Below, piece after piece: positions 1 through 64,000 of a DNA stretch of 64,000 nucleotides. The notes under the pieces are model-generated. The model worked only from the letters and a program-made list of their open reading frames with translations, did not search any database and was not told where the DNA came from. The stretch lies in NCBI RefSeq assembly GCF_010119195.1, contig NZ_WRXL01000007.1, positions 124,001 to 188,000 on the forward strand. Direction: 5' to 3'. Made by a program: the position numbers and the translations under genes. Each line of letters begins with the position of its first letter. Position 1 is the first letter of the stretch. The stretch comes from Haloarcula salina. GTDB taxonomy: Archaea; Halobacteriota; Halobacteria; Halobacteriales; Haloarculaceae.

Positions 1-8095: not shown

Positions 8096-8418
8096 AACGG
8101 GACGAGCGAGCGCAGTTGCGACAGCAGGCTGTTCCGGGTCGCCTCGCGTCGGCGCTCGAACACGGGGTGGAGGGCGTTCAGGAGGTCCTGTTCGTTCTCG
8201 AACCGCGTCGCGTTCGCCTCCGAGAGCGCCTCGGCGACGGTCATCGAGTGTCCCGACGCGTCGAACGGGACCGAGACGTGACCGGCGGCGTCGCGGACCT
8301 CGTCGGCGGTCGCGGGATAGTCGATCTCCACGTCCGAGAGGCGGTCGTCGAGGGCCGCGATACCGAACTCGATGACGTCCGGTTCGTCGTTGTTGTCGGC
8401 TGGTGGCCGTACTCCCAT
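8092..8418 (-). CDS. Haloarchaeal DUF5789-like protein, 108 aa
   Basis: A small soluble protein: IEFGIAALDDRLSDVEIDYP, then ATADEVRDAAGHVSVPFDA, MTVAEALSEANATRFENE, and a C-terminal helix ending LLSQLRSLVPF. The layout (short strand, helix, VPxxASG turn, helix) matches what I recall of the halobacterial DUF5789 family, whose function is unknown. It is convergent with aglJ (4-nt overlap). An A/T run (ATAGAAAAATCTG, ~8442-8454) upstream of the ATG can serve as the TATA region. The family label is from memory. Confidence 0.65.
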   Translation of the reverse strand: MGVRPPADNNDEPDVIEFGIAALDDRLSDVEIDYPATADEVRDAAGHVSVPFDASGHSMTVAEALSEANATRFENEQDLLNALHPVFERRREATRNSLLSQLRSLVPF

Positions 8419-8506
8419 TGTGAGAGAGGTGGGACCGGGGGATAGAAAAATCTGTGTTGTCGGACGAGCGCCGGAGCCGACGCGCTATCGACCGACGAAC
8501 GCCGCT

Positions 8507-8866
8507 TCAGGCCTCGCGCTGGCAGTCGGCCAGCCACTCGTCGGCCCACGTCTCGATCTCCTCGAACACGGGACAGAGCGACTCCCCCTTCGGCGTCAGC
8601 CGGTAGTACGTGGCGACCGGCGCGTCCTCCTCCAGACGGCGGTCGACGAAATCCATCTCCTGGAGGTCGTCGAGGACCCGCGAGAGCGTCCGGGAACTGG
8701 CATCGGTCGCCCGCTTGAGTTCGTTGAAGCGGTGCTCGCCGTTCCGGAGCTGGTGCAAGACGACGAGCCGCCAGCGCGAGCCGATCTGGTCGAGAGACTT
8801 CACGACCGCACAGGGACCGCTCTTTTCCTCCTCCTTCGCCGCGTCGGTGAATACTTCCGAAGACAT
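8507..8866 (-). CDS. HxlR-family winged-helix transcriptional regulator, 119 aa
   Basis: A DNA-binding protein of the MarR-like HxlR family. Cys19 in SGPCAVVKSLDQIGSRW is the position where redox- or electrophile-sensing HxlR proteins carry their reactive Cys. The winged helix follows: HRFNELKRATDASSRTLSRV, LDDLQEMDFVDRR and the wing YYRLTPKGESL. A second Cys lies at about residue 100. The ATG at 8866 is chosen because the in-frame extension upstream would run through the promoter of the divergent peptide/DoxX operon. The protein probably regulates itself and that operon through the inverted repeat at 8909-8924; this last point is inference. Confidence 0.85.
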   Translation of the reverse strand: MSSEVFTDAAKEEEKSGPCAVVKSLDQIGSRWRLVVLHQLRNGEHRFNELKRATDASSRTLSRVLDDLQEMDFVDRRLEEDAPVATYYRLTPKGESLCPVFEEIETWADEWLADCQREA

Positions 8867-8902
8867 CGGTGTTACCTGGTGTCTCCATTGTCCGGGAAGC
8901 GA

Positions 8903-8908
8903 TATATA
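8903..8908. promoter_or_regulatory. Shared bidirectional TATA element
   Basis: The self-complementary box TATATA lies 27-32 nt from the ATG of the peptide/DoxX operon (8935, +) and 37-42 nt from the ATG of the HxlR gene (8866, -). It is the only AT-rich box in the gap and is correctly spaced for both directions. Confidence 0.5.
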
Positions 8909-8924
8909 GGTTCGGATTCGAACC
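8909..8924. promoter_or_regulatory. Inverted repeat, candidate HxlR operator
   Basis: GGTTCG (8909-8914), GATT, CGAACC (8919-8924): perfect 6-bp arms directly abutting the TATATA box on the DoxX side. A protein bound here would cover the TATA/start region of both transcripts. Assignment to the neighbouring HxlR regulator is by position only. Confidence 0.5.
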
Positions 8925-8934
8925 AAGTAACGTA

Positions 8935-9003
8935 ATGAAACCGCAATACTTCGGTTCGCTGTACCGCTCTCAAACCGCTGACGCCGCGGGGGTGAGCGCC
9001 TGA
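8935..9003 (+). CDS. 22-aa leader peptide ORF coupled to DoxX
   Basis: An ATG-started 22-codon frame (MKPQYFGSLYRSQTADAAGV plus SA) whose TGA overlaps the DoxX ATG as TGATG at 9001-9005. It begins 27 nt after the TATA box, so it is the first start codon on the predicted transcript, and translation of DoxX would depend on termination and re-initiation. It may be a real short protein or a coupling/attenuation leader. The peptide is not recognised. Main support is position and overlap rather than known homology. Confidence 0.5.
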   Translation: MKPQYFGSLYRSQTADAAGVSA

Positions 9004-9422
9004 TGGCGTTCGAGACCGCCGGCGCGGCCGAACTGTTCCTCGTCGCCCGCGTGTTGTTCGGCGGCGTCCTCGCGTTCATGGGCCTGAACCACTTCAGCAG
9101 CGCCGAGCAGCTGGCACCCTACGCCGAGGCGAAGGGTCTCCCCGCCCCGACCGCGGCCGTCTACGGCAGCGGCGGCCTGCTCGCCGTGAGCGGGGTTTTC
9201 GTCGTCCTCGGGATCTATCCGGTCGTCGCTGCGGGCGCGCTCGCGACGTTCCTCGTCGGCTCCGCCGTCGCGATGCACGACTTCTGGGCCGTTCCCGACG
9301 ACCAGACGCAGGACGAACTGACGCAGTTCCTGAAGAACGTCGCCCTCGCGGGCGGCGCGCTCGCCGTGCTCGCGGTCGCCGGCACGTCCTGGACCTACAG
9401 CGTCGGCATCGGTCTCGTCTAG
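9003..9422 (+). CDS. DoxX-family membrane protein, 139 aa
   Basis: A four-helix membrane protein of the DoxX/DoxD superfamily. The first helix carries VARVLFGGVLAFMGLNHFSS, followed by the usual YAEAKGLPAPTAAVYGSGGL segment, then LGIYPVVAAGALATFLVGSA and a last helix ALAGGALAVLAVAG. DoxX proteins are small membrane components linked to thiosulfate:quinone oxidoreductase in Acidianus and to oxidative-stress protection in mycobacteria; the substrate here is unknown. Divergence from an HxlR regulator that has the redox-Cys position favours a role in redox or electrophile defence. Its start overlaps the stop of a 22-codon frame. Confidence 0.8.
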   Translation: MAFETAGAAELFLVARVLFGGVLAFMGLNHFSSAEQLAPYAEAKGLPAPTAAVYGSGGLLAVSGVFVVLGIYPVVAAGALATFLVGSAVAMHDFWAVPDDQTQDELTQFLKNVALAGGALAVLAVAGTSWTYSVGIGLV

Positions 9423-9550
9423 GCGGCCACCGTCCCGAGGACACGTTCGCTGTCGACCGTCGTCGGGATGGTCGCGAGTGCCTGTTTTCCGCCGACTCGA
9501 CCGCCGTCCGCCGTCACTCCTAAGCCGTCCCGTACCTGAACTGAGCGTGA

Positions 9551-11221
9551 ATGATCCAGTCGCTGCCGACGGACGCGCTGCCGACGCCGCCAGCGTGGCT
9601 GCCGTGGCAGGAACTGGTCGTCCTCGCCGTGGTCGTCGCGGTCCTCCTCGGCGTCCGTCGAATCGCCGGCGACCGGCCCGGCAATGCGCTTCGGGCGCGA
9701 CTGCTTCTCGGCGTTCCATGGGGGACGCTGCTGACGATGGGCGGCGTCCTCGCCGTGTATCTGTTCGTCCAGGGCGCGTGGTGGTACCCCCGGAACCCGC
9801 TGGTCACGCCGTTCCGGACGTGGTCGTACTTCTATCCGCTGGGGATGCTCACCGGGGCCTTCACCCACGGCGGTCAGGGCCACGTCACCGGGAACCTCGT
9901 GGGGACGCTGGTGTACGGGTCGGTGGCCGAGTACGTCTGGGGCCACTACCCCCGAAAGCGCGGCGCGCAGACGTTCACGTCCCTGCGGACGAATCCCTTT
10001 GCACGGATCCTCGCGGTCCCGGTCGTCCTGTCCGTCGTCGGCGTCTACACCGCGGTGTTCGCCGTCGGGCCAGTCGTCGGCTTCTCGGGCGTTGTGTTCG
10101 CCCTCGCTGGGTTCGCGCTCGTGACGCGGCCGACGCTGTTCCTCGGCGCGCTGGTCGGGAGCCGCGTCGTGGACCTCCTGTACTCGGCGCTCCGGTATCC
10201 GGTGTCGACGGCGTCGGGCCAGACCCGGTTCGTGACGCCCTGGTGGTCGAACGTCGCCATCCAGGGCCACGCCATCGGCCTGCTCGCCGGCATCGTCGTG
10301 GCCGCCGGCCTGCTGTGGTACCGCAACGAGCGTCCCAGCGCGCCGCGGGTGTTCTTCGCGGCGCTCGTCTTCGCCGTCTTTCAGGGGCTCTGGGCGGTGT
10401 ACGTCCCGCTCGGCGGCGGCCGGTTCCGGCTGTATCGCTTCCTCGGCGCGGCGCTGGTGTTCGTCCTCGCGTTCCTGACCGCGGCGGTGACGCTCGACGC
10501 CGACCGCCCGAGGGTCCCGAGCTTCGACCGCCGACCTGCGTCGCTCGCCGGCGTCGTCATCGTCGTCGCGCTGGGCGCACTCTGTGTCGCGTCCGTCCCG
10601 ACGAACGTCGTCGACCTGCAGGCCGACGACCTGCCCGAAGACGGCGTCGAGGTGCGAGACTACGCCGTCACCTACGACGAGGACGTGCCGAACCGCTACT
10701 TCGAGAACATCTGGTACCCGACGCAGGGGGGCGTCTCGGTCAACGCGAGCGGCGTCATCGTCGCCAGCGCCGAGCGGGAGGTGTGGATCGTCGCCGTCCA
10801 GCCCGGTCGGCTCGCTGTCGACGGCCGCGAGACCGTGACCGTCGGCGGGCCGACGTGGCGCTCGTCAGTGCACGCGACGCGGACCGACTGGTCGGTGCTC
10901 GGCAACGAGAGCGTCTATCGGGTGCAGCTACGGCCGGCCGGCGGCGAGCGACGGACGGTCTACACGTCCGAACCGTCGACGGCGGACGTGATACTCGACG
11001 GGCGGAACGTGACGCTGTCGGCGAGCGAAGGGGGCTTCGACATCGCGGTCACCGACGGCAACGAGACGGTCGGCCGCGGTCCGCTCCCGGCGAACATGAC
11101 GCGAGCGACCATCGGCGGGCTCACGTTCGAGCGCAACCGGACGCGGCTGTACGCGCGGACCGACGGGACGCGCGTCCAGGTCGCGGAGCGGCGACAGCGC
11201 GACCGCGAGCGGAGCCGCTGA
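9551..11221 (+). CDS. Rhomboid-family intramembrane serine protease with C-terminal extension, 556 aa
   Basis: A rhomboid protease, which cleaves membrane proteins within their membrane segments. The catalytic pair is visible: Ser179 in GFSG (177-180) and His240 in QGHAIGLLAG. The earlier rhomboid motif HVTGN (111-115), after FTHGG, sits in the TM2 position. About ten membrane segments reach residue ~365. The last ~190 residues form a soluble, Thr/Val-rich beta-type region with several NxS/T sites (VNASG, GNESV, GRNVTL, ANMTR), probably outside the cell and glycosylated. This domain makes the protein about twice the size of a minimal rhomboid. Stand-alone gene; substrate unknown. Confidence 0.82.
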   Translation: MIQSLPTDALPTPPAWLPWQELVVLAVVVAVLLGVRRIAGDRPGNALRARLLLGVPWGTLLTMGGVLAVYLFVQGAWWYPRNPLVTPFRTWSYFYPLGMLTGAFTHGGQGHVTGNLVGTLVYGSVAEYVWGHYPRKRGAQTFTSLRTNPFARILAVPVVLSVVGVYTAVFAVGPVVGFSGVVFALAGFALVTRPTLFLGALVGSRVVDLLYSALRYPVSTASGQTRFVTPWWSNVAIQGHAIGLLAGIVVAAGLLWYRNERPSAPRVFFAALVFAVFQGLWAVYVPLGGGRFRLYRFLGAALVFVLAFLTAAVTLDADRPRVPSFDRRPASLAGVVIVVALGALCVASVPTNVVDLQADDLPEDGVEVRDYAVTYDEDVPNRYFENIWYPTQGGVSVNASGVIVASAEREVWIVAVQPGRLAVDGRETVTVGGPTWRSSVHATRTDWSVLGNESVYRVQLRPAGGERRTVYTSEPSTADVILDGRNVTLSASEGGFDIAVTDGNETVGRGPLPANMTRATIGGLTFERNRTRLYARTDGTRVQVAERRQRDRERSR

Positions 11222-11263
11222 ACCGATGAGTCCCGTCCGATACTCGACCGTACACTGACTGTT

Positions 11264-11312
11264 ATCGGCCGCTGTCGCCCAGTCGATCATCGGCCGCTGT
11301 CGCCCCAGTCGA
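11264..11312. repeat. Short imperfect tandem duplication at the 3' end of the METTL5-like gene
   Basis: ATCGGCCGCTGTCGCCC plus AGTCGATC (from ~11264) is immediately repeated as ATCGGCCGCTGTCGCCCC plus AGTCGATC, the second copy having one extra C. The stop codon of the methylase (complement of 11287-11289) is formed at the junction. It looks like a recent slippage or tandem duplication of the gene's tail. Confidence 0.7.
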
Positions 11313-11925
11313 TCCGGTAGACTTCGGCTGTGATGGTCCGGCGCTCGTCCTCGTGGAAGTCGAACTGCCGAGGGAGATCGAACTCCGTCTCGAAGGCGTG
11401 GGTGACCTCGCCGCCGTTGTCCGTGGCGAAGGCCTCGACGAACTCGCGGCTCCCCTCGTTGTGGACGGAGTAGGAGACGCTCGAAACGGCCGCCGCGGTT
11501 TCGAGAAAGCGACGGTCGGCGTGCTCGTTGTCCGACTGCGCGCCGAACGGCGGGTTCATGACGACCGTCGTCTCGTCGACGGGCGGACACAGCGGTGCCG
11601 CCGTCGCGTCCGCGCGCACCCACGAGACCGACGTGGTCGACCCGACCTTGCGCTCGTTGTCACGGGCGGTCGACAGCGGTGCGGGGTCGATGTCGAGACC
11701 GACGACCCGGGACGGCGACCGGAGCGCGGCTCCGAGCGCCAGCATGCCGGTCCCGCAGCCGAGGTCGACGACCGTCCGGTCCTGAACGTCGCCCTGCAGG
11801 TCCGCGGTGTGGACGAGGTGGGCCGCCAAGTCCGGCGGCGTCCGGTACTGTTCGAGACTGGCCCGCGGGTCGTCGAACCCAGCGACGACGGCGAGCTGCT
11901 GGGCGAGCGCGCTCTTTGTCGGCAT
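11287..11925 (-). CDS. METTL5-like N6-adenine RNA methyltransferase, 212 aa
   Basis: A class I SAM-dependent methylase. Motif I is VVDLGCGTGML (52-62), motif II VVGLDID (74-80), and the catalytic N6-adenine motif IV is NPPFG (124-128). SLEQYRTPPDLAAHLVH at the N-terminus and VYRIDWG at the C-terminus match METTL5-type proteins, whose eukaryotic member makes m6A on 18S rRNA; an rRNA target is therefore likely here. The ATG at 11925 is chosen; the in-frame TTG 27 nt upstream gives an untypical extension. The last codons and stop lie within a short tandem duplication (11264-11312). Confidence 0.82.
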   Translation of the reverse strand: MPTKSALAQQLAVVAGFDDPRASLEQYRTPPDLAAHLVHTADLQGDVQDRTVVDLGCGTGMLALGAALRSPSRVVGLDIDPAPLSTARDNERKVGSTTSVSWVRADATAAPLCPPVDETTVVMNPPFGAQSDNEHADRRFLETAAAVSSVSYSVHNEGSREFVEAFATDNGGEVTHAFETEFDLPRQFDFHEDERRTITAEVYRIDWGDSGR

Positions 11926-11975
11926 CAGCGCCCATACGCCAGATTCATGCAAAAATGTTTGGAAATGCTCGAAGG

Positions 11976-13046
11976 TTATACTCCCAGCGGGAGGTCGACC
12001 ACGAAGGCCGCGCCCCCGAGATCGCTGTCCTCGACGTGGATCGATCCGCCGTAGCTGTCGACCATCGCGTCGACGAAGTAGAGCCCGAACCCGGTCCCGG
12101 TGGACTCCGTCCCCTTCTTCCCGCGACGGAAGACCGTTCGCCGCTCGGCCGGAGAGACGCCCGGCCCGTCGTCGGCGACTCGGACCGTCACCGAGGACTC
12201 GTCGAGCGTCGTCGTGACGGACACGGTCACGTCGTCGCCGCCGTGCTCGACGGCGTTGATAAACAGATTGCTGAACACGTCCTCGAGGAGTTCGTCGGCC
12301 TGGACGACGACGTCCACCGGTTCCACGGTCACGCGGCAGCCGTCGCTCATCGACCGCGCCCGGTCGGCCGCGGCTTCGATGGCCGGTGCGAGTTCGACCC
12401 GACTGACGTCGGTGATACCCTGCTCGGACACCGTGTCGAGCACCGATCGGACCTTTCCGGTCAACGCGATGATGTCGTCGCTCCAGTCGACGATCGTCGC
12501 CGCGAACTCGCCCTGCTGACCGCCGAGTTCCGCCTCCAGCATCTCGCCTCTGGCCCGAATGACGTTCATCCCGTTGAGCATGTCGTGACGGAGGATGCTG
12601 TTGAAGAACTCCATCCGGTCGGCCTGGCGACGGAGCCGGTCTTGCTGGCGGCTCCGAACGACGGTGTACCGGAGCGCTCTGACGAGGCGATCGCCGTCAA
12701 GATCGCCTTTCGGGAGGTAGTCCTGTGCCCCGCGCCTGACCGCTTCGAGCGCCGTTTCCTGGTCGCTCATCCCCGTCAGGACGATGATCGGCGTCTCCGC
12801 GAGCAGGTCGGTCGCCCTGTCGAGCGTTTCCAGTCCGGTCGATCCGGGGAGGCCGAGGTCGAGCAGTACCACGTCGTGGCTCGCGGCTTCGCCGGCGGCC
12901 TCGTCCAGGGACTCCACGTGGTCCAGCGTCAGGTCGTCGACGAACTGCGAGACCGCCGGGAGATCGAGGTAGTGCTCGACGAGCTTCGCGTCGCCGGGGT
13001 TGTCTTCCACGAGGAGGACATCGAGCCGCGTGGACGTCTCCGACAT
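11976..13046 (-). CDS. Response-regulator receiver / histidine kinase hybrid, 356 aa
   Basis: An N-terminal receiver domain (1-125) with VEDNPGD, phospho-acceptor Asp63 in LLDLGLPG and Lys113 in YLPKGD. A short coiled linker follows, then a HisKA-like helix with His154 in FFNSILRHDMLNGM, and an HATPase_c domain (~245-355) with N-box FSNLFINAVEH, G1 VADDGPGV and G2 GTGFGLYFV. No membrane segment. In haloarchaea such REC-kinase hybrids receive phosphate from one system and pass it on. It lies 3 bp downstream of the stand-alone response regulator and in line with the PAS/GAF kinase, so the three form one operon. Confidence 0.88.
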   Translation of the reverse strand: MSETSTRLDVLLVEDNPGDAKLVEHYLDLPAVSQFVDDLTLDHVESLDEAAGEAASHDVVLLDLGLPGSTGLETLDRATDLLAETPIIVLTGMSDQETALEAVRRGAQDYLPKGDLDGDRLVRALRYTVVRSRQQDRLRRQADRMEFFNSILRHDMLNGMNVIRARGEMLEAELGGQQGEFAATIVDWSDDIIALTGKVRSVLDTVSEQGITDVSRVELAPAIEAAADRARSMSDGCRVTVEPVDVVVQADELLEDVFSNLFINAVEHGGDDVTVSVTTTLDESSVTVRVADDGPGVSPAERRTVFRRGKKGTESTGTGFGLYFVDAMVDSYGGSIHVEDSDLGGAAFVVDLPLGV

Positions 13047-13049
13047 CGG

Positions 13050-13496
13050 TCACTTCGGGGGCCGCTTGACGACGGTCAGCCAGAAGTCCTCGATTCGATT
13101 GATCGTGTCGATGAAGCCGTCGAAGTTCACCGGTTTCGTGAGATAGGCGTTCGCGTGCAGGTCGTACGAGGCGACGATGTCTTCTTCGGCCTCCGAACTC
13201 GTCAGCACGACGACGGGGATGCGCCGCAGTTCCGGATCGGACTTCACGTCGTCGAGGACCTCGCGGCCACCCTTTCGCGGCATGTTGAGATCCAGCAACA
13301 GCAGGTCCGGTCGCGGTTTGTCGTCGTACTCGTTTTCCCTTCGCAGGAACTGGAGCGCCTCGACGCCGTCGGTGACGACGTGGAGGTTGTTGAGTACGTT
13401 CCCCTTCTCGAGGGCCTTCTCCGTCAGTTTCACGTCGCCGGGGTTGTCCTCGGCGAGCAGTATCTCGATCGGTTCTCCGTTTGGGTTCTCAGACAT
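13050..13496 (-). CDS. Single-domain response regulator (CheY/Rcp type), 148 aa
   Basis: A stand-alone receiver domain: acidic pocket LLAEDNPGD (~13-21), phospho-acceptor Asp69 in [13 protein letters not shown], Thr/Ser switch in [12 protein letters not shown] and Lys121 in AYLTKPV. There is no output domain, so it signals by protein contact, like the Rcp1-type partners of phytochrome-like kinases. The start overlaps the end of the upstream PAS/GAF kinase gene by 8 nt, so the two are co-translated and almost certainly a cognate pair. The ATG at 13496 gives the family opening [20 protein letters not shown]. Confidence 0.9.
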
Positions 13497-15822
13497 AGTT
13501 CTCCTGTTCTGTGACCGCTGGCACGGTAAACCGGAACGTCGCGCCCTCGCCGGGCGGCGACTCGACCCAGATCTCGCCCCCGTGCCGGTGGACGATGCGC
13601 TCACAGACGGGGAGCCCGATGCCGGTCCCCTCGGCGTCGTGGGTCCCTGCGCGCGTGAACACTTCGAAGACGTCCTCTCTCGCGGACTCCGGAATCCCGG
13701 GCCCGTTGTCGGAGACGCTGAACGTCACCATCTCCTCGCCACGCTCGGCGTCGATTTCGATCCGCGGCGGCGTTTCGCCGTCGTCGGCGTACGTGACGGC
13801 GTTTTTGACGAGGTTCTGGAAGACCTGGCCGAGCTGGTTCGAGTCTGCCTCCACAGGGGGGAGATCCGCCGCCGTCACCTCCGCGTCGGCGTCCGCGATG
13901 TGGAACTGGAGGGCGGTGATCGTCTCGTCGAGGACGGCGGTGGCGTCGGTCTCTTCGAACTCCCTGGCGTCCGTCTGGACCCGCGAGTACGCCAGCAGGC
14001 CGTCGATCATCTCCTGCATCCGACGAGCACCGTCGACCGCGAACGCCATGTACTCGCTGGCCTCGTCGTCCAGGTCGTCGCCGTACTCCGAATCGAGGAG
14101 GTCGACGTAACTCGAAACCATCCGGAGCGGCTCCTGCAGGTCGTGTGAGGCCACGTAGGCGAACTGCTGGAGGCTCTCGTTGGAGCGTTCGAGTTCGTCG
14201 CGATACTCGCGGAGTTCGTGCGCCCGCTCGGCCCGATCGAGCGCCGCGGTTGTCGTGCTCGAGAGAATCTCGAGGAGATGGCGCTCGGTCTCGCCGTACT
14301 GCTCGACCGACTCAGCGCCGATCATCAGCATGCCGTATTCGTCCAGCGGGAGACACAGGACCGACCGGAGCGGAGCGTCCGGGTTCGACGGAGCCGACAG
14401 CTCCCGGTAGTCCCGGATATAGGTCACCTCGCCGTCCTCGAAGATCGACATCTCGTCGTGACCCGGCTCGACGGGAGCCACGTCGACGTCGTCGGGCGGT
14501 TCGAACTCGGCGTTCTCGATCGTGGTACCGACGAGATTGAGCTCGTGGGCCTCCTCGTCGTAGGCCCACATCGCCGCGAGCGGTCGCCCGGTCACGTCTC
14601 GGGCGATCCGCGTCACCGCGTCGCCGATCTCCTCGCGCGACTCCGCGAACAGCAGCTCCTGCGTGGCGTCGTTGAGCCGTTCGACGCGGGCCTGCCGGCG
14701 CGTCAGTTCGGTGATGTCGCGCGCGACGCCGACGACGTTCTTCAGATCGCCCGCGTCGTCGTGGACCGGCTGATACCACGTCTCGAACGTCAGACCGTCT
14801 AGGGCTTGCGTCGTACGCACCTCCTCGCCGTCGAGCGCCGCGGTCACGGCGTCGATCACGTCCGGATAGCCGGCGTAGGCGTCGAAGACCGAGACGCCCT
14901 CGAGCTCGCCCGCTTCGAGCCCGAGCGTCGCCAGTCCCCGTCCAGCCGAGTGAGTGAACACGCCGTCCGGGTCGAGCGTGAACACGACGACCGGGAGATT
15001 ATCGACCATCGTCCGGAGCTGTTCGTTCCGTTCCTTGCGTCGCCGTTCCCGCTCCCGGCGCGTGGTGACGTCCGCGAGACTCACGACGACTCGCTCGATG
15101 CTCCCGCCGTCGCCGAACATTGGCGTCGCGCTGACCGAGGCGACGACCTTCTCTCCGTCCCCTCGCGTGAATCTCAGTTCGGTGTCCGTGACGGTCGACC
15201 CGGTCTCGAGAACGCGCTCGACGGGTGCCCTGTCTTCGCTGAGCGGGTCTCCATCGACCGTGCGCAGATCGAACTGCACCGGGACGGACTCCGCACCGAC
15301 GAGTTCCGCCCGGTCGACCCCGAGCATCGACTCCGCCCGTTCGTTCGTCCGCTGGATCGTTCCGTCGGCGCCGTGGATGACGATCCCGACGGGGCTGACG
15401 TCCAGCAGCCTGTCGAGGAGGTTCCGCTCGGTGCGGTACCGTTGCTCTGCGGCCCGATACTCGGTCACGTCCCGGGCGTAGGCGACGACTCGCGGTTCCC
15501 CGTCGATGGTCGTCCCCCGGAGTTCGACGTCGGTCCATCGTGGGTCACCGTCCGGACCCTCGACTTTCCACTCCACGTGTGACTCGCCGGTCTCGTGAGC
15601 GGTCCGTATCAGGTCGTTCGCCGCGGCCGTCGAGTACTCCGGGGGGCTGAAATCCCCGACGTGCATCCCGGCGATCTGCTCGGGGTCGACGCCGAGGAGG
15701 TCGGCCGCGGCGGCGTTCGCCCCGGTGACCTCGCCGGAGTCGGGATCGTGAACGAAAATCGGGTCCGGGGACGCGTCGAACACGTCCCGGTAGGGCTGGC
15801 TCTCACCCTCTGTCGAGGCCAT
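13489..15822 (-). CDS. Multi-PAS/GAF histidine kinase, 777 aa
   Basis: A cytosolic sensor kinase with no membrane segment. Three PAS domains (about 1-125, 130-255, 265-385) are separated by coiled linkers (e.g. [18 protein letters not shown]). A GAF domain (~390-545) follows, then HisKA with phospho-acceptor His560 in [17 protein letters not shown] and HATPase_c (~660-770) with N-box [18 protein letters not shown] and [12 protein letters not shown]. The kinase core is the type found in phytochrome-like and haloarchaeal PAS kinases. No conserved chromophore Cys is evident in the GAF domain. The signal is unknown. First gene of the kinase/regulator/hybrid operon. Confidence 0.9.
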
Positions 15823-15890
15823 AGCGATGAATCGGCTGGCAGATATAAGGAACTACGCGTCCGGTTCTCAGATGCGAAAATCAGATCCGG

Positions 15891-16937
15891 CTACCAGGTG
15901 CCGTGGAACGTGTCGAACTCCAGCGACTCGAGAGGCTTCTCGCCGACTGCGATCTCGTATTCGCCCGGGGTGAGCATCGGCTTCTTGAACTGCGGGCCGT
16001 CGTCGGTCGTGATGCGCGGACAGCCGGTGTTGACGTAGGCGTCCATCCCGAAGTTCGTCAGGCGGTCCGGCGTCACCTCGTCCATCGTGATGAGGTAGGC
16101 GTTGTCGTTGTTCTCGACGATCTCCTCGGCTTTCTCCCAGCGGCCCTGCCCGATCTTCGTGCAGAAGATGACGCCCCACGTCTCGGCGTCCATCGCCTTG
16201 TGGACCGAGGCGTAGCGCTGTTTCATGAACTTCTCCGTGTCCGCGACGGTGACGACGTTGTTGACCGGGTCCGCGATGACGACGTGTTTCTCGGGGTGTT
16301 CCATCGCGAGTCCGAGCGGGTGGAACTTCCCGCCGCCGACGTACAGCATCTGGTCGGCGTCCACGTCGGCGCTGGCGTAGTTACAGCCGAGCACCTGCCC
16401 CTCGTGGGTCAGCCGCTCGTCGCCGCGCCGCGTGTGGACGGTGTAGCCGCGCTCTTCGAGCCACTCGCGCATCTCGTCGAACTTGTTCATGTGCTGGGCC
16501 GTCGTCACCAGCCCCACGTCGGGGTCGTCCTCGGGGTCCGCGAGCTGTTCCTCGCGGGCCTGCTCCATGATGGGGAAGACGTCGACGTTGGAGAACAGCG
16601 GCACGTAGATGATCTTCTCGGACTCCTTCATCGGGGAGTGCCCGAAGTGGACGAACACGTCCGTCCGGCGCATCATGTACGTGTCGAGGTCGCAGGCCCC
16701 GTAACAGGGCTGGCCGGAGAGCAGCACGGTCACGTCGTCGGGCAGTTCCTCGCGGAGGTCGTCGGCGACGGCCGGGCCGCGTCGCTTCAGTCCCTCGGGG
16801 AACTGGAGGCCCACCTTCTCGGCGTCACGCTCCTCGACGGCGTCGATGATGCGATCGAGTTCGTAGTCCCACTCGCGATCGTGTTTGAGCGACAGCCCGG
16901 TGTTCCGGAGGTCGCCCTCGGTCCGCTCTTGACTCAT
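15891..16937 (-). CDS. dph2: Diphthamide biosynthesis enzyme Dph2
   Basis: Transfers the 3-amino-3-carboxypropyl group from S-adenosylmethionine to the target histidine of elongation factor 2, the first step of diphthamide synthesis. Archaeal Dph2 is a homodimeric non-canonical radical SAM enzyme in which three Cys from three repeats hold the [4Fe-4S] cluster. All three are present: Cys82 (PCYGACD), Cys185 (VLGCNYA) and Cys306 (NTGCPRI). Length 348 aa is normal for the family. The gene is monocistronic, with 55 bp to the transducer gene downstream on the same strand. Confidence 0.93.
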   Translation of the reverse strand: MSQERTEGDLRNTGLSLKHDREWDYELDRIIDAVEERDAEKVGLQFPEGLKRRGPAVADDLREELPDDVTVLLSGQPCYGACDLDTYMMRRTDVFVHFGHSPMKESEKIIYVPLFSNVDVFPIMEQAREEQLADPEDDPDVGLVTTAQHMNKFDEMREWLEERGYTVHTRRGDERLTHEGQVLGCNYASADVDADQMLYVGGGKFHPLGLAMEHPEKHVVIADPVNNVVTVADTEKFMKQRYASVHKAMDAETWGVIFCTKIGQGRWEKAEEIVENNDNAYLITMDEVTPDRLTNFGMDAYVNTGCPRITTDDGPQFKKPMLTPGEYEIAVGEKPLESLEFDTFHGTW

Positions 16938-16992
16938 TGCAACCGTGTATCCGTTCGAGCGGCATAACCCCCGTGTTTCGGGAAGCGCCCGC

Positions 16993-18309
16993 TCACTCCA
17001 TGATCGTGTTCAGTTGCTGCTCGACGCGCTCGACGTTCGCCTCCAGGTCTCGGACCTTCTGGTGCTGGGTCCCGTTCGCGTCCGCAAGTTCGTCGATCGC
17101 CGCGGCGATTTCGGCGGCTCTGTCCGCGACCTCGTCGATCATCCCGGCGATCTCCTCGGCGCTCGCGGCCTGTTCGTCCGTCGCTTCGGCGATTTCACTG
17201 ATTCCCTGGTCGGTCTCCGTCGTCGCCGAGAGGATCGCCTCCTGGTTGTCGAGGACGGTTTCGAGGTCGCCGAGCGACCGCTGAATCGCGTCCGTGGTCT
17301 CCCCGACGTTCGTGGCGGTGTCGTCGGTCATCTCTCGGACCTCCGCGACGATCCGCTCGACCTCGTCGGCGTGCTGTTTGGACTGGTCCGCTAGCTCCTT
17401 GATCTCGTCGGCGACGACGGCGAACCCGTCGCTGTTGCCGTCGCTCCGCGCGGCCTCGATGTTCGCGTTGAGCGCCAGCATGTTCGTCTGGTCGGCGATG
17501 TCGTTGATCACTTCGACGAACTCGTCGATCTCCTCGACGTGGCCGCGCAGTTCCTCCGCGTCCTCGGCGACCTGCTCCGCCGACTCGGTCGCGTCTTCCA
17601 CGCGCTCGATCGTCTCCGTCGCGGTCTCGACGGACTCCGCCGCGAGTTCGCGCGCCTCGCCGCTCTGTGCGCTCACCTCCTCGGCGCTGGACGCGATCTC
17701 CTCGACGGTCGCGCCGAAGCCGGAGACCTCGGTCTGGACCTCGTCGAGGTTGTCCGCCTGCTCCGCGGCCACCTCTCTGATCTCGTCGGACTGCTCCGTG
17801 ACCGCGCTCGCCGACTCGCTGAGTTCGCCGACAGCCTGGTCGACGTCCTCGGCCATCTGCGACTGGAGGTCACGCAGGTCCTCGCGCTGATTGACGATGT
17901 CGCTGAAGTCGAGCAACAGCTCCACCGCACCGACGGCCTCACCGCTCGGACTCAGGAGCGGGATCGCCAGCGCACGAGCGTGTGCCAGCGTCCCGTCGGG
18001 GCGCTCCGCGGACCGAAACTCGGCCTCTCGCTTCGGCGTTTCGGTCCGGATCACTTCCTCCGCGAGCGTCTCCGACTCGCCCTCCGTCCCGAACACGTCG
18101 TAGGCGTTCAGCCCGATCGCCTCGCTCGCCGGCAGTCCGAGCATCTCGGCGACCGCCTGATTCCAGTGCGTGATATCGCCGTCCGCGTCGACGATGAACG
18201 CGCCCTCCGGCAGGTCTTCGATGAGCGATTCGAACGCGTGGAGCCAGAACTCGTCGCTGGACGCTATCGACTCGGGCAGTAACTGCTTCGCGTGTCCCTC
18301 CGTGGTCAT
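16993..18309 (-). CDS. Soluble PAS-containing methyl-accepting transducer, 438 aa
   Basis: A cytosolic chemotaxis or phototaxis-type transducer with no membrane helix. A PAS domain lies at ~20-140 (EGAFIVDADGDITHWNQAVA, AIGLNAYDVFG). A long coiled coil follows, and the signalling tip is visible at ~275-300 as IADQTNMLALNANIEAARSD then GFAVVADEIKELADQS, the CheA/CheW-binding hairpin. Glu/Gln pairs in the flanking helices are the likely methylation sites. The ATG at 18309 gives MTTEGHAKQ; an extension to 18345 has no PAS character and covers the promoter. Ligand unknown. No che genes lie nearby. Confidence 0.88.
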   Translation of the reverse strand: MTTEGHAKQLLPESIASSDEFWLHAFESLIEDLPEGAFIVDADGDITHWNQAVAEMLGLPASEAIGLNAYDVFGTEGESETLAEEVIRTETPKREAEFRSAERPDGTLAHARALAIPLLSPSGEAVGAVELLLDFSDIVNQREDLRDLQSQMAEDVDQAVGELSESASAVTEQSDEIREVAAEQADNLDEVQTEVSGFGATVEEIASSAEEVSAQSGEARELAAESVETATETIERVEDATESAEQVAEDAEELRGHVEEIDEFVEVINDIADQTNMLALNANIEAARSDGNSDGFAVVADEIKELADQSKQHADEVERIVAEVREMTDDTATNVGETTDAIQRSLGDLETVLDNQEAILSATTETDQGISEIAEATDEQAASAEEIAGMIDEVADRAAEIAAAIDELADANGTQHQKVRDLEANVERVEQQLNTIME

Positions 18310-18403
18310 CACGTGAGCGAAATACGTTCGGGCTGATAAATCCACACAGCCAATCTCAAACTTTGATAACGAGATGGTGGCCGCTGTCGGTCGATCACCG
18401 TCC

Positions 18404-18937
18404 TCAGAGCCATATCGCGAGAAACGGGACAGTCGACTCGACGGCCACGACCGCGCTCACGAACGCGAGCCACTGGAGGAGCGCCGAGCGTGCGTCGGTC
18501 GCCTCCGTCCAGGCGCGCGAGTTCCGATGGGCGACGTACGCCACCGGGACGGCGAACCCGACGAACGCGACCGGGATACCCAGCCAGACGGGGACCGGAC
18601 CGACCGTCACGTCCACCAGCCCGAGTTCCCGAACCGGGATAAACAGGAGCAGAAAGACCGTCCCGTAGGCGACGCCGCCCGCCATCGACAGGAGCAGGTA
18701 CCGGGGCCGGATCGCGACGCGCCACGGCGGCGTCTCGTCGTCTGGACCGCCGCCGGTGGCGAGCGCCAGGAACCGACGCACGTCCGGGAGGACGTACATG
18801 AGGGGTATCGACGGTACCGCGCCGACCAGTCCGACCGTAGCCGCGAGCCCGAAGAATATCCCCAGCCCCAGCACCGCCAACAGCAGGAGGTACAGGAATA
18901 TCGCGAGCACTGCACCGATCCCCTCGACCAGTTGCAT
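18404..18937 (-). CDS. Haloarchaeal membrane protein, 177 aa
   Basis: A hydrophobic protein with about five membrane segments (AVLAIFLYLLLLAVLGLGIFF, LVGAVPSIPLMYVL, YLLLSMAGGVAYGTVFLLLF, VWLGIPVAFVGFAVPVAYVA and the C-terminal WLAFVSAVVAVESTVPFLAI). No motif is recognised and no function is proposed. The ATG at 18937 is used; a GTG 15 nt upstream (18952) would add five residues and cannot be excluded. The gene is divergent from the YlbF-like gene at 19056. Confidence 0.65.
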   Translation of the reverse strand: MQLVEGIGAVLAIFLYLLLLAVLGLGIFFGLAATVGLVGAVPSIPLMYVLPDVRRFLALATGGGPDDETPPWRVAIRPRYLLLSMAGGVAYGTVFLLLFIPVRELGLVDVTVGPVPVWLGIPVAFVGFAVPVAYVAHRNSRAWTEATDARSALLQWLAFVSAVVAVESTVPFLAIWL

Positions 18938-19055
18938 GTCCGATGGACTCACCGGCGGCTATTCAACGCTCGCCCGCGCCGGACCGCGTGTTCCGCGCCC
19001 GGACCGGCTCGGGGTTTCGGCAGGCCTATACCGCCCGAGTCCAAACCGTCTGGCG

Positions 19056-19454
19056 ATGAGCATCGAGACCGACACCGCCGCCGACGTCGACGGCGACCGC
19101 GTCGATGAGCTCGCGACGGAGTTCGGCGAAGCGATCGCCGAACTGCCGGTGTACCAGCGATTCGAGGCGGCCAAGGACGCCGTCGAAAACCACGAGGAGG
19201 CCCAGGAGGCCATCCAGGAGTTCGAGCAGATCCGCGAGGAGTTCATGCTCGCGCGCCAGACCGGCCAGGCCTCGCAGGAGGACCTCCGCACGGTCCAGCA
19301 GAAACAGGAGGAGCTCCACGACATCCCGGTGATGAGCGACTACCTCCAGGCCCAGAACGAACTCGAACTGCGCCTGCAGGAACTCAACGAGGTCGTCTCC
19401 GAGGAACTGGCAGTCGACTTCGGCCAGAAGGCCGGCGGTTGCTGCGAGGACTGA
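19056..19454 (+). CDS. YlbF/YmcA (Com_YlbF) family protein, 132 aa
   Basis: An all-helical coiled protein: FGEAIAELPVYQRFEAAKDA, VENHEEAQEAIQEFEQIREE, then DYLQAQNELELRLQELNEVV, the Com_YlbF pattern of short helices with a conserved aromatic/Phe. It ends in GGCCED: Bacillus YlbF/YmcA/YaaT proteins carry C-terminal Cys that bind iron-sulfur clusters and control RNase Y, so the CC pair may bind a metal here as well; that is inference. Archaeal members are uncharacterised. Monocistronic. Confidence 0.82.
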   Translation: MSIETDTAADVDGDRVDELATEFGEAIAELPVYQRFEAAKDAVENHEEAQEAIQEFEQIREEFMLARQTGQASQEDLRTVQQKQEELHDIPVMSDYLQAQNELELRLQELNEVVSEELAVDFGQKAGGCCED

Positions 19455-19509
19455 GCACCGGCCTCCGACAGAGCGCCGTTTTCCCGTCCCGAACGAGCGC
19501 GGAGCGGCG

Positions 19510-19959
19510 CTACTCGTCGACTTCGGTCTTCACGACGACGGTCGGCCGCGCCGTCAGCCGCACGACCTTGTCGGTGACGCTCCCGAGCAGGCTGCGGTAC
19601 TCCGCCGGGCGGCGCTTGGTCCCGAGGACGATCACGTCGGCGTCGCTGTCCTCTGCGGTGGCGATGATCGACTCGACCGGGCTCCCGTGGATCAGCGTCT
19701 CGACGACGTCGACGCCCGCGTCCTCGGCGGCTTCACGCACCGCCGCGAGCGCTTCTTCCCCTTCCTCTTCGAGGCCGTGCTCCGGCCCCTCCGCCTCGTC
19801 GACGTACTCGTCGCCGCTGTAGGCGGTGTACACGTCCTCGTCGACGACGAACAGGGCGTGCAGCGTCGCGTCGTGCGACTGCGCCAGCGAGATCGCGTGC
19901 GATTCCGCGTCCCTCGACGCGACGGTACCGTCCGTGGCCAGCAGTATCGTGTCGTACAT
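19510..19959 (-). CDS. Universal stress protein (UspA) family, 149 aa
   Basis: A UspA-domain protein starting MYDTILLATDGTVASRDAES with Asp10 at the nucleotide site, LHALFVVDE, and the C-terminal ATP loop VIVLGTKRRPAEYRSLLGSV followed by TARPTVVVK. Unlike the UspA at 1295-1738, the G-2x-G-9x-G(S) type loop (LGTKRRPAEYRSLLGSV) is recognisable, suggesting an ATP-binding type. A Glu-rich insertion lies at ~55-75. The ATG at 19959 gives the canonical short N-terminus. Convergent with the YlbF-like gene. Confidence 0.87.
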   Translation of the reverse strand: MYDTILLATDGTVASRDAESHAISLAQSHDATLHALFVVDEDVYTAYSGDEYVDEAEGPEHGLEEEGEEALAAVREAAEDAGVDVVETLIHGSPVESIIATAEDSDADVIVLGTKRRPAEYRSLLGSVTDKVVRLTARPTVVVKTEVDE

Positions 19960-20128
19960 TCGGGTCCGGCTACGCCGGGTCACGAAATAAAACCGGTGTC
20001 GGGTTCCCGACGAGCGAGAGCGGGCCGTCGAACGGCGGACCCGCCGCGTGCCGCTCGGAGACGCCCGGCGAGCACGCGCCGCTACGGTCTTCGAAACACC
20101 TTAGCGACAGGGACGGACACTCCCGGGT

Positions 20129-20959
20129 ATGACGGTCGAATCAGACTGGGAGGACTGGCTGCCGCGCGCGGTCGAGTCGGCCTCGCCCGACGGACTGGCG
20201 ATCTGGTATCTGGGCTGTAACGGGTTCATTCTGAAATCGAGCGGCGGAACGACGGTGTTCGTCGATCCGTACCTGGGCACCGGGGACCCGCCCCGGACCG
20301 TGCGGATGATCCCGGTGCCGTTCAACCCCGAGGACATCACGGAGTGCGACGCCGTCTTCGGGACCCACGAGCACGTCGACCACGTCCACGGACCGTCCCA
20401 GGCCCCGATCCTCGCCGGCACGGGTGCGGACTACTACACGACCGACAGCGGCCACGAAGTCATCGACGACGAGGGCTGGATGGAGCACTGGAGCGTCGTC
20501 GACGACCAACTGCACGAGGTCGCGGAGGGCGACACCGTCGAGGTGGGCGACCTGACGGTCCACGTCGAACCGGCCAACGACCCCGACGCCGACCACCCGG
20601 TGTCGTACGTCTTCGAGCACGAGTCCGGGACCTTCTTCCACGGCGGCGACGCGCGACCCGGCGAGTTCGAGGCGGTCGGCGAGCGCTACGACATCGACGC
20701 GGCCGCGCTGGCGTTCGGCGCGGTCGGGATGATCGACGACAAGGAGACCGGCGAACCCAAGCGGACGAAGTGGTACAACGACGAGAACATGATCGTCGAG
20801 GCCGCCAACGAACTCCAGTTGGACACGCTGTTGCCCACTCACTGGGACATGTGGAAGGGCATGACGACGGAGCCGACGGTGCTACACAACCACGCCAACA
20901 GCTTCGAGTATCCCGAGTCCCTATCGGTCGTCGAAATCGGGGACCGCTACGACCTGTAG
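20129..20959 (+). CDS. UlaG-like metallo-beta-lactamase-fold hydrolase, 276 aa
   Basis: The metallo-beta-lactamase fold with the THEHVDHVHG motif (79-88), i.e. the H-x-H-x-D-H dinuclear metal site. A further Asp lies in FFHGGDARPGEF (~176) and a C-terminal His in LLPTHWDMWKG. The opening WYLGCNGFILKSSGGTTVFV followed by DPYLG is that of the UlaG (L-ascorbate-6-phosphate lactonase) subfamily, which is used loosely for many hydrolases; the true substrate here is unknown. Monocistronic, followed by a strong inverted repeat at 21006-21029. Confidence 0.82.
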   Translation: MTVESDWEDWLPRAVESASPDGLAIWYLGCNGFILKSSGGTTVFVDPYLGTGDPPRTVRMIPVPFNPEDITECDAVFGTHEHVDHVHGPSQAPILAGTGADYYTTDSGHEVIDDEGWMEHWSVVDDQLHEVAEGDTVEVGDLTVHVEPANDPDADHPVSYVFEHESGTFFHGGDARPGEFEAVGERYDIDAAALAFGAVGMIDDKETGEPKRTKWYNDENMIVEAANELQLDTLLPTHWDMWKGMTTEPTVLHNHANSFEYPESLSVVEIGDRYDL

Positions 20960-21005
20960 CGGAATCAGAAGCGGGTGAAAGCGCGGTGATCGGAACCGAT
21001 AGCCG

Positions 21006-21029
21006 ACGACTGGTCTCGTTACCAGTCGT
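21006..21029. terminator. 9-bp inverted repeat after the UlaG-like gene
   Basis: ACGACTGGT (21006-21014), loop CTCGTT, ACCAGTCGT (21021-21029), perfect 9-bp arms, followed by GAAAAACGG. It lies 46 bp after the stop and about 100 bp before the next gene. Best guess is a transcript-end hairpin; an operator for the downstream gene is possible, as hairpin terminators are not the rule in haloarchaea. Confidence 0.4.
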
Positions 21030-21127
21030 GAAAAACGGCCATTATCTTAAGGACAGACGTTCGGAAAAAAGGTGTAAATGTTGGCCAGGTACGTACCTTT
21101 AATACCGTTGATGAGCGCATACAGTGC

Positions 21128-22228
21128 ATGAGCGATACACAGGCCTACGAGGAGGTCACTGTCGCGTCCGACGGCGTGACGGTGACAAAGCGGTTCGAGG
21201 CGGACGAGTTTCCCGTCCCCGCGATCGCGTTCAATCTCCGGTCGCGTCGGACTGGGGCGGTCACCGTCAGACTCGTCGATACGGTCCCCGAGGACGTGGC
21301 GGTCGAAGACCTCGGCTTCCATCCGGAGTACGGAAGTGAGTACTGGGACATCAACGAGGACCGAATCGCCTTCGAGAAGGAACTCGACCCGGAGGCCGAC
21401 TACACGACGGTGTACGGCATCCGCGCGACCGGGACCGACGACGTCGAAAAGTTCCTCACCGAACCCGAAATCGAGAGCGTCGATCCGCCGCTCGACGACG
21501 GTGAGGAGGACCTCGTCGGCAGTTCCGACGCGGTTCGCGACGTGATCTCCGGTGACGTGGACAGCGTCCCCGGCCTGGACGAGGATGGCGACGAAGACGA
21601 GGACATCGAGACACTGGAGCTCGCGGATCCGAACAACCCGGACGCCGGGGCCGAGTCGAGCGAGGGGGACGGGTCGACGGCCGACGCCGAGGTGGAGACC
21701 GGCGCAGTCATCGCGACCATGGCCGAGGAGATCCGCCAGCAGAACGTCTCGGCCGATGACGTAAAACTGCTCAAACGAGCGCTGGACGCCGTCTCCGACG
21801 ACGATGAGACGGCCGACGACGGCGTCAACGAGGCCCGAATCCAGCGGCTTCAGGCCGATATCGCCGACCTTCGGGCCTACACGGGCGCGCTCGAGGAGTT
21901 CCTGGACGAGAACGGGACCGGCGAGGACATGATCGAGGACTTCAGCGAGCGCCTGGAGTCCTTCGAATCGACGCTCGACGACTTCGAAGACGACATTCAG
22001 ACGGCGAAATCGGCCGCCGCGGAGGCCTCCGAGGAAGTCGACACGCTGGCGACCGACGTGAACGACATCGAGAGCCAGGTGGACGATCTGGAGGGCGAAA
22101 TCGAGGCCGTCCGCGACGAGATCGGCGAGGGCGAACTCGCCGATCGGGTGGACGAGACGGAGTCGGAGATCGAGGACCTCAAGGAGTGGCGCGAACAGCT
22201 CTCCTCGGTCATCGGCGGCGGCGAGTAA
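21128..22228 (+). CDS. Haloarchaeal coiled-coil protein, 366 aa
   Basis: Three regions are visible. An N-terminal beta domain (~1-115) has VTVTKRFEADEFPVPAIAFN and WDINEDRIAFEKELDP, resembling a small immunoglobulin-like or adapter domain. A strongly acidic linker (~120-200, DEDGDEDEDIETLE) follows. The C-terminal half (~205-360) is heptad-rich coiled coil (IQRLQADIADLRAYTGALEE, FSERLESFESTLDDFEDDIQ). No signal peptide or membrane helix. A scaffold role is plausible, but I do not recognise a characterised family. TTTAATA at about 21096 is a TATA candidate. Followed after 39 bp by the HisG-like gene, probably one transcript. Confidence 0.7.
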   Translation: MSDTQAYEEVTVASDGVTVTKRFEADEFPVPAIAFNLRSRRTGAVTVRLVDTVPEDVAVEDLGFHPEYGSEYWDINEDRIAFEKELDPEADYTTVYGIRATGTDDVEKFLTEPEIESVDPPLDDGEEDLVGSSDAVRDVISGDVDSVPGLDEDGDEDEDIETLELADPNNPDAGAESSEGDGSTADAEVETGAVIATMAEEIRQQNVSADDVKLLKRALDAVSDDDETADDGVNEARIQRLQADIADLRAYTGALEEFLDENGTGEDMIEDFSERLESFESTLDDFEDDIQTAKSAAAEASEEVDTLATDVNDIESQVDDLEGEIEAVRDEIGEGELADRVDETESEIEDLKEWREQLSSVIGGGE

Positions 22229-22267
22229 CCGAACTCGTTTTACCGATCCACCGTCTGTGCCTGCATA

Positions 22268-23164
22268 ATGACGACGACGAGAGTGGCCGTCCCCCGCAAG
22301 GGCCGGCCCCTCGAAGCCGTGCTGGAGCGACTCGCCGCGCGCACCGGCGCGACCGAGCTGGCCGACGAGATCATCTCGACGCTTCGCTACGAGAAGGCCA
22401 TCACCAAAGGGACCCAGGACGCCGACGGCGACGTGTACCATCGCATCGGCGACTACTCCACGCTCGACGACCCTCACGAACCCGAGTTCACGCTGCTGCG
22501 CGACGACCGCGAGGGGATGCCGCGCCGCATCGTCTTCGACAGCGTCACCGTCCCGACCGACCACGGCGACGTGCAGCTCGTCGGCCGCGAGGAGCCGTTT
22601 CGCGCCCTGCGAACCCACGAGTTCGCGCTCGGGTTCGACAGCGCCGACCTCGTCCTCGAGGAGGTCGTTCAGCTCCGTGACGAGGCGCTGACCAGCATCG
22701 ACGAGATCAACGACCGCATCGACCCGCTCGACACCGACGTTCGCGTGGTGACCGGCCTCGGCGACACGGTGTACCACACCCTGCTCGGGACGCCGGAGGT
22801 CGCGGACTCGCAGGACGGCCCCCTCGACCGCGCGTTCGTCGCGAACTACGAGGGCGAGCTGTGCATCTCGCCGCGCTACGAGCGGCTGGTCGAGGCGGTG
22901 CTGGGAACCGGCGCGCTCGACGACATCTGCTTTACCTACCCGAGGAACGGCAGCGAGGAGGAGGCCGACATCGCGGCGACCGGCCTCGGCGTCTACCTCA
23001 CCGTGACGGGGTCGACAGCGCGCGACCACGGCCTCGAACTCGGCGAGCGGCTGTTCCCCAGCGAGACGGTGCTGCTGGAAAACGCCCACGAGCGGACCGA
23101 GACGACCCGGCTCGTCGCCGACCTGTTCGAGGACCCGGAAGAGACGGCGCTGCAGTCCGTCTGA
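22268..23164 (+). CDS. HisG-like protein of unknown function, 298 aa
   Basis: The first residues, TRVAVPRKGRPLEAVLERLA, look like the opening strand and loop of the catalytic domain of ATP phosphoribosyltransferase (HisG). The rest does not show the standard HisG PRPP-binding segment or its regulatory ACT-like domain, so it is unlikely to be the histidine enzyme. The chain is a regular alpha/beta protein with GFDSADLVLEEVVQ and VVTGLGDTVYHTLLG. It follows the coiled-coil gene at 39 bp. Function unknown; a phosphoribosyl- or nucleotide-binding role is only suggested by the N-terminus. Confidence 0.6.
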   Translation: MTTTRVAVPRKGRPLEAVLERLAARTGATELADEIISTLRYEKAITKGTQDADGDVYHRIGDYSTLDDPHEPEFTLLRDDREGMPRRIVFDSVTVPTDHGDVQLVGREEPFRALRTHEFALGFDSADLVLEEVVQLRDEALTSIDEINDRIDPLDTDVRVVTGLGDTVYHTLLGTPEVADSQDGPLDRAFVANYEGELCISPRYERLVEAVLGTGALDDICFTYPRNGSEEEADIAATGLGVYLTVTGSTARDHGLELGERLFPSETVLLENAHERTETTRLVADLFEDPEETALQSV

Positions 23165-23179
23165 AGAACTGTTAGCTGC

Positions 23180-24193
23180 TCACAGCCGCCGTCTGCGGAC
23201 GAGTCGGGTGGCGACCGCGACCGGAACGACCAGCCAGGCGACCAGCGTTGCGGCGACCGCCGGCGTCGAGAGGCCGGCCTGCGCCAGCACGCCGGCGAAG
23301 CCGCCGGCGACCACGTCCACCTGCGAGAGCGCGAGCACGCGGAAGCAGTCGACGGGGTTGAGCAGCACCGCCGCGGCGATGGCTCCCGATCCGAGGTCGA
23401 ACCCGGCGACGGCCCCGAGCGCCGCGAGGTCGTGCAGCAGCGCCACCCACAGCCAGACGGCCAGCGACGCACCGAGCGCGTGGGTCTTGGTTCGCGCGAC
23501 CGTCGAGAGCAAGACGGCGACGCCGAGCATCGCACAGCCCGTGAGCGCCGCGGCGAGCGCGACGGCCGCGTACGGCCCGACGCTCGCGACGCCGAGGTAG
23601 CGGACGAGCAACAGCCCGCCGGGGACGAAGCCGAGCAGCATCGACCCCACCAGGACCGTCGCGCGGCCGAGCGCCGTGCCGACGACGACGCGGCCCGGCG
23701 AGACCGGGAGCGCGAGCAGGAGTTCGAGCGAGCCTCGCTCGTCCGCGCCGACGACTGCGTCGTAGCCGACCGCGAGCGCCGCCAGCGGGACGAGGTAGAC
23801 GCCGAGTTCGGCGATGGTCGCCACGACCGCGTCGAAGCGACCGGGACCGACCGAACTCGCGCCGAACTGGACGACAGCGGCGGTGAAGAAGCCGAACAAG
23901 AGCGCGACGCCGAGCGCCCACCGGCTCCGGACCGCCAGGCGGTACTCGCGCCGTGCGATGGTCACGAGACCGCCGTCGGCCAGTCGGGCGAACGCGGACC
24001 GTTCGGCGGCGTCCGCGGCGCGGCCGTCGGTCGCGTCCGCGGTCGGGCCGCTCACCTGTTGTTCGGTCCCACCGCCGTCGAGCCTGGCGGCCGGCCCGTC
24101 GACGGCGACGCCACCGTCGGGAGCGGCGTCGGTCGCGTGGGTCGGCGCGGTCGACGCTCCGGAGGGCGCGTCGCCAGCGCGGTCGTCGCTCAC
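23180..24193 (-). CDS. nosY: NosY-like ABC transporter permease of the nos cluster, 337 aa
   Basis: The membrane subunit of the NosFY ABC exporter needed for copper-site maturation of nitrous oxide reductase. Six membrane segments fill residues ~85-330, with the ABC-2 type motif VVGADERGSLELLLALPVSPGRVVVG in the loop after TM2. The first ~75 residues form an Ala/Asp/Gly-rich disordered extension not seen in typical NosY. The start is GTG and overlaps the nosF stop (GTGA). Last gene of the operon, convergent with the HisG-like gene. Confidence 0.8.
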   Translation of the reverse strand: MSDDRAGDAPSGASTAPTHATDAAPDGGVAVDGPAARLDGGGTEQQVSGPTADATDGRAADAAERSAFARLADGGLVTIARREYRLAVRSRWALGVALLFGFFTAAVVQFGASSVGPGRFDAVVATIAELGVYLVPLAALAVGYDAVVGADERGSLELLLALPVSPGRVVVGTALGRATVLVGSMLLGFVPGGLLLVRYLGVASVGPYAAVALAAALTGCAMLGVAVLLSTVARTKTHALGASLAVWLWVALLHDLAALGAVAGFDLGSGAIAAAVLLNPVDCFRVLALSQVDVVAGGFAGVLAQAGLSTPAVAATLVAWLVVPVAVATRLVRRRRL

Positions 24194-25176
24194 GCCGGCT
24201 CACCTCCCGAGTCGTCGGCGGCGGTGTCCGCGCCCGTCTCAGACGCCCGGTCGTCGCTCGTGCCGACCGCCTCGTGGAACGCGGCCTCCAGCCCGGGCTC
24301 CCGGACTTCGAAGCGGTCGATGTCGTAGTCTTCTCCGACCGCCGTCAGGAGGTCGTAGGCAGCGGCCGGCTCGGCCGTGGCCGTCGCGTCGAGGTCGGTG
24401 CGGTCGACGGCCAGCGCCGCCGCGTGGTCCCGGAGCGCGGCCGCCGCGCCTTCGGCGTCCGCCTCCCTGTCGAACGAGAGCGACACCGTGACCTCGTCTG
24501 CGGCGGCGCGCCGGAGGTCCTCGACCGGCCCGGCCGCGGCGACCCGGCCGTCGGCGACGACGACCGCCTCCTCGCAGAGGCGCTGAATCTCGCCGAGCGC
24601 GTGCGAGGAGAAGACGATGGTCACGTCGGTCTTCTCTCCGAGCGACGCCACAACGTCGTGGAACGCGCGGATGCCGTCCGGGTCCAGCCCGGCGGTCGGC
24701 TCGTCCAGTATCAGGACTGCCGGCTCGCCGACCAGCGCGGTCCCGAGACCGAGGCGGCGGTTCATCCCGTTCGAGTAGCCGCCGACGCGTCGGTCCGCGG
24801 CGTCGGCCAGCCCGACGGTGTGAAGGATCCGCTCGACGTGGCGCTCGCGGCGGTCGGCCGGAACCGACCGCATCCGGGCGTGGAAGCGGAGTATCTCCCT
24901 GCCGGTGAGCGCCGGCGGGAAGCCGGCGTGCTCGGGCAGGTAACGGACCCGCTCGCGGACGGTGGTCCCGTCGGCCGGGTCCGCCCCGGCGACGGTCACC
25001 GTCCCGGCGTCGGGGCGGTTCAGTCCGACGAGCAGTTTGAACAGGGTCGTCTTCCCCGCGCCGTTCGTGCCGAACACGCCGAGGGTCGTCCCCCGTTCGA
25101 CGGACAGCGAGAGCCCGTCGAGCGCGCGCACGTCGCCGTAGGATTTCGATACGTCGTCGACGTCAATCACGTTCAT
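24190..25176 (-). CDS. nosF: NosF-like ABC transporter ATPase of the nos cluster, 328 aa
   Basis: The ATP-binding subunit partnering NosY. Walker A is GTNGAGKTTLFK (~34-45), the signature is VGGYSNGMNRRLGLG, and Walker B is VLILDEPTAGLDPDG with the switch His in FSSHALGE. The C-terminal ~110 residues form the extra domain typical of ABC-2 exporters. Known NosF proteins shuttle sulfur-containing material for CuZ assembly together with NosD. The start overlaps the end of nosD by 14 nt and the stop overlaps nosY, so the three are tightly co-translated. Confidence 0.85.
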   Translation of the reverse strand: MNVIDVDDVSKSYGDVRALDGLSLSVERGTTLGVFGTNGAGKTTLFKLLVGLNRPDAGTVTVAGADPADGTTVRERVRYLPEHAGFPPALTGREILRFHARMRSVPADRRERHVERILHTVGLADAADRRVGGYSNGMNRRLGLGTALVGEPAVLILDEPTAGLDPDGIRAFHDVVASLGEKTDVTIVFSSHALGEIQRLCEEAVVVADGRVAAAGPVEDLRRAAADEVTVSLSFDREADAEGAAAALRDHAAALAVDRTDLDATATAEPAAAYDLLTAVGEDYDIDRFEVREPGLEAAFHEAVGTSDDRASETGADTAADDSGGEPA

Positions 25177-26548
25177 AGTACGTCCTCCAGTTGTCGTGGG
25201 GCGGTTCGGTGAGCGGGCGGGCGTCGACCACGCCGGGCGAGCGGACGACCGGCACGGACGACTCGGCCAGCCGGACGGCGTCGAACGCCGGACTGCTGGC
25301 GAACACCCGCGCCGCGGGCTTCTCGGCGGTCAGTTGCTGGACCGCGCCGGCCGGCCTGTAGCGCGTGTCGCCGACGCCGTCGTCGTCCACGTCGGTCGGG
25401 TTCGCCCGGGACCAGTAGTTGCCGACGCTCTCGTTCCAGTGGACCTGGTCGTTCATCACCGCGAGCACCGGCCGGTCGTTCCGGACGAAGCTGTTGTTGT
25501 AGACGGTCTCCTCGGTGCTGCCGGCGGAGATGTGGACGCCCACGTCGTTGCCGGCGACGAGGTTCCCGACGACGCGGTTGCTGACGGAGTTGTAGACGAA
25601 CAGGCCGTTGCCGTTGCCGACGAGGTGGTTGCCCCTGATGTCCGTGTCGTCGATGCTCTTGACGAGGATGCCGTGGCCGGACTGGCCCGTGTTGTTCACC
25701 GCGACGTTGTCGGCGACGACGAGGTGCTTCGACACCATCAGCGCGTAGCCGGCGTCGTTGTCGAAGGCGGTGTTGTTCCGCAGGACGCAGTCGTCGGAGT
25801 ACATGTAGTGGACCCCGTAGCGGAGGTCCCACATCGCGTTCCCCGTGGCGACCACGTCCTTCGCCCAGTTGTAGTAGATGCCGTCGCGGACCGTCGTGAT
25901 GTCGTTGTTCCGGACGACGCTGTCCTCGGTCTTCCAGATCTGGATGCCGTTGCCGCGGTCGGTCAGGCGCGTGATCTCCGCGCGGCCGACGATGGTGTTG
26001 TTCGCGATACGAGCGTCGCTGACACCGTTCAGCCAGATGCCGAACGTCATGTCCGTGACGCGGCTGTCGCGAACGGTGACGCGGCTGGCGTTGACGTAGA
26101 CCGCGGCGTCGTTCTCCGCGGTGCTGTACCCGCCGTTGCGGACCCAGAGTCCCGCGACGGTCACGCCCGGCGCGTCGACGGTGAGCACGTCTCCCTCCCC
26201 GTCGCCGTGGAGCAGCGCCGTGCCGGGGCCGCTCCCCGCGAGCGTGACGTTCGGCGTCGCGACGACGACGGTCTCGTCGAAGCGGCCGTCAAGCCGGACG
26301 GTCTCACCGGGGTCGGCCGCGTCGACGGCCGCCTGCACGCTCTCGTACGTCTCGCCGTCGACCGTTGCGACGCCGTCGGCCGACGGGGCACTGAACGACT
26401 CGGGATCCGAGACGTCGGGGTCGAACGCGAGGTCGTCGTCGGGTCCGCCGTCGGCGCTCGCTGCGCTCGCAGCGACGACGGAAAAGACCAGTACAGCCGC
26501 TATCGCGACGGTGAACGCGCGCTCCAGTCCGTGGGACGTGGGTGTCAT
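25163..26548 (-). CDS. nosD: NosD, copper-site maturation protein
   Basis: An exported right-handed parallel beta-helix protein that with NosFY delivers the sulfide/copper for the CuZ centre of nitrous oxide reductase. A Sec-type signal peptide (residues ~10-33, FTVAIAAVLVFSVVAASA) precedes a long run of ~22-residue beta-helix rungs with the NosD/carbohydrate-binding repeat pattern (e.g. VVRNNDITTVRDGIYYNWAK, VLRNNTAFDNDAGYALMVSK, IRGNHLVGNGNGLFVYNSVS). At 461 aa it is a normal length. Its ATG overlaps the stop of the upstream membrane protein by 4 nt. Confidence 0.9.
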   Translation of the reverse strand: MTPTSHGLERAFTVAIAAVLVFSVVAASAASADGGPDDDLAFDPDVSDPESFSAPSADGVATVDGETYESVQAAVDAADPGETVRLDGRFDETVVVATPNVTLAGSGPGTALLHGDGEGDVLTVDAPGVTVAGLWVRNGGYSTAENDAAVYVNASRVTVRDSRVTDMTFGIWLNGVSDARIANNTIVGRAEITRLTDRGNGIQIWKTEDSVVRNNDITTVRDGIYYNWAKDVVATGNAMWDLRYGVHYMYSDDCVLRNNTAFDNDAGYALMVSKHLVVADNVAVNNTGQSGHGILVKSIDDTDIRGNHLVGNGNGLFVYNSVSNRVVGNLVAGNDVGVHISAGSTEETVYNNSFVRNDRPVLAVMNDQVHWNESVGNYWSRANPTDVDDDGVGDTRYRPAGAVQQLTAEKPAARVFASSPAFDAVRLAESSVPVVRSPGVVDARPLTEPPHDNWRTYYERD

Positions 26549-27333
26549 CGGTGGTTCGGAACCCTGTCTCCGTCGGTGGTCGTCGTCGGTCGGTGCGAGC
26601 CGTCGTCCTCGTCGCGGTCTTGGCCGCCTCGTCGGCGGACTGCGCCGGGCAGGCCCGTGACGCCGTCACGGAGCCGACCCGGTAGCTCGCCGAACGTCAC
26701 CGCACGGTCGCGGTAGTAGAACGCCGCGGCCAGCAGGGCGACGGCGGCCATCGCCATGTACGCGCCGAGGCCGAATCGCGAGACGCTGGTGATGTTCGCG
26801 ACCTGATAGCGCCCCCACAACGGCGGCGTGAAGCCGCTGACGCCCATCACCGGGGCGTCGGGGTCGAGCGTGTGCCCGGCCTGCCAGAGCCGGAACTGGA
26901 TGTCTGCGAGCATGACGGTGAACACGAGCACCGTGCCGGCGAACTGGTAGGTCAGGCCGCGCTTGAGCTTCCCGGCTGTCGGTGCGACGGCGACGAACAC
27001 CGACAACAGTGAGACGGCGACGAACGCGAACGGCCCCAGCGACCACTCGGGCACGTCGATGGCCCGCTCTTCCACCGGGTAGTTCGGCTCGATGAACACC
27101 GGGTCCGGGAAGTAGAACCCGATGTAGTGGTTCAGCCGGGCCATCTCGGTGTAGTCCCCGGTCAGCCGCGGGTAGGCGTACAGATTGACGTGCAGCGTCG
27201 TGCTGGGGTACTGCACGGCGTCGACGCTGATGCGCCACATCGGGAACGCGAGCGCCGCGACGAACAGCAGCGCCGCTAGCACGGGGAGGCCCCGCCTGAC
27301 CTCGCGGAAGTCGTCGAGGGTGGGTCGTTGCAT
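26545..27333 (-). CDS. Membrane protein in the nosB position of the nos operon, 262 aa
   Basis: An integral membrane protein with helices at ~16-35, ~100-120, ~130-155 and ~190-212, and a 70-residue external loop after the first helix (STTLHVNLYAYPRLTGDYTE, MARLNHYIGFYFPDP). Its tail is polar. In clade II nos clusters of bacteria a membrane protein, NosB, sits exactly between nosZ and nosD, and this gene holds that position. His and Met residues in the external loop could handle copper. The name is by position and topology, so the symbol is left blank. Confidence 0.7.
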   Translation of the reverse strand: MQRPTLDDFREVRRGLPVLAALLFVAALAFPMWRISVDAVQYPSTTLHVNLYAYPRLTGDYTEMARLNHYIGFYFPDPVFIEPNYPVEERAIDVPEWSLGPFAFVAVSLLSVFVAVAPTAGKLKRGLTYQFAGTVLVFTVMLADIQFRLWQAGHTLDPDAPVMGVSGFTPPLWGRYQVANITSVSRFGLGAYMAMAAVALLAAAFYYRDRAVTFGELPGRLRDGVTGLPGAVRRRGGQDRDEDDGSHRPTTTTDGDRVPNHR

Positions 27334-27361
27334 GACTGGACACCTCCGAAGGGGGACGCGG

Positions 27362-29341
27362 TTACTCCTCCGCCGGTTCGACGATCATCCGACTGCGCAT
27401 CTCCAGGTGCAGGGCGCTACAGAAGTACGTGCAGTAGATCCAGTACACGCCCGGGTCGTCGGCCGTGAACGTGACCTCGCGGGTGTCCTGGGGAGCCACG
27501 GCGTAGTTGATGTCGTGTTCGGGGATGGCGACGCCGTGGATGATGTCCTGGACGCCCTCGATGTTGGTCGTGGACAGCTTCACCTCGTCGCCCGCCTGGA
27601 CCGTGAAGTCGGGGAGTCCGAACTCCGAGCGCTTGGTCGTCATCTTGACGTGGACGCTGTTCTCGCCCGTGCGCTCGACGCCGGAGTCCTCCTCGGTGAT
27701 GTAGGTCTGGTCGTAGTCGGCCTTGTCGTAGACCTTCTTCGCGTCGATCTTGTCCTTGTGGGCGAAGACGCAGTCGTGTGGCTCGGGGTAGGCCGGGTGA
27801 TCGGCGACCAGTTCCATCGACTCCTCGCCCTGCCCGATGTGGATGAGCTGGTCGTTGTCGGGCATGATGGGGCCGACGGGGAGGAACCGGTCTTTCGAGA
27901 GCTTGTTGAGGCTGACCAGCCACTCGCCGTCGGGGTCGGTCGTCATCGCTTCGAGCGCCTGGATGTGGCCGGGGTTGTAGTGGACGTCCTGCTTCTCGAT
28001 GATGGGCTCCTCGGAGCCCTCGTCGGCCTCGACGGCGGCCTGGATGTCCCACTTCGCCACCTGCGAGTCGATGAACAGGGACGTGTAGGCGTGGCCGTTG
28101 CCGTCGAAAGTCGTGTGCAGCGGCCCGAGGCCGACCCGCGGACGGCCAGCGACGGCCTCGGCGGGGTCCGACACCTCCGGGAGTTTGTTCAGGTCGAGCA
28201 TCGTCACCGTCGGGGAGAGCTTCCCGGCGATGAACGCGTAGTCGCCGTTCGGTCCGACCTCGACGCAGTGGGGGCTCTTGGGCGTCGGGACGTACTTCAC
28301 GATCGGCCGGTCGCCCTGATTGAGCGAACTGCTCTGGGTGCCGTCGACGACGGGGATGCCGTTGACCTCCTCGTACTCCCCGTTCTCGACGGCCTGCTCG
28401 ATGGCCGGGATGTCGAAGGCCTTGACGTTGTCCCGGTCGTCCCGGGTCATTCCCTGGATGTCCGTGGCCTCCTCGCTGTTGTAACAGGAGGCGATGGCCC
28501 ACCGGCCCTCCTTGCCCGTGTCGACGATGTCGAGGTTCCCGTCGACTTTCACCTGCCACTGCGTCTCCATCGACTCGGGATCGACGGCGACGAACAGCGA
28601 CGTGTAGTTGTCCGGGTTCTTCACGTCACGGCCGTCGTTGGGAAGGGGCGCGCGGAACTCGCCGTTACCCAGCACGTACTTCGTGTCGGGCGAGAGGACA
28701 CAGCAGCCGTGGATGGCCTGCATGTTCGGCACGTCCGTGATGGCGTCCGTCTCGAAGTAGGTGAGGTTCACGCGGGCGATGCGGCCGTTGGCCTTGTCGT
28801 TGACGTACAGGTACTCGCCGTCGTAGTCGCCGTCGGTCTCCGAGAGGTTCGGGTGGTGGTTGTCACCCCAGGAGTAGCCGCCGCCCTCCTCCAGCAGCTC
28901 TTGCGTGCCGTCCGTGTAGCCGTAGCCCGAGGCGCAGTCGGTGTTGAACACCGGGATGCGGGTGAGTTCGCGCATCGACGGGATGCCGATGACGCGCAGC
29001 TCGCCGGAGTGGCCGCCGGACCAGAAGCCGTAGTACTCGTCGTGTTCGCCGGGTTCGACGACGTGGCTCGCGCCGCTGCCGGACGGCGTCGACTGGCTCC
29101 CGGAACTGCCGCCACCGCCGCTGAGGGCGGAACAGCCCGCGACCGAGCCCATCGCGCCGGCGGCGACGCCGGCCTTCATGAAGTCGCGCCGGTCGAGCGT
29201 GAGGCCGGGGAGGCCCAGCGAGAGGCCGCCGTCGTCTTCGTCTCGCGGTGGCGAGTCCACCTCCGCCAGCACCTCGTCGAGCGTCTGTTCGTACTCGTCC
29301 ATCACGTCCGTCGGGTCGCGCGGGGATTCTGCGTCGCTCAT
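27362..29341 (-). CDS. nosZ: Nitrous oxide reductase, 659 aa
   Basis: Reduces N2O to N2 outside the cell membrane, the last step of denitrification. The CuA site is complete at the C-terminus: Cys637, Cys641, His645 and Met648 in CTYFCSALHLEM. The beta-propeller shows the CuZ His segments (DNHHPN, IHGCC, PKSPHC, LGPLH, NPGHIQ, EPHDC). The signal is unusual: about 50 acidic residues precede a twin-arginine motif DRRDFMKAG (Arg51-Arg52) and a lipobox ending at Cys70 (SVAGC), so it is a Tat-exported lipoprotein. The ATG at 29341 lies 2 bp after the halocyanin stop. Confidence 0.93.
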   Translation of the reverse strand: MSDAESPRDPTDVMDEYEQTLDEVLAEVDSPPRDEDDGGLSLGLPGLTLDRRDFMKAGVAAGAMGSVAGCSALSGGGGSSGSQSTPSGSGASHVVEPGEHDEYYGFWSGGHSGELRVIGIPSMRELTRIPVFNTDCASGYGYTDGTQELLEEGGGYSWGDNHHPNLSETDGDYDGEYLYVNDKANGRIARVNLTYFETDAITDVPNMQAIHGCCVLSPDTKYVLGNGEFRAPLPNDGRDVKNPDNYTSLFVAVDPESMETQWQVKVDGNLDIVDTGKEGRWAIASCYNSEEATDIQGMTRDDRDNVKAFDIPAIEQAVENGEYEEVNGIPVVDGTQSSSLNQGDRPIVKYVPTPKSPHCVEVGPNGDYAFIAGKLSPTVTMLDLNKLPEVSDPAEAVAGRPRVGLGPLHTTFDGNGHAYTSLFIDSQVAKWDIQAAVEADEGSEEPIIEKQDVHYNPGHIQALEAMTTDPDGEWLVSLNKLSKDRFLPVGPIMPDNDQLIHIGQGEESMELVADHPAYPEPHDCVFAHKDKIDAKKVYDKADYDQTYITEEDSGVERTGENSVHVKMTTKRSEFGLPDFTVQAGDEVKLSTTNIEGVQDIIHGVAIPEHDINYAVAPQDTREVTFTADDPGVYWIYCTYFCSALHLEMRSRMIVEPAEE

Positions 29342-29343
29342 GA

Positions 29344-29877
29344 TTAGACCACCTTGATCTGGCCGACCATCCCGTTCATCTCGTGGGGGATGCAGTAGTA
29401 CTCGTACGTGCCCGTCGTCTCGAGGGTCACCTCGTAGCTCTCGCCCTTCGGGATGTTCCCCTTCATGCCGTTGCTGTAGCCGTCCTTCGCGGCCTGCAGC
29501 GAGTCGAATCCGCCGGAGGCGAAGTACGACGCTCCGTCGGGAATCTTGTCCTCGTAGGCGGTCACGGTGTGGCCGATACTGCCGACGTTGTCGAACGTGA
29601 CCGTCGTGCCGGCCTCGACCTGGATCTTCTTCGGTTCGAAGGCCAGCGAATCGGTCATCTCGACCGTGCTCGTCTGGGTCCACTCGGAGCCGCCGCCGCT
29701 CGATCCGCCGCCGTCACCACTGGACCCGTCACCTGAACCGTCCCCGGAGGCGGAGCCGTCGGAACCGTCGCCGCCTCCGCTACCGCCGCTCGAACTACCG
29801 CCCGACGAACAGCCAGCGATTGCCGTTCCCGTTGCCGTTACGGCCAGCCCTCGGATGAACGTTCTACGTGTTGCCAT
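29344..29877 (-). CDS. Halocyanin-like blue copper lipoprotein, 177 aa
   Basis: A small type 1 copper electron carrier, probably the direct donor to NosZ. A Tat lipoprotein signal is clear: TRRTFIRG and the lipobox AIAGC with Cys23. A Gly/Ser/Asp-rich linker (24-65) tethers the cupredoxin domain (66-177). Copper ligands are His103 (SIGHTVTAY), Cys162, His165 and Met170 (CIPHEMNGM). First gene of the nos operon: it starts 35 nt from a strong TATATATA box, and nosZ begins 2 bp after its stop. Confidence 0.92.
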   Translation of the reverse strand: MATRRTFIRGLAVTATGTAIAGCSSGGSSSGGSGGGDGSDGSASGDGSGDGSSGDGGGSSGGGSEWTQTSTVEMTDSLAFEPKKIQVEAGTTVTFDNVGSIGHTVTAYEDKIPDGASYFASGGFDSLQAAKDGYSNGMKGNIPKGESYEVTLETTGTYEYYCIPHEMNGMVGQIKVV

Positions 29878-29911
29878 GGGAGCTCACATTCGGCACTGGT
29901 GGACAGACCTG

Positions 29912-29919
29912 TATATATA
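29912..29919 (-). promoter_or_regulatory. TATA element of the nos operon
   Basis: TATATATA, 35 nt upstream of the halocyanin ATG (29877) on the minus strand; the only such box before the six-gene nos operon. No clear operator repeat was seen next to it. Confidence 0.6.
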
Positions 29920-30018
29920 GGGGCGCGCGCTCTCACGGGGCTGGAACCCGACCGAAGATGTTCGTCGGGAGATGGTCACTCTGGGCCCATCGCCCACGCC
30001 GCGGGGCCGGCGGGCCGC

Positions 30019-30762
30019 TCAGGACTGTCTGAACGAGGCGGGGAGCGTGGGGATGACGGGCAGACGGGAGGTCGTCAGAAAGAGGCTCTTCTTCGCGGCA
30101 CCGTTGGTGTACTGTCGCGCGCTCCGGTGAATCGGCGTTCGCCGCCCGCGAATCGTCGTCGCGCCGTCCGCGAGCGCGTCGATGACCGACCGGCTCTCGA
30201 CGCCATTGGCGGCCACCGACTCAGGGAGGTGAATCTCCGTGTAGGCACGGCCGATATTCCGAATCGAGTGTGCGTCGCTCGCGCCGACCCGCGGGTAGTC
30301 GTGGCGGCGCGCGAACGACCCCGCCCGGCGATTCCGGTAGCCGGTGAACAGCATCGAGTTGTACACCTCGACGGCGTCGCAGTCCCGGAGCTTGCGCTTT
30401 CGGACCCCGTGTCGGCTCCGCTGGAAGGGGTGCGGGACGATGGCGACGCCCCCGCGTGCGCGGATCTCGTCCACCGTCGAGAGGAACGGCTTTCCGGGCG
30501 TCGGTTGCTCGTCGACACCGACGGCGAGGAGGTGGCCGTCCGCGGTCGACACTTCGACGCCGGGGATCCCGAGTAGCCCGTACTCCGGGGCCAGTCGGGC
30601 GGCACGGAGCGACTGCTCGATGTCGTCGTGGTCCGTCACGACGACGCCGTCGAGGCCGATATCGCTCGCCTGCTCCAGGATGAGTTCCACCGGTTCACTG
30701 CCGTCGTACGACCCCTCGGAGTGGACGTGGGGGTCGATTCTGACGGTGACGGTGTCTTCCAT
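30019..30762 (-). CDS. PHP-domain phosphoesterase, 247 aa
   Basis: A metal-dependent phosphoesterase fold related to the polymerase/histidinol phosphatase (PHP) domain. The metal ligands appear as the HVH motif in RIDPHVHSEGSYDG (~11-16), DHDD in VVVTDHDDIEQS, His in IVPHPFQR and the C-terminal DAH in GASDAHSIRN. The substrate is unknown; many haloarchaeal members are annotated only as PHP hydrolases. The C-terminal ~45 residues are basic and low in recognisable structure. The gene follows the nos promoter region on the same strand but is oriented away from any operon. Confidence 0.8.
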   Translation of the reverse strand: MEDTVTVRIDPHVHSEGSYDGSEPVELILEQASDIGLDGVVVTDHDDIEQSLRAARLAPEYGLLGIPGVEVSTADGHLLAVGVDEQPTPGKPFLSTVDEIRARGGVAIVPHPFQRSRHGVRKRKLRDCDAVEVYNSMLFTGYRNRRAGSFARRHDYPRVGASDAHSIRNIGRAYTEIHLPESVAANGVESRSVIDALADGATTIRGRRTPIHRSARQYTNGAAKKSLFLTTSRLPVIPTLPASFRQS

Positions 30763-30934
30763 TCACCACCATTCGGTTCCCGGTCGGTGTAAGATTTCCG
30801 TTGGTGGCCTCGGGTCAGATATACCAGAACACATAGGATTTCGAGACCGTATATCGTATCGTATATTTTCTGGCGGACTCAGCGACTGTCGACGAAGAGT
30901 GACACCGCGCCGCGTGCGAGAACCTGTCAGTCCC
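30763..30934. other. AT-rich intergenic region
   Basis: 172 bp between two minus-strand genes. It contains the repeated element CGTATAT-CGTAT-CGTATAT around 30852-30870, which can serve as a TATA region but lies ~95 nt from the PHP start. No RNA or repeat family recognised. Confidence 0.4.
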
Positions 30935-31660
30935 CTAGCTGTCGACCGACTCCTGGAGCCGAGCGACGCTGGTCAGTACGGGATGTGTCCATAGCTGATC
31001 TTCGTACATGTACGAACAGAAGTCGAGCGTATCGAACCGGTGCACGCTGGAGTGGAGTTCCTCCTGGCGATCGGAGAGTATCGCCGCGACGTTCTCGTGG
31101 AACGTCTCGCGGTACCACTCCGGCACGACGGTGCTGTCGAGCGTGTCGAGGAGGGACTGAATCTGCTCCCGGTACGACGAAATCGCGCGCTGTTCCAACT
31201 TGACGGCCCGTTCTAACGACTCGCGTTCGTCGATTGCCTGTTCCGTGGCGGCGACGAGCGACCGCTTGATCGGCGGTGAGAAGTGGACGTTAGAGTCTGG
31301 GTGAAACACTGCGGCGTAGTCCGGGCCGAACTCGACCGCGACGTTCTCGACCAGCGTCTCGTCGTAGACCGTCTCGAAGTGTTCGACGGAGAGAACCGTC
31401 TCGGAGTACGCCTCGCGGAGTCCTTCTATCGGAGCCGTTCCGGCGCTCTCCGAGGGGGAGCCGACGGGGACAGTTCGCTGTTCGACGGGTTCGATACGGT
31501 CCAGACGCGTCAAAAAATCGTCGAGAGCTTCGCGCTCCGCCGCCAACTCCGTCTGCTCACGCGCTAAGACGTCGAGGGCCGTCTCCACCGGTTCGAGGAT
31601 GTGGTCCTGCCACGTGTGCAGAAACCACTGCGTCCCGTCCGGCGCAGGCGTGGTCGACAT
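30935..31660 (-). CDS. Haloarchaeal helical protein (DUF7260-like), 241 aa
   Basis: A soluble, mostly helical acidic protein with an N-terminal coiled coil (ALDVLAREQTELAAEREALD), then LREAYSETVLSVEHFETVYD, VAVEFGPDYAAVFHP and IKRSLVAATEQAIDERESLE. The pattern of helices with conserved Tyr and Glu matches what I remember of the halobacterial DUF7260 family; the label is uncertain and the function unknown. The ATG at 31660 is preferred because the in-frame extension upstream crosses an AT-rich promoter and is Cys/Arg-rich. The gene lies in a low-GC pocket. Confidence 0.65.
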   Translation of the reverse strand: MSTTPAPDGTQWFLHTWQDHILEPVETALDVLAREQTELAAEREALDDFLTRLDRIEPVEQRTVPVGSPSESAGTAPIEGLREAYSETVLSVEHFETVYDETLVENVAVEFGPDYAAVFHPDSNVHFSPPIKRSLVAATEQAIDERESLERAVKLEQRAISSYREQIQSLLDTLDSTVVPEWYRETFHENVAAILSDRQEELHSSVHRFDTLDFCSYMYEDQLWTHPVLTSVARLQESVDS

Positions 31661-31944
31661 GCTAGTATATCGCTCGGTAACAACAATAAGTCTTTTAGTT
31701 ACCCGACAACACCGCCGTCGTCCGGGCATCCATTTATATACAGGCATGCCTCCAAATTGATCGAATCCGCATGTCCGCGCGTTCTCATGTCAGGAGGCAT
31801 CGAGCGAACGATTCGAAACGGCCAACGGACTTCGGAATCGGGTCCGAAGACAGTATAGAATACCATTAGGGACCAATACGTCGATAAAACAGCCCGATAC
31901 TAGGGATCGAATTATCAAAACCGCAAATTAGCAGGCAATCTGTG

Positions 31945-31957
31945 GGCAATAATTGCC
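31945..31957. promoter_or_regulatory. 13-bp palindrome GGCAATAATTGCC
   Basis: A perfect palindrome in the AT-rich gap, with another GGCAAT about 11 bp to its left. It lies ~240 bp upstream of the IclR gene and ~285 bp upstream of the leftward coiled-coil gene. A regulator site is plausible; no function is known. Confidence 0.4.
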
Positions 31958-32163
31958 ACTTCGAACCTCTATTTAATTTTCTGTATTTATTTTAACCCTA
32001 TTTGAGTTCATATATGGGAATATATCCTATTACGTCTATATCCGTACGCAGTATCCTCACCGAGTGTCCGACTCTCCCATCGTTTTCCGGACGTACTGAT
32101 CGGGCCGGTGATGTCTCGACGGACGGATGAACACGGTTCGCTTCGAACCCGAACCACATCCGG

Positions 32164-32172
32164 AATTTTAAG
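32164..32172 (+). promoter_or_regulatory. TATA element of the IclR gene
   Basis: AATTTTAAG, 25-33 nt upstream of the ATG at 32197, consistent with a leaderless transcript and with that start codon. Confidence 0.5.
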
Positions 32173-32196
32173 TAACGACAGCGTTTGTACCGGGTA

Positions 32197-33003
32197 ATGA
32201 CCGGAGAAACGGACGAACGCCACTCGAAGCGACGTATCCAGTCCGTCCTGAAGGCCTGCGAGCTAATCGAGGCCGTCCAGCGGTCGAACGGGGCCACGCT
32301 CCGGGAACTCACCGACGCGGTCGACCTCTCGGCGGGGACGGTCCACACCTATCTCGGGACGCTCGTCGAGTGTGGCTTCCTCACGAAGGAGGAGGGGACG
32401 TATCAGCTCGGGTTCCGGTTCGTCACGATGGGCGAACACGTGCGAAACGAGACGGACCTGTACGCCGCCGGGCAGGAAGAGGTCGACAAACTGGCCGACA
32501 AGTCCGGCGAGTACGTCCATCTCGTCACCGAGAACGACGGCCGCGAGGTGGCGATCTACGAACGCCGGGGCCAGCACGCCGTCGGCAAGGACTACCACCT
32601 GAAGCTGCGCGAGTCCCCCCAGCACCTCCACGACAGTGCCTCGGGGAAGGCCATTCTCTCTCGGCTCCCCGAGGAGCGAGTCGGCGAGATCGTCTCCCGC
32701 GAGGGACTCGTTCGACAGACGGAGAACACCATCACCGATCGCGACAGGCTCGTGACGGAACTGGAGACGGTCCGAGAGCGGGGGTACGCGGTCAACGACG
32801 AGGAAGAGATCAGGGGGCTCCGCGCGGTCGGCGCGCCAGTCGTCGACAGCGACGGGAGCGTCGTCGGCGCGGTCAGCGTCACGGCCCCGACCAGCCGGCT
32901 GAAGGGCGAGCGATTCGATCGTGAGATCCCGGAGATGGTGATGGAGGCGGCGAACCTCATCGAAGTCAACCTCGAGATGATGCCGTTCGACCGGACCGCG
33001 TGA
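32197..33003 (+). CDS. IclR-family transcriptional regulator, 268 aa
   Basis: An N-terminal winged helix (~12-75: RRIQSVLKACELIEAVQRSN, LRELTDAVDLSAGTVHTYLG, LVECGFLTKEEGTYQLG) is joined to an IclR effector domain (~85-262), with the family segments HDSASGKAILSRLPEER, YAVNDEEEIRGLRAVGAPVV and VVGAVSVTAPTSRL. It binds DNA as a dimer or tetramer and senses a small metabolite. Its position ahead of the glutamate dehydrogenase/arginase/aminotransferase genes suggests it controls them, perhaps through the three palindromes in the next intergenic region. That link is inference. Confidence 0.9.
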   Translation: MTGETDERHSKRRIQSVLKACELIEAVQRSNGATLRELTDAVDLSAGTVHTYLGTLVECGFLTKEEGTYQLGFRFVTMGEHVRNETDLYAAGQEEVDKLADKSGEYVHLVTENDGREVAIYERRGQHAVGKDYHLKLRESPQHLHDSASGKAILSRLPEERVGEIVSREGLVRQTENTITDRDRLVTELETVRERGYAVNDEEEIRGLRAVGAPVVDSDGSVVGAVSVTAPTSRLKGERFDREIPEMVMEAANLIEVNLEMMPFDRTA

Positions 33004-33045
33004 CGACCGTCCGACGACGCGTTCCGGACGCGCTCGCGGGGGCGA

Positions 33046-33060
33046 TTTGACCACTTCAAA
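33046..33060. promoter_or_regulatory. TTTGA-N5-TCAAA palindrome, site 1
   Basis: TTTGACCACTTCAAA, perfect 5-bp arms with a 5-bp spacer, 43 bp after the IclR stop codon. First of three identical-format sites in this gap. Confidence 0.6.
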
Positions 33061-33285
33061 GCCGACCGTTCTCCCGACTGACGATTCTCGGGGGTCGGGC
33101 GCGCGAGACGCCGTCCCACAGGATAGCATAACAGTCGTACCATCGTTAGTGGCCGGCCGCTCTGGCGACGCGCTCCGGGCCGCTCCGGGACCGAGCTACC
33201 GACGGCCGAAGGGTACGAATCGGACTCGGTGACGCCCGTCTCGGGGCGTTTCACGCGGGCGACATCGTCAGTCGGCCGTGGCGTA

Positions 33286-33300
33286 TTTGAGCGACTCAAA
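33286..33300. promoter_or_regulatory. TTTGA-N5-TCAAA palindrome, site 2
   Basis: TTTGAGCGACTCAAA; arms extend to 6 bp (TTTGAG/CTCAAA). Exactly 240 bp downstream of site 1. Confidence 0.65.
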
Positions 33301-33485
33301 ATCCGGTCACCGCCGACCAGCATCCGGTTACGCCTCTCGGGCGTTCTCCCCGTTCGGTAGGCGGTTCTCCGTACCACCGCAGAGGTTTGTCTATTTCAAC
33401 GCTGATCGACCCACGACAATCGACGGTACTTCCCAGGATTGGGCGCTCGACCGGTCAGCTCGTCCGATGTCGCGATCACATCTCA

Positions 33486-33500
33486 TTTGAAATATTCAAA
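33486..33500. promoter_or_regulatory. TTTGA-N5-TCAAA palindrome, site 3
   Basis: TTTGAAATATTCAAA; arms extend through the whole sequence as a perfect palindrome. Exactly 200 bp downstream of site 2 and 50 bp upstream of the TATA box at 33550-33560. Confidence 0.65.
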
Positions 33501-33549
33501 CCCCAATCCGATGTCCCCCTCGGCCTGTCACCCGCGGGATCCCAAATGT

Positions 33550-33560
33550 TTATTTATGAT
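33550..33560 (+). promoter_or_regulatory. TATA element ahead of the glutamate dehydrogenase-family gene
   Basis: TTTATTTATGA, the best AT box in the right half of the gap. It predicts transcription from about 33585 and thus a ~125-nt 5' leader, long for a haloarchaeon. Confidence 0.5.
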
Positions 33561-33709
33561 ACCGCAATCTGTCGAGACACGTCTCCGCGTCCTCCGAACA
33601 GAGGGCTGCGGCCGCCGACAGCGCGTCCGCGCCGACGGCCGTCGGTCCCGAGCGGCACCGCTCGGACCGCGCCGGTGCGGGAGCGACCGTCGGCCACCCG
33701 ACACCAAAC

Positions 33710-34879
33710 ATGAGTCAGCAAACAGAGCCGAACGACGACGCGGTATCACCAGTCGAGACGGCGCTCCACCAGCTCGAACGCGCGGCGGGCCACCTGGACC
33801 TGTCCGACGGGATGCTGGAGCAGCTCAGACACCCGACGAAGTCCGTCGAGGTCTCCGTCCCGATCCGCCGGGACGACGGGACGGTCGACGTGTTCAGCGG
33901 CTACCGGGTCCAGCACTTCGAGGTCAGGGGACCGTACAAGGGCGGGATGCGCTACCATCCGAGCGTCTCCGCCGAGGAGTGTACGGCCCTCGCGATGCTG
34001 ATGACCTGGAAGTGCGCCGTGATGGACCTGCCCTTTGGCGGTGCGAAGGGCGGCATCGTCGTCGACCCGGCGACCCTGAGTACGCGAGAGAAAGAGCAGT
34101 TGACGCGGCGGTTCGCGGAGGAACTTCGGGAGGTCGTCGGTCCGACGAAGGACATCCCCGCGCCGGACATGGGAACGGACGCACAGACCGTCGCGTGGTT
34201 CATGGACGCCTACTCGATGCAGGAGGGCGAGACGGTCCCCGGCGTCGTCACCGGGAAGCCGACCGTCGTCGGCGGGACACAGGGGCGCGAGGAGGCCCCC
34301 GGACGGAGCGTCGCCATCATCGCCCGAGAGGCGCTCGACTACCACGACTACGACGTCGACGGCGGCCTCTACGACGAGACCGGCCTCGATGTCTCGTCGG
34401 TTCCGGCGGACGGCGCCGAACACGGACGCCTGCGCGATTACGACGCCCCGAGGCGAATCTCCAACGCCGAACTGCTCGAACTCGACGTGGACGTGCTGAT
34501 CCCCGCGGCCGTCGGGAACGTCTTGACGGCGGACAACGCAGGCAGGGTCCGCGCCGGAATTATCGTCGAAGGGGCCAACGGGCCGACGACGGCGGCCGCC
34601 GACAGCGTCTTCGAGGACCGCGCCATCCCAGTCGTTCCCGACATCCTCGCCAACGCGGGTGGCGTCACCGCGAGCTACTTCGAGTGGCTCCAGCACATCA
34701 ACCGCCGGAGCTGGTCGCGGGAGGCCGTCCACGAGGAACTCGAGTCCGAGATGCTCGACGCGTGGGCGGACGTACGGTCCGCGGTCGAAGAGCGCGGCGT
34801 CACGTGGCGGACCGCCGCGTACGTCGTCGCGCTCTCGCGCATCGGTGACGCTTTGAACGCCCGCGGGCTATGGCCCTAA
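33710..34879 (+). CDS. Glutamate dehydrogenase-family protein with a deleted NAD(P) loop, 389 aa
   Basis: Family enzymes oxidise glutamate to 2-oxoglutarate and ammonia. The catalytic domain is intact: [11 protein letters not shown] (Lys77), Lys101, PFGGAKGG (Lys113) and PAPDMGT (Asp153). In normal homologues the segment after [15 protein letters not shown] runs through a VAVQGFGSVGANAA-type glycine loop to a VVAVSDVNG-type strand. Here [12 protein letters not shown] joins directly to [10 protein letters not shown] (junction ~residues 213-219, DNA ~34351-34362), so about 34 residues are missing in frame. The following [10 protein letters not shown] and VEGANGPTT segments are present. The product is probably inactive or has another role. 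Six bp before the arginase start. Confidence 0.85.
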
Positions 34880-34885
34880 CAGCCA

Positions 34886-35839
34886 ATGTCGCTCCAGTCT
34901 ACGCAGTCGGGTGACGGTAGTCGCACAGCCCCGCCGGTCACGGTCCTCGGCGTCCCGTTCGACCTCGGTGCCGACCGGCACGGGGTCGACATGGGCCCCT
35001 CGGCAATCCGGTACGGCGGGCTCTCCGCGGCGCTCGACGCCGCGGGCGTCGACTACGCCGACGCGGGTGACCTGGCCGTGCCGACCCTGCGGACCCGCGC
35101 CGACGAGGCGACCGACGAATCGGACGCGAAGCACCTCGACGGCGTCGCCGAGATGACGGAGACGCTGGCCGACCGCGTCGACCGGGCCCTCGGTGAGGGG
35201 ACCGTCCCGCTCGTGCTGGGTGGCGACCACTCCATCGCGATGGGGACCATGCGCGGCGCGGCGCGGGCGGGCCCCCTCGGCGTCGTCTGGTTCGACGCCC
35301 ACGGCGACTACAACACGCCGACGAGCTCGCCCAGCGGGAACGTCCACGGGATGCCTCTCGCCGCGGCGCACGGCTACGGCGACTTCGCGGAGATGCCCTG
35401 GGCAACGGCGTCGAACGTCGTCGAGGAGAACACCGTCATCGTGGGGGCGCGGAGCCTCGACCGCGACGAACAGGCGGTCCTCAGAGACAGCGACATGTCG
35501 GTGTTCACGATGAGCGACATCGACAGCCGCGGCATCGGGCCTGTCGTCGAGGAGGCACTCGACATCGCTACCGACGGCGTCGACGGCGTCCACGTCAGCC
35601 TCGACCTCGACTGGCTCGATCCGGAGGACGCCCCGGGCGTAGGCACGCCGGTCCCCGGCGGCGTCACCTACCGCGAGGCCCACACGGCGATGGAACGGGT
35701 CGCCGACCGCGACGCGGCCGAGTCCGCGCTGCGCTCGCTCGACGTGGTCGAGGTCAACCCCGTGCTCGACACCCGCAACGAGACCGGCGAGAAGGCGGCC
35801 TCGCTCGCCGCGACCGCGCTCGGCAAACAGATACTGTAG
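34886..35839 (+). CDS. rocF: Arginase (ureohydrolase family), 317 aa
   Basis: Hydrolyses L-arginine to ornithine and urea using a dinuclear Mn centre. All ligand motifs are visible: GGDHSIAMG (His), WFDAHGDYNTP (Asp, His, Asp) and VSLDLDWLDP (two Asp). The amino-acid-binding segment SGNVHGMPLA and the C-terminal APGVGTPVPGGVTYREAH are those of the arginase branch rather than agmatinase. It starts 6 bp after the glutamate dehydrogenase-family gene and is probably co-transcribed. Urease is not in the window. Arginase versus a guanidino-acid ureohydrolase cannot be fully settled by eye. Confidence 0.83.
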   Translation: MSLQSTQSGDGSRTAPPVTVLGVPFDLGADRHGVDMGPSAIRYGGLSAALDAAGVDYADAGDLAVPTLRTRADEATDESDAKHLDGVAEMTETLADRVDRALGEGTVPLVLGGDHSIAMGTMRGAARAGPLGVVWFDAHGDYNTPTSSPSGNVHGMPLAAAHGYGDFAEMPWATASNVVEENTVIVGARSLDRDEQAVLRDSDMSVFTMSDIDSRGIGPVVEEALDIATDGVDGVHVSLDLDWLDPEDAPGVGTPVPGGVTYREAHTAMERVADRDAAESALRSLDVVEVNPVLDTRNETGEKAASLAATALGKQIL

Positions 35840-35928
35840 CGTCGCTCCTCGACGACCCGGCCGCGCTGATCGACGGACGCCGGCGGGGAACACGGTGATT
35901 TATTACTCATGATGTCCTGATTGCTAGC

Positions 35929-37251
35929 ATGGATCGCGATACAGTAGAACCGCGTGTCGACTCCCTGCCAGGCCCGCGAGCGAGCGAGTGGGTCGAGTAC
36001 CACCACGAGACCGCAGCGCCGAGCACCTACGTCTACGACTTCGTCTGGGACATCACCGAAGACGCCATCGGTCCGTTCTGCACCGACGCCGACGGGAACG
36101 TCCTCATGGACTTCACCAGCCACGTCGCCGCCTCGCCGCTCGGGTACAACAACCCCAAGATCATGGACCGGGCCGACGAGTTCGACATGGTCGACCCGCT
36201 GAAGATCGCCGGCCAGGACTTCTACGTCAGCACCGGCGGTACGCCCGACGAGACCTCGATGCCCGGGCCGGCTCACCTGATGGACAAGCTAACCGAAATT
36301 TCCAGCCAGTACGGCTTCGATACGGTGTTCCTCTCGAACTCCGGCGCGGAGGCCGTCGAGAACGCCATCAAGATCTGCTACGACAACTGCGAGACGCCGA
36401 AGTACGGCATCACCTTCGACGGCGCGTTCCACGGCCGCACGCTGGGCGCGCTCTCGCTGAACCGCTCGAAGTCGGTCTACCGCCGGAAGTTCCCCGAGAT
36501 CAGCGGCATCCACGACGTGGCGTTCTCCGAGGCCGGCGTCGAGCGACTCCGCGAGAAGCTCGACCCGGACACCGGTCACATCCCGCCCGAGGAAGTCGCG
36601 TACCTCATCCTCGAACCGATCCAGGGAGAGGGCGGCTACCACGTCCCCAGCCCCGAGTTCCTCTCGGCGGTCGACGACGTGTGCGCGGAACACGACATCC
36701 CGATCATCGCCGACGAGATCCAGTCCGGCGTCGGCCGCACCGGCGAGATGTGGGCCGTCGACCACTACGACATCTCCCCTGACGTCATCACCAGCGCGAA
36801 GGCGCTCCGCGTGGGCGCGACCGTCTCCCGGTCGGACGTCTTCCCCTCGGAGACGTCGCGGCTCTCCTCGACGTGGGGCGCGGGCGACATCCTCGGCTCG
36901 ATGCGGGGCGCGCTGACGCTCGCCGCCATCGAGGACCACGACCTGCTCGACAACGCCACCGAGAAGGGGACGTACTTCCTCGACCGCCTCCGAGACCTCT
37001 CGGCGGACCGACCGATCGTCGAGGACGCCCGCGGGCTCGGCCTGATGACCGCGCTGGAGTTCGACACGAAGGCCCGCCGCGACGATGTGATGGAGACCGC
37101 GCTTCAGCACGGCCTGCTCACGCTCGGCTGCGGTCGGAAGTCGCTGCGTCTCCTCCCGCCGCTCGACGTGACCGAGCGCGAACTGGACCTCGCGCTCGAT
37201 ATCCTCGAGTCGGTGCTGACCGAGGTTTCGAACACCGTGGCGTCGGCCTGA
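35929..37251 (+). CDS. Class III PLP aminotransferase, ornithine/4-aminobutyrate type, 440 aa
   Basis: A fold-type I PLP enzyme. The cofactor motifs are SNSGAEAVENAIKIC (phosphate binding), FDGAFHGRTLGALSL, IADEIQSGVGRTG (the Asp contacting the pyridine N) and the Schiff-base Lys in ITSAKALRVGATVS. These enzymes transfer the terminal amino group of ornithine, 4-aminobutyrate or related omega-amino acids to 2-oxoglutarate. Next to arginase, ornithine is the expected substrate, giving glutamate semialdehyde. 89 bp after arginase; TTTATTACTCATGA upstream may be a weak separate promoter. Confidence 0.85.
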   Translation: MDRDTVEPRVDSLPGPRASEWVEYHHETAAPSTYVYDFVWDITEDAIGPFCTDADGNVLMDFTSHVAASPLGYNNPKIMDRADEFDMVDPLKIAGQDFYVSTGGTPDETSMPGPAHLMDKLTEISSQYGFDTVFLSNSGAEAVENAIKICYDNCETPKYGITFDGAFHGRTLGALSLNRSKSVYRRKFPEISGIHDVAFSEAGVERLREKLDPDTGHIPPEEVAYLILEPIQGEGGYHVPSPEFLSAVDDVCAEHDIPIIADEIQSGVGRTGEMWAVDHYDISPDVITSAKALRVGATVSRSDVFPSETSRLSSTWGAGDILGSMRGALTLAAIEDHDLLDNATEKGTYFLDRLRDLSADRPIVEDARGLGLMTALEFDTKARRDDVMETALQHGLLTLGCGRKSLRLLPPLDVTERELDLALDILESVLTEVSNTVASA

Positions 37252-37274
37252 GCGCGACGCTTCAGCGGTGACCG

Positions 37275-37288
37275 AAATATTAAAATAT
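37275..37288 (+). promoter_or_regulatory. TATA element of the amino-acid ABC operon
   Basis: AAATATTAAAATAT, 22-35 nt upstream of the ATG at 37310. A strong AT box in GC-rich DNA that supports this start and a leaderless transcript. Confidence 0.55.
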
Positions 37289-37309
37289 GATGGATTCGAC
37301 GGTGGGATT

Positions 37310-38104
37310 ATGCCACGAGAGGCACGCGTAACCGTGGACAGACGGAGGTATCTGCACGCAATCGGCGGGACCGTCGCGGCGCTGTCGGTCGCCGGGTGCC
37401 AATCGAGCGGCGGCGGGTCACAGACGCTCACCGCCGGTACAGCACCGGGCTTCCCGCCGTTCGAGATGAAGCGGGACGGAGAACTGGTCGGATTCGACGT
37501 GAGTCTGCTGGAGGCCGTCGTCGCGAAGTCCGACTACGAGCTATCCGGCTGGGACGAACTGGAGTTCAAGTCGCTCATCCCGGCGCTGAACAACGGGAAC
37601 GTCGACGTAGTCGCCGCCGGCATGACGATCAACGAGAAGCGCGAGGAGGCAATCGACTTCTCCGACCCGTACTACAGTTCGAACCAGGCCATCGTCACCC
37701 GCGAGGCCGGGTCGTTCTCGCCCTCGTCGCTCGACGACCTCGACGGTGCGCTCGTGGGCGCACAGAAGGGGACGACGGGCGAGTCAGTCATCACCGAACA
37801 GCTCGTCGAGACCGGCACGATAGAGGCCTCCGCGTACAAGGCCTACGGCAACTACGTGCTGGCCGTCGAGGACCTGCTGAACGAGAACGTCGACGCCATC
37901 GTCATCGACGTGCCCGTCGCGAACTCTTTCGTGGGCGACCGCCCGATCACGACGGCGTTCGTCTACGAGACCGGCGAGCAGTTCGGGTTCGGTATCCAGT
38001 CCGGTAACGAACAGCTCGCCAGCGCGCTCAACGGCGGGCTGACCGCCGTCAGGGACGACGGAACGTACCAGGAACTGACCGCCAAGTGGTTCGGCCAGAA
38101 GTGA
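37310..38104 (+). CDS. Amino-acid ABC transporter substrate-binding lipoprotein, 264 aa
   Basis: A periplasmic-binding-fold protein (SBP family 3) anchored outside the membrane. A Tat lipoprotein signal is visible: VDRRRYLHAIGG and the lipobox SVAGC (Cys near residue 27). The ligand domain has FPPFEMKRDGELVGFDVSLL, DVVAAGMTINEKREEAIDFS followed by DPYY, and VGAQKGTTGESV, all diagnostic of polar amino-acid binders (arginine/ornithine/glutamine type). It opens a four-gene importer operon followed by a regulator. In the arginase context, a basic amino acid is the likely ligand, by inference. Confidence 0.87.
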   Translation: MPREARVTVDRRRYLHAIGGTVAALSVAGCQSSGGGSQTLTAGTAPGFPPFEMKRDGELVGFDVSLLEAVVAKSDYELSGWDELEFKSLIPALNNGNVDVVAAGMTINEKREEAIDFSDPYYSSNQAIVTREAGSFSPSSLDDLDGALVGAQKGTTGESVITEQLVETGTIEASAYKAYGNYVLAVEDLLNENVDAIVIDVPVANSFVGDRPITTAFVYETGEQFGFGIQSGNEQLASALNGGLTAVRDDGTYQELTAKWFGQK

Positions 38105-38108
38105 GGCC

Positions 38109-38789
38109 ATGACACCGACGCTACTACAGGCGGCCGACTGGCTCTTCGTCGCCGACAACCTCGGGCTGTTACTCCGCGGGACCGCCGTCACGGTCGCGCT
38201 CACCGCTGCCAGCATCCTTCTCGGATTCGTCGTCGGGTTTCCGGCCGGCGCGCTGGAGGTGTATGGATCCGGTCTGCCGAAGCGAGCGGTCGAACGCGCC
38301 GGCGTGGTCCTGCGCGGGACGCCGCTGCTGGTCATCATCATGATGCTGTACTTCGTCGTCTCCGTCTCGGACAGCGCGTTCGCGACGGCCACGGCCGCCC
38401 TGGGCCTCCGAAGCGCCGCCTACCAGACGCAGATCTTTCGGGGCGCGCTCCAGAGCGTCGACGAAGGACAGTTGGAGGCCGCTCGCGCCGTCGCGATGTC
38501 GCGCTTCGAGGCCATCCGTCACGTCGTCGTCCCGCAGGCGCTCAGACGGAGCGTCCCCGGGTTTCAAAACGAGTTCACCATCGTCTTGAAAGACACCAGC
38601 ATCGCCATCGTCATCGGTATCGGCGAACTGCTGACGACGGGCCAAAACCTCTACGAGGGCGGCCGGTCGACCGCGGCGCTGGAGATCTTCCTCGCGGTCA
38701 GCCTCATCTACTTCGTTCTGACCTTCGCGACGAACCGCTCGCTCGACAGACTCAGTGACCGGTACGCCGTTCCGGAGGGGACCGCATGA
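38109..38789 (+). CDS. Amino-acid ABC transporter permease, 226 aa
   Basis: A HisM/GlnP-type membrane subunit. Five membrane segments are present, with the conserved RGTPLLVIIMMLYF and the coupling (EAA) loop EAARAVAMSRFEAIRHVVVP followed by LKDTSIAIVIGIGEL. It starts 4 bp after the binding-protein stop and overlaps the ATPase gene by 4 nt. It probably forms a heterodimer with the second permease at 39538. Confidence 0.9.
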   Translation: MTPTLLQAADWLFVADNLGLLLRGTAVTVALTAASILLGFVVGFPAGALEVYGSGLPKRAVERAGVVLRGTPLLVIIMMLYFVVSVSDSAFATATAALGLRSAAYQTQIFRGALQSVDEGQLEAARAVAMSRFEAIRHVVVPQALRRSVPGFQNEFTIVLKDTSIAIVIGIGELLTTGQNLYEGGRSTAALEIFLAVSLIYFVLTFATNRSLDRLSDRYAVPEGTA

Positions 38790-39541
38790 CACGACCGCTA
38801 CTCGACATCGACGACCTGTACAAGTCCTACGGCAGCGAAGACGTTCTCGAAGGGGTCGACCTGGAGATGGACCGCGGCGACGTGACCGTGCTCATCGGGC
38901 CGAGCGGTTCCGGGAAGTCCACGCTGCTCCGTTGTGTGAACCAGCTCACCGACATCGACAGCGGGACCGTCGCCCTCGACGGAACCGATGTGACGCGCCC
39001 CGAGGCCGACGTGAACGAACTGCGCAAGCAGGTGGGAATGGTGTTCCAGGACTTCAATCTGTTTGCGCACCTGACTGCCCTGGGCAACGTCACGCTCGGA
39101 CCGCGCAAGGTCCTGGGGATGGACGCCGACGAGGCCCGCGAGCGGGGCCGTGAACATCTCGAACAGGTGGGTCTGCTCGATCAGGCGGACTCCTACCCCG
39201 CGGAGCTCTCGGGCGGGCAGCAACAGCGCGTCGGCATCGCCCGGGCGCTCGCTATGGATCCGGAACTCCTGCTGTTCGACGAGCCGACCAGCGCGCTCGA
39301 CCCCGAACTCGTCGGCGAGGTCGTCGACGTGATGCGCGATCTGGCCGACCGCGGCATCACCATGCTCGTCGTCAGCCACGAGATGGGATTCGCCCGCTCG
39401 GCGGCCTCGGACATCGTCTTCCTCGACGACGGCGAAATCGTCGAGCACGGACCGCCCGAACAGCTGTTCGAGACACCCGAGGCCGACCGGACGAGGGAGT
39501 TCCTCGGTCGCCTGCAGACCGAACACGAGGGGACGCCATGA
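38786..39541 (+). CDS. Amino-acid ABC transporter ATPase, 251 aa
   Basis: A GlnQ/ArtP-type ATPase. Walker A is GPSGSGKSTLLR (~34-45), Q-loop QVGMVFQDFNLFAHLT, signature LSGGQQQRVGIARALA, Walker B LLFDEPTSALDPE, switch His in VVSHEMGF. It lies between the two permease genes with 4-nt overlaps on both sides, so the complex is made from one transcript. Confidence 0.92.
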   Translation: MTRPLLDIDDLYKSYGSEDVLEGVDLEMDRGDVTVLIGPSGSGKSTLLRCVNQLTDIDSGTVALDGTDVTRPEADVNELRKQVGMVFQDFNLFAHLTALGNVTLGPRKVLGMDADEARERGREHLEQVGLLDQADSYPAELSGGQQQRVGIARALAMDPELLLFDEPTSALDPELVGEVVDVMRDLADRGITMLVVSHEMGFARSAASDIVFLDDGEIVEHGPPEQLFETPEADRTREFLGRLQTEHEGTP

Positions 39542-40521
39542 GCACGGCCGAATCAGCGTCACCGGTAACGCGTCTGCGGCGACGGATGGGGTCAGTCGTC
39601 TCGGTCCGTCCGCTCACGGTCGGCCTCGCCCTGTTCTGGCTCTGGCTGTCGGGCCGCCTGGCCAACGACTTCCTCCTCGTCGGCTCGGTCGGCGTCGGGC
39701 GCGGCGAGCCGTTCGTTCCCGTGGCACCGTTCGCGGCGGCCGCTGACAGTGCCGCCGCCCTCGCCGCGTCGCTCGGCCCCGTTGGTGAGCCGGTTCTGTG
39801 GCTCGCCGGCGGGTTCGAGTTCGCGGCGGAGGCAATCGGATACCTGCCGCTCCTCGCAGGGGGCATCTGGACGACGGTCCTGCTGACGACGGTCAGCGTC
39901 TGTCTCGGGTTCGCGCTCGCGCTCCCGCTCAGCCTGCTGCGCGTCTACGGCGGCCGGACCGCACGCTGGGCGGCGCTGTCGTACACCGAACTCATCCGCG
40001 GGACGCCGCTGCTGGCACAACTCTTCGTGCTCTACTTCGCCACCTCGCTGACGCAGGTCCTGCGGGGGGTTCCCGGCGTCGGGGTCGGCTTCGTCCCGGC
40101 ACAGGCCTTCTGGGTGGCGGTCATCAGCTTCTCGCTCAACAGCGCGGCCTACCAGTCCGAGTACCTGCGGGCCGCGTTCGACTCCGTCGATAGCGGTCAG
40201 CTGACCGCCGCGCGCGCCGTCGGCCTCTCCAAGCTCGAGGGCATCCGCTACGTCGTCGTGCCGCAGGGCCTCCGTCTGGCGCTCCCGAGTTGGACGAACG
40301 AACTCGTCTACCTCGTGAAGTACTCCTCGCTCGCGAGTTTCATCACCGTGCAGGAGCTGTTCGGCCGGACGAGCACGCTCGCCAGCGAGACTTATCAGTA
40401 CACCGACCTGTTCGTGCTGGCGGCGGTCCTGTACCTGGCGCTGGTGGTGACGGCCTCCGCGCTGATGGACCGCGTCGAGTCCCGCACGGCGACGGTCGGC
40501 GTCGGACACACGCGACAATGA
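39538..40521 (+). CDS. Amino-acid ABC transporter permease, 327 aa
   Basis: The second HisM/GlnP-type permease, longer because of an ~95-residue N-terminal part with an extra membrane helix and a periplasmic segment. It has ELIRGTPLLAQLFVLYF, the EAA loop TAARAVGLSKLEGIRYVVVP and LVKYSSLASFITVQELFG. It overlaps the ATPase gene by 4 nt upstream and the HTH-10 regulator by 4 nt downstream, tying the regulator to the importer operon. Confidence 0.9.
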   Translation: MSTAESASPVTRLRRRMGSVVSVRPLTVGLALFWLWLSGRLANDFLLVGSVGVGRGEPFVPVAPFAAAADSAAALAASLGPVGEPVLWLAGGFEFAAEAIGYLPLLAGGIWTTVLLTTVSVCLGFALALPLSLLRVYGGRTARWAALSYTELIRGTPLLAQLFVLYFATSLTQVLRGVPGVGVGFVPAQAFWVAVISFSLNSAAYQSEYLRAAFDSVDSGQLTAARAVGLSKLEGIRYVVVPQGLRLALPSWTNELVYLVKYSSLASFITVQELFGRTSTLASETYQYTDLFVLAAVLYLALVVTASALMDRVESRTATVGVGHTRQ

Positions 40522-41264
40522 ACCGGACGGACAGTGCCGGCGCACGGCTGACGCTCGACCTGTGGCACCCGGACTGCTGGGCCATCGGTGCGACGGCCCG
40601 GACGGACGGGGGTATCCTCGCCCAGGCGGTCTATCAGGCACCCGAACCGACGCCGGAGCGGGTCAACGGGCTGTTCACGGCCTACGGTGAGACGGCCGAG
40701 ACCGTCGAGGCGTGTCTCGACGCGGTCCGCGACTCCCCGCACTCGGGGGCCGTGCTCGAACTCCGCGAGCGGTTCGGGCATCGCCGCGACGCGCCGGGCG
40801 CGGTCGTCCGCGAGTTCCTCCTCGAGTACGACCCCTCGGCGCTCGTCTGTCCGACGCTCCTCGAACACGGCTTCGTCCACAGCGCCCCCGTCCGCATCGA
40901 AGACGGACGCGAGCGGTGGCAGGTGAGCTTCACGCGCGATCGCTCCGAACTCCAGTCAGCGCTCGACGCCGTCCGGCGGGACGCCGACGCGGACCTGACC
41001 GTCGAGGCGGTCGCGACGGCCGACAGCGAGACGCAGCGGTCCGAGCGCGAACGGCGGTTCGATTCGCTGACGCCGGCACAGCGACGCGCCTTCGAACGGG
41101 CGCGGTCGGCAGGGTACTACGAATGGCCCCGCAGCGTCTCGACCCGCGAGCTCGCGGCGCAGTTGGACCTCTCGAAAACGACGCTCCTCCAGCACCTCCG
41201 GACCGCGGAGGCGAAGCTCCTCGATCCGGAGCGTCGGTCGACGGACCCGGAGTCCGCGACGTAA
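40518..41264 (+). CDS. HTH-10 (Bat-like) transcriptional regulator, 248 aa
   Basis: The C-terminal ~55 residues are the haloarchaeal HTH_10 domain: LTPAQRRAFERARSAGYYEW then RELAAQLDLSKTTLLQHLRT and AEAKLL. The N-terminal ~180 residues form the ligand-sensing half usual for the family (LTLDLWHPDCWAIGATARTD, VCPTLLEHGFVHSAPVRIED). Its ATG overlaps the permease stop, so it is made with the importer and probably regulates amino-acid uptake or breakdown. The ligand is unknown. Confidence 0.88.
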   Translation: MNRTDSAGARLTLDLWHPDCWAIGATARTDGGILAQAVYQAPEPTPERVNGLFTAYGETAETVEACLDAVRDSPHSGAVLELRERFGHRRDAPGAVVREFLLEYDPSALVCPTLLEHGFVHSAPVRIEDGRERWQVSFTRDRSELQSALDAVRRDADADLTVEAVATADSETQRSERERRFDSLTPAQRRAFERARSAGYYEWPRSVSTRELAAQLDLSKTTLLQHLRTAEAKLLDPERRSTDPESAT

Positions 41265-41463
41265 GGGAACGGTTCGGTCGTCTCCACGCGACCGGTTCGT
41301 ATCGCAGCGAGGGGTTTGTCGGCTGATACAGGTCGACCCACCCCGAACCGGCAGCCGCAGACAGATCGACGGTACAGGGAGTCTCTCGTGCCGGTCTCGT
41401 CAACGCCGCTTCCGTCGCCCGTCGTTCCAACGAGGTTTTCTATCTGGCCGGTGACGTTCGACC

Positions 41464-41907
41464 ATGAAATACTTCGAGGATATCGAAGTCGGTGATCGGC
41501 GGAAGTTCGGCGCGTACGAGGTCACGAAAGCCGAGATCGTCGAGTTCGCCGAGAAGTACGACCCGCAACCGTTCCACCTCGACGAGGAGGCGGCAAAGGA
41601 GTCGATGTTCGGCGAACTCATCGCCTCGGGCTGGCAGACGGCGGCCATCTGCATGCGCCTGTCCGTCGAGCACGTCACCGACGTGGCGACACTCGGCGGA
41701 CTCGGCGTCGACAGCCTCCGGTGGCACACTCCCCTCCGCCCCGGCGACACGCTCCGCGTCGAAACTGAGGTCCGGGACAAACGGCCGTCAGAGCGACGCG
41801 ACGACCGAGGGTACGTCACGCGGCACGTCGAGGGACTGACCGACGACGGCACCCGGATCATCTCCTACGACGGGATCGAAATCGTCGCGCGTGAGACCGA
41901 CGACTGA
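41464..41907 (+). CDS. MaoC-family hot-dog dehydratase, 147 aa
   Basis: A single hot-dog domain with the R-specific hydratase motif: FAEKYDPQPFHLDEEAAKES (Asp and His of the hydratase site) then FGELIASGWQTAAICMRLSV. It would hydrate or dehydrate an enoyl-CoA or similar thioester. Monocistronic; it has no obvious link to the arginase island. The substrate is not assignable. Confidence 0.85.
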   Translation: MKYFEDIEVGDRRKFGAYEVTKAEIVEFAEKYDPQPFHLDEEAAKESMFGELIASGWQTAAICMRLSVEHVTDVATLGGLGVDSLRWHTPLRPGDTLRVETEVRDKRPSERRDDRGYVTRHVEGLTDDGTRIISYDGIEIVARETDD

Positions 41908-41987
41908 TCGAAGACTGATGGTGTTTTGATATAGCGACATACGATTTATTTGCTGTACTTCGATCACAATATTCGTGGAATTAGTCC

Positions 41988-42002
41988 TTCAAAACTCTTG
42001 AA
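41988..42002. terminator. Inverted repeat between convergent genes
   Basis: TTCAA-AACTC-TTGAA ends one base before the recombinase stop codon, in the 95-bp AT-rich gap between convergent genes. A possible bidirectional transcript-end signal; weak evidence. Confidence 0.3.
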
Positions 42003-43043
42003 CTACGGCAGCAACGTGTAAATTTCGGCGTCGTACACGTCTCGAACCCGTGAGCCCCACTCGTGCGTGTAGGTATCGATGACGTCCTGGGCGACATCGC
42101 CCCGGAGGTACTTGACGACGCCGCGATCCCCGGTTCGGTCCCGGAGATGCGTGGTGAAGAAGTGCCGGAAGTAGTGGGGCGTCACGTTCTCCTCCGCGCC
42201 GCCGCCGTCCGTGTACCACCCCATCTCCCGGGCGTGTGACTCCACGATGTGGTGGACCATGTCCGGCGTGACGCGCTGTCCCCAGCTATCCCGCGTCGAG
42301 ACGAACAGCGGTTCGGCGTCGGAGCGAGTGTCCGGCCGAATCGCCAGCCAGCGTCGCAACACGCCGGCCAGTTCGTCGTCTACGGGAATCGTCGTCTTCC
42401 GTTTTCGTTTGTTGGAAGCGGTCCGTTCTTCTCCGTTGACGACCGCACCGCGGGCCGGCATCGCGTCTACGAACAGCGAATCCGGCCGGCCATCGAGTCC
42501 CGCACGGACCGGCACGTCGGGACGCGGGCCGGGCGTCGCGAGGTTGAGGTCCCGAAGATCGAGGTTACACAGTTCGCCCGCTCGCATTCCCGTTTTCAAC
42601 AGGGTCACGACGAGCGCTCGTTCGAGCGGATGTGTGATGCGGGCGACGAACGTCCGCATCGCCGCGAGATCGAGCTCTCGACGGGTCGGGTCCGTGTTGA
42701 TGGATTCGTCCATCTCTTCCATGACGAGCGTCATCGGGTTGGACTCGAACGTGCCGACCTGATTCATGTAGGCGAAAAAGCGGTGCAGGTACGACGCGTA
42801 CGTGGCCACGGTACTCGGCTCTGTATCGCCCCGCAGACCGTGCACGTAGGCCATACAGTCCCTGTGTGAGGCGTCGGCGACCGGAATCGGTCGACCACCC
42901 TCGGCAAGAAACGACTCGAAGTCTCGGAGGACTCGTTCGTATGACTCGCGCGTGCGGTCACTCTTGCCGTGGTACGTGATGTCGTCGAGGAAGTACCCGA
43001 TCGGGTCCTCTCCGGCGCTCGGCGCGGCGGCGTCGGAACTCAT
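42003..43043 (-). CDS. Tyrosine recombinase (XerC/D-like), 346 aa
   Basis: A site-specific recombinase. The N-terminal core-binding SAM-like domain (~10-115) includes ESYERVLRDFESFLAEGG. The catalytic domain carries Arg in LLKTGMRAGELCNL, the His-x-x-Arg pair in HYFRHFFTTHL and the nucleophile Tyr at ~325 in VIDTYTHEWG. An ~35-residue insertion between the first Arg box and the beta sheet is common in haloarchaeal members. It overlaps the upstream small gene by 4 nt. No tRNA or attachment repeat lies nearby, so a resident recombinase is as likely as an element integrase. Confidence 0.88.
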   Translation of the reverse strand: MSSDAAAPSAGEDPIGYFLDDITYHGKSDRTRESYERVLRDFESFLAEGGRPIPVADASHRDCMAYVHGLRGDTEPSTVATYASYLHRFFAYMNQVGTFESNPMTLVMEEMDESINTDPTRRELDLAAMRTFVARITHPLERALVVTLLKTGMRAGELCNLDLRDLNLATPGPRPDVPVRAGLDGRPDSLFVDAMPARGAVVNGEERTASNKRKRKTTIPVDDELAGVLRRWLAIRPDTRSDAEPLFVSTRDSWGQRVTPDMVHHIVESHAREMGWYTDGGGAEENVTPHYFRHFFTTHLRDRTGDRGVVKYLRGDVAQDVIDTYTHEWGSRVRDVYDAEIYTLLP

Positions 43044-43462
43044 TCGTCCAGCACGTACCCGCCGTGGCGTCCGCTGTATCGCACACGGTCGTCCGACTGA
43101 AGTTCCTGCAACGTCTCGTCGAGTCGCTCCTCGATGTCGTCGGTCAGCTCGGCCACAAGGTCGTCCCAGTCGTAGTAATCTCCGTCCGCGAGAATGTCCT
43201 GCACCCGGTCTTTCAGGCCGTCGACCCCGGGGGTTTCGTCCGCGGAACCGGCTTCCTCGCCCGTCCCGTTATCGTCGGTTGCCACCGATGACTCGGATTC
43301 CGCGGTCTCGAAGCCGCTCCGGCCCGCCTGTACCATCGTTCGGACGAACTCGCTCTGACTCATGTCGAGTTCGTCGGCGTGTTCCGCCCACTCCGCTTTC
43401 TGGTAGGCGGGAACGTAGGTCCGAACCGTCGTTCGCTCCGTCGCGTCGCTCTCAGCGCTCAT
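43040..43462 (-). CDS. DUF5805-like DNA-binding partner of the recombinase, 140 aa
   Basis: An N-terminal ribbon-helix-helix-like region (RTYVPAYQKAEWAEHADELD, MSQSEFVRTMVQAGR), a Ser/Glu-rich linker (~55-80) and a C-terminal winged-helix-like segment (YYDWDDLVAELTDDIEERLD, LQSDDRVRYSGRHGGYVL). This layout and its fixed place in front of a tyrosine recombinase match what I recall as DUF5805. The 4-nt overlap (ATGA) with the recombinase means coupled translation. A role in guiding or regulating the recombinase is likely but not shown. Confidence 0.75.
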   Translation of the reverse strand: MSAESDATERTTVRTYVPAYQKAEWAEHADELDMSQSEFVRTMVQAGRSGFETAESESSVATDDNGTGEEAGSADETPGVDGLKDRVQDILADGDYYDWDDLVAELTDDIEERLDETLQELQSDDRVRYSGRHGGYVLDE

Positions 43463-44731
43463 AGTCTCCCCTCGAACGCCGTGTACTTCAATGTAGTCCT
43501 ACAGTCACTGATAAACACACTTATTTGGGTGTGTAGCACCCTATTTCGCCCCGATATGCATCATCTCGGATCCATAAGTGTCAATGACTCAACTATAGTG
43601 GCCACGTTCACAAATATAATCCCTATCGAGCAACAGCAGAATCGCTCCCGTCAGGTCGGCGAAACGATTGGTGGCGGCGGGCCCAGAGACATCGGCCGCC
43701 GTCCCCGGCGTTTCAGTTCGGTCACGGTTTGAGCGGACTCGGCCAAGGACTGCAGCGCGCTACCGGGTTCCCCGCGGGAGGTGTCGGTTCGGCGAGTGTC
43801 GACGTGGGGAGGTCCGCAGTCACTGTCGGGGCTAATATCCACACTGCCCGTGATGGGGGCCAAGGCGCGGTCCCGGCCACTTCTCGGTATACCACCGACG
43901 GTACCCAATAGGTGCCGGCGATTGCGGCCACGCAGAATACGCCCACGCGAGCCGTCGTCGACTCGTCTGGTGGCACCGTCGAGGGGGTGAACTCACTCAG
44001 CCTGCGTAGGCCGCCACCACACCCGTCCAGGCGGGATCGACAACGCAGTGAAGCCGGAAATCGGCGAATCGTTCCACTTTGGTCGTCGACCTTGGGCTTA
44101 GAAAACCGAGTCCCAGTTCGGCTTTACCCGTCCGTCACAATTCGGGGTCTGTCACGTGGATCGTCTTTTATCGAGGGAACGCGAACAGACACAGTCGATA
44201 GGTCCGGTAGTCCCCGGACAGGCAGCGGCCGACTATCCGCGAGCACTTCGCGCTCGGCCGGGTTTCATCAGTCGGGGTGTCAGAAGGCCGGGGCTGGTCA
44301 TCGTCTGCTCACAGGCCTGCAGTGCCCGTTTACGGGCTTGTGGAGGCCCGCTACTAACGCGAGGATTGCGCTCTTTAGAACGATAGCGAATCGTGGAGAG
44401 CCGAAGGTCCGATCTTCCTTCGTCCCGGCGAGCGAGTCGATGGCCCGCGAACCAAAGACGAAACTGCGGGCTTCTATGGGAGGAATTGAAACGAGGCACA
44501 CACCGACGCACGACGAGAGTGCGATCGGGTGTGCAGTGAATTTCCATGGTTACGATAGCTTTCGAACCGAGCTCTGTTACAGTACTATCGTCACCGTCAC
44601 GGGTGGCGCTCTGTTGCGCCTCTATCCGATTCCGACGCGTCCGAGACGAATCACATTACCGTCCGGGGTCCGTACCACCGCTATGGCGACTCGAACACCG
44701 GGCCAGCGAAACGCGATCGGAGGTGGTGTCG
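43463..44731. other. 1.27-kb low-coding region
   Basis: No convincing gene. Frames on both strands are short or have codon use unlike the neighbours. The best candidates are 43722-43976 (-), 84 codons opening MPPDESTTARVGVFCVAAIA with one hydrophobic stretch, and 44298-44501 (-), 67 codons using rare codons such as TTA, GTA and AGA; neither is recognised. A perfect hairpin GCCCGT-TT-ACGGGC lies near 44323-44336. GC is lower than in the flanks. This may be decayed sequence or hold an untranslated RNA. Confidence 0.45.
43527..43541. promoter_or_regulatory. Inverted repeat GGGTG-TGTAG-CACCC
   Basis: Perfect 5-bp arms flanked by TATTT on the left and TATTTCG on the right, just upstream of the TATA-like ATAAAC (43511-43516) of the DUF5805/recombinase operon. 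It could be an activator or repressor site, or a recombinase-related site. Confidence 0.4.
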
Positions 44732-44854
44732 ATGGCTAACGAAGCGCTGGTGCAACTGTTCATGATCGCGATCGTCTTGGTGGTGATAGTCGTCGGTCTC
44801 ATCGGCGGTTTCTACCTCGTCAAGTTCCTCGTCTCTTATACCTTCGAGTCGTAG
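44732..44854 (+). CDS. 40-aa single-pass membrane microprotein
   Basis: MANEALVQLFMIAIVLVVIV followed by VGLIGGFYLVKFLVSYTFES: one membrane helix (~8-32) with almost no soluble part. A strong Shine-Dalgarno GGAGGT (44719-44724) sits 7 nt before the ATG, unusual here and good support that the frame is translated. Such tiny proteins often attach to a transporter or sensor, but the neighbours give no partner and there is no known family I can name. Confidence 0.6.
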   Translation: MANEALVQLFMIAIVLVVIVVGLIGGFYLVKFLVSYTFES

Positions 44855-45195
44855 TCGCCGGGCGGGACCGAAGCCGGTTGGTGGCACCGAGGCCGCGACC
44901 GCACGTCTCAGTGCGTCTCAATGGATCGTCTCTAGGCTATTTGTTACCAAGGGATACGATGTTTGGTAACGATGCTTGTCTGGTAGCGAACTAATAAACT
45001 GCATTTCGCTATATCTAATGCCGGGAGTAGCTCCGGCGGTCTGTACGGTCGTTTTTGGAGCGAGCGAGTCGAACCGGACGACCGGTTTCTGCGGCTGTCT
45101 CCGCCTCTGGCGGGCATTTCCTGTCACCGCTTCCGGTTGCTGAAACGCTCGGATCGGTCAGTGGTGAGGATTCCCGGGACCACGAATCTCGTGTA
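44855..45195. other. Convergent intergenic region (341 bp)
   Basis: Lies between the 3' ends of the microprotein and mutarotase genes. It holds a perfect 8-bp inverted repeat GTTACCAA (44943-44950) / TTGGTAAC (44963-44970) with a 12-nt spacer and an AT-rich stretch 44985-45020. No gene recognised. Confidence 0.45.
44943..44970. repeat. 8-bp inverted repeat GTTACCAA...TTGGTAAC
   Basis: Perfect arms with a 12-nt spacer; a further GGTAGC follows. Position downstream of two convergent genes fits a transcript-end or protein-binding site. Confidence 0.4.
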
Positions 45196-45498
45196 TCACA
45201 CCATCCGATACACTTCGTCCATCCAGCTGTCGTCCGATTCGAGCGTGATTCCGGCCATCTCCTCGGCCCACTCGGCCTGTGCCTCGCTCCCTTCCATGAC
45301 CTCCTGAATCACGTCGGGGTCCTCGACCTCCATGAACCCGAAGACGTGGCCGTCCTTCTCGAAGACGCTGTAGGTCTCCAGCCCGGCGTCCGATTCGAGG
45401 TACGCCGCTTCGAGGGCGTCGGGGACGTTCTCGTGTTTCGCTCGGTACGCGTCTCGCTTCCCGTCCGCGATCTCCAGGTGGAACGCTATTCGCGCCAT
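45196..45498 (-). CDS. rhaM: L-rhamnose mutarotase, 100 aa
   Basis: Interconverts the anomers of L-rhamnose so that the pathway enzyme can use the sugar. The family (dimeric alpha/beta ferredoxin-like fold) is recognised from MARIAFHLEIADGKRDAYRA, KHENVPDALEAAYLES, ETYSVFEKDGHVFGFMEVED and WMDEVYRMV; length 100 aa is close to the ~104 aa norm. Tyr and His residues in the active-site positions (KHENV, YSVF) are retained. Divergent from glycerate kinase. It marks the start of the deoxy-sugar island and is the best clue that the sugar is L-rhamnose. Confidence 0.85.
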   Translation of the reverse strand: MARIAFHLEIADGKRDAYRAKHENVPDALEAAYLESDAGLETYSVFEKDGHVFGFMEVEDPDVIQEVMEGSEAQAEWAEEMAGITLESDDSWMDEVYRMV

Positions 45499-45606
45499 AC
45501 CGGCGGTTCGCTTGCCGGCGACAAATAGGTTGGGCGGGGCGTTCCCAGCCCCGTCGAGGCGCCGGAGCGAAGGCAGATTTTTACCGACCGGCGCGGAAGC
45601 ACGCGT

Positions 45607-46932
45607 ATGATCCGCAATCGCGACGCACTCGAGACGGACGATTCTCACCGGGTGGCCCTCGACTGCATCGAGGCGGCCATCGCGGCGGCCGCGCCGGAGA
45701 CCGCGACGGAATCAGCAGTCGCCCTCGACGGCGAGACGCTCACGGTCGGACCGACGAGCTACGACCTCGGCGAGTACGACGAGGTCGTCATCGTCGGCGG
45801 CGGAAAGGCCGGCGGCGGTGTGACCCGCGCGCTCGAAACGATTCTCGGTGATCGCCTCTCGGGCGGGCGACTCGTCGTCAAACAGCCCGTCGACGTGTCG
45901 GCCGTCGAGTGGTCGGTCGGCGATCACCCGCTGCCGTCCGAGCGGAACGTCCAGGCCACGGCCGAACTGCTCGAACTCGTCGACGAGGCCGACGACGACA
46001 CGCTCGTCCTGTTCGTCCTGACTGGCGGGGCCAGCGCGCTCCTGTCGGCGCCGACGGGCGACCTGACCATCGACGACCTGCAGGCGACGACCGACCGCCT
46101 GCTCGGCGGCGGCGTTCCGATCGAGGAGATCAACGCCGTCCGCAAACACCTCTCGGAGCTGAAGGGCGGGCAACTCGCGCGGCGGGCGGCCCCCGCGACC
46201 GTCGTCGGGCTTCTCGTCAGCGACGTGGTGGGTGACGACTTCTCGACTATCGGAAGCGGCCCCTCGGTCCCGGACGAGACGACGTACGCGGACGCGCTCG
46301 CGGTGTTCGACCGTCACGGCGTCTCGCCGCCGGAGGCCGTCCGCGAGCACCTCGAAGCGGGACGTGACGGCCAGGTCGCGGAGACGCCGTTCCCCGACGA
46401 TCCGGTCTTCGACCGCGTCCAGAACCACCTCGTCGGCGACAACGGCACCGCGCTTGACGCCGCCGCGGACGTGGCGCGCGCGGCCGACCACGACCCCCTC
46501 GTCCTCACGTCTCGCCTGCGCGGCGAGGCGCGCGAAGTCGCAAAACCGCTGGTCGCAGTCGCCGAGGAGGCGACGGTGACGGGGTCGCCGGTCGAACCGC
46601 CGGCGGTCCTGCTCGCGGGCGGCGAGACCACCGTTACCATCACCGGTGACGGCGGACAGGGCGGCCCGAATCAGGAGCTCGTCCTCTCGGGCGCGCTGGA
46701 CCACGACGGTGACGCGATCGTCGCCGCGGTCGACACCGACGGCGAGGACGGGAGCTCCGACGTGGCAGGCGCAATCGCCGACGCGGACGCGATAGCGGAC
46801 CGCGAACGGGCCCGCGAGGCGCTGCTGGCCAACGATGCGGGGTCGTATCTCTCGGAGATCGGCGCGACGATCGAGACCGGGCCGACCGGGACGAACGTCA
46901 ACGACGTGGTCGTCATCGTCGTCCCGGCGTAG
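45607..46932 (+). CDS. Glycerate 2-kinase (MOFRL/DUF4147 family), 441 aa
   Basis: Phosphorylates D-glycerate to 2-phosphoglycerate in archaeal sugar pathways. The N-terminal DUF4147 domain has VVIVGGGKAGGGVTRALETI and FVLTGGASALLSAP with INAVRKHLSELKGGQLARRA. The C-terminal MOFRL domain has LLAGGETTVTITGDGGQGGP followed by NQELVLS, and AVDTDGEDGSSDVAGA. Length is normal. Glycerate is not an intermediate of the diketo-hydrolase rhamnose route, so this gene may serve other sugars that share the island. Confidence 0.9.
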   Translation: MIRNRDALETDDSHRVALDCIEAAIAAAAPETATESAVALDGETLTVGPTSYDLGEYDEVVIVGGGKAGGGVTRALETILGDRLSGGRLVVKQPVDVSAVEWSVGDHPLPSERNVQATAELLELVDEADDDTLVLFVLTGGASALLSAPTGDLTIDDLQATTDRLLGGGVPIEEINAVRKHLSELKGGQLARRAAPATVVGLLVSDVVGDDFSTIGSGPSVPDETTYADALAVFDRHGVSPPEAVREHLEAGRDGQVAETPFPDDPVFDRVQNHLVGDNGTALDAAADVARAADHDPLVLTSRLRGEAREVAKPLVAVAEEATVTGSPVEPPAVLLAGGETTVTITGDGGQGGPNQELVLSGALDHDGDAIVAAVDTDGEDGSSDVAGAIADADAIADRERAREALLANDAGSYLSEIGATIETGPTGTNVNDVVVIVVPA

Positions 46933-46962
46933 CACCCGGCTGGTGAAAACGAAGACGCCGCC

Positions 46963-47814
46963 TCAGTTCCCGACGACGTGGTTCGTGAGCGTGCCGATGC
47001 CCTCGATCTCCGCCTCCGTCGTCTGGCCGGGCTCCAGCACGTCGACGGGGTCGCGGAAGATGCCGACGCCGCCGGGCGTCCCGGTGGAGATGACGTCGCC
47101 GGGCCGGAGCGTCATCGACTGGCTGATGTAGGAGACCAGTTCGCCCACGTCGAAGATGAACTGCTCCGTGTTCGATTCCTGTTTCGTCTCGCCGTCGACG
47201 CGCAGTGCGACGTCGACGTTGTTGGGGTCGAACGCCTCGTCGGCGACGAGCGTCGGCCCCATCGGCGCGAACGTGTCGTAGCTCTTGCCCCGGAAGAACT
47301 GCCCGTCGGACTGCTGGGCGGTCCGGCCGCTCACGTCGTTGACGACCGTGTAGCCGGCGACGTGGTCGTACGCGTCGGACTCGGAGACGCCCTTGGCACG
47401 CTCGCCGATGACGACGCCGAGTTCCACCTCGTAGTCGACCTGTTCCTCGCCGTCGGGATCCGGGTGGACGATGGGGTCGCCGGGATTGGTGACGGCCGTC
47501 GCGGCCTTGCCGAACAGCATCGGCCGCTCGGGGATTTCCTCGTCCTGTTCCTCGGCGTGGTCCCGGTAGTTGAGTCCGCAGCAGACGATCTTTCCGGGTC
47601 GCGGGACCGGAGCCAGCAGCGATACCTCGTCCGCGTCGACCTGCGTCAGCGCGTCGTGCTCGACGAGTCGCGCGACTTCCGACCGGTAGCTCGCGTCGCC
47701 GATGTCGGCGAGGGCGGGTTCGCCCTGCGGGAGGTCCGACAGCGCGTGGATCGTATCCGTTTCCTTCACGCCCCACGAAGGGCCTGTTCCGTCGGTGTAC
47801 CGAACGAATTGCAT
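46963..47814 (-). CDS. Fumarylacetoacetate hydrolase-family enzyme, likely 2,4-diketo-3-deoxy-L-rhamnonate hydrolase, 283 aa
   Basis: An FAH-fold C-C bond hydrolase. The metal ligands appear as the E-x-E pattern in YEVELGVVIGERAKG with Asp in YTVVNDVSGR; the fold ends PGDVISTGTPGGVGIFRDPV. In the diketo-hydrolase pathway such an enzyme splits 2,4-diketo-3-deoxy-L-rhamnonate into pyruvate and L-lactate. The L-rhamnonate dehydratase, mutarotase and lactate-oxidation genes nearby support that role over aromatic degradation, but sequence alone gives only the FAH family. ATG at 47814, with TATA-like ACTTAAAGC at 47839-47847. Divergent from the IclR gene. Confidence 0.85.
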   Translation of the reverse strand: MQFVRYTDGTGPSWGVKETDTIHALSDLPQGEPALADIGDASYRSEVARLVEHDALTQVDADEVSLLAPVPRPGKIVCCGLNYRDHAEEQDEEIPERPMLFGKAATAVTNPGDPIVHPDPDGEEQVDYEVELGVVIGERAKGVSESDAYDHVAGYTVVNDVSGRTAQQSDGQFFRGKSYDTFAPMGPTLVADEAFDPNNVDVALRVDGETKQESNTEQFIFDVGELVSYISQSMTLRPGDVISTGTPGGVGIFRDPVDVLEPGQTTEAEIEGIGTLTNHVVGN

Positions 47815-48158
47815 CGCTAGGCTAACCACGCCATCGGAACTTAAAGCTTGAGATGGAGACCGGCGATCGGTCCCAGTCGCGACAGACCGTCGTCCCCACT
47901 CCGTGCTGACGCGGCACGCAGTCCAGCGGCGGTCCGACCCCGCGTTCCGACATGCTCGGATCGACTCCGTCCCGTTCCCGAGAGCGAACCGGTCGGGAGC
48001 GCGTCACTCTTCGAGAACCACTTGTACGACTGTTTGTACAGGATCGATAGTGGACAGTGGCCGCAGATTCGCGCTGTGAGCCGTCTGTCGACGCACTGAT
48101 CGAGATAGAATCCGGCAATGGCGGAAATAATATATGGGCACGCGTCCGATATCGTTCC
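47815..48158. other. Divergent promoter region between FAH hydrolase and IclR genes
   Basis: 344 bp with a leftward TATA-like ACTTAAAGC (47839-47847) and a rightward AAATAATATAT (48125-48135). TGTAC (48023-48027) and GTACA (48036-48040) form a weak inverted pair. No gene recognised. The natural place for the IclR protein to act. Confidence 0.45.
48125..48135 (+). promoter_or_regulatory. TATA element of the sugar-island IclR gene
   Basis: AAATAATATAT, 24-34 nt upstream of the ATG at 48159, which supports that start and a leaderless mRNA. Confidence 0.55.
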
Positions 48159-48920
48159 ATGGACGAACGCACCGTGCCGATCAAGGCCGCGAAAGTCTCC
48201 TTCGACGTCATCGAGGCGTTGCGCGAGCGCGAGGGAGCCGGGGTCTCCGAACTCGCGACCGCGCTGGAGATGCCGACGAGCACCATCCACGACCACCTCC
48301 GAACGCTGGAACAGCAAGGCTACCTCGTCAAGGAAGACGGGGAGTACCGCGTCGGCGCGCGCTTTCTCGAACTGGGGGAGCAGGCCCGGTCGCGCAAGAA
48401 GGTGTACGGCATCGCCCGCCCCGAGGTCGACTCGCTGGCCGAGGAGACCGGCGAGCACGCGAACCTCCTCATCGAGGAGCACGGCCTCGGCGTGTTCCTC
48501 TACAAGGCCCGCGGCGAGGACGCGGTCAATCTCGATACCCACGCCGGGATGCGCGTGCTGTTACAGACGACGGCGCTCGGCAAGACGATCCTCGCCTACC
48601 GGCCGCGCGAGGAGGTCGAGGCGATACTCGACGAACACGGCCTCCCGGAGATCACGGCGAACACCGTCACCGACCGGGACGAACTGCTCGACGAACTGGA
48701 GACGATTCGAGAGCGCGGATACGCCCTCGACGACGAGGAACGGGTCCAGGGAATGCGCTGTGTGGCCGCGCCGATCCTCAGCGACGACCAGGAGGCCATC
48801 GCCGCGGTGAGCGTCTCCGGGCCGCGGAGTCGGATGGCCGGCGACCGCTACACCGAGGAGATTCCCGAACTCGTTCTCCGAAGCGCCAACGTCATCGAGG
48901 TCAACATGACGTACTCCTAG
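48159..48920 (+). CDS. IclR-family regulator of the deoxy-sugar island, 253 aa
   Basis: Winged helix (~5-65: IKAAKVSFDVIEALREREGA, VSELATALEMPTSTIHDHLR, TLEQQGYLVKEDGEYRVG) plus effector domain (~80-250: HANLLIEEHGLGVFLYKARG, LLQTTALGKTILAYRPREE, YALDDEERVQGMRCVAAPIL). It is paralogous to the IclR at 32197-33003 but distinct in sequence. Placed between the hydrolase gene and the dehydratase operon, it is the obvious candidate to control the pathway. Convergent with the LLM oxidoreductase gene. Confidence 0.9.
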   Translation: MDERTVPIKAAKVSFDVIEALREREGAGVSELATALEMPTSTIHDHLRTLEQQGYLVKEDGEYRVGARFLELGEQARSRKKVYGIARPEVDSLAEETGEHANLLIEEHGLGVFLYKARGEDAVNLDTHAGMRVLLQTTALGKTILAYRPREEVEAILDEHGLPEITANTVTDRDELLDELETIRERGYALDDEERVQGMRCVAAPILSDDQEAIAAVSVSGPRSRMAGDRYTEEIPELVLRSANVIEVNMTYS

Positions 48921-48956
48921 GGGCGACGGCGGGCCGCCGAGGAAACGGCGTCCCCG

Positions 48957-49988
48957 CTACCGGAACTCCGGCATGACCTCGTCGGCGAACAGCTCCATCC
49001 CGCCGGTGTCGGGGAAGTCGACGAACCAGCACTGGAACTTCGTGACGCCCGCCTCGATCCGGTCTTCGATGGCCGCGGCGCACTCCTCGGGCGTCCCCAT
49101 GATGAAGTACTCGCGGGCGTCTTCGGCCGTCTCGATGTCCGCCTGGTCCTGGTACTCCTCCTCGAACTGAATGGGCGTCATCAGGTCGACGAGCCGGTCG
49201 AACTTCTGTTCGTCGCGCGTGCAGATGACGTGCCCGTCCCACGAGTACTCGATGTCGTCGGGGTCGCGGCCGACCGTCTCGCAGTGGTCCTCGATGACGC
49301 CGATCTTGTGTTCCAGCGTGTCCACGTCGCCGTTGAACACGTCCGTGTTCCACACGTCAGCGTGCTTCGCGACGAGCTTGAGCGTGACCTGCTCGCCCTG
49401 GCCGCCGACGAGTATCGGCGGGTGGGGGTCCTGTACGGGCGTCGGTGCGCAGGAGGCGTCCTCGATCTGGTAGTGGTCGCCGTCGAAGCTCGCGCCCTCG
49501 CTGCCGGCGTCCCACATGCGCTTTATCAGGCGGATGGACTCGTCGAGGCGCATCAGCCGCTCGAAGCCGTCGCGGTACTCCCAGCCGTAGGCGTCGTACT
49601 CCGGTTCGTGCCAGCCCGCGCCGAGGCCGAGTTCGAGTCGTCCGTCGGAGATCACGTCGAGCGTCGCAGCCATCTTCGCGACCAGCGCGGGGTTGCGGTA
49701 GTCGTTACAGAGGACGAGCGAGCCGAGGTTGATGTCCTCCGTGAACCCGGCCATCGCCGAGAGGAGCGTCCAGCACTCGTACTCCGCGTGGTCGCGGCCG
49801 AGCATCAGATGGTCCGGGGCCCACGCGGCGTCGAAGCCCAACTCCTCCGCTTTCTCGATACCCATCCGCGTCGTCTCCCAGTCGAGCGCCTCGTACTCGG
49901 GCGTGTCCCGGTGGACCGGTTCGCCACCCGTTTCCTCCGGCGCGCCCGCGAACACCGGCACGTTGTACTCGAAGCTGATGTCCGTCAT
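48957..49988 (-). CDS. LLM-class (F420-dependent type) oxidoreductase, 343 aa
   Basis: A TIM-barrel luciferase-like protein of the branch that mostly uses coenzyme F420: MGIEKAEELGFDAAWAPDHL (first helix), INLGSLVLCNDYRNPALVAK, GRLELGLGAGWHEPEYDAYG (family signature), PPILVGGQGEQVTLKLVAKH and YFIMGTPEECAAAIEDRIEA. Members include F420-dependent glucose-6-phosphate dehydrogenase. It starts 3 bp after the L-rhamnonate dehydratase stop, so the two are co-transcribed. No short-chain rhamnose dehydrogenase is in the window, and this enzyme could oxidise the aldose (inference). Cofactor choice cannot be proven by eye. Confidence 0.85.
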   Translation of the reverse strand: MTDISFEYNVPVFAGAPEETGGEPVHRDTPEYEALDWETTRMGIEKAEELGFDAAWAPDHLMLGRDHAEYECWTLLSAMAGFTEDINLGSLVLCNDYRNPALVAKMAATLDVISDGRLELGLGAGWHEPEYDAYGWEYRDGFERLMRLDESIRLIKRMWDAGSEGASFDGDHYQIEDASCAPTPVQDPHPPILVGGQGEQVTLKLVAKHADVWNTDVFNGDVDTLEHKIGVIEDHCETVGRDPDDIEYSWDGHVICTRDEQKFDRLVDLMTPIQFEEEYQDQADIETAEDAREYFIMGTPEECAAAIEDRIEAGVTKFQCWFVDFPDTGGMELFADEVMPEFR

Positions 49989-49991
49989 CGG

Positions 49992-51197
49992 TCACTCCAC
50001 GGCGAAGTGGTCGAGCGCCTCGCGGTTCAGTTCCGTGCTGACACCGGGCTCGTCGGGCAGCGGTATCGAGCCGTTCTCCGGCGACGGCGGGTTCTGGAAG
50101 ATGGCGTCGGCGTAGGTCGACTCCTTTTCCTCTTGCTGTTCCTGGAACCACTCGGGGGTCGGGAAGTACTCGGCCATCGGCATGTTCGTGTGCCCCGCGA
50201 TCGCGTGCAATGTGGGGTTCGTTCCGGCGTGAGGGATCACCGGTACGTCGTGGACCTCCGCCATGTCCGCGACCTTCTGGAGCTCCGTGATCCCGCCGAC
50301 GCGGCCCACGTCGGGCTGGAGGATGTCGACGGCTTCGCGTTCGAGCAGTTCCTCGTGGCCCCAGCGCGTGAACTCGTGTTCGCCGCCGGAGATCGGCATC
50401 GGCGCGGCCTCCCGGACCTCGGCGTAGCCCCTGATGTCGTCGGCGATGACCGGCTCCTCGACCCACGCCATGTCGTACTTCGCGAGGCGCTGGGTCATCT
50501 CCTTGGCGTACTTCACCGACCAGCCCATGTAGGCGTCGCCCGCGATGTCGATCTCGTGGCCGACGGCCTCCCGGACTGTCCTGACGATCTCCTCGTTTTT
50601 CTCCATCCCCGAGCGCCCGTCCTCGGGCCCGTGGAGGAAGCGCAGTTTCATCGCGTCGAAGCCCGCCTCGGCGTACTCGAGGGCCTCGCGCTCCAGTTTC
50701 TCCATGTCGACGGGGTGGAGGTTCGACGCGTAGGCCGGGATCTCGCCCTTCGTGGGGCCGCCGAGCAGTTCGTACACCGGCTTGCCGGCCTCCTTGCCGG
50801 CGATGTCCCACAGCGCCTGATCGACGGCGCTGATCGCCATGACGGCGACGCCCTTCCGGCCGAACGGGAGCGTCGCGCGGTACATCTGTTCCCAGAGGTG
50901 CTCGCGTCGCATCGGGTCCTCGCCGTGCACGATCTTCGAGAGCGTCTCCTCGACGACGGTGGCGATGGCGCCCGTGCCCCAGTTGCCGACGCCGACGCCG
51001 GTGATGCCCGCGTCGGTCTCGACCTCGACGACCACGTCGCCGACCGGCCCCATCCACTTCCGGCGGGCCTGCGGGTTCTCGCCGTCGACGTTGCGGTACT
51101 CGTCGTACTTCGACATGATCGTCACGAGGGGGAACTCGATGAACTCGCCCCACGACTCGTTGCTGACTTTCGTCGCTGAAATGTCTGTGATCTCCAT
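49992..51197 (-). CDS. L-rhamnonate dehydratase, 401 aa
   Basis: An enolase-superfamily enzyme (mandelate racemase subgroup) that dehydrates L-rhamnonate to 2-keto-3-deoxy-L-rhamnonate. The N-terminal capping domain has FPLVTIMSKYDEYR, which parallels the characterised RhmD cap. Metal ligands fit Asp221 (AGDAYMGW), Glu247 (AWVEEPV) and the Glu of SGGEHEF (~273). The His-Asp dyad fits His323 (VIPHAG) and Asp296 (LQPDVGRVGGIT). The C-terminus GVSTELNREAL also matches RhmD. Length 401 aa is within a few residues of bacterial RhmD. An alternative aldonate (e.g. fuconate) is less likely given the mutarotase. Confidence 0.87.
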   Translation of the reverse strand: MEITDISATKVSNESWGEFIEFPLVTIMSKYDEYRNVDGENPQARRKWMGPVGDVVVEVETDAGITGVGVGNWGTGAIATVVEETLSKIVHGEDPMRREHLWEQMYRATLPFGRKGVAVMAISAVDQALWDIAGKEAGKPVYELLGGPTKGEIPAYASNLHPVDMEKLEREALEYAEAGFDAMKLRFLHGPEDGRSGMEKNEEIVRTVREAVGHEIDIAGDAYMGWSVKYAKEMTQRLAKYDMAWVEEPVIADDIRGYAEVREAAPMPISGGEHEFTRWGHEELLEREAVDILQPDVGRVGGITELQKVADMAEVHDVPVIPHAGTNPTLHAIAGHTNMPMAEYFPTPEWFQEQQEEKESTYADAIFQNPPSPENGSIPLPDEPGVSTELNREALDHFAVE

Positions 51198-51234
51198 AGG
51201 TCGATCGCGTACGTAGACGTGTTCCGGCAGTAGT

Positions 51235-51244
51235 AAAACGTTTT
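51235..51244. promoter_or_regulatory. AAAACGTTTT palindrome upstream of the dehydratase gene
   Basis: A 10-bp palindrome 38 nt upstream of the dehydratase ATG (51197). The overlapping TTTTACTA on the minus strand is also the best TATA candidate, so it may be promoter, operator or both. Confidence 0.4.
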
Positions 51245-51325
51245 CTGTCACCGCGTGAGGCCGTCTCTGTCCTGTATTCGAGTCTCGCCAGTATCCGACC
51301 GCGGTCGCGCGCGTCGGTGGCAGGC

Positions 51326-52360
51326 TCAGTCGCCGAACTGGAACACCGGTTTGCAGGTCTCTGAGCCCAGGAACGCCTCGAAGGCGGCCGACGGGTCGTC
51401 GACCGAGTAGGACGTGTCCAAGATCTCGTCGACCGCGATCGCGCCGCGCTCCATCAGCCGGAGCGCCTGCTCGAAGTTCGTCCACGTCGAGCCGTAGGAG
51501 GTGTTGATCTCGATCTCGCCGCGCACGACCGGCGTCAGCGTGACCTCGCTGGGCTGGTTCGGGATGCCGACGACGACGACCTGTCCGCCCTTGCGGACGT
51601 GCTCCGCGGCCGTGCCGACGCCGGTGTGGTGGCCCGTCGAGTCGATGGCCACGTCGAAGCCGATGCCGTCGGTGAACGACTCCGTCGCGGCCTCGAGGCC
51701 GTCGCCCGACTGGACGTTGACCGTCTCGATGCCGAGGTCGTCGAGCAGCGGCAGGCGGTACGCGGCGTCCTGGTCGAGGCCCGAGACGAGGACGTTCGCG
51801 CCAAGCGAGTCCGCGACGGCGGCGACGAGGACGCCGATAGGGCCCGGCCCCTCGACGAGGACGGTGTCGCCCGGCGTCGCGTTCGACCGGTCGAGGACGG
51901 CCCGCGTGGCGATGCTCGTCGGCTCGGTGATGGCCGCGTGGCGCAGCGGGACCTCGTCGGGGACGGCGTGGACGTGCTCCGGCGCGACGGTCACGTACTC
52001 AGCGTACGCGCCGTCGCGGTGCATCCCCGTGATCGAGAAGTTCTGGCAGACGTTCGGCTGGCCGTTCTTGCACTGGAAGCAGTGACCGCAGTCGTGGATC
52101 GGCTCCTCGACGACCTTGTCGCCTTCCGCGAAGCCCTCCACGTCGGACCCGACCTCGACGACCTCGGCCGAGTACTCGTGGCCCATGATCCGCGGAATCG
52201 GGATCCACTCGTAGCCGCCGTCGTACTTGTAGGCGTGGGCGTCGCTCCCGCAGAGCCCGGCCGTGTGGACTTTCACGAGCAATTCGTCTGCGTCTGGCGT
52301 GGGGACCTCCCGCTCCTGTGTCTCCACGGCGCGGGGGCCCGTCTGAACGATTGCTTTCAT
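51326..52360 (-). CDS. Zinc-dependent alcohol/polyol dehydrogenase (MDR), likely keto-deoxy-rhamnonate dehydrogenase, 344 aa
   Basis: A medium-chain dehydrogenase. Catalytic zinc site: Cys in AGLCGSDAH and GHEYSAEV. Structural zinc loop: CGHCFQCKNGQPNVC. NAD(P) domain: VLVEGPGPIGVLVAAVADSL with the Asp of SGLDQDA at the end of the second strand, favouring NAD. Similar to L-threonine/polyol dehydrogenases. In the diketo-hydrolase pathway the 4-hydroxyl of 2-keto-3-deoxy-L-rhamnonate must be oxidised, and this enzyme, between dehydratase and importer genes, is the natural candidate; that is inference. Upstream AT box TTAATAATTTT at 52416-52426. Confidence 0.87.
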   Translation of the reverse strand: MKAIVQTGPRAVETQEREVPTPDADELLVKVHTAGLCGSDAHAYKYDGGYEWIPIPRIMGHEYSAEVVEVGSDVEGFAEGDKVVEEPIHDCGHCFQCKNGQPNVCQNFSITGMHRDGAYAEYVTVAPEHVHAVPDEVPLRHAAITEPTSIATRAVLDRSNATPGDTVLVEGPGPIGVLVAAVADSLGANVLVSGLDQDAAYRLPLLDDLGIETVNVQSGDGLEAATESFTDGIGFDVAIDSTGHHTGVGTAAEHVRKGGQVVVVGIPNQPSEVTLTPVVRGEIEINTSYGSTWTNFEQALRLMERGAIAVDEILDTSYSVDDPSAAFEAFLGSETCKPVFQFGD

Positions 52361-52527
52361 TGGTAGTCGGAGACTGGTGACTGGCTGTCTCACTCGAACC
52401 ATTCGCGTACACCGGTTAATAATTTTGGGTGTCCGGCTCGCTCGCGGGCGTTCAGACGGCGCTTCCGGACCCGAGGCAACGCCCACAGCGTGCGGTAGCA
52501 GTACGATCCTCCGCGGGAGATCCGAAC

Positions 52528-53691
52528 TCAGACCTCGACGCCGTTTGTCGGTGCGTCCTCGGCGCGTTCCGCCATGAGCCGGCCCTTGATGAGTTCCTCC
52601 GTCTCGGCGTCGAACAGGTAGACGTGCTCCGGCGCGATGGTGAACGTCAGCGAGTCGCCGGCCGCCAGGTCGTGGAAGCCGCCGATCTTGGCGGTGATGT
52701 CGCCGCTCTCGCTCTCTGCGTGGACGATCGCCTCCGTCCCGACGGGCTCGACGACGCGGACCTCGGCGTCCACGTCCGGGCCCTCCGTCAGCCGCGCCGC
52801 CCGCTGGTAGAGGTCCTGTGGCCGGAACCCGACGAGCACGTCGGACGTGTCGATCTCGGTCTCGACGAGCGCCTTCGGAATCTCGAAGCTCGTGTCGTCC
52901 GTCTCGATGGCGTAGTCGTCGCCGCTGTCCGTGACGCGCCCCGAGTAGAGGTTCATGTCGGGGCTGCCGACGAACTGCGCGACGAAGAGGTTCGCGGGCT
53001 CGTTGAACACCTGGTCCGGCGTGCCCAGTTGCTGGAGTTTGCCGTCGTTGAGGATGGCAATGGTGTCGGCGATGGTCATCGCCTCCTCCTGGTTGTGGGT
53101 CACGTACGCCGAGGTGATGCCGACCTGGGACTGCAGTTCGTCGATCTCGGTCCGCATCGTCTTCCGTAGCTGGGCGTCCAAGTTCGCCAGCGGCTCGTCG
53201 AACAGGAACAGTCGCGGCTCGCGGATGATGGCGCGACCGAGCGCGACCCGCTGTTGCTGGCCGCCCGAGAGCTGTGCGGGCTTGTTGTTCAGGAGCTCCT
53301 CGATTTCGAGCATCTCCGCGACCTCGGTGACGCGCTGGTCGATCTCCCCGTCGGTCATGTCGTTGTCCTCGCGTCGGAGCCCGAAGCCGAGGTTCTCCCG
53401 GACGGTCATGTGCGGATAGAGGGCGAAGTCCTGGAACACCATCGCCACGTCGCGGTTGCGCGCCTTGATGTCGTTGACGACGGTCCCGTCGAAGCGAATC
53501 TCGCCCTCGGTGGGGTCTTCGAGCCCGCCGATCATGCGGAGCGTCGTCGTCTTCCCACAGCCGCTCGGGCCGAGCAGGACCAGGAAGTCCCCGTCGGGCA
53601 CGTCGATCGAGAGGTCGTTCACGGCGACCACGCCGTCTTTCTCGGGGTCACCGAATACCTTCGTGACACCGTCGACTTCTAGGTGTGTCAT
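52528..53691 (-). CDS. Sugar ABC transporter ATPase (MalK/UgpC type), 387 aa
   Basis: Powers carbohydrate import by the permeases encoded just upstream. Walker A GPSGCGKTTTLR, Q-loop MVFQDFALYPHMTV, signature LSGGQQQRVALGRAII, Walker B LFLFDEPLANLDAQ, switch His in YVTHNQEEAM. The C-terminal ~130 residues form the OB/TOBE regulatory domain (VGFRPQDLYQRAARLTEGPD). It has its own TATA box (53714-53723), although it follows the permease genes by only 60 bp. Confidence 0.92.
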   Translation of the reverse strand: MTHLEVDGVTKVFGDPEKDGVVAVNDLSIDVPDGDFLVLLGPSGCGKTTTLRMIGGLEDPTEGEIRFDGTVVNDIKARNRDVAMVFQDFALYPHMTVRENLGFGLRREDNDMTDGEIDQRVTEVAEMLEIEELLNNKPAQLSGGQQQRVALGRAIIREPRLFLFDEPLANLDAQLRKTMRTEIDELQSQVGITSAYVTHNQEEAMTIADTIAILNDGKLQQLGTPDQVFNEPANLFVAQFVGSPDMNLYSGRVTDSGDDYAIETDDTSFEIPKALVETEIDTSDVLVGFRPQDLYQRAARLTEGPDVDAEVRVVEPVGTEAIVHAESESGDITAKIGGFHDLAAGDSLTFTIAPEHVYLFDAETEELIKGRLMAERAEDAPTNGVEV

Positions 53692-53713
53692 TGTCCAGTG
53701 TTACCGTCCACCG

Positions 53714-53723
53714 CATAATAAAA
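53714..53723 (-). promoter_or_regulatory. TATA element of the sugar ABC ATPase gene
   Basis: CATAATAAAA on the plus strand, read as TTTTATTATG on the minus strand, 23-32 nt upstream of the ATG at 53691. It suggests that the ATPase can be made independently of the permeases. Confidence 0.5.
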
Positions 53724-53751
53724 GTGCCGTCCTGACGGCGCTACGGGGCGA

Positions 53752-54717
53752 CTATCCCTTGACGGCGCCGCCGGTGAGGCCCTGCACGAAGTACTGCTGG
53801 ATGTACGCCAGTCCGGCCAGGACCGGCAGCGAGATGATGATCGACGCCGCCGCGACGACGTTCCACTGCGTGTTGAACCCCTGCACGAAGGTCAGAAGTC
53901 CGGGGGGAACGGTGAACTTCGAGTTGTCGAGCAGCGTCAGCGCGAAGACGAGTTCGTTCCACGCCAGCAGGAACGCGAAGATGAACGACGCGATGAGCGA
54001 GTTCCGCGCCATCGGCACCAGCACGTACCAGAACGTCTCGAAGGGCGTACACTGGTCGATGCGCGAGGCCTCGACGATGGAGTCGGGGAAGTCGTCGAAG
54101 AAGCCCTTCATGAGCCAGACCACGAACGGCGAGGTCATCGCGCCGTAGATGAGGATCAGCGCGAGGTGGGTGTTGAACAGCCCCAGCGTCGAGATGAGTT
54201 CCCACTCGGGGACCATGATGGCCGTCCCGGGGAACATCAGCGACGCGAGCAGGAGGCTCATGATGGCGTTCTTCCCGCGGAACTCCCGCTGGGAGAGGAC
54301 GTACGCCGCCCCCGTCCCGAGGACGAGCGCGATGAGTCCGGCTCCGACCGCGACCTTCAGGCTGTTGAGGATGAGCGTCAGGATGTCGATGTCGATGGCC
54401 GAGGAGATCTCCCAGCCGAACGACTGCTCGAAGAACGCGTCGTAGCCGCTCGTCTGGAGCGACGACATGACGACCATCCGGAACCCCTGCAGCGAGGGGT
54501 CTTCCGGGAAGACCGTCGGCGGGATCTGCTGGATCTCGGCCGTCGTCTTGAACGCCGTCACGACCATCCAGTACAGCGGGAACAGGACGTACGTGAAGAC
54601 GACGAGCGTCAGCAGGCCGATGAGCGACTTGCGGACGTACGTCCCCGACTGCGTGTCGTACAGCCACGACTGGTTCTTGCGGAACTCCGATTTCGGGTCT
54701 TGGGTGTCTGTCGCCAT
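53752..54717 (-). CDS. Sugar ABC transporter permease (MalG type), 321 aa
   Basis: A membrane subunit with six helices. The first (~35-55, LIGLLTLVVFTYVLFPLYWM) is followed by a ~70-residue external loop. The EAA coupling loop is IVEASRIDQCTPFETFWYVL followed by VPMARNSL, placing it in the carbohydrate uptake CUT1 family. It overlaps the stop of the MalF-type gene by one base (TAATG) and pairs with it. Confidence 0.9.
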   Translation of the reverse strand: MATDTQDPKSEFRKNQSWLYDTQSGTYVRKSLIGLLTLVVFTYVLFPLYWMVVTAFKTTAEIQQIPPTVFPEDPSLQGFRMVVMSSLQTSGYDAFFEQSFGWEISSAIDIDILTLILNSLKVAVGAGLIALVLGTGAAYVLSQREFRGKNAIMSLLLASLMFPGTAIMVPEWELISTLGLFNTHLALILIYGAMTSPFVVWLMKGFFDDFPDSIVEASRIDQCTPFETFWYVLVPMARNSLIASFIFAFLLAWNELVFALTLLDNSKFTVPPGLLTFVQGFNTQWNVVAAASIIISLPVLAGLAYIQQYFVQGLTGGAVKG

Positions 54718-55643
54718 TAGAACTCACCTTGCACTTTGTCGTACACCTGGATGTAGTAGTAGGAGAACACGAGCAGGACGACGAACAGCAGCATCGACAG
54801 CGCCGACGCGAGGCCGACGTTGAAGTCGACGAACGCCGTCCGGTAGATCATCACCGGGAGCGTGCTGCTGGAGACGCCGGGACCGCCCTTCGTCATCACC
54901 CACACCATCGAGAAGTTCCTGATGTTGTAGATGAGCATCAGGAGGAAGCCGATGGCGAGGTTGTACCGCATCATCGGGAGCGTGATGTACCGGAACTGCT
55001 CCCACGGGGTCGCGCCGTCCATCCGCGCGGCCTCGTAGAGGTGCTCGTCGATGCCCTGCAGCGATGTCAGCGTCAGGAGCGCGAACAGGGGCGCGAGCCG
55101 CCAGATCATCCCGACGATGGGCGGCCACAGCGAGAGGTCGGTCGACCCGAGCATGACGATGTACTCGTCGATGACGCCCAGTTGCACCAGCAGTTCGTTG
55201 ATGATGCCCTGTGAGCCGCCGAACATGAACTGCCAGATGGACGCCCCGACGACCCGCGGGAGGACCCACGGGATGAGGACGATGGCGCTGGCCACGCTCG
55301 TGAACGGGAGCTTCTCGTAGAGGAGCCACCCCATGAGGAAGCCGAGCACGATGGCCGCGATGCTCCCGACGGCCACCCAGACGAACGTGTTCCAGAGCAC
55401 TTGGTGGATGGTCTCGCTCGTCCAGATCTCGGCGTAGTTCGCGAGGCCGACGAACTCCGCCTCCGCCGGCGAGAGGAGGTCCTTGTCGAAGAAACTGGAG
55501 TAGATCGCCTGCGCGATGGGATAGAGGATGAACACGCCGACGAGCGACATCACCGGGAGTATCGGGAGGTACACCCGGACCCCTTCGGGAACCCGCTCGA
55601 TCGCGTGTTCGTACGACGCCTGTGCGTTGTCTACGTAACTCAT
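54717..55643 (-). CDS. Sugar ABC transporter permease (MalF type), 308 aa
   Basis: A membrane subunit with six helices, the first at ~28-50 (LPVMSLVGVFILYPIAQAIY) and the CUT1 EAA loop LYEAARMDGATPWEQFRYIT followed by LPMMRYN. It is 50 bp downstream of the binding-protein gene and continuous with the MalG-type gene. Together they form the pore of the importer. Confidence 0.9.
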   Translation of the reverse strand: MSYVDNAQASYEHAIERVPEGVRVYLPILPVMSLVGVFILYPIAQAIYSSFFDKDLLSPAEAEFVGLANYAEIWTSETIHQVLWNTFVWVAVGSIAAIVLGFLMGWLLYEKLPFTSVASAIVLIPWVLPRVVGASIWQFMFGGSQGIINELLVQLGVIDEYIVMLGSTDLSLWPPIVGMIWRLAPLFALLTLTSLQGIDEHLYEAARMDGATPWEQFRYITLPMMRYNLAIGFLLMLIYNIRNFSMVWVMTKGGPGVSSSTLPVMIYRTAFVDFNVGLASALSMLLFVVLLVFSYYYIQVYDKVQGEF

Positions 55644-55693
55644 AGTGTGATAGGATTCATTGCGGTGTGTTCACATAAAACGGTCGGCGGGCC

Positions 55694-57151
55694 TCAGGCG
55701 AGGTTCTCGTCGATGGCTTCCTGGACGGCGGAGTTCGCGCTGGCGCAGGCCTCCTCGGCGGTCGCGTTGCCCAGCACGACCGGCTGGATGACTTCGGTGT
55801 TGATCGTGCTCTGGATGGAGGCGAGCCCGGCGAACGACGGGAACCGCGAGGTGCGGGTGAAGAGGTCGTCGTTCTCGTACAGCGTGACGAGGTCGCCGAA
55901 CTGGCTCTGGAAGAGGTCGGTCGGCTCCTCGAAGGCGCTCTGGAGCGTCGGGACGCGGCCGCGGATGCCCACGTCGGCCTCCGAGGCGTACGTCCACGGG
56001 GCGAGCTGGTCGGGCTGGTTCCACCACTCGATGTAATCGAAGGCGGCGGATCGTTCGGCGTCGTTCGCCGTGCCGTTGCCCATCATGAAGCCCTGCGCGT
56101 TCTGGAGCAGGAGGTCCCGGGGCTCGAAGCTCCCGGACGGGTTCTCCGGGAGCGGCGCGCGCGTGACGGTGTGGCCCTCGCCGTCGAGCCACGGCTGGGG
56201 CGCGCCCGTGGTCTGGTACACCGCGTTCGCGTGGGAGTACGTGATGAAGATACCCGACTCGCCCTCGCGGAGGAGCCGACCCGCAGCGATGTGGTTGTTC
56301 TCGGCCATGGAGTCCGGGAACAGCCCCGCCTCCGCGATGTCCTGGTACAGCTTGACGGCGTCGACGAAGCCGGGCTGGTCGACCGTCGCCTCCATCGACT
56401 CGGGGTCGAAGTACCGGCCCCCGTTCGCGTAGACGAATCCGATGAAGTAGCCCGTCGTCAGGCCGAAGTCGGTTCCGGGAGCCGTGATGGCCGCCGAGAC
56501 CTCGTCGATCTCCTGCATCTCCTCGCCCAGTTGGATGAGCTCGGGCCAGGACCGCGGCGGCGCGTCGAAGCTGGTCTGTTCGAGGTAGTCCGTCCGGATG
56601 TCGATGAACGGCCCGAGGTCGGCGTAGCCGCCCGGGAGTCCCCACTGGTGCTCGCCGTCGGTGTCGCCGAGCCCAGAGTATAGCTGAGTCTGGATGTTGG
56701 CGTCGATGAAGTGGCTGTTGATCTCCTCCAGGCGGTCCGCGAACTGGCTCTGGTCGAGGGGCTGAATCGCGCCGGCCCCGGCGTAGTCGGGGATCTGCTG
56801 GCACTGTCCGGCCATCACGTCGGGGAGGTTGTTGTTCGCGGCCGCCGAGGCGATGATCTGGTACTTCTGGCCCCACTCCTGGTGCTGGTAACTGACGTTG
56901 TGCTCGCCGTATTCGGAGTAGTGCCCGCTGATGTACTCCCGTTCGGCGGGAATGCCGCCGAACAGCCAGAAGTCGAGGTTCTGCGAGCCGCCGCCGTTGC
57001 CGCCGTTGCCACCGCCACCATCGCCACCGTCACCACCGCCGTCTCCGCCGTCACCACCGCTGCACCCGGCGAGTCCCAGGGCGGCCGCAGTACCGACTCC
57101 AGTCAGAAAGCGACGCCTGTCGAGTCCGGACGACGTACTATCGTGTGTCAT
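55694..57151 (-). CDS. Sugar ABC transporter substrate-binding lipoprotein, 485 aa
   Basis: An extracytoplasmic SBP family 1 protein. Tat lipoprotein signal: LDRRRFLTGVG and lipobox LGLAGC (Cys near residue 30), then a Gly/Asp-rich linker (~31-55). The ligand domain follows (LDFWLFGGIPAEREYISGHY, PDVMAGQCQQIPDYAGAGAI, RSWPELIQLGEEMQEI, GESGIFITYSHANAVYQTTG). The ligand is probably the deoxy sugar or an oligomer of it. The ATG at 57151 lies 27 nt from a very strong TATA box. First gene of the importer operon. Confidence 0.9.
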   Translation of the reverse strand: MTHDSTSSGLDRRRFLTGVGTAAALGLAGCSGGDGGDGGGDGGDGGGGNGGNGGGSQNLDFWLFGGIPAEREYISGHYSEYGEHNVSYQHQEWGQKYQIIASAAANNNLPDVMAGQCQQIPDYAGAGAIQPLDQSQFADRLEEINSHFIDANIQTQLYSGLGDTDGEHQWGLPGGYADLGPFIDIRTDYLEQTSFDAPPRSWPELIQLGEEMQEIDEVSAAITAPGTDFGLTTGYFIGFVYANGGRYFDPESMEATVDQPGFVDAVKLYQDIAEAGLFPDSMAENNHIAAGRLLREGESGIFITYSHANAVYQTTGAPQPWLDGEGHTVTRAPLPENPSGSFEPRDLLLQNAQGFMMGNGTANDAERSAAFDYIEWWNQPDQLAPWTYASEADVGIRGRVPTLQSAFEEPTDLFQSQFGDLVTLYENDDLFTRTSRFPSFAGLASIQSTINTEVIQPVVLGNATAEEACASANSAVQEAIDENLA

Positions 57152-57177
57152 GAGACGCTGTTTCAAACGACGCGGCG

Positions 57178-57190
57178 TATATATAATAAA
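57178..57190 (-). promoter_or_regulatory. Strong TATA element of the sugar importer operon
   Basis: TATATATAATAAA, 27-39 nt upstream of the binding-protein ATG (57151) on the minus strand. One of the two strongest AT boxes in the window; TTTACCGGTATTTTACA continues upstream of it. Confidence 0.6.
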
Positions 57191-57346
57191 TTTACCGGTA
57201 TTTTACACCCTCATTTCACATTACTGGACACGGGTCGCCCCAATGGTTCATTTCCGCGTTCGCGTGCGAGCGAAACTGGCGGGTCGTACAGTATCGCGCG
57301 TTTCCGGGTCCGTCCCCGTCGAGAGCAGCGACTCGATCTCGGACCC

Positions 57347-57355
57347 AAATTAAAT
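57347..57355 (+). promoter_or_regulatory. TATA element of the lut operon
   Basis: AAATTAAAT, 30-38 nt upstream of the ATG at 57385. It indicates a near-leaderless transcript and separates this operon from the divergent importer operon. Confidence 0.5.
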
Positions 57356-57384
57356 GACGGAGTAGCGCCTGCCTTCGAGTACTG

Positions 57385-57909
57385 ATGTCAGGAGCCACAT
57401 TCTCGTCGTTCGAGCGGTCACTCGGCGAACTGGACGTGCCGGCGACGCGGATCAAGCGAGAGGAGTTCACGAATCAGGTCGAGGAGGCAGTCGAACCGCC
57501 GGCCGTCGGCGTCCCCCTCGGGGAGACGTTCGACGAGCCGGCGCTGTCGCTCGACGGGACGCCGGTCACCGTGGACCCGACCCCGGTCGCGCTCCGCGAG
57601 GCGACGACGGGCGTCACGGGGGCGCGACTCGGAATCGGGGACTACGGCACGCTCGCCCTGTCGCTGACCGACCGCGCGAGCGAGCTTGTGAGCCTGTTCG
57701 TCGAGCACCACGTCGCCGTCGTCCGGGAACGCGACCTCGTCGACGAGATGCGGACCGGAATCGAGACGCTCGGCGAGGAGTTCGCCGAGACGCGCGGGAG
57801 CGCGATTCTTGCCACCGGTCCCAGCGCGACGGCCGACATGGGCGCGCTGGTGAAGGGCGCACACGGGCCACGAACGGTCGAGGTGCTCGTGCTGACGGAG
57901 GACGACTGA
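57385..57909 (+). CDS. lutC: LutC-like lactate utilisation protein (LUD domain), 174 aa
   Basis: A subunit of the LutABC-type iron-sulfur L-lactate dehydrogenase system. The LUD domain shows TGVTGARLGIGDYGTLALSL, VVRERDLVDEM and the C-terminal signature ATGPSATADMGALVKGAHGP. Relatives make L-lactate to pyruvate oxidation possible in bacteria that lack the flavin enzyme. It starts 2 bp before the LutB/A fusion gene, so both are co-translated. Placed in a pathway that releases L-lactate, it is probably there to use that product. Confidence 0.85.
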   Translation: MSGATFSSFERSLGELDVPATRIKREEFTNQVEEAVEPPAVGVPLGETFDEPALSLDGTPVTVDPTPVALREATTGVTGARLGIGDYGTLALSLTDRASELVSLFVEHHVAVVRERDLVDEMRTGIETLGEEFAETRGSAILATGPSATADMGALVKGAHGPRTVEVLVLTEDD

Positions 57910-57911
57910 CG

Positions 57912-60092
57912 ATGGCGAAAGCCGACGAGATCCGCGAGCTGATGCGAACGGAGGGCGCGGCGGTCGCCGAGAACACGCGGGCGTTCAACGACGGCCGGTA
58001 CGAGTCGGTCGCCGACCTGGAGGACTACGAGGCGCTCAAATCGGAGGCCCGGGCCATCAAGGAGGACGCCATCGAGCGGCTCCCGGAACTCATCGACGAA
58101 CTGGAGGTCGCCGTCGAGGAGAACGGCGGAACGGTGTACATTGCGGACGACGCGGCCGACGCGAACGCGTACGTCCGCGAGGTCGTCGCGGACCGCGACG
58201 CCGACCGCGTGGTCAAGAGCAAGTCGATGACGAGCGAGGAGATCGAGGTCAACGAGGCGCTCGAATCGGACGGCGTCGACGTTGTCGAGACGGACCTCGG
58301 CGAGTGGGTCCTGCAGGTCGCCGACGAAGCGCCCTCCCACATCGTCGCGCCGGCGATTCACAAGTCTCGCGAGGCCATCGCCGACCTGTTCAACGAGCGC
58401 TTCGACCCCGACGAGCCGCTGGAGACCGCCGAGGAACTCACGTACTTCGCCCGCGAGAAACTGGGCGAGCAGATCGTCGACGCCGAGGTGGGACTGACCG
58501 GCGCGAACTTCCTGACCGCCGACACCGGGACGATGGCGCTCGTGACGAGCGAGGGCAACGCCAGAAAGACCGTCGCGGCGACGGACACGCAGATCACCGT
58601 CGCCGGCGTCGAGAAGGTGGTCCCGAGCGTCGAGGAGCTCGCGCCGTTCGTCGAACTCATCGGGCGCTCGGGGACCGGCCAGGACATCACCTCCTACGTC
58701 TCGCTGCTGACGCCCCCGGTCGAGACGCCGGTCGTCGACTTCGACGACGACGAGACGCCGCTCTCGGCGTTCGACGCGGACCGCGACTTCCATCTCGTCC
58801 TCATCGACAACGGTCGGCTGGCGATGCGCGAAGACGACCAGCTCCGGGAGACGCTGTACTGCATCCGCTGTTCCGCCTGTTCGAACTCGTGTGCGAACTT
58901 CCAGCACGTCGGCGGCCACGCCTTCGGCGGCGAGACGTACTCCGGCGGCATCGCCACCGGCTGGGAGGCCGGCATCGAGGGCCTCGACACGGCCGCGGAG
59001 TTCAACGACCTCTGTACCGGCTGTACCCGCTGTGTGAACGCCTGCCCGGTCGAAATCGACATCCCGTGGATCAACACCGTCGTCCGCGACCGCATCAACC
59101 GCGAGGGCGAGCGGCCGGCCGAGTGGCTCGTCGACGGGCTGACGCCGGACGCCGAGGACGAGGGCGCGCCGCTCCAGAAGCGCTTCTTCGGCAACTTCGA
59201 GACGGTCGCGAAACTCGGGAGCGCGACCGCCCCGCTCTCGAACTGGCTGGCCGGTACGGGGCCGTCCCGGTGGCTCATGTCGCGCGCCCTCGGCATCGAC
59301 CGCCGGCGAGCCCTCCCAGAGTTCGAGCGCGAGACGCTCGTCGACTGGTTCGCTGACCGGGACTCGACGGTCGAAACCCCCGAGCGACGGGCCGTCCTCT
59401 ATCCGGACCTCTACACGAACCACGTCCAGGTCGAGCGCGGGAAGGCGGCCGTCGAGGCCCTCGAAGCGCTGGGCGTCGAGGTCGTCGTGCCCGAGGTCCC
59501 GTCGAGCGGCCGCGCGCCGCTCTCGCAGGGGATGGTCGCCACGGCCACGGACCACGCTGAGCGCGTCACCGAGGCGCTCGCGCCCTACGTCGCCGACGGC
59601 TACGACGTGGTCGTCGTCGAGCCCAGCGACCTCGCGATGTTCACACGAGAGTACGACCGCCTCGTCGCCGAGGATACCTTCGAGACGCTCGCGGAGAACA
59701 GCTACGAGGTGCTGGAGTACGTCTACGGTCTACTGGAGAACGGGGCCGACGCCGACGCGCTCGCGTCGAGCGATGGGGCCGGCGTCGCCTACCACAGCCA
59801 CTGTCAGCAGCGCACGCTCGGACTCGAGGCCCACACCGTCGCCGTCCTCGAAGATCGCGGCTTCGACGTGGTCACCTCCGACGTGGAGTGCTGCGGGATG
59901 GCCGGGAGCTTCGGCTACAAGCGCGACTACTACGAACTCAGCATGGACGTGGGCGGGCGGCTCCGCGACCAGTTCGAGGCCGACGGCGTGCGCGACCGTC
60001 CCGTCGTCGCCAGCGGCACGTCCTGTCTCGAACAGATCGACGCCCTGCTGGAGCGACAGCCTCGCCACCCGGTCGAACTGCTGGTCGAGTGA
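57912..60092 (+). CDS. LutB/LutA-type fused iron-sulfur L-lactate oxidation protein, 726 aa
   Basis: An N-terminal LUD domain (~1-290, as in LutB) is followed by two [4Fe-4S] ferredoxin motifs, CIRCSACSNSC (~317-327) and CTGCTRCVNAC (~367-377). A C-terminal heterodisulfide-reductase-like half (~480-720, as in LutA/GlpC) follows. It retains one CCG-type motif, YHSHCQQRT and VECCGMAGSFGYKRD (~658). The first CCG repeat has no Cys: it reads YPDLYTNHVQVERGKAAVEA and VPSSGRAPLSQG. A fused form is common in haloarchaea. It likely passes electrons from L-lactate to the membrane quinone or another carrier. Overall role is family knowledge plus context. Confidence 0.87.
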   Translation: MAKADEIRELMRTEGAAVAENTRAFNDGRYESVADLEDYEALKSEARAIKEDAIERLPELIDELEVAVEENGGTVYIADDAADANAYVREVVADRDADRVVKSKSMTSEEIEVNEALESDGVDVVETDLGEWVLQVADEAPSHIVAPAIHKSREAIADLFNERFDPDEPLETAEELTYFAREKLGEQIVDAEVGLTGANFLTADTGTMALVTSEGNARKTVAATDTQITVAGVEKVVPSVEELAPFVELIGRSGTGQDITSYVSLLTPPVETPVVDFDDDETPLSAFDADRDFHLVLIDNGRLAMREDDQLRETLYCIRCSACSNSCANFQHVGGHAFGGETYSGGIATGWEAGIEGLDTAAEFNDLCTGCTRCVNACPVEIDIPWINTVVRDRINREGERPAEWLVDGLTPDAEDEGAPLQKRFFGNFETVAKLGSATAPLSNWLAGTGPSRWLMSRALGIDRRRALPEFERETLVDWFADRDSTVETPERRAVLYPDLYTNHVQVERGKAAVEALEALGVEVVVPEVPSSGRAPLSQGMVATATDHAERVTEALAPYVADGYDVVVVEPSDLAMFTREYDRLVAEDTFETLAENSYEVLEYVYGLLENGADADALASSDGAGVAYHSHCQQRTLGLEAHTVAVLEDRGFDVVTSDVECCGMAGSFGYKRDYYELSMDVGGRLRDQFEADGVRDRPVVASGTSCLEQIDALLERQPRHPVELLVE

Positions 60093-60098
60093 CCCCCC

Positions 60099-60968
60099 TC
60101 AGTCGAGTCCCACGTGCCGCCGGAACGCCCGCTCCGTGATCCATTCCCTGTCTTCCGCGGTCACGCCGTCGACTTGCCGCAGCCAGTTGCACGCTTCGGC
60201 GTAGCTGGCCACGTCGCTGACGTTCGGGTAGTCAGAGCCCCAGACGACGCGCTCCCGGCCGAAGGTGTCGAGGAACCACCGCACGTGGTCGTGCATGTCC
60301 GCGTACGGGAACGCCGACTCGGACACGTGGGGGACTTCCGAGACCTTCACCGCGACGCCGCCGTAGTCGGCGAGGTCGGCGAACCGGGCGAACGAGCCTT
60401 GATCGGTCGGCGTCGTCGGCCCCGCGTGCGCGAAGTGGTCGAACAGGTAGTCGAGTTCGGGGTACGTCTCGACGAGGTCGAGCGCCTGGTCGAGCTGGCC
60501 GTGGTCACAGAGGATCTGGACGGCGGCGTCCGTCTCGACCGCGACCTCCCAGAAATCGGTCTCCTCGATGGCGTCCCGGAGCCACGTGACGCTCGGGTCG
60601 AAGGTCTCCCACATCCGGTCGTACGGGCAGGCGGCCCCCAGGCGAAAGCCGAGGACGCCGTCGGTGTCCATGCAGCGTCGGAGCCGTGTCGCGGCGTCGT
60701 CGGCGAACGGGTCGAGCATCACGATTCCGTGGAGTCGGTCGTACGACTCGGCCACCTCACGGGTGTACCAGTTGTCCGTCCAGTCGCAGATCGGGTAGCC
60801 GACGACGACGGCCTCGTCGATCCCGTTACGGTCCATGTCGGCGAGGAGTCGCTCGGCGGTGTAGACGGTGTGGACGGAGAACGAGTCGACGAGGTCCACG
60901 AGCGGGCCGTTGACCCACGGGTGGTCGTCGGTCGGGGCCGCCCACGCGTGCGTGTGCGTGTCGAGCAT
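60099..60968 (-). CDS. Amidohydrolase-2 family protein, candidate L-rhamnono-lactonase, 289 aa
   Basis: A TIM-barrel metal hydrolase. The N-terminal HxH is in LDTHTHAWAAP (residues ~5-7). Further ligands are His in ILCDHGQ and FDHFAHAG, and Asp in VVWGSDYPNV near the C-terminus. This COG3618-like branch includes sugar-lactone and pyrone hydrolases, and some L-rhamnono-lactonases belong to it. Its place at the right edge of the island fits a lactonase step between sugar oxidation and rhamnonate; this is inference. The ATG at 60968 is used, with an AT box GATTTAGTA ~24-32 nt upstream on the minus strand. Confidence 0.82.
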   Translation of the reverse strand: MLDTHTHAWAAPTDDHPWVNGPLVDLVDSFSVHTVYTAERLLADMDRNGIDEAVVVGYPICDWTDNWYTREVAESYDRLHGIVMLDPFADDAATRLRRCMDTDGVLGFRLGAACPYDRMWETFDPSVTWLRDAIEETDFWEVAVETDAAVQILCDHGQLDQALDLVETYPELDYLFDHFAHAGPTTPTDQGSFARFADLADYGGVAVKVSEVPHVSESAFPYADMHDHVRWFLDTFGRERVVWGSDYPNVSDVASYAEACNWLRQVDGVTAEDREWITERAFRRHVGLD

Positions 60969-61181
60969 GTCAGTGTCGACTCCCGGGTCGCTACTAAATC
61001 TTCCCCGCACGCGGCGACACGGACTGTCGGTATCGGCCCGGATCACGCAGGGCAACCGATCCGGTATCGTCGGACCGGATCTGTGGCTACCGACAGTGAT
61101 CCGTGCCCGTGAGCCGCTGACGAGGGGGAAATCGGCAATCCACGCCCTGTTTTGGGAGTAACTGTAACGGGAGGGGCCCGA

Positions 61182-61214
61182 AGCACGTGCGCCAACGAAT
61201 AAACGACACGTGCT
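61182..61214. repeat. 8-bp inverted repeat AGCACGTG...CACGTGCT
   Basis: Perfect arms with a 17-nt spacer; each arm contains the palindrome CACGTG. Distance to either flanking gene (about 215 and 645 bp) gives no clear function. Confidence 0.4.
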
Positions 61215-61802
61215 AGCGAGACTGGCGTCCGACATCGCCGGATAGACGGGGAAACACTCACTTGCACTCGGCCGTACTGCCAGAGATAATATTTGTACAG
61301 TTGTTATTCCAATCGTATCGCGCCTGTAAGGCCACATCGAGACGGACCGCGTGCGGGTTGTCGAGCGTCGACACCGGTACGGAAGTCGCCGAAGTATACG
61401 ATATTATCGGACACGAACCGAGTTCGGTGCGTCCGGCCGGGTTCGCGTCGGTCCTGTCGATCTGCCTCCGCATCGGGACGGGGGGTGCCATCACCGATCT
61501 CACTTCGAGGGCGATAGCCACGGTAACCGACACTAAAGAAACTCGATATCGAGTTACTATCTTACCTTTTATCTCCCGCCCATCCAATATCTTCGGATAT
61601 ACATAAGTATATGAGAATACCAGATCGAAAATCCCATATCTGTGAGTTAGTTATGCAGATATCGGTCCAGAATGGATTTGTAGCGAGTCAATAGGTGACT
61701 GATGGTGATATCTGTACCCATATCCGTCACGAATAGGGTTCAGACCCCCTCTTGGGCGGCTACCGTCGCGACTTCGAGCCATGGAGGCGGGCTCGCACGG
61801 TG

Positions 61803-61820
61803 TTTTAGGACTGCCAAAAA
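61803..61820. promoter_or_regulatory. Iron-box-like site, upstream copy
   Basis: TTTTAGGACTGCCAAAAA, an imperfect inverted repeat (TTAGG-N4-CCaAA) in the format of DtxR/Idr boxes, just upstream of TTATTATT (61831-61838). Confidence 0.45.
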
Positions 61821-61840
61821 TCCGAAGCTGTTATTATTGT

Positions 61841-61854
61841 TTAGGCTGCCCTAA
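61841..61854. promoter_or_regulatory. Iron-box-like site, downstream copy
   Basis: TTAGGCTGCCCTAA: TTAGG-N4-CCTAA perfect 5-bp arms, 6 nt before the ATG at 61860 and directly downstream of the TATA candidate TTATTATT. The half-site TTAGG matches the DtxR-family consensus half-site, and a DtxR-type regulator is encoded two genes downstream. A bound repressor here would block transcription. Confidence 0.6.
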
Positions 61855-61859
61855 TCTAC

Positions 61860-63050
61860 ATGGACGATGACTCAGCACGCGGCGAGCGGCTGACGCGGCG
61901 GGAGTATCTCGGATGCGGCGGTGCAGTCGTCGGTGGCGGCCTGCTGGCGGGGTGTTCCGGAGCCGGCGATACCGACGGGACCGCCTCGGAGTCGGCGACG
62001 GGTCGCTCGACGCCCGCGTCCGGGACGCCGAGCGAGACGGCCGCGACAGACGGCTCGTACTCGGTGACGATGGAACCGGTCGGGAAGGTGGAGTTCGACG
62101 GCCCCCCGGAGTCGTGGTTCTCGTACACGGCCGACTACGCAGACATGGGCGTCGCACTGGGGCAGGCGGAGGGGCTTTCGGCTATCGGCGTCCGTGAACG
62201 GTTCGGGACGCACTACTACGACGACCTCTCCGGGGTCGCCGTCGAGTCGGACGACCTCACCCAGCTCTGGCAGGACGGGACCGGGAAGGAGGTCTTCTAC
62301 GAACTCGACGCCGGCCTCCACGTCGTCGATCCGAACTTCGTGGTCAACCGACTCGGCTGGGACCGGGACGACGTGGCCGAGGTCGAGTCCACCGTCGCCC
62401 CGTTCTTCGGGAACACGATCTTCTCTCGCGCATACGACTGGCACGATTACACGTACTACTCGCTGTACGAGGCCTTCGAGAAGCTCGCCGCGGTGTTCGA
62501 CGAACGGGCCCGATACGAGGCGTTCAAGTCTCATCACGACGAGGTCGTCTCGTCCATCCGCTCCCGGCTGCCGTCGACGACGCCCGACCTCGCGCTTCTC
62601 TACCCGGCCGAGATGCCGCCGGAGTCGTTCTACCCGTATCTGGTCGGCGACGGAACGCAGTCGAAGCAGTGGAGAGATCTCGGAGTGAACGACGCGCTCG
62701 CCGAACACGGCGTCACGGACGCCCAGGCCGGCGGCGGAACGATCGATTACGAGACCCTCCTCGAGATCGATCCCGACGCCATCGCGGTCCGTATCCAGGG
62801 GGAGATCTCCGAGGCGTACTTCACCGAGAACGTCGCGACACACATGGAGGACCACGAAGTCGCGAGCGCGCTCACCGCCGTCCAGAACGACCGCGTCTTC
62901 TACGGTGGGCTGACCTACCAGGGCCCGATCATTCACCTCTTCCAGCTCGAACGGGCGGCCCGCGGGCTCTATCCCGACGAGTTCGGTGGCGAAGAACTGT
63001 TCGACCGCCAGCGGATCGCCGACATCGTCACCGGGAGGTTCGACCGATGA
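61860..63050 (+). CDS. Iron-siderophore ABC transporter substrate-binding lipoprotein, 396 aa
   Basis: A FepB/FhuD-like class III binding protein. Tat lipoprotein signal: LTRREYLGCGG and lipobox LLAGC (Cys near residue 32), then a Ser/Thr/Gly-rich linker to ~65. The two-lobed domain with a long central helix follows (WFSYTADYADMGVALGQAEG, YYSLYEAFEKLAAVFDERAR, ALLYPAEMPPESFYPYLVGD, RVFYGGLTYQGPIIHLFQLE). The permease and ATPase genes are not in the window. Two iron-box-like operators precede it and a DtxR-type regulator follows, supporting an iron role. Confidence 0.85.
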   Translation: MDDDSARGERLTRREYLGCGGAVVGGGLLAGCSGAGDTDGTASESATGRSTPASGTPSETAATDGSYSVTMEPVGKVEFDGPPESWFSYTADYADMGVALGQAEGLSAIGVRERFGTHYYDDLSGVAVESDDLTQLWQDGTGKEVFYELDAGLHVVDPNFVVNRLGWDRDDVAEVESTVAPFFGNTIFSRAYDWHDYTYYSLYEAFEKLAAVFDERARYEAFKSHHDEVVSSIRSRLPSTTPDLALLYPAEMPPESFYPYLVGDGTQSKQWRDLGVNDALAEHGVTDAQAGGGTIDYETLLEIDPDAIAVRIQGEISEAYFTENVATHMEDHEVASALTAVQNDRVFYGGLTYQGPIIHLFQLERAARGLYPDEFGGEELFDRQRIADIVTGRFDR

Positions 63051-63089
63051 ACCGTGCGTTCGCCCGCGGCCGGGGGAGGTGACCGAGCC

Positions 63090-63236
63090 ATGCAGCAATC
63101 CCCCCGACGGCAGCGCACGCAGACGTGGGCGTGGCTGTACCTCGCGCTCTTCGGCGACGCCGACGCTCACGACTCCGGTGACGGGCCCGAAAGCGACGCG
63201 GAGCCAGACGCTGAGGGCCGCTCTCGGAACACGTGA
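63090..63236 (+). CDS. 48-aa acidic microprotein in the iron operon
   Basis: MQQSPRRQRTQTWAWLYLAL then FGDADAHDSGDGPESDAEPD and AEGRSRNT: a short basic/aromatic head (one amphipathic or membrane-touching helix, WAWLYLALF) and an acidic tail. A good Shine-Dalgarno GGAGGTGA (63075-63082) lies 7 nt before the ATG. It sits between the binding protein and the DtxR-type gene, in one transcript. No family is recognised. Confidence 0.55.
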   Translation: MQQSPRRQRTQTWAWLYLALFGDADAHDSGDGPESDAEPDAEGRSRNT

Positions 63237-63239
63237 CCC

Positions 63240-63719
63240 GTGCTGCTACCGGCGGAGGGAGCGCTCTGCGAGTCACCGAGAACGGACGCCGAACTGACCC
63301 GACACCGCCTCGGAGCCATGATCGGTGAGCCCCAGTACCTCCTGGTGATCTACCGGGCCGAAAAGGAAGCGGAGCCGCCGGTTTCGCCGGGTCACATCGC
63401 CGACGCGCTGGATCGCTCGCCCGCGGCGGCGACGGAGATGCTCCAGCGACTGGAGTCCCGCGGCCTGGTCACCTACGAACCGTATCAGGGTGCGACGCTC
63501 ACCGACGAGGGGCGCGCGACGGCCGCCGATCTGAACGAGACCTACCAGATCCTCCTCCGGTTCTTCCGTGACGTGCTGGATCTGGACGACTGCGAGGCTG
63601 AGGCCCGACAGCTCACGGGGACCGTCAGCCCGACCGTCGCCGATCGACTCGCCTCGTCGCTCCTCGGCGACGCCGGGGCCGCGCGGGAAAACGAACCGGC
63701 GTCTCCGTCCGACGGGTGA
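63240..63719 (+). CDS. DtxR/MntR-type metal-dependent transcriptional regulator, 159 aa
   Basis: A winged helix with the DtxR pattern: VSPGHIADALDRSPAAATEM then LQRLESRGLVTYEPYQGATL and TDEGRATAADL, followed by the metal-binding/dimerisation helices with FFRDVLDLDDCEAEARQL and SPTVADRLASSLL. The usual Cys/His/Glu metal ligands are only partly evident (Cys in DDCEAE). It starts at GTG 63240 here; an ATG at 63318 (MIGEPQYLLVIYRAEKEAEP) is the other option and gives a 133-aa protein closer to the family start. It probably controls the iron boxes upstream. Confidence 0.78.
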   Translation: MLLPAEGALCESPRTDAELTRHRLGAMIGEPQYLLVIYRAEKEAEPPVSPGHIADALDRSPAAATEMLQRLESRGLVTYEPYQGATLTDEGRATAADLNETYQILLRFFRDVLDLDDCEAEARQLTGTVSPTVADRLASSLLGDAGAARENEPASPSDG

Positions 63720-63756
63720 CGACAGCGGTAGGAAAAAACGGCGTCCGCGACGGCGC

Positions 63757-64000
63757 TTACTCGTCTTCCTCTGCCAGGCTCTGTGACGGCCCGCCAGAGA
63801 AGACGAACTCGTGTTCCGCCTCCGTCTCGAAGCGGTTCAGGATGTCGCCCAGCGGCTTCGCGTACCGCTTGAGTTGCTCTGCGCGCGAGGACACTTCGTT
63901 GAGCTCGGCGGCCTGTTCTTCGGCCGCACCCGCGACCGTCTCCGTCTCCGACATCATCTGGTCGCTCGTGTCGGCTGCCGACTGGAGCGTGGTCGCCACG
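63757..64000 (-). CDS. C-terminal end of a methyl-accepting transducer (partial)
   Basis: The last ~80 residues of a transducer whose start lies beyond the right edge. The end of the signalling coiled coil is visible (TETVAGAAEEQAAELNEVSS, RAEQLKRYAKPLGDILNRFE), followed by the tail AEHEFVFSGGPSQSLAEEDE, typical of haloarchaeal Htr proteins. The Glu-Glu-Gln-Ala segment is a methylation-helix motif. Sensor domain not visible. Confidence 0.85.
   Translation of the reverse strand, partial: VATTLQSAADTSDQMMSETETVAGAAEEQAAELNEVSSRAEQLKRYAKPLGDILNRFETEAEHEFVFSGGPSQSLAEEDE

Follow-up and report, generated by a model that had tools for sequence, protein, structure and literature searches.

A luciferase-like oxidoreductase of probable F420 dependence is a conserved partner of the rhcD dehydratase in haloarchaeal L-rhamnose operons

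The haloarchaeal L-rhamnose pathway, known as the rhc or diketo-hydrolase pathway, was described in Haloferax volcanii by Reinhardt et al. 2019, as far as that work is related in PMC8305020 and PMC11519228, and H. volcanii grows less well on rhamnose once LudBC has been deleted (PMC8305020). The use of the cofactor F420 in these organisms is much less defined: a 2021 survey of haloarchaeal annotation counted only one F420-dependent reaction reported for halophilic archaea and called the role of the cofactor enigmatic (PMC8305020). Three described systems come close to the luciferase-like (LLM) oxidoreductase studied here, namely the sugar-linked FGD and FSD enzymes (PMC5352752, PMC6279831), the Rv1855c-type proteins of TIGR03560 and the FMN-dependent LLM monooxygenases (SfnG, MsuD/SsuD, 3rao).

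The DNA analysed, here called the window, is a stretch of 64,000 nt from Haloarcula salina (GCF_010119195.1, NZ_WRXL01000007.1, forward strand 124,001-188,000; C12:124001-188000 in our numbering). As in the described rhc cluster, rhcC-rhcF share an island with a CUT1 transporter, LUD genes for lactate oxidation and an IclR regulator (Table 1), the orthologs of rhcC, rhcD, rhcE and rhcF lying all together. The mutarotase, lactonase, dehydratase, alcohol dehydrogenase and hydrolase listed by a first-pass annotation of the sequence were all recovered, as rhaM, Amidohydro_2, MR_MLE, MDR and FAA hydrolase genes, respectively. The dehydratase was assigned to MR_MLE by profile search and is 94-95% identical to proteins of close relatives that PGAP names rhcD, L-rhamnonate dehydratase. 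Its stop codon (TGA, 49992-49994, minus strand) is followed by three bases (49989-49991) and then by the LLM start, in agreement with the 3-bp spacing claimed earlier. The LUD genes fit the lactate branch because of the rhamnose phenotype of the LudBC deletion in H. volcanii (PMC8305020). The MOFRL-type gene is probably a bystander; the diketo-hydrolase pathway does not require it.

Table 1. Features of the rhc island in the window (positions counted from the first base of the window)
Feature	Position	Strand	Basis or remark
RhaM-like L-rhamnose mutarotase	45196..45648	-	domain from residue 53; start probably internal
MOFRL glycerate 2-kinase-like gene, between rhaM and FAH	45607..46932	+	
rhcF-type FAA hydrolase (2,4-diketo-3-deoxy-L-rhamnonate hydrolase; FAH)	46963..47811	-	
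IclR-family regulator, RhcR-like, convergent with LLM	48111..48920	+	
LLM (luciferase-like, TIGR03560) oxidoreductase, 343 aa, ATG start	48957..49988	-	ORF, profile, predicted structure
rhcD-type L-rhamnonate dehydratase, enolase superfamily	49992..51197	-	profile MR_MLE; identity to rhcD proteins
MDR alcohol dehydrogenase, rhcE ortholog	51326..52357	-	ortholog in 45/46 rhcD genomes
CUT1 sugar ABC transporter ATPase, RhcJ-like position	52528..53691	-	profile and relatives' annotation
Sugar ABC transporter permease 2	53752..54717	-	ORF and comparison of loci
Sugar ABC transporter permease 1	54717..55643	-	ORF and comparison of loci
ABC transporter solute-binding protein	55694..57166	-	ORF start TTG; ATG 15 bases inside
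LUD-domain protein (LutC/LudC-like), lactate oxidation	57385..57909	+	
LUD and 4Fe-4S protein (LutB/LudB-like), lactate oxidation	57912..60092	+	
rhcC-type Amidohydro_2 L-rhamnonolactonase	60099..61337	-	start probably internal; sister protein 289 aa

The locus differs from the described cluster in that the H. salina genome has no ortholog of the SDR found in other rhc clusters, and in that the LLM carries no rhc name in the relatives' annotation examined. PGAP gives the names rhcC-rhcF to the neighbours and none to the LLM, a hint that the L-rhamnose dehydrogenase already characterised is a different protein. Since the known pathway has an enzyme at each step, the LLM fills no gap in it. The pathway and the protein family are already known; what appears new is the LLM as a fixed component of the rhc operon, of which the literature searched, a body outside which Reinhardt et al. 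2019 lies, gave no description.

Orthologs were scanned in 392 Halobacteriales genomes. An rhcD ortholog was present in 46 of them (72-96% identity, the window's own copy aside) and a close LLM ortholog (at least 80% identity) in 47; the one LLM genome in which no rhcD ortholog was found is 66% complete. In all 46 rhcD genomes the LLM gene lies directly downstream of rhcD on the same strand, with gaps of 1-24 bp as judged by alignment ends. The pairing is far above chance; the genomes share ancestry, so that a formal co-occurrence p overstates the number of independent events, and the 23 genera spanned by the adjacency are the fairer measure. Over 33 loci the LLM was the most conserved of the enzymes compared, with a mean identity of 86% as compared to 83% for RhcD, 77% for the MDR, 73% for the lactonase and 63% for the FAH. 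It is under strong purifying selection, its dN/dS of 0.04-0.07 being similar to that of RhcD in pairs of four Haloferax loci, each of which also has the SDR. Membership of the LLM in the rhamnose operon, as proposed before, is thus borne out by linkage and dN/dS alike, and the protein very probably has a role in haloarchaeal L-rhamnose breakdown. The described rhc pathway would then probably include one more component than those assigned.

RhcD itself falls into two identity groups (at least 87%, and 72-78%), and the adjacent LLM splits differently (locus L051: RhcD 76%, LLM 92%), the pattern expected if one dehydratase gene had replaced another beside an unchanged LLM gene.

The LLM matches PF00296 Bac_luciferase (E 1.4e-54) and passes, marginally, the cut-off of TIGR03560 F420_Rv1855c (236.2 vs 231.4 bits), the sole curated cut-off passed among the models listed. 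Relatives on public plasmids comprised 49 records at E≤1e-25, and among the matches listed all of these belonged to haloarchaea or Actinomycetota. At E≤1e-8 there were 816 records, with Rhizobium and Pantoea leading, followed by Streptomyces, Sinorhizobium and Burkholderia; in the listed sample, the annotations included SfnG and RutA. Outside the haloarchaea, the loci of the genome scan came from Thaumarchaeota/Nitrososphaeria, Chloroflexota/Thermomicrobia and Actinomycetota, and from no others. These lineages are generally known to produce F420. Published work likewise records F420 production in these lineages (PMC8498797). Confinement of the close plasmid relatives listed to haloarchaea and Actinomycetota favours F420 over FMN, and the H. 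salina genome encodes an F420 ligase, CofE (PF01996, 260 bits, C8:93128), which was the cof gene searched. Judged by the TIGR03560 match, the plasmid relatives and this ligase gene, F420 is probably the cofactor, as the first-pass annotation had assumed. The LLM thus resembles the Rv1855c-type proteins in a score barely over the cut-off and in relatives in Actinomycetota, Chloroflexota and Thaumarchaeota, and differs from them in being fixed in a sugar operon; no characterised sugar-linked member of TIGR03560 was found in the literature searched.

The structural comparison does not discriminate between the cofactors. The predicted structure (pLDDT 93) is a luciferase-like TIM barrel for which Foldseek listed 3rao, SfnG and MsuD first, followed by Mer, Adf and FGD2 at E-values within about 3-4 orders of magnitude, so that the lead of the FMN enzymes over the F420 enzymes is slight. 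An FMN-dependent monooxygenase or oxidoreductase of the SfnG/SsuD kind, whose substrate would arrive with rhamnose-rich polysaccharides, would account for these nearest folds, for 3rao as the best PDB match also by sequence, and for the PGAP label of the LLM as flavin-dependent. We regard this alternative as unlikely. Identity to the FMN enzymes is about 20-24%, the equivalog models fail by a wide distance (SfnG 103.5 vs 382.95 bits; SsuD 70.4 vs 518.2 bits) and the taxonomic range is another one: among the matches listed, no close relatives (E≤1e-25) lie on the proteobacterial plasmids that are rich in FMN-type LLMs. Moreover, none of the cluster genes was recognised as coding for a flavin reductase.

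The first-pass annotation had modelled its proposal on FGD, and this analogy was not supported. The LLM shares with FGD and FSD the TIM barrel, a His at the FGD position, probable use of F420 and a sugar context, but it stays below the cut-offs of both FGD-family models, TIGR03557 (87.7 vs 210.4 bits) and TIGR03554 (60.1 vs 420 bits). The active site of FGD1 we take to consist of His40, Trp44 and Glu109. When the LLM was aligned to FGD2 (9fp4) and to a paralog on contig C14 of the same genome, only the His was kept (His60); the Trp position is occupied by L/G and the Glu position by W126, so that the Trp/Glu pair of the FGD/Adf/FGD2 site is replaced. Furthermore, the candidate sugar of the LLM would be unphosphorylated. 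The paralog on C14 (C14:92157-93059; L002:1360-2409) passes TIGR03557 with 227 bits and keeps the His/Trp/Glu motifs; it is located about 3 kb from an SDR gene, near dehydratase and aldehyde dehydrogenase genes.

The other support for a role of the LLM at C1 was the apparent lack of a sugar dehydrogenase. It had been stated that the window holds no short-chain rhamnose dehydrogenase, and indeed 0 of the 14 adh_short_C2 hits of the genome fall within it. Being the rhcE ortholog, the MDR of the window takes the place of the pathway's second dehydrogenase and is no candidate for the first. An SDR (type 1), which is probably the L-rhamnose dehydrogenase, is present in the rhc clusters of Haloferax, Halorubrum lipolyticum and some Haloarcula, altogether in 17 of the 392 genomes, each of which has rhcD; 29 of the 46 rhcD genomes, H. 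salina included, lack it. In an LLM tree built from 36 of these genomes, the support of which is weak, the SDR switches between presence and absence eight times or more, with the LLM retained throughout; of the two, it is thus the cluster SDR that varies between rhc loci and the LLM that does not. The argument from a missing dehydrogenase gains from the absence of the cluster SDR from these 29 genomes, but it cuts both ways and is weakened by Haloferax and several Haloarcula, which have both SDR and LLM, and by the size of the dehydrogenase repertoire of H. salina, with about 14 SDRs, 14 Gfo/Idh/MocA proteins over the cut-off and other MDRs besides. Where SDR and LLM are both present, one of them does something else or their functions overlap.

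The suggestion to look for a rhamnose SDR elsewhere in the genome led to a divided result. No ortholog of the cluster SDR was found in the H. salina genome, where all SDRs are at most 39% identical to it (the best, 39%), which speaks against an NAD(P)-dependent SDR encoded elsewhere as the enzyme of C1 oxidation. Candidates by sequence do exist, however. The best solved-structure match of the SDR at C13:103205-103927 (L010), which adjoins an MDR gene, is 7b81/7do5/7do6/7do7, entries that we take to represent the L-rhamnose dehydrogenase of A. vinelandii, and this SDR is a possible L-rhamnose dehydrogenase outside the cluster. In addition, Halopiger and genomes G122 and G179 encode a second type of SDR 0.5 kb beyond the LLM; it occurs in 24 of the 29 genomes without type 1 (cut at E≤1e-78), and H. 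salina has a 59% identical relative at C14:96279. Against this, the gene of the type-2 SDR mostly lies away from the cluster, the family of this SDR is large, and the mutual exclusion of the two types (Fisher p 2.5e-5) was not retained after correction for relatedness; as proof of replacement it was consequently dropped. If an SDR of this kind carries out the C1 step, in favour of which the confinement of the type-1 SDR to rhcD-positive genomes also speaks, the LLM would catalyse another redox step on an rhc intermediate, e.g. on KDR or on a lactone or keto acid, and might thereby offer electrons a second path or salvage the intermediate by reduction. We consider this a serious possibility, somewhat short of an even chance.

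Two other assignments were tried and rejected. The Gfo/Idh/MocA gene beside rhaM in Haloferax does not qualify as a universal C1 dehydrogenase, as just 35 of the 46 rhcD genomes have an ortholog, and the LLM is not needed as a KDR dehydrogenase filling an MDR gap, since an rhcE ortholog in 45 of 46 leaves no gap. H. salina itself has, at C10:278467-279561, an 82% ortholog of the Gfo/Idh/MocA gene that Haloferax and Halorubrum carry next to rhaM and a GH88 gene.

Taking linkage, family and cofactor together, we lean towards the LLM being a dedicated component of the rhc pathway that most likely transfers hydride via F420 on a sugar or sugar acid of this pathway. Which step this would be is a separate matter. 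The LLM may convert the free deoxy sugar to its lactone by oxidation at C1. It would then rely on His60, lacking the Trp/Glu pair of FGD, and act either alongside an NAD(P)-dependent SDR or in its place. From the original proposal of F420-linked C1 oxidation, operon membership, probable F420 use and the lack of a cluster-SDR ortholog have stood, whereas the analogy to FGD and the missing-enzyme argument were found to be weak. Of the individual steps, C1 oxidation of the free sugar (L-rhamnose or a related deoxy sugar) thus ranks first, but as a tentative assignment that stays below an even chance; another pathway step, with an SDR acting at C1, is about as likely or likelier. If C1 oxidation proved true, the LLM would be an F420-dependent dehydrogenase whose sugar substrate is unphosphorylated and whose active site is unlike that of FGD, and F420 would have a defined catabolic role in haloarchaea. 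Even apart from this, its fixed place in a rhamnose operon across 23 genera and its probable use of F420 make the LLM a concrete candidate for a role of F420 in these organisms, with about six candidate substrates and a growth phenotype to examine.

The genomic context of related LLMs keeps the C1 reading alive. The next LLMs (44-50% identity) are found, in many although not all genomes examined, in another conserved sugar cluster with a glucose-1-dehydrogenase-like SDR, a RhaM-like mutarotase, an SMP-30 lactonase, a mannonate dehydratase or aldo/keto reductase and a CUT2 transporter. In G166 (Haladaptatus-type) a paralogous LLM is accompanied by FAH, amidohydrolase lactonase, Gfo/Idh/MocA and enolase-type dehydratase genes, and in G028 a 60% relative is located between lactonase and FAH genes. 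Common to these clusters are a mutarotase and/or a lactonase, enzymes of the steps that flank oxidation at C1. Genes of a third group of haloarchaeal LLMs (about 40% identity) lie beside M28/M20 peptidase and SDR genes (L187, L188, L189, L210-L212), and the LLM family overall is therefore no sugar family. This wider distribution is what would favour a mere operon hitchhiker whose function has nothing to do with rhamnose; strict adjacency in 46/46 genomes over 23 genera, together with slow evolution, makes such a hitchhiker very improbable.

Apart from these comparisons, the sugar cluster G166:C26 contains two LLM genes, L206:2782-3786 (-) and L206:6950-7993 (+), together with FAH, lactonase, Gfo/Idh/MocA and dehydratase genes. 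One has the FGD-type motif DHFHPW and the other is of the TIGR03560 kind; the DHFHPW protein would be a better candidate for an FGD-like sugar dehydrogenase. The RhcD-LLM pair on plasmid pHTUR01 of Haloterrigena turkmenica is followed, some 7-12 kb further downstream, by the mycofactocin biosynthesis genes mftA, B2, C, E and F (L185:24502-29307), which places another rare redox cofactor near the rhamnose pathway in this replicon.
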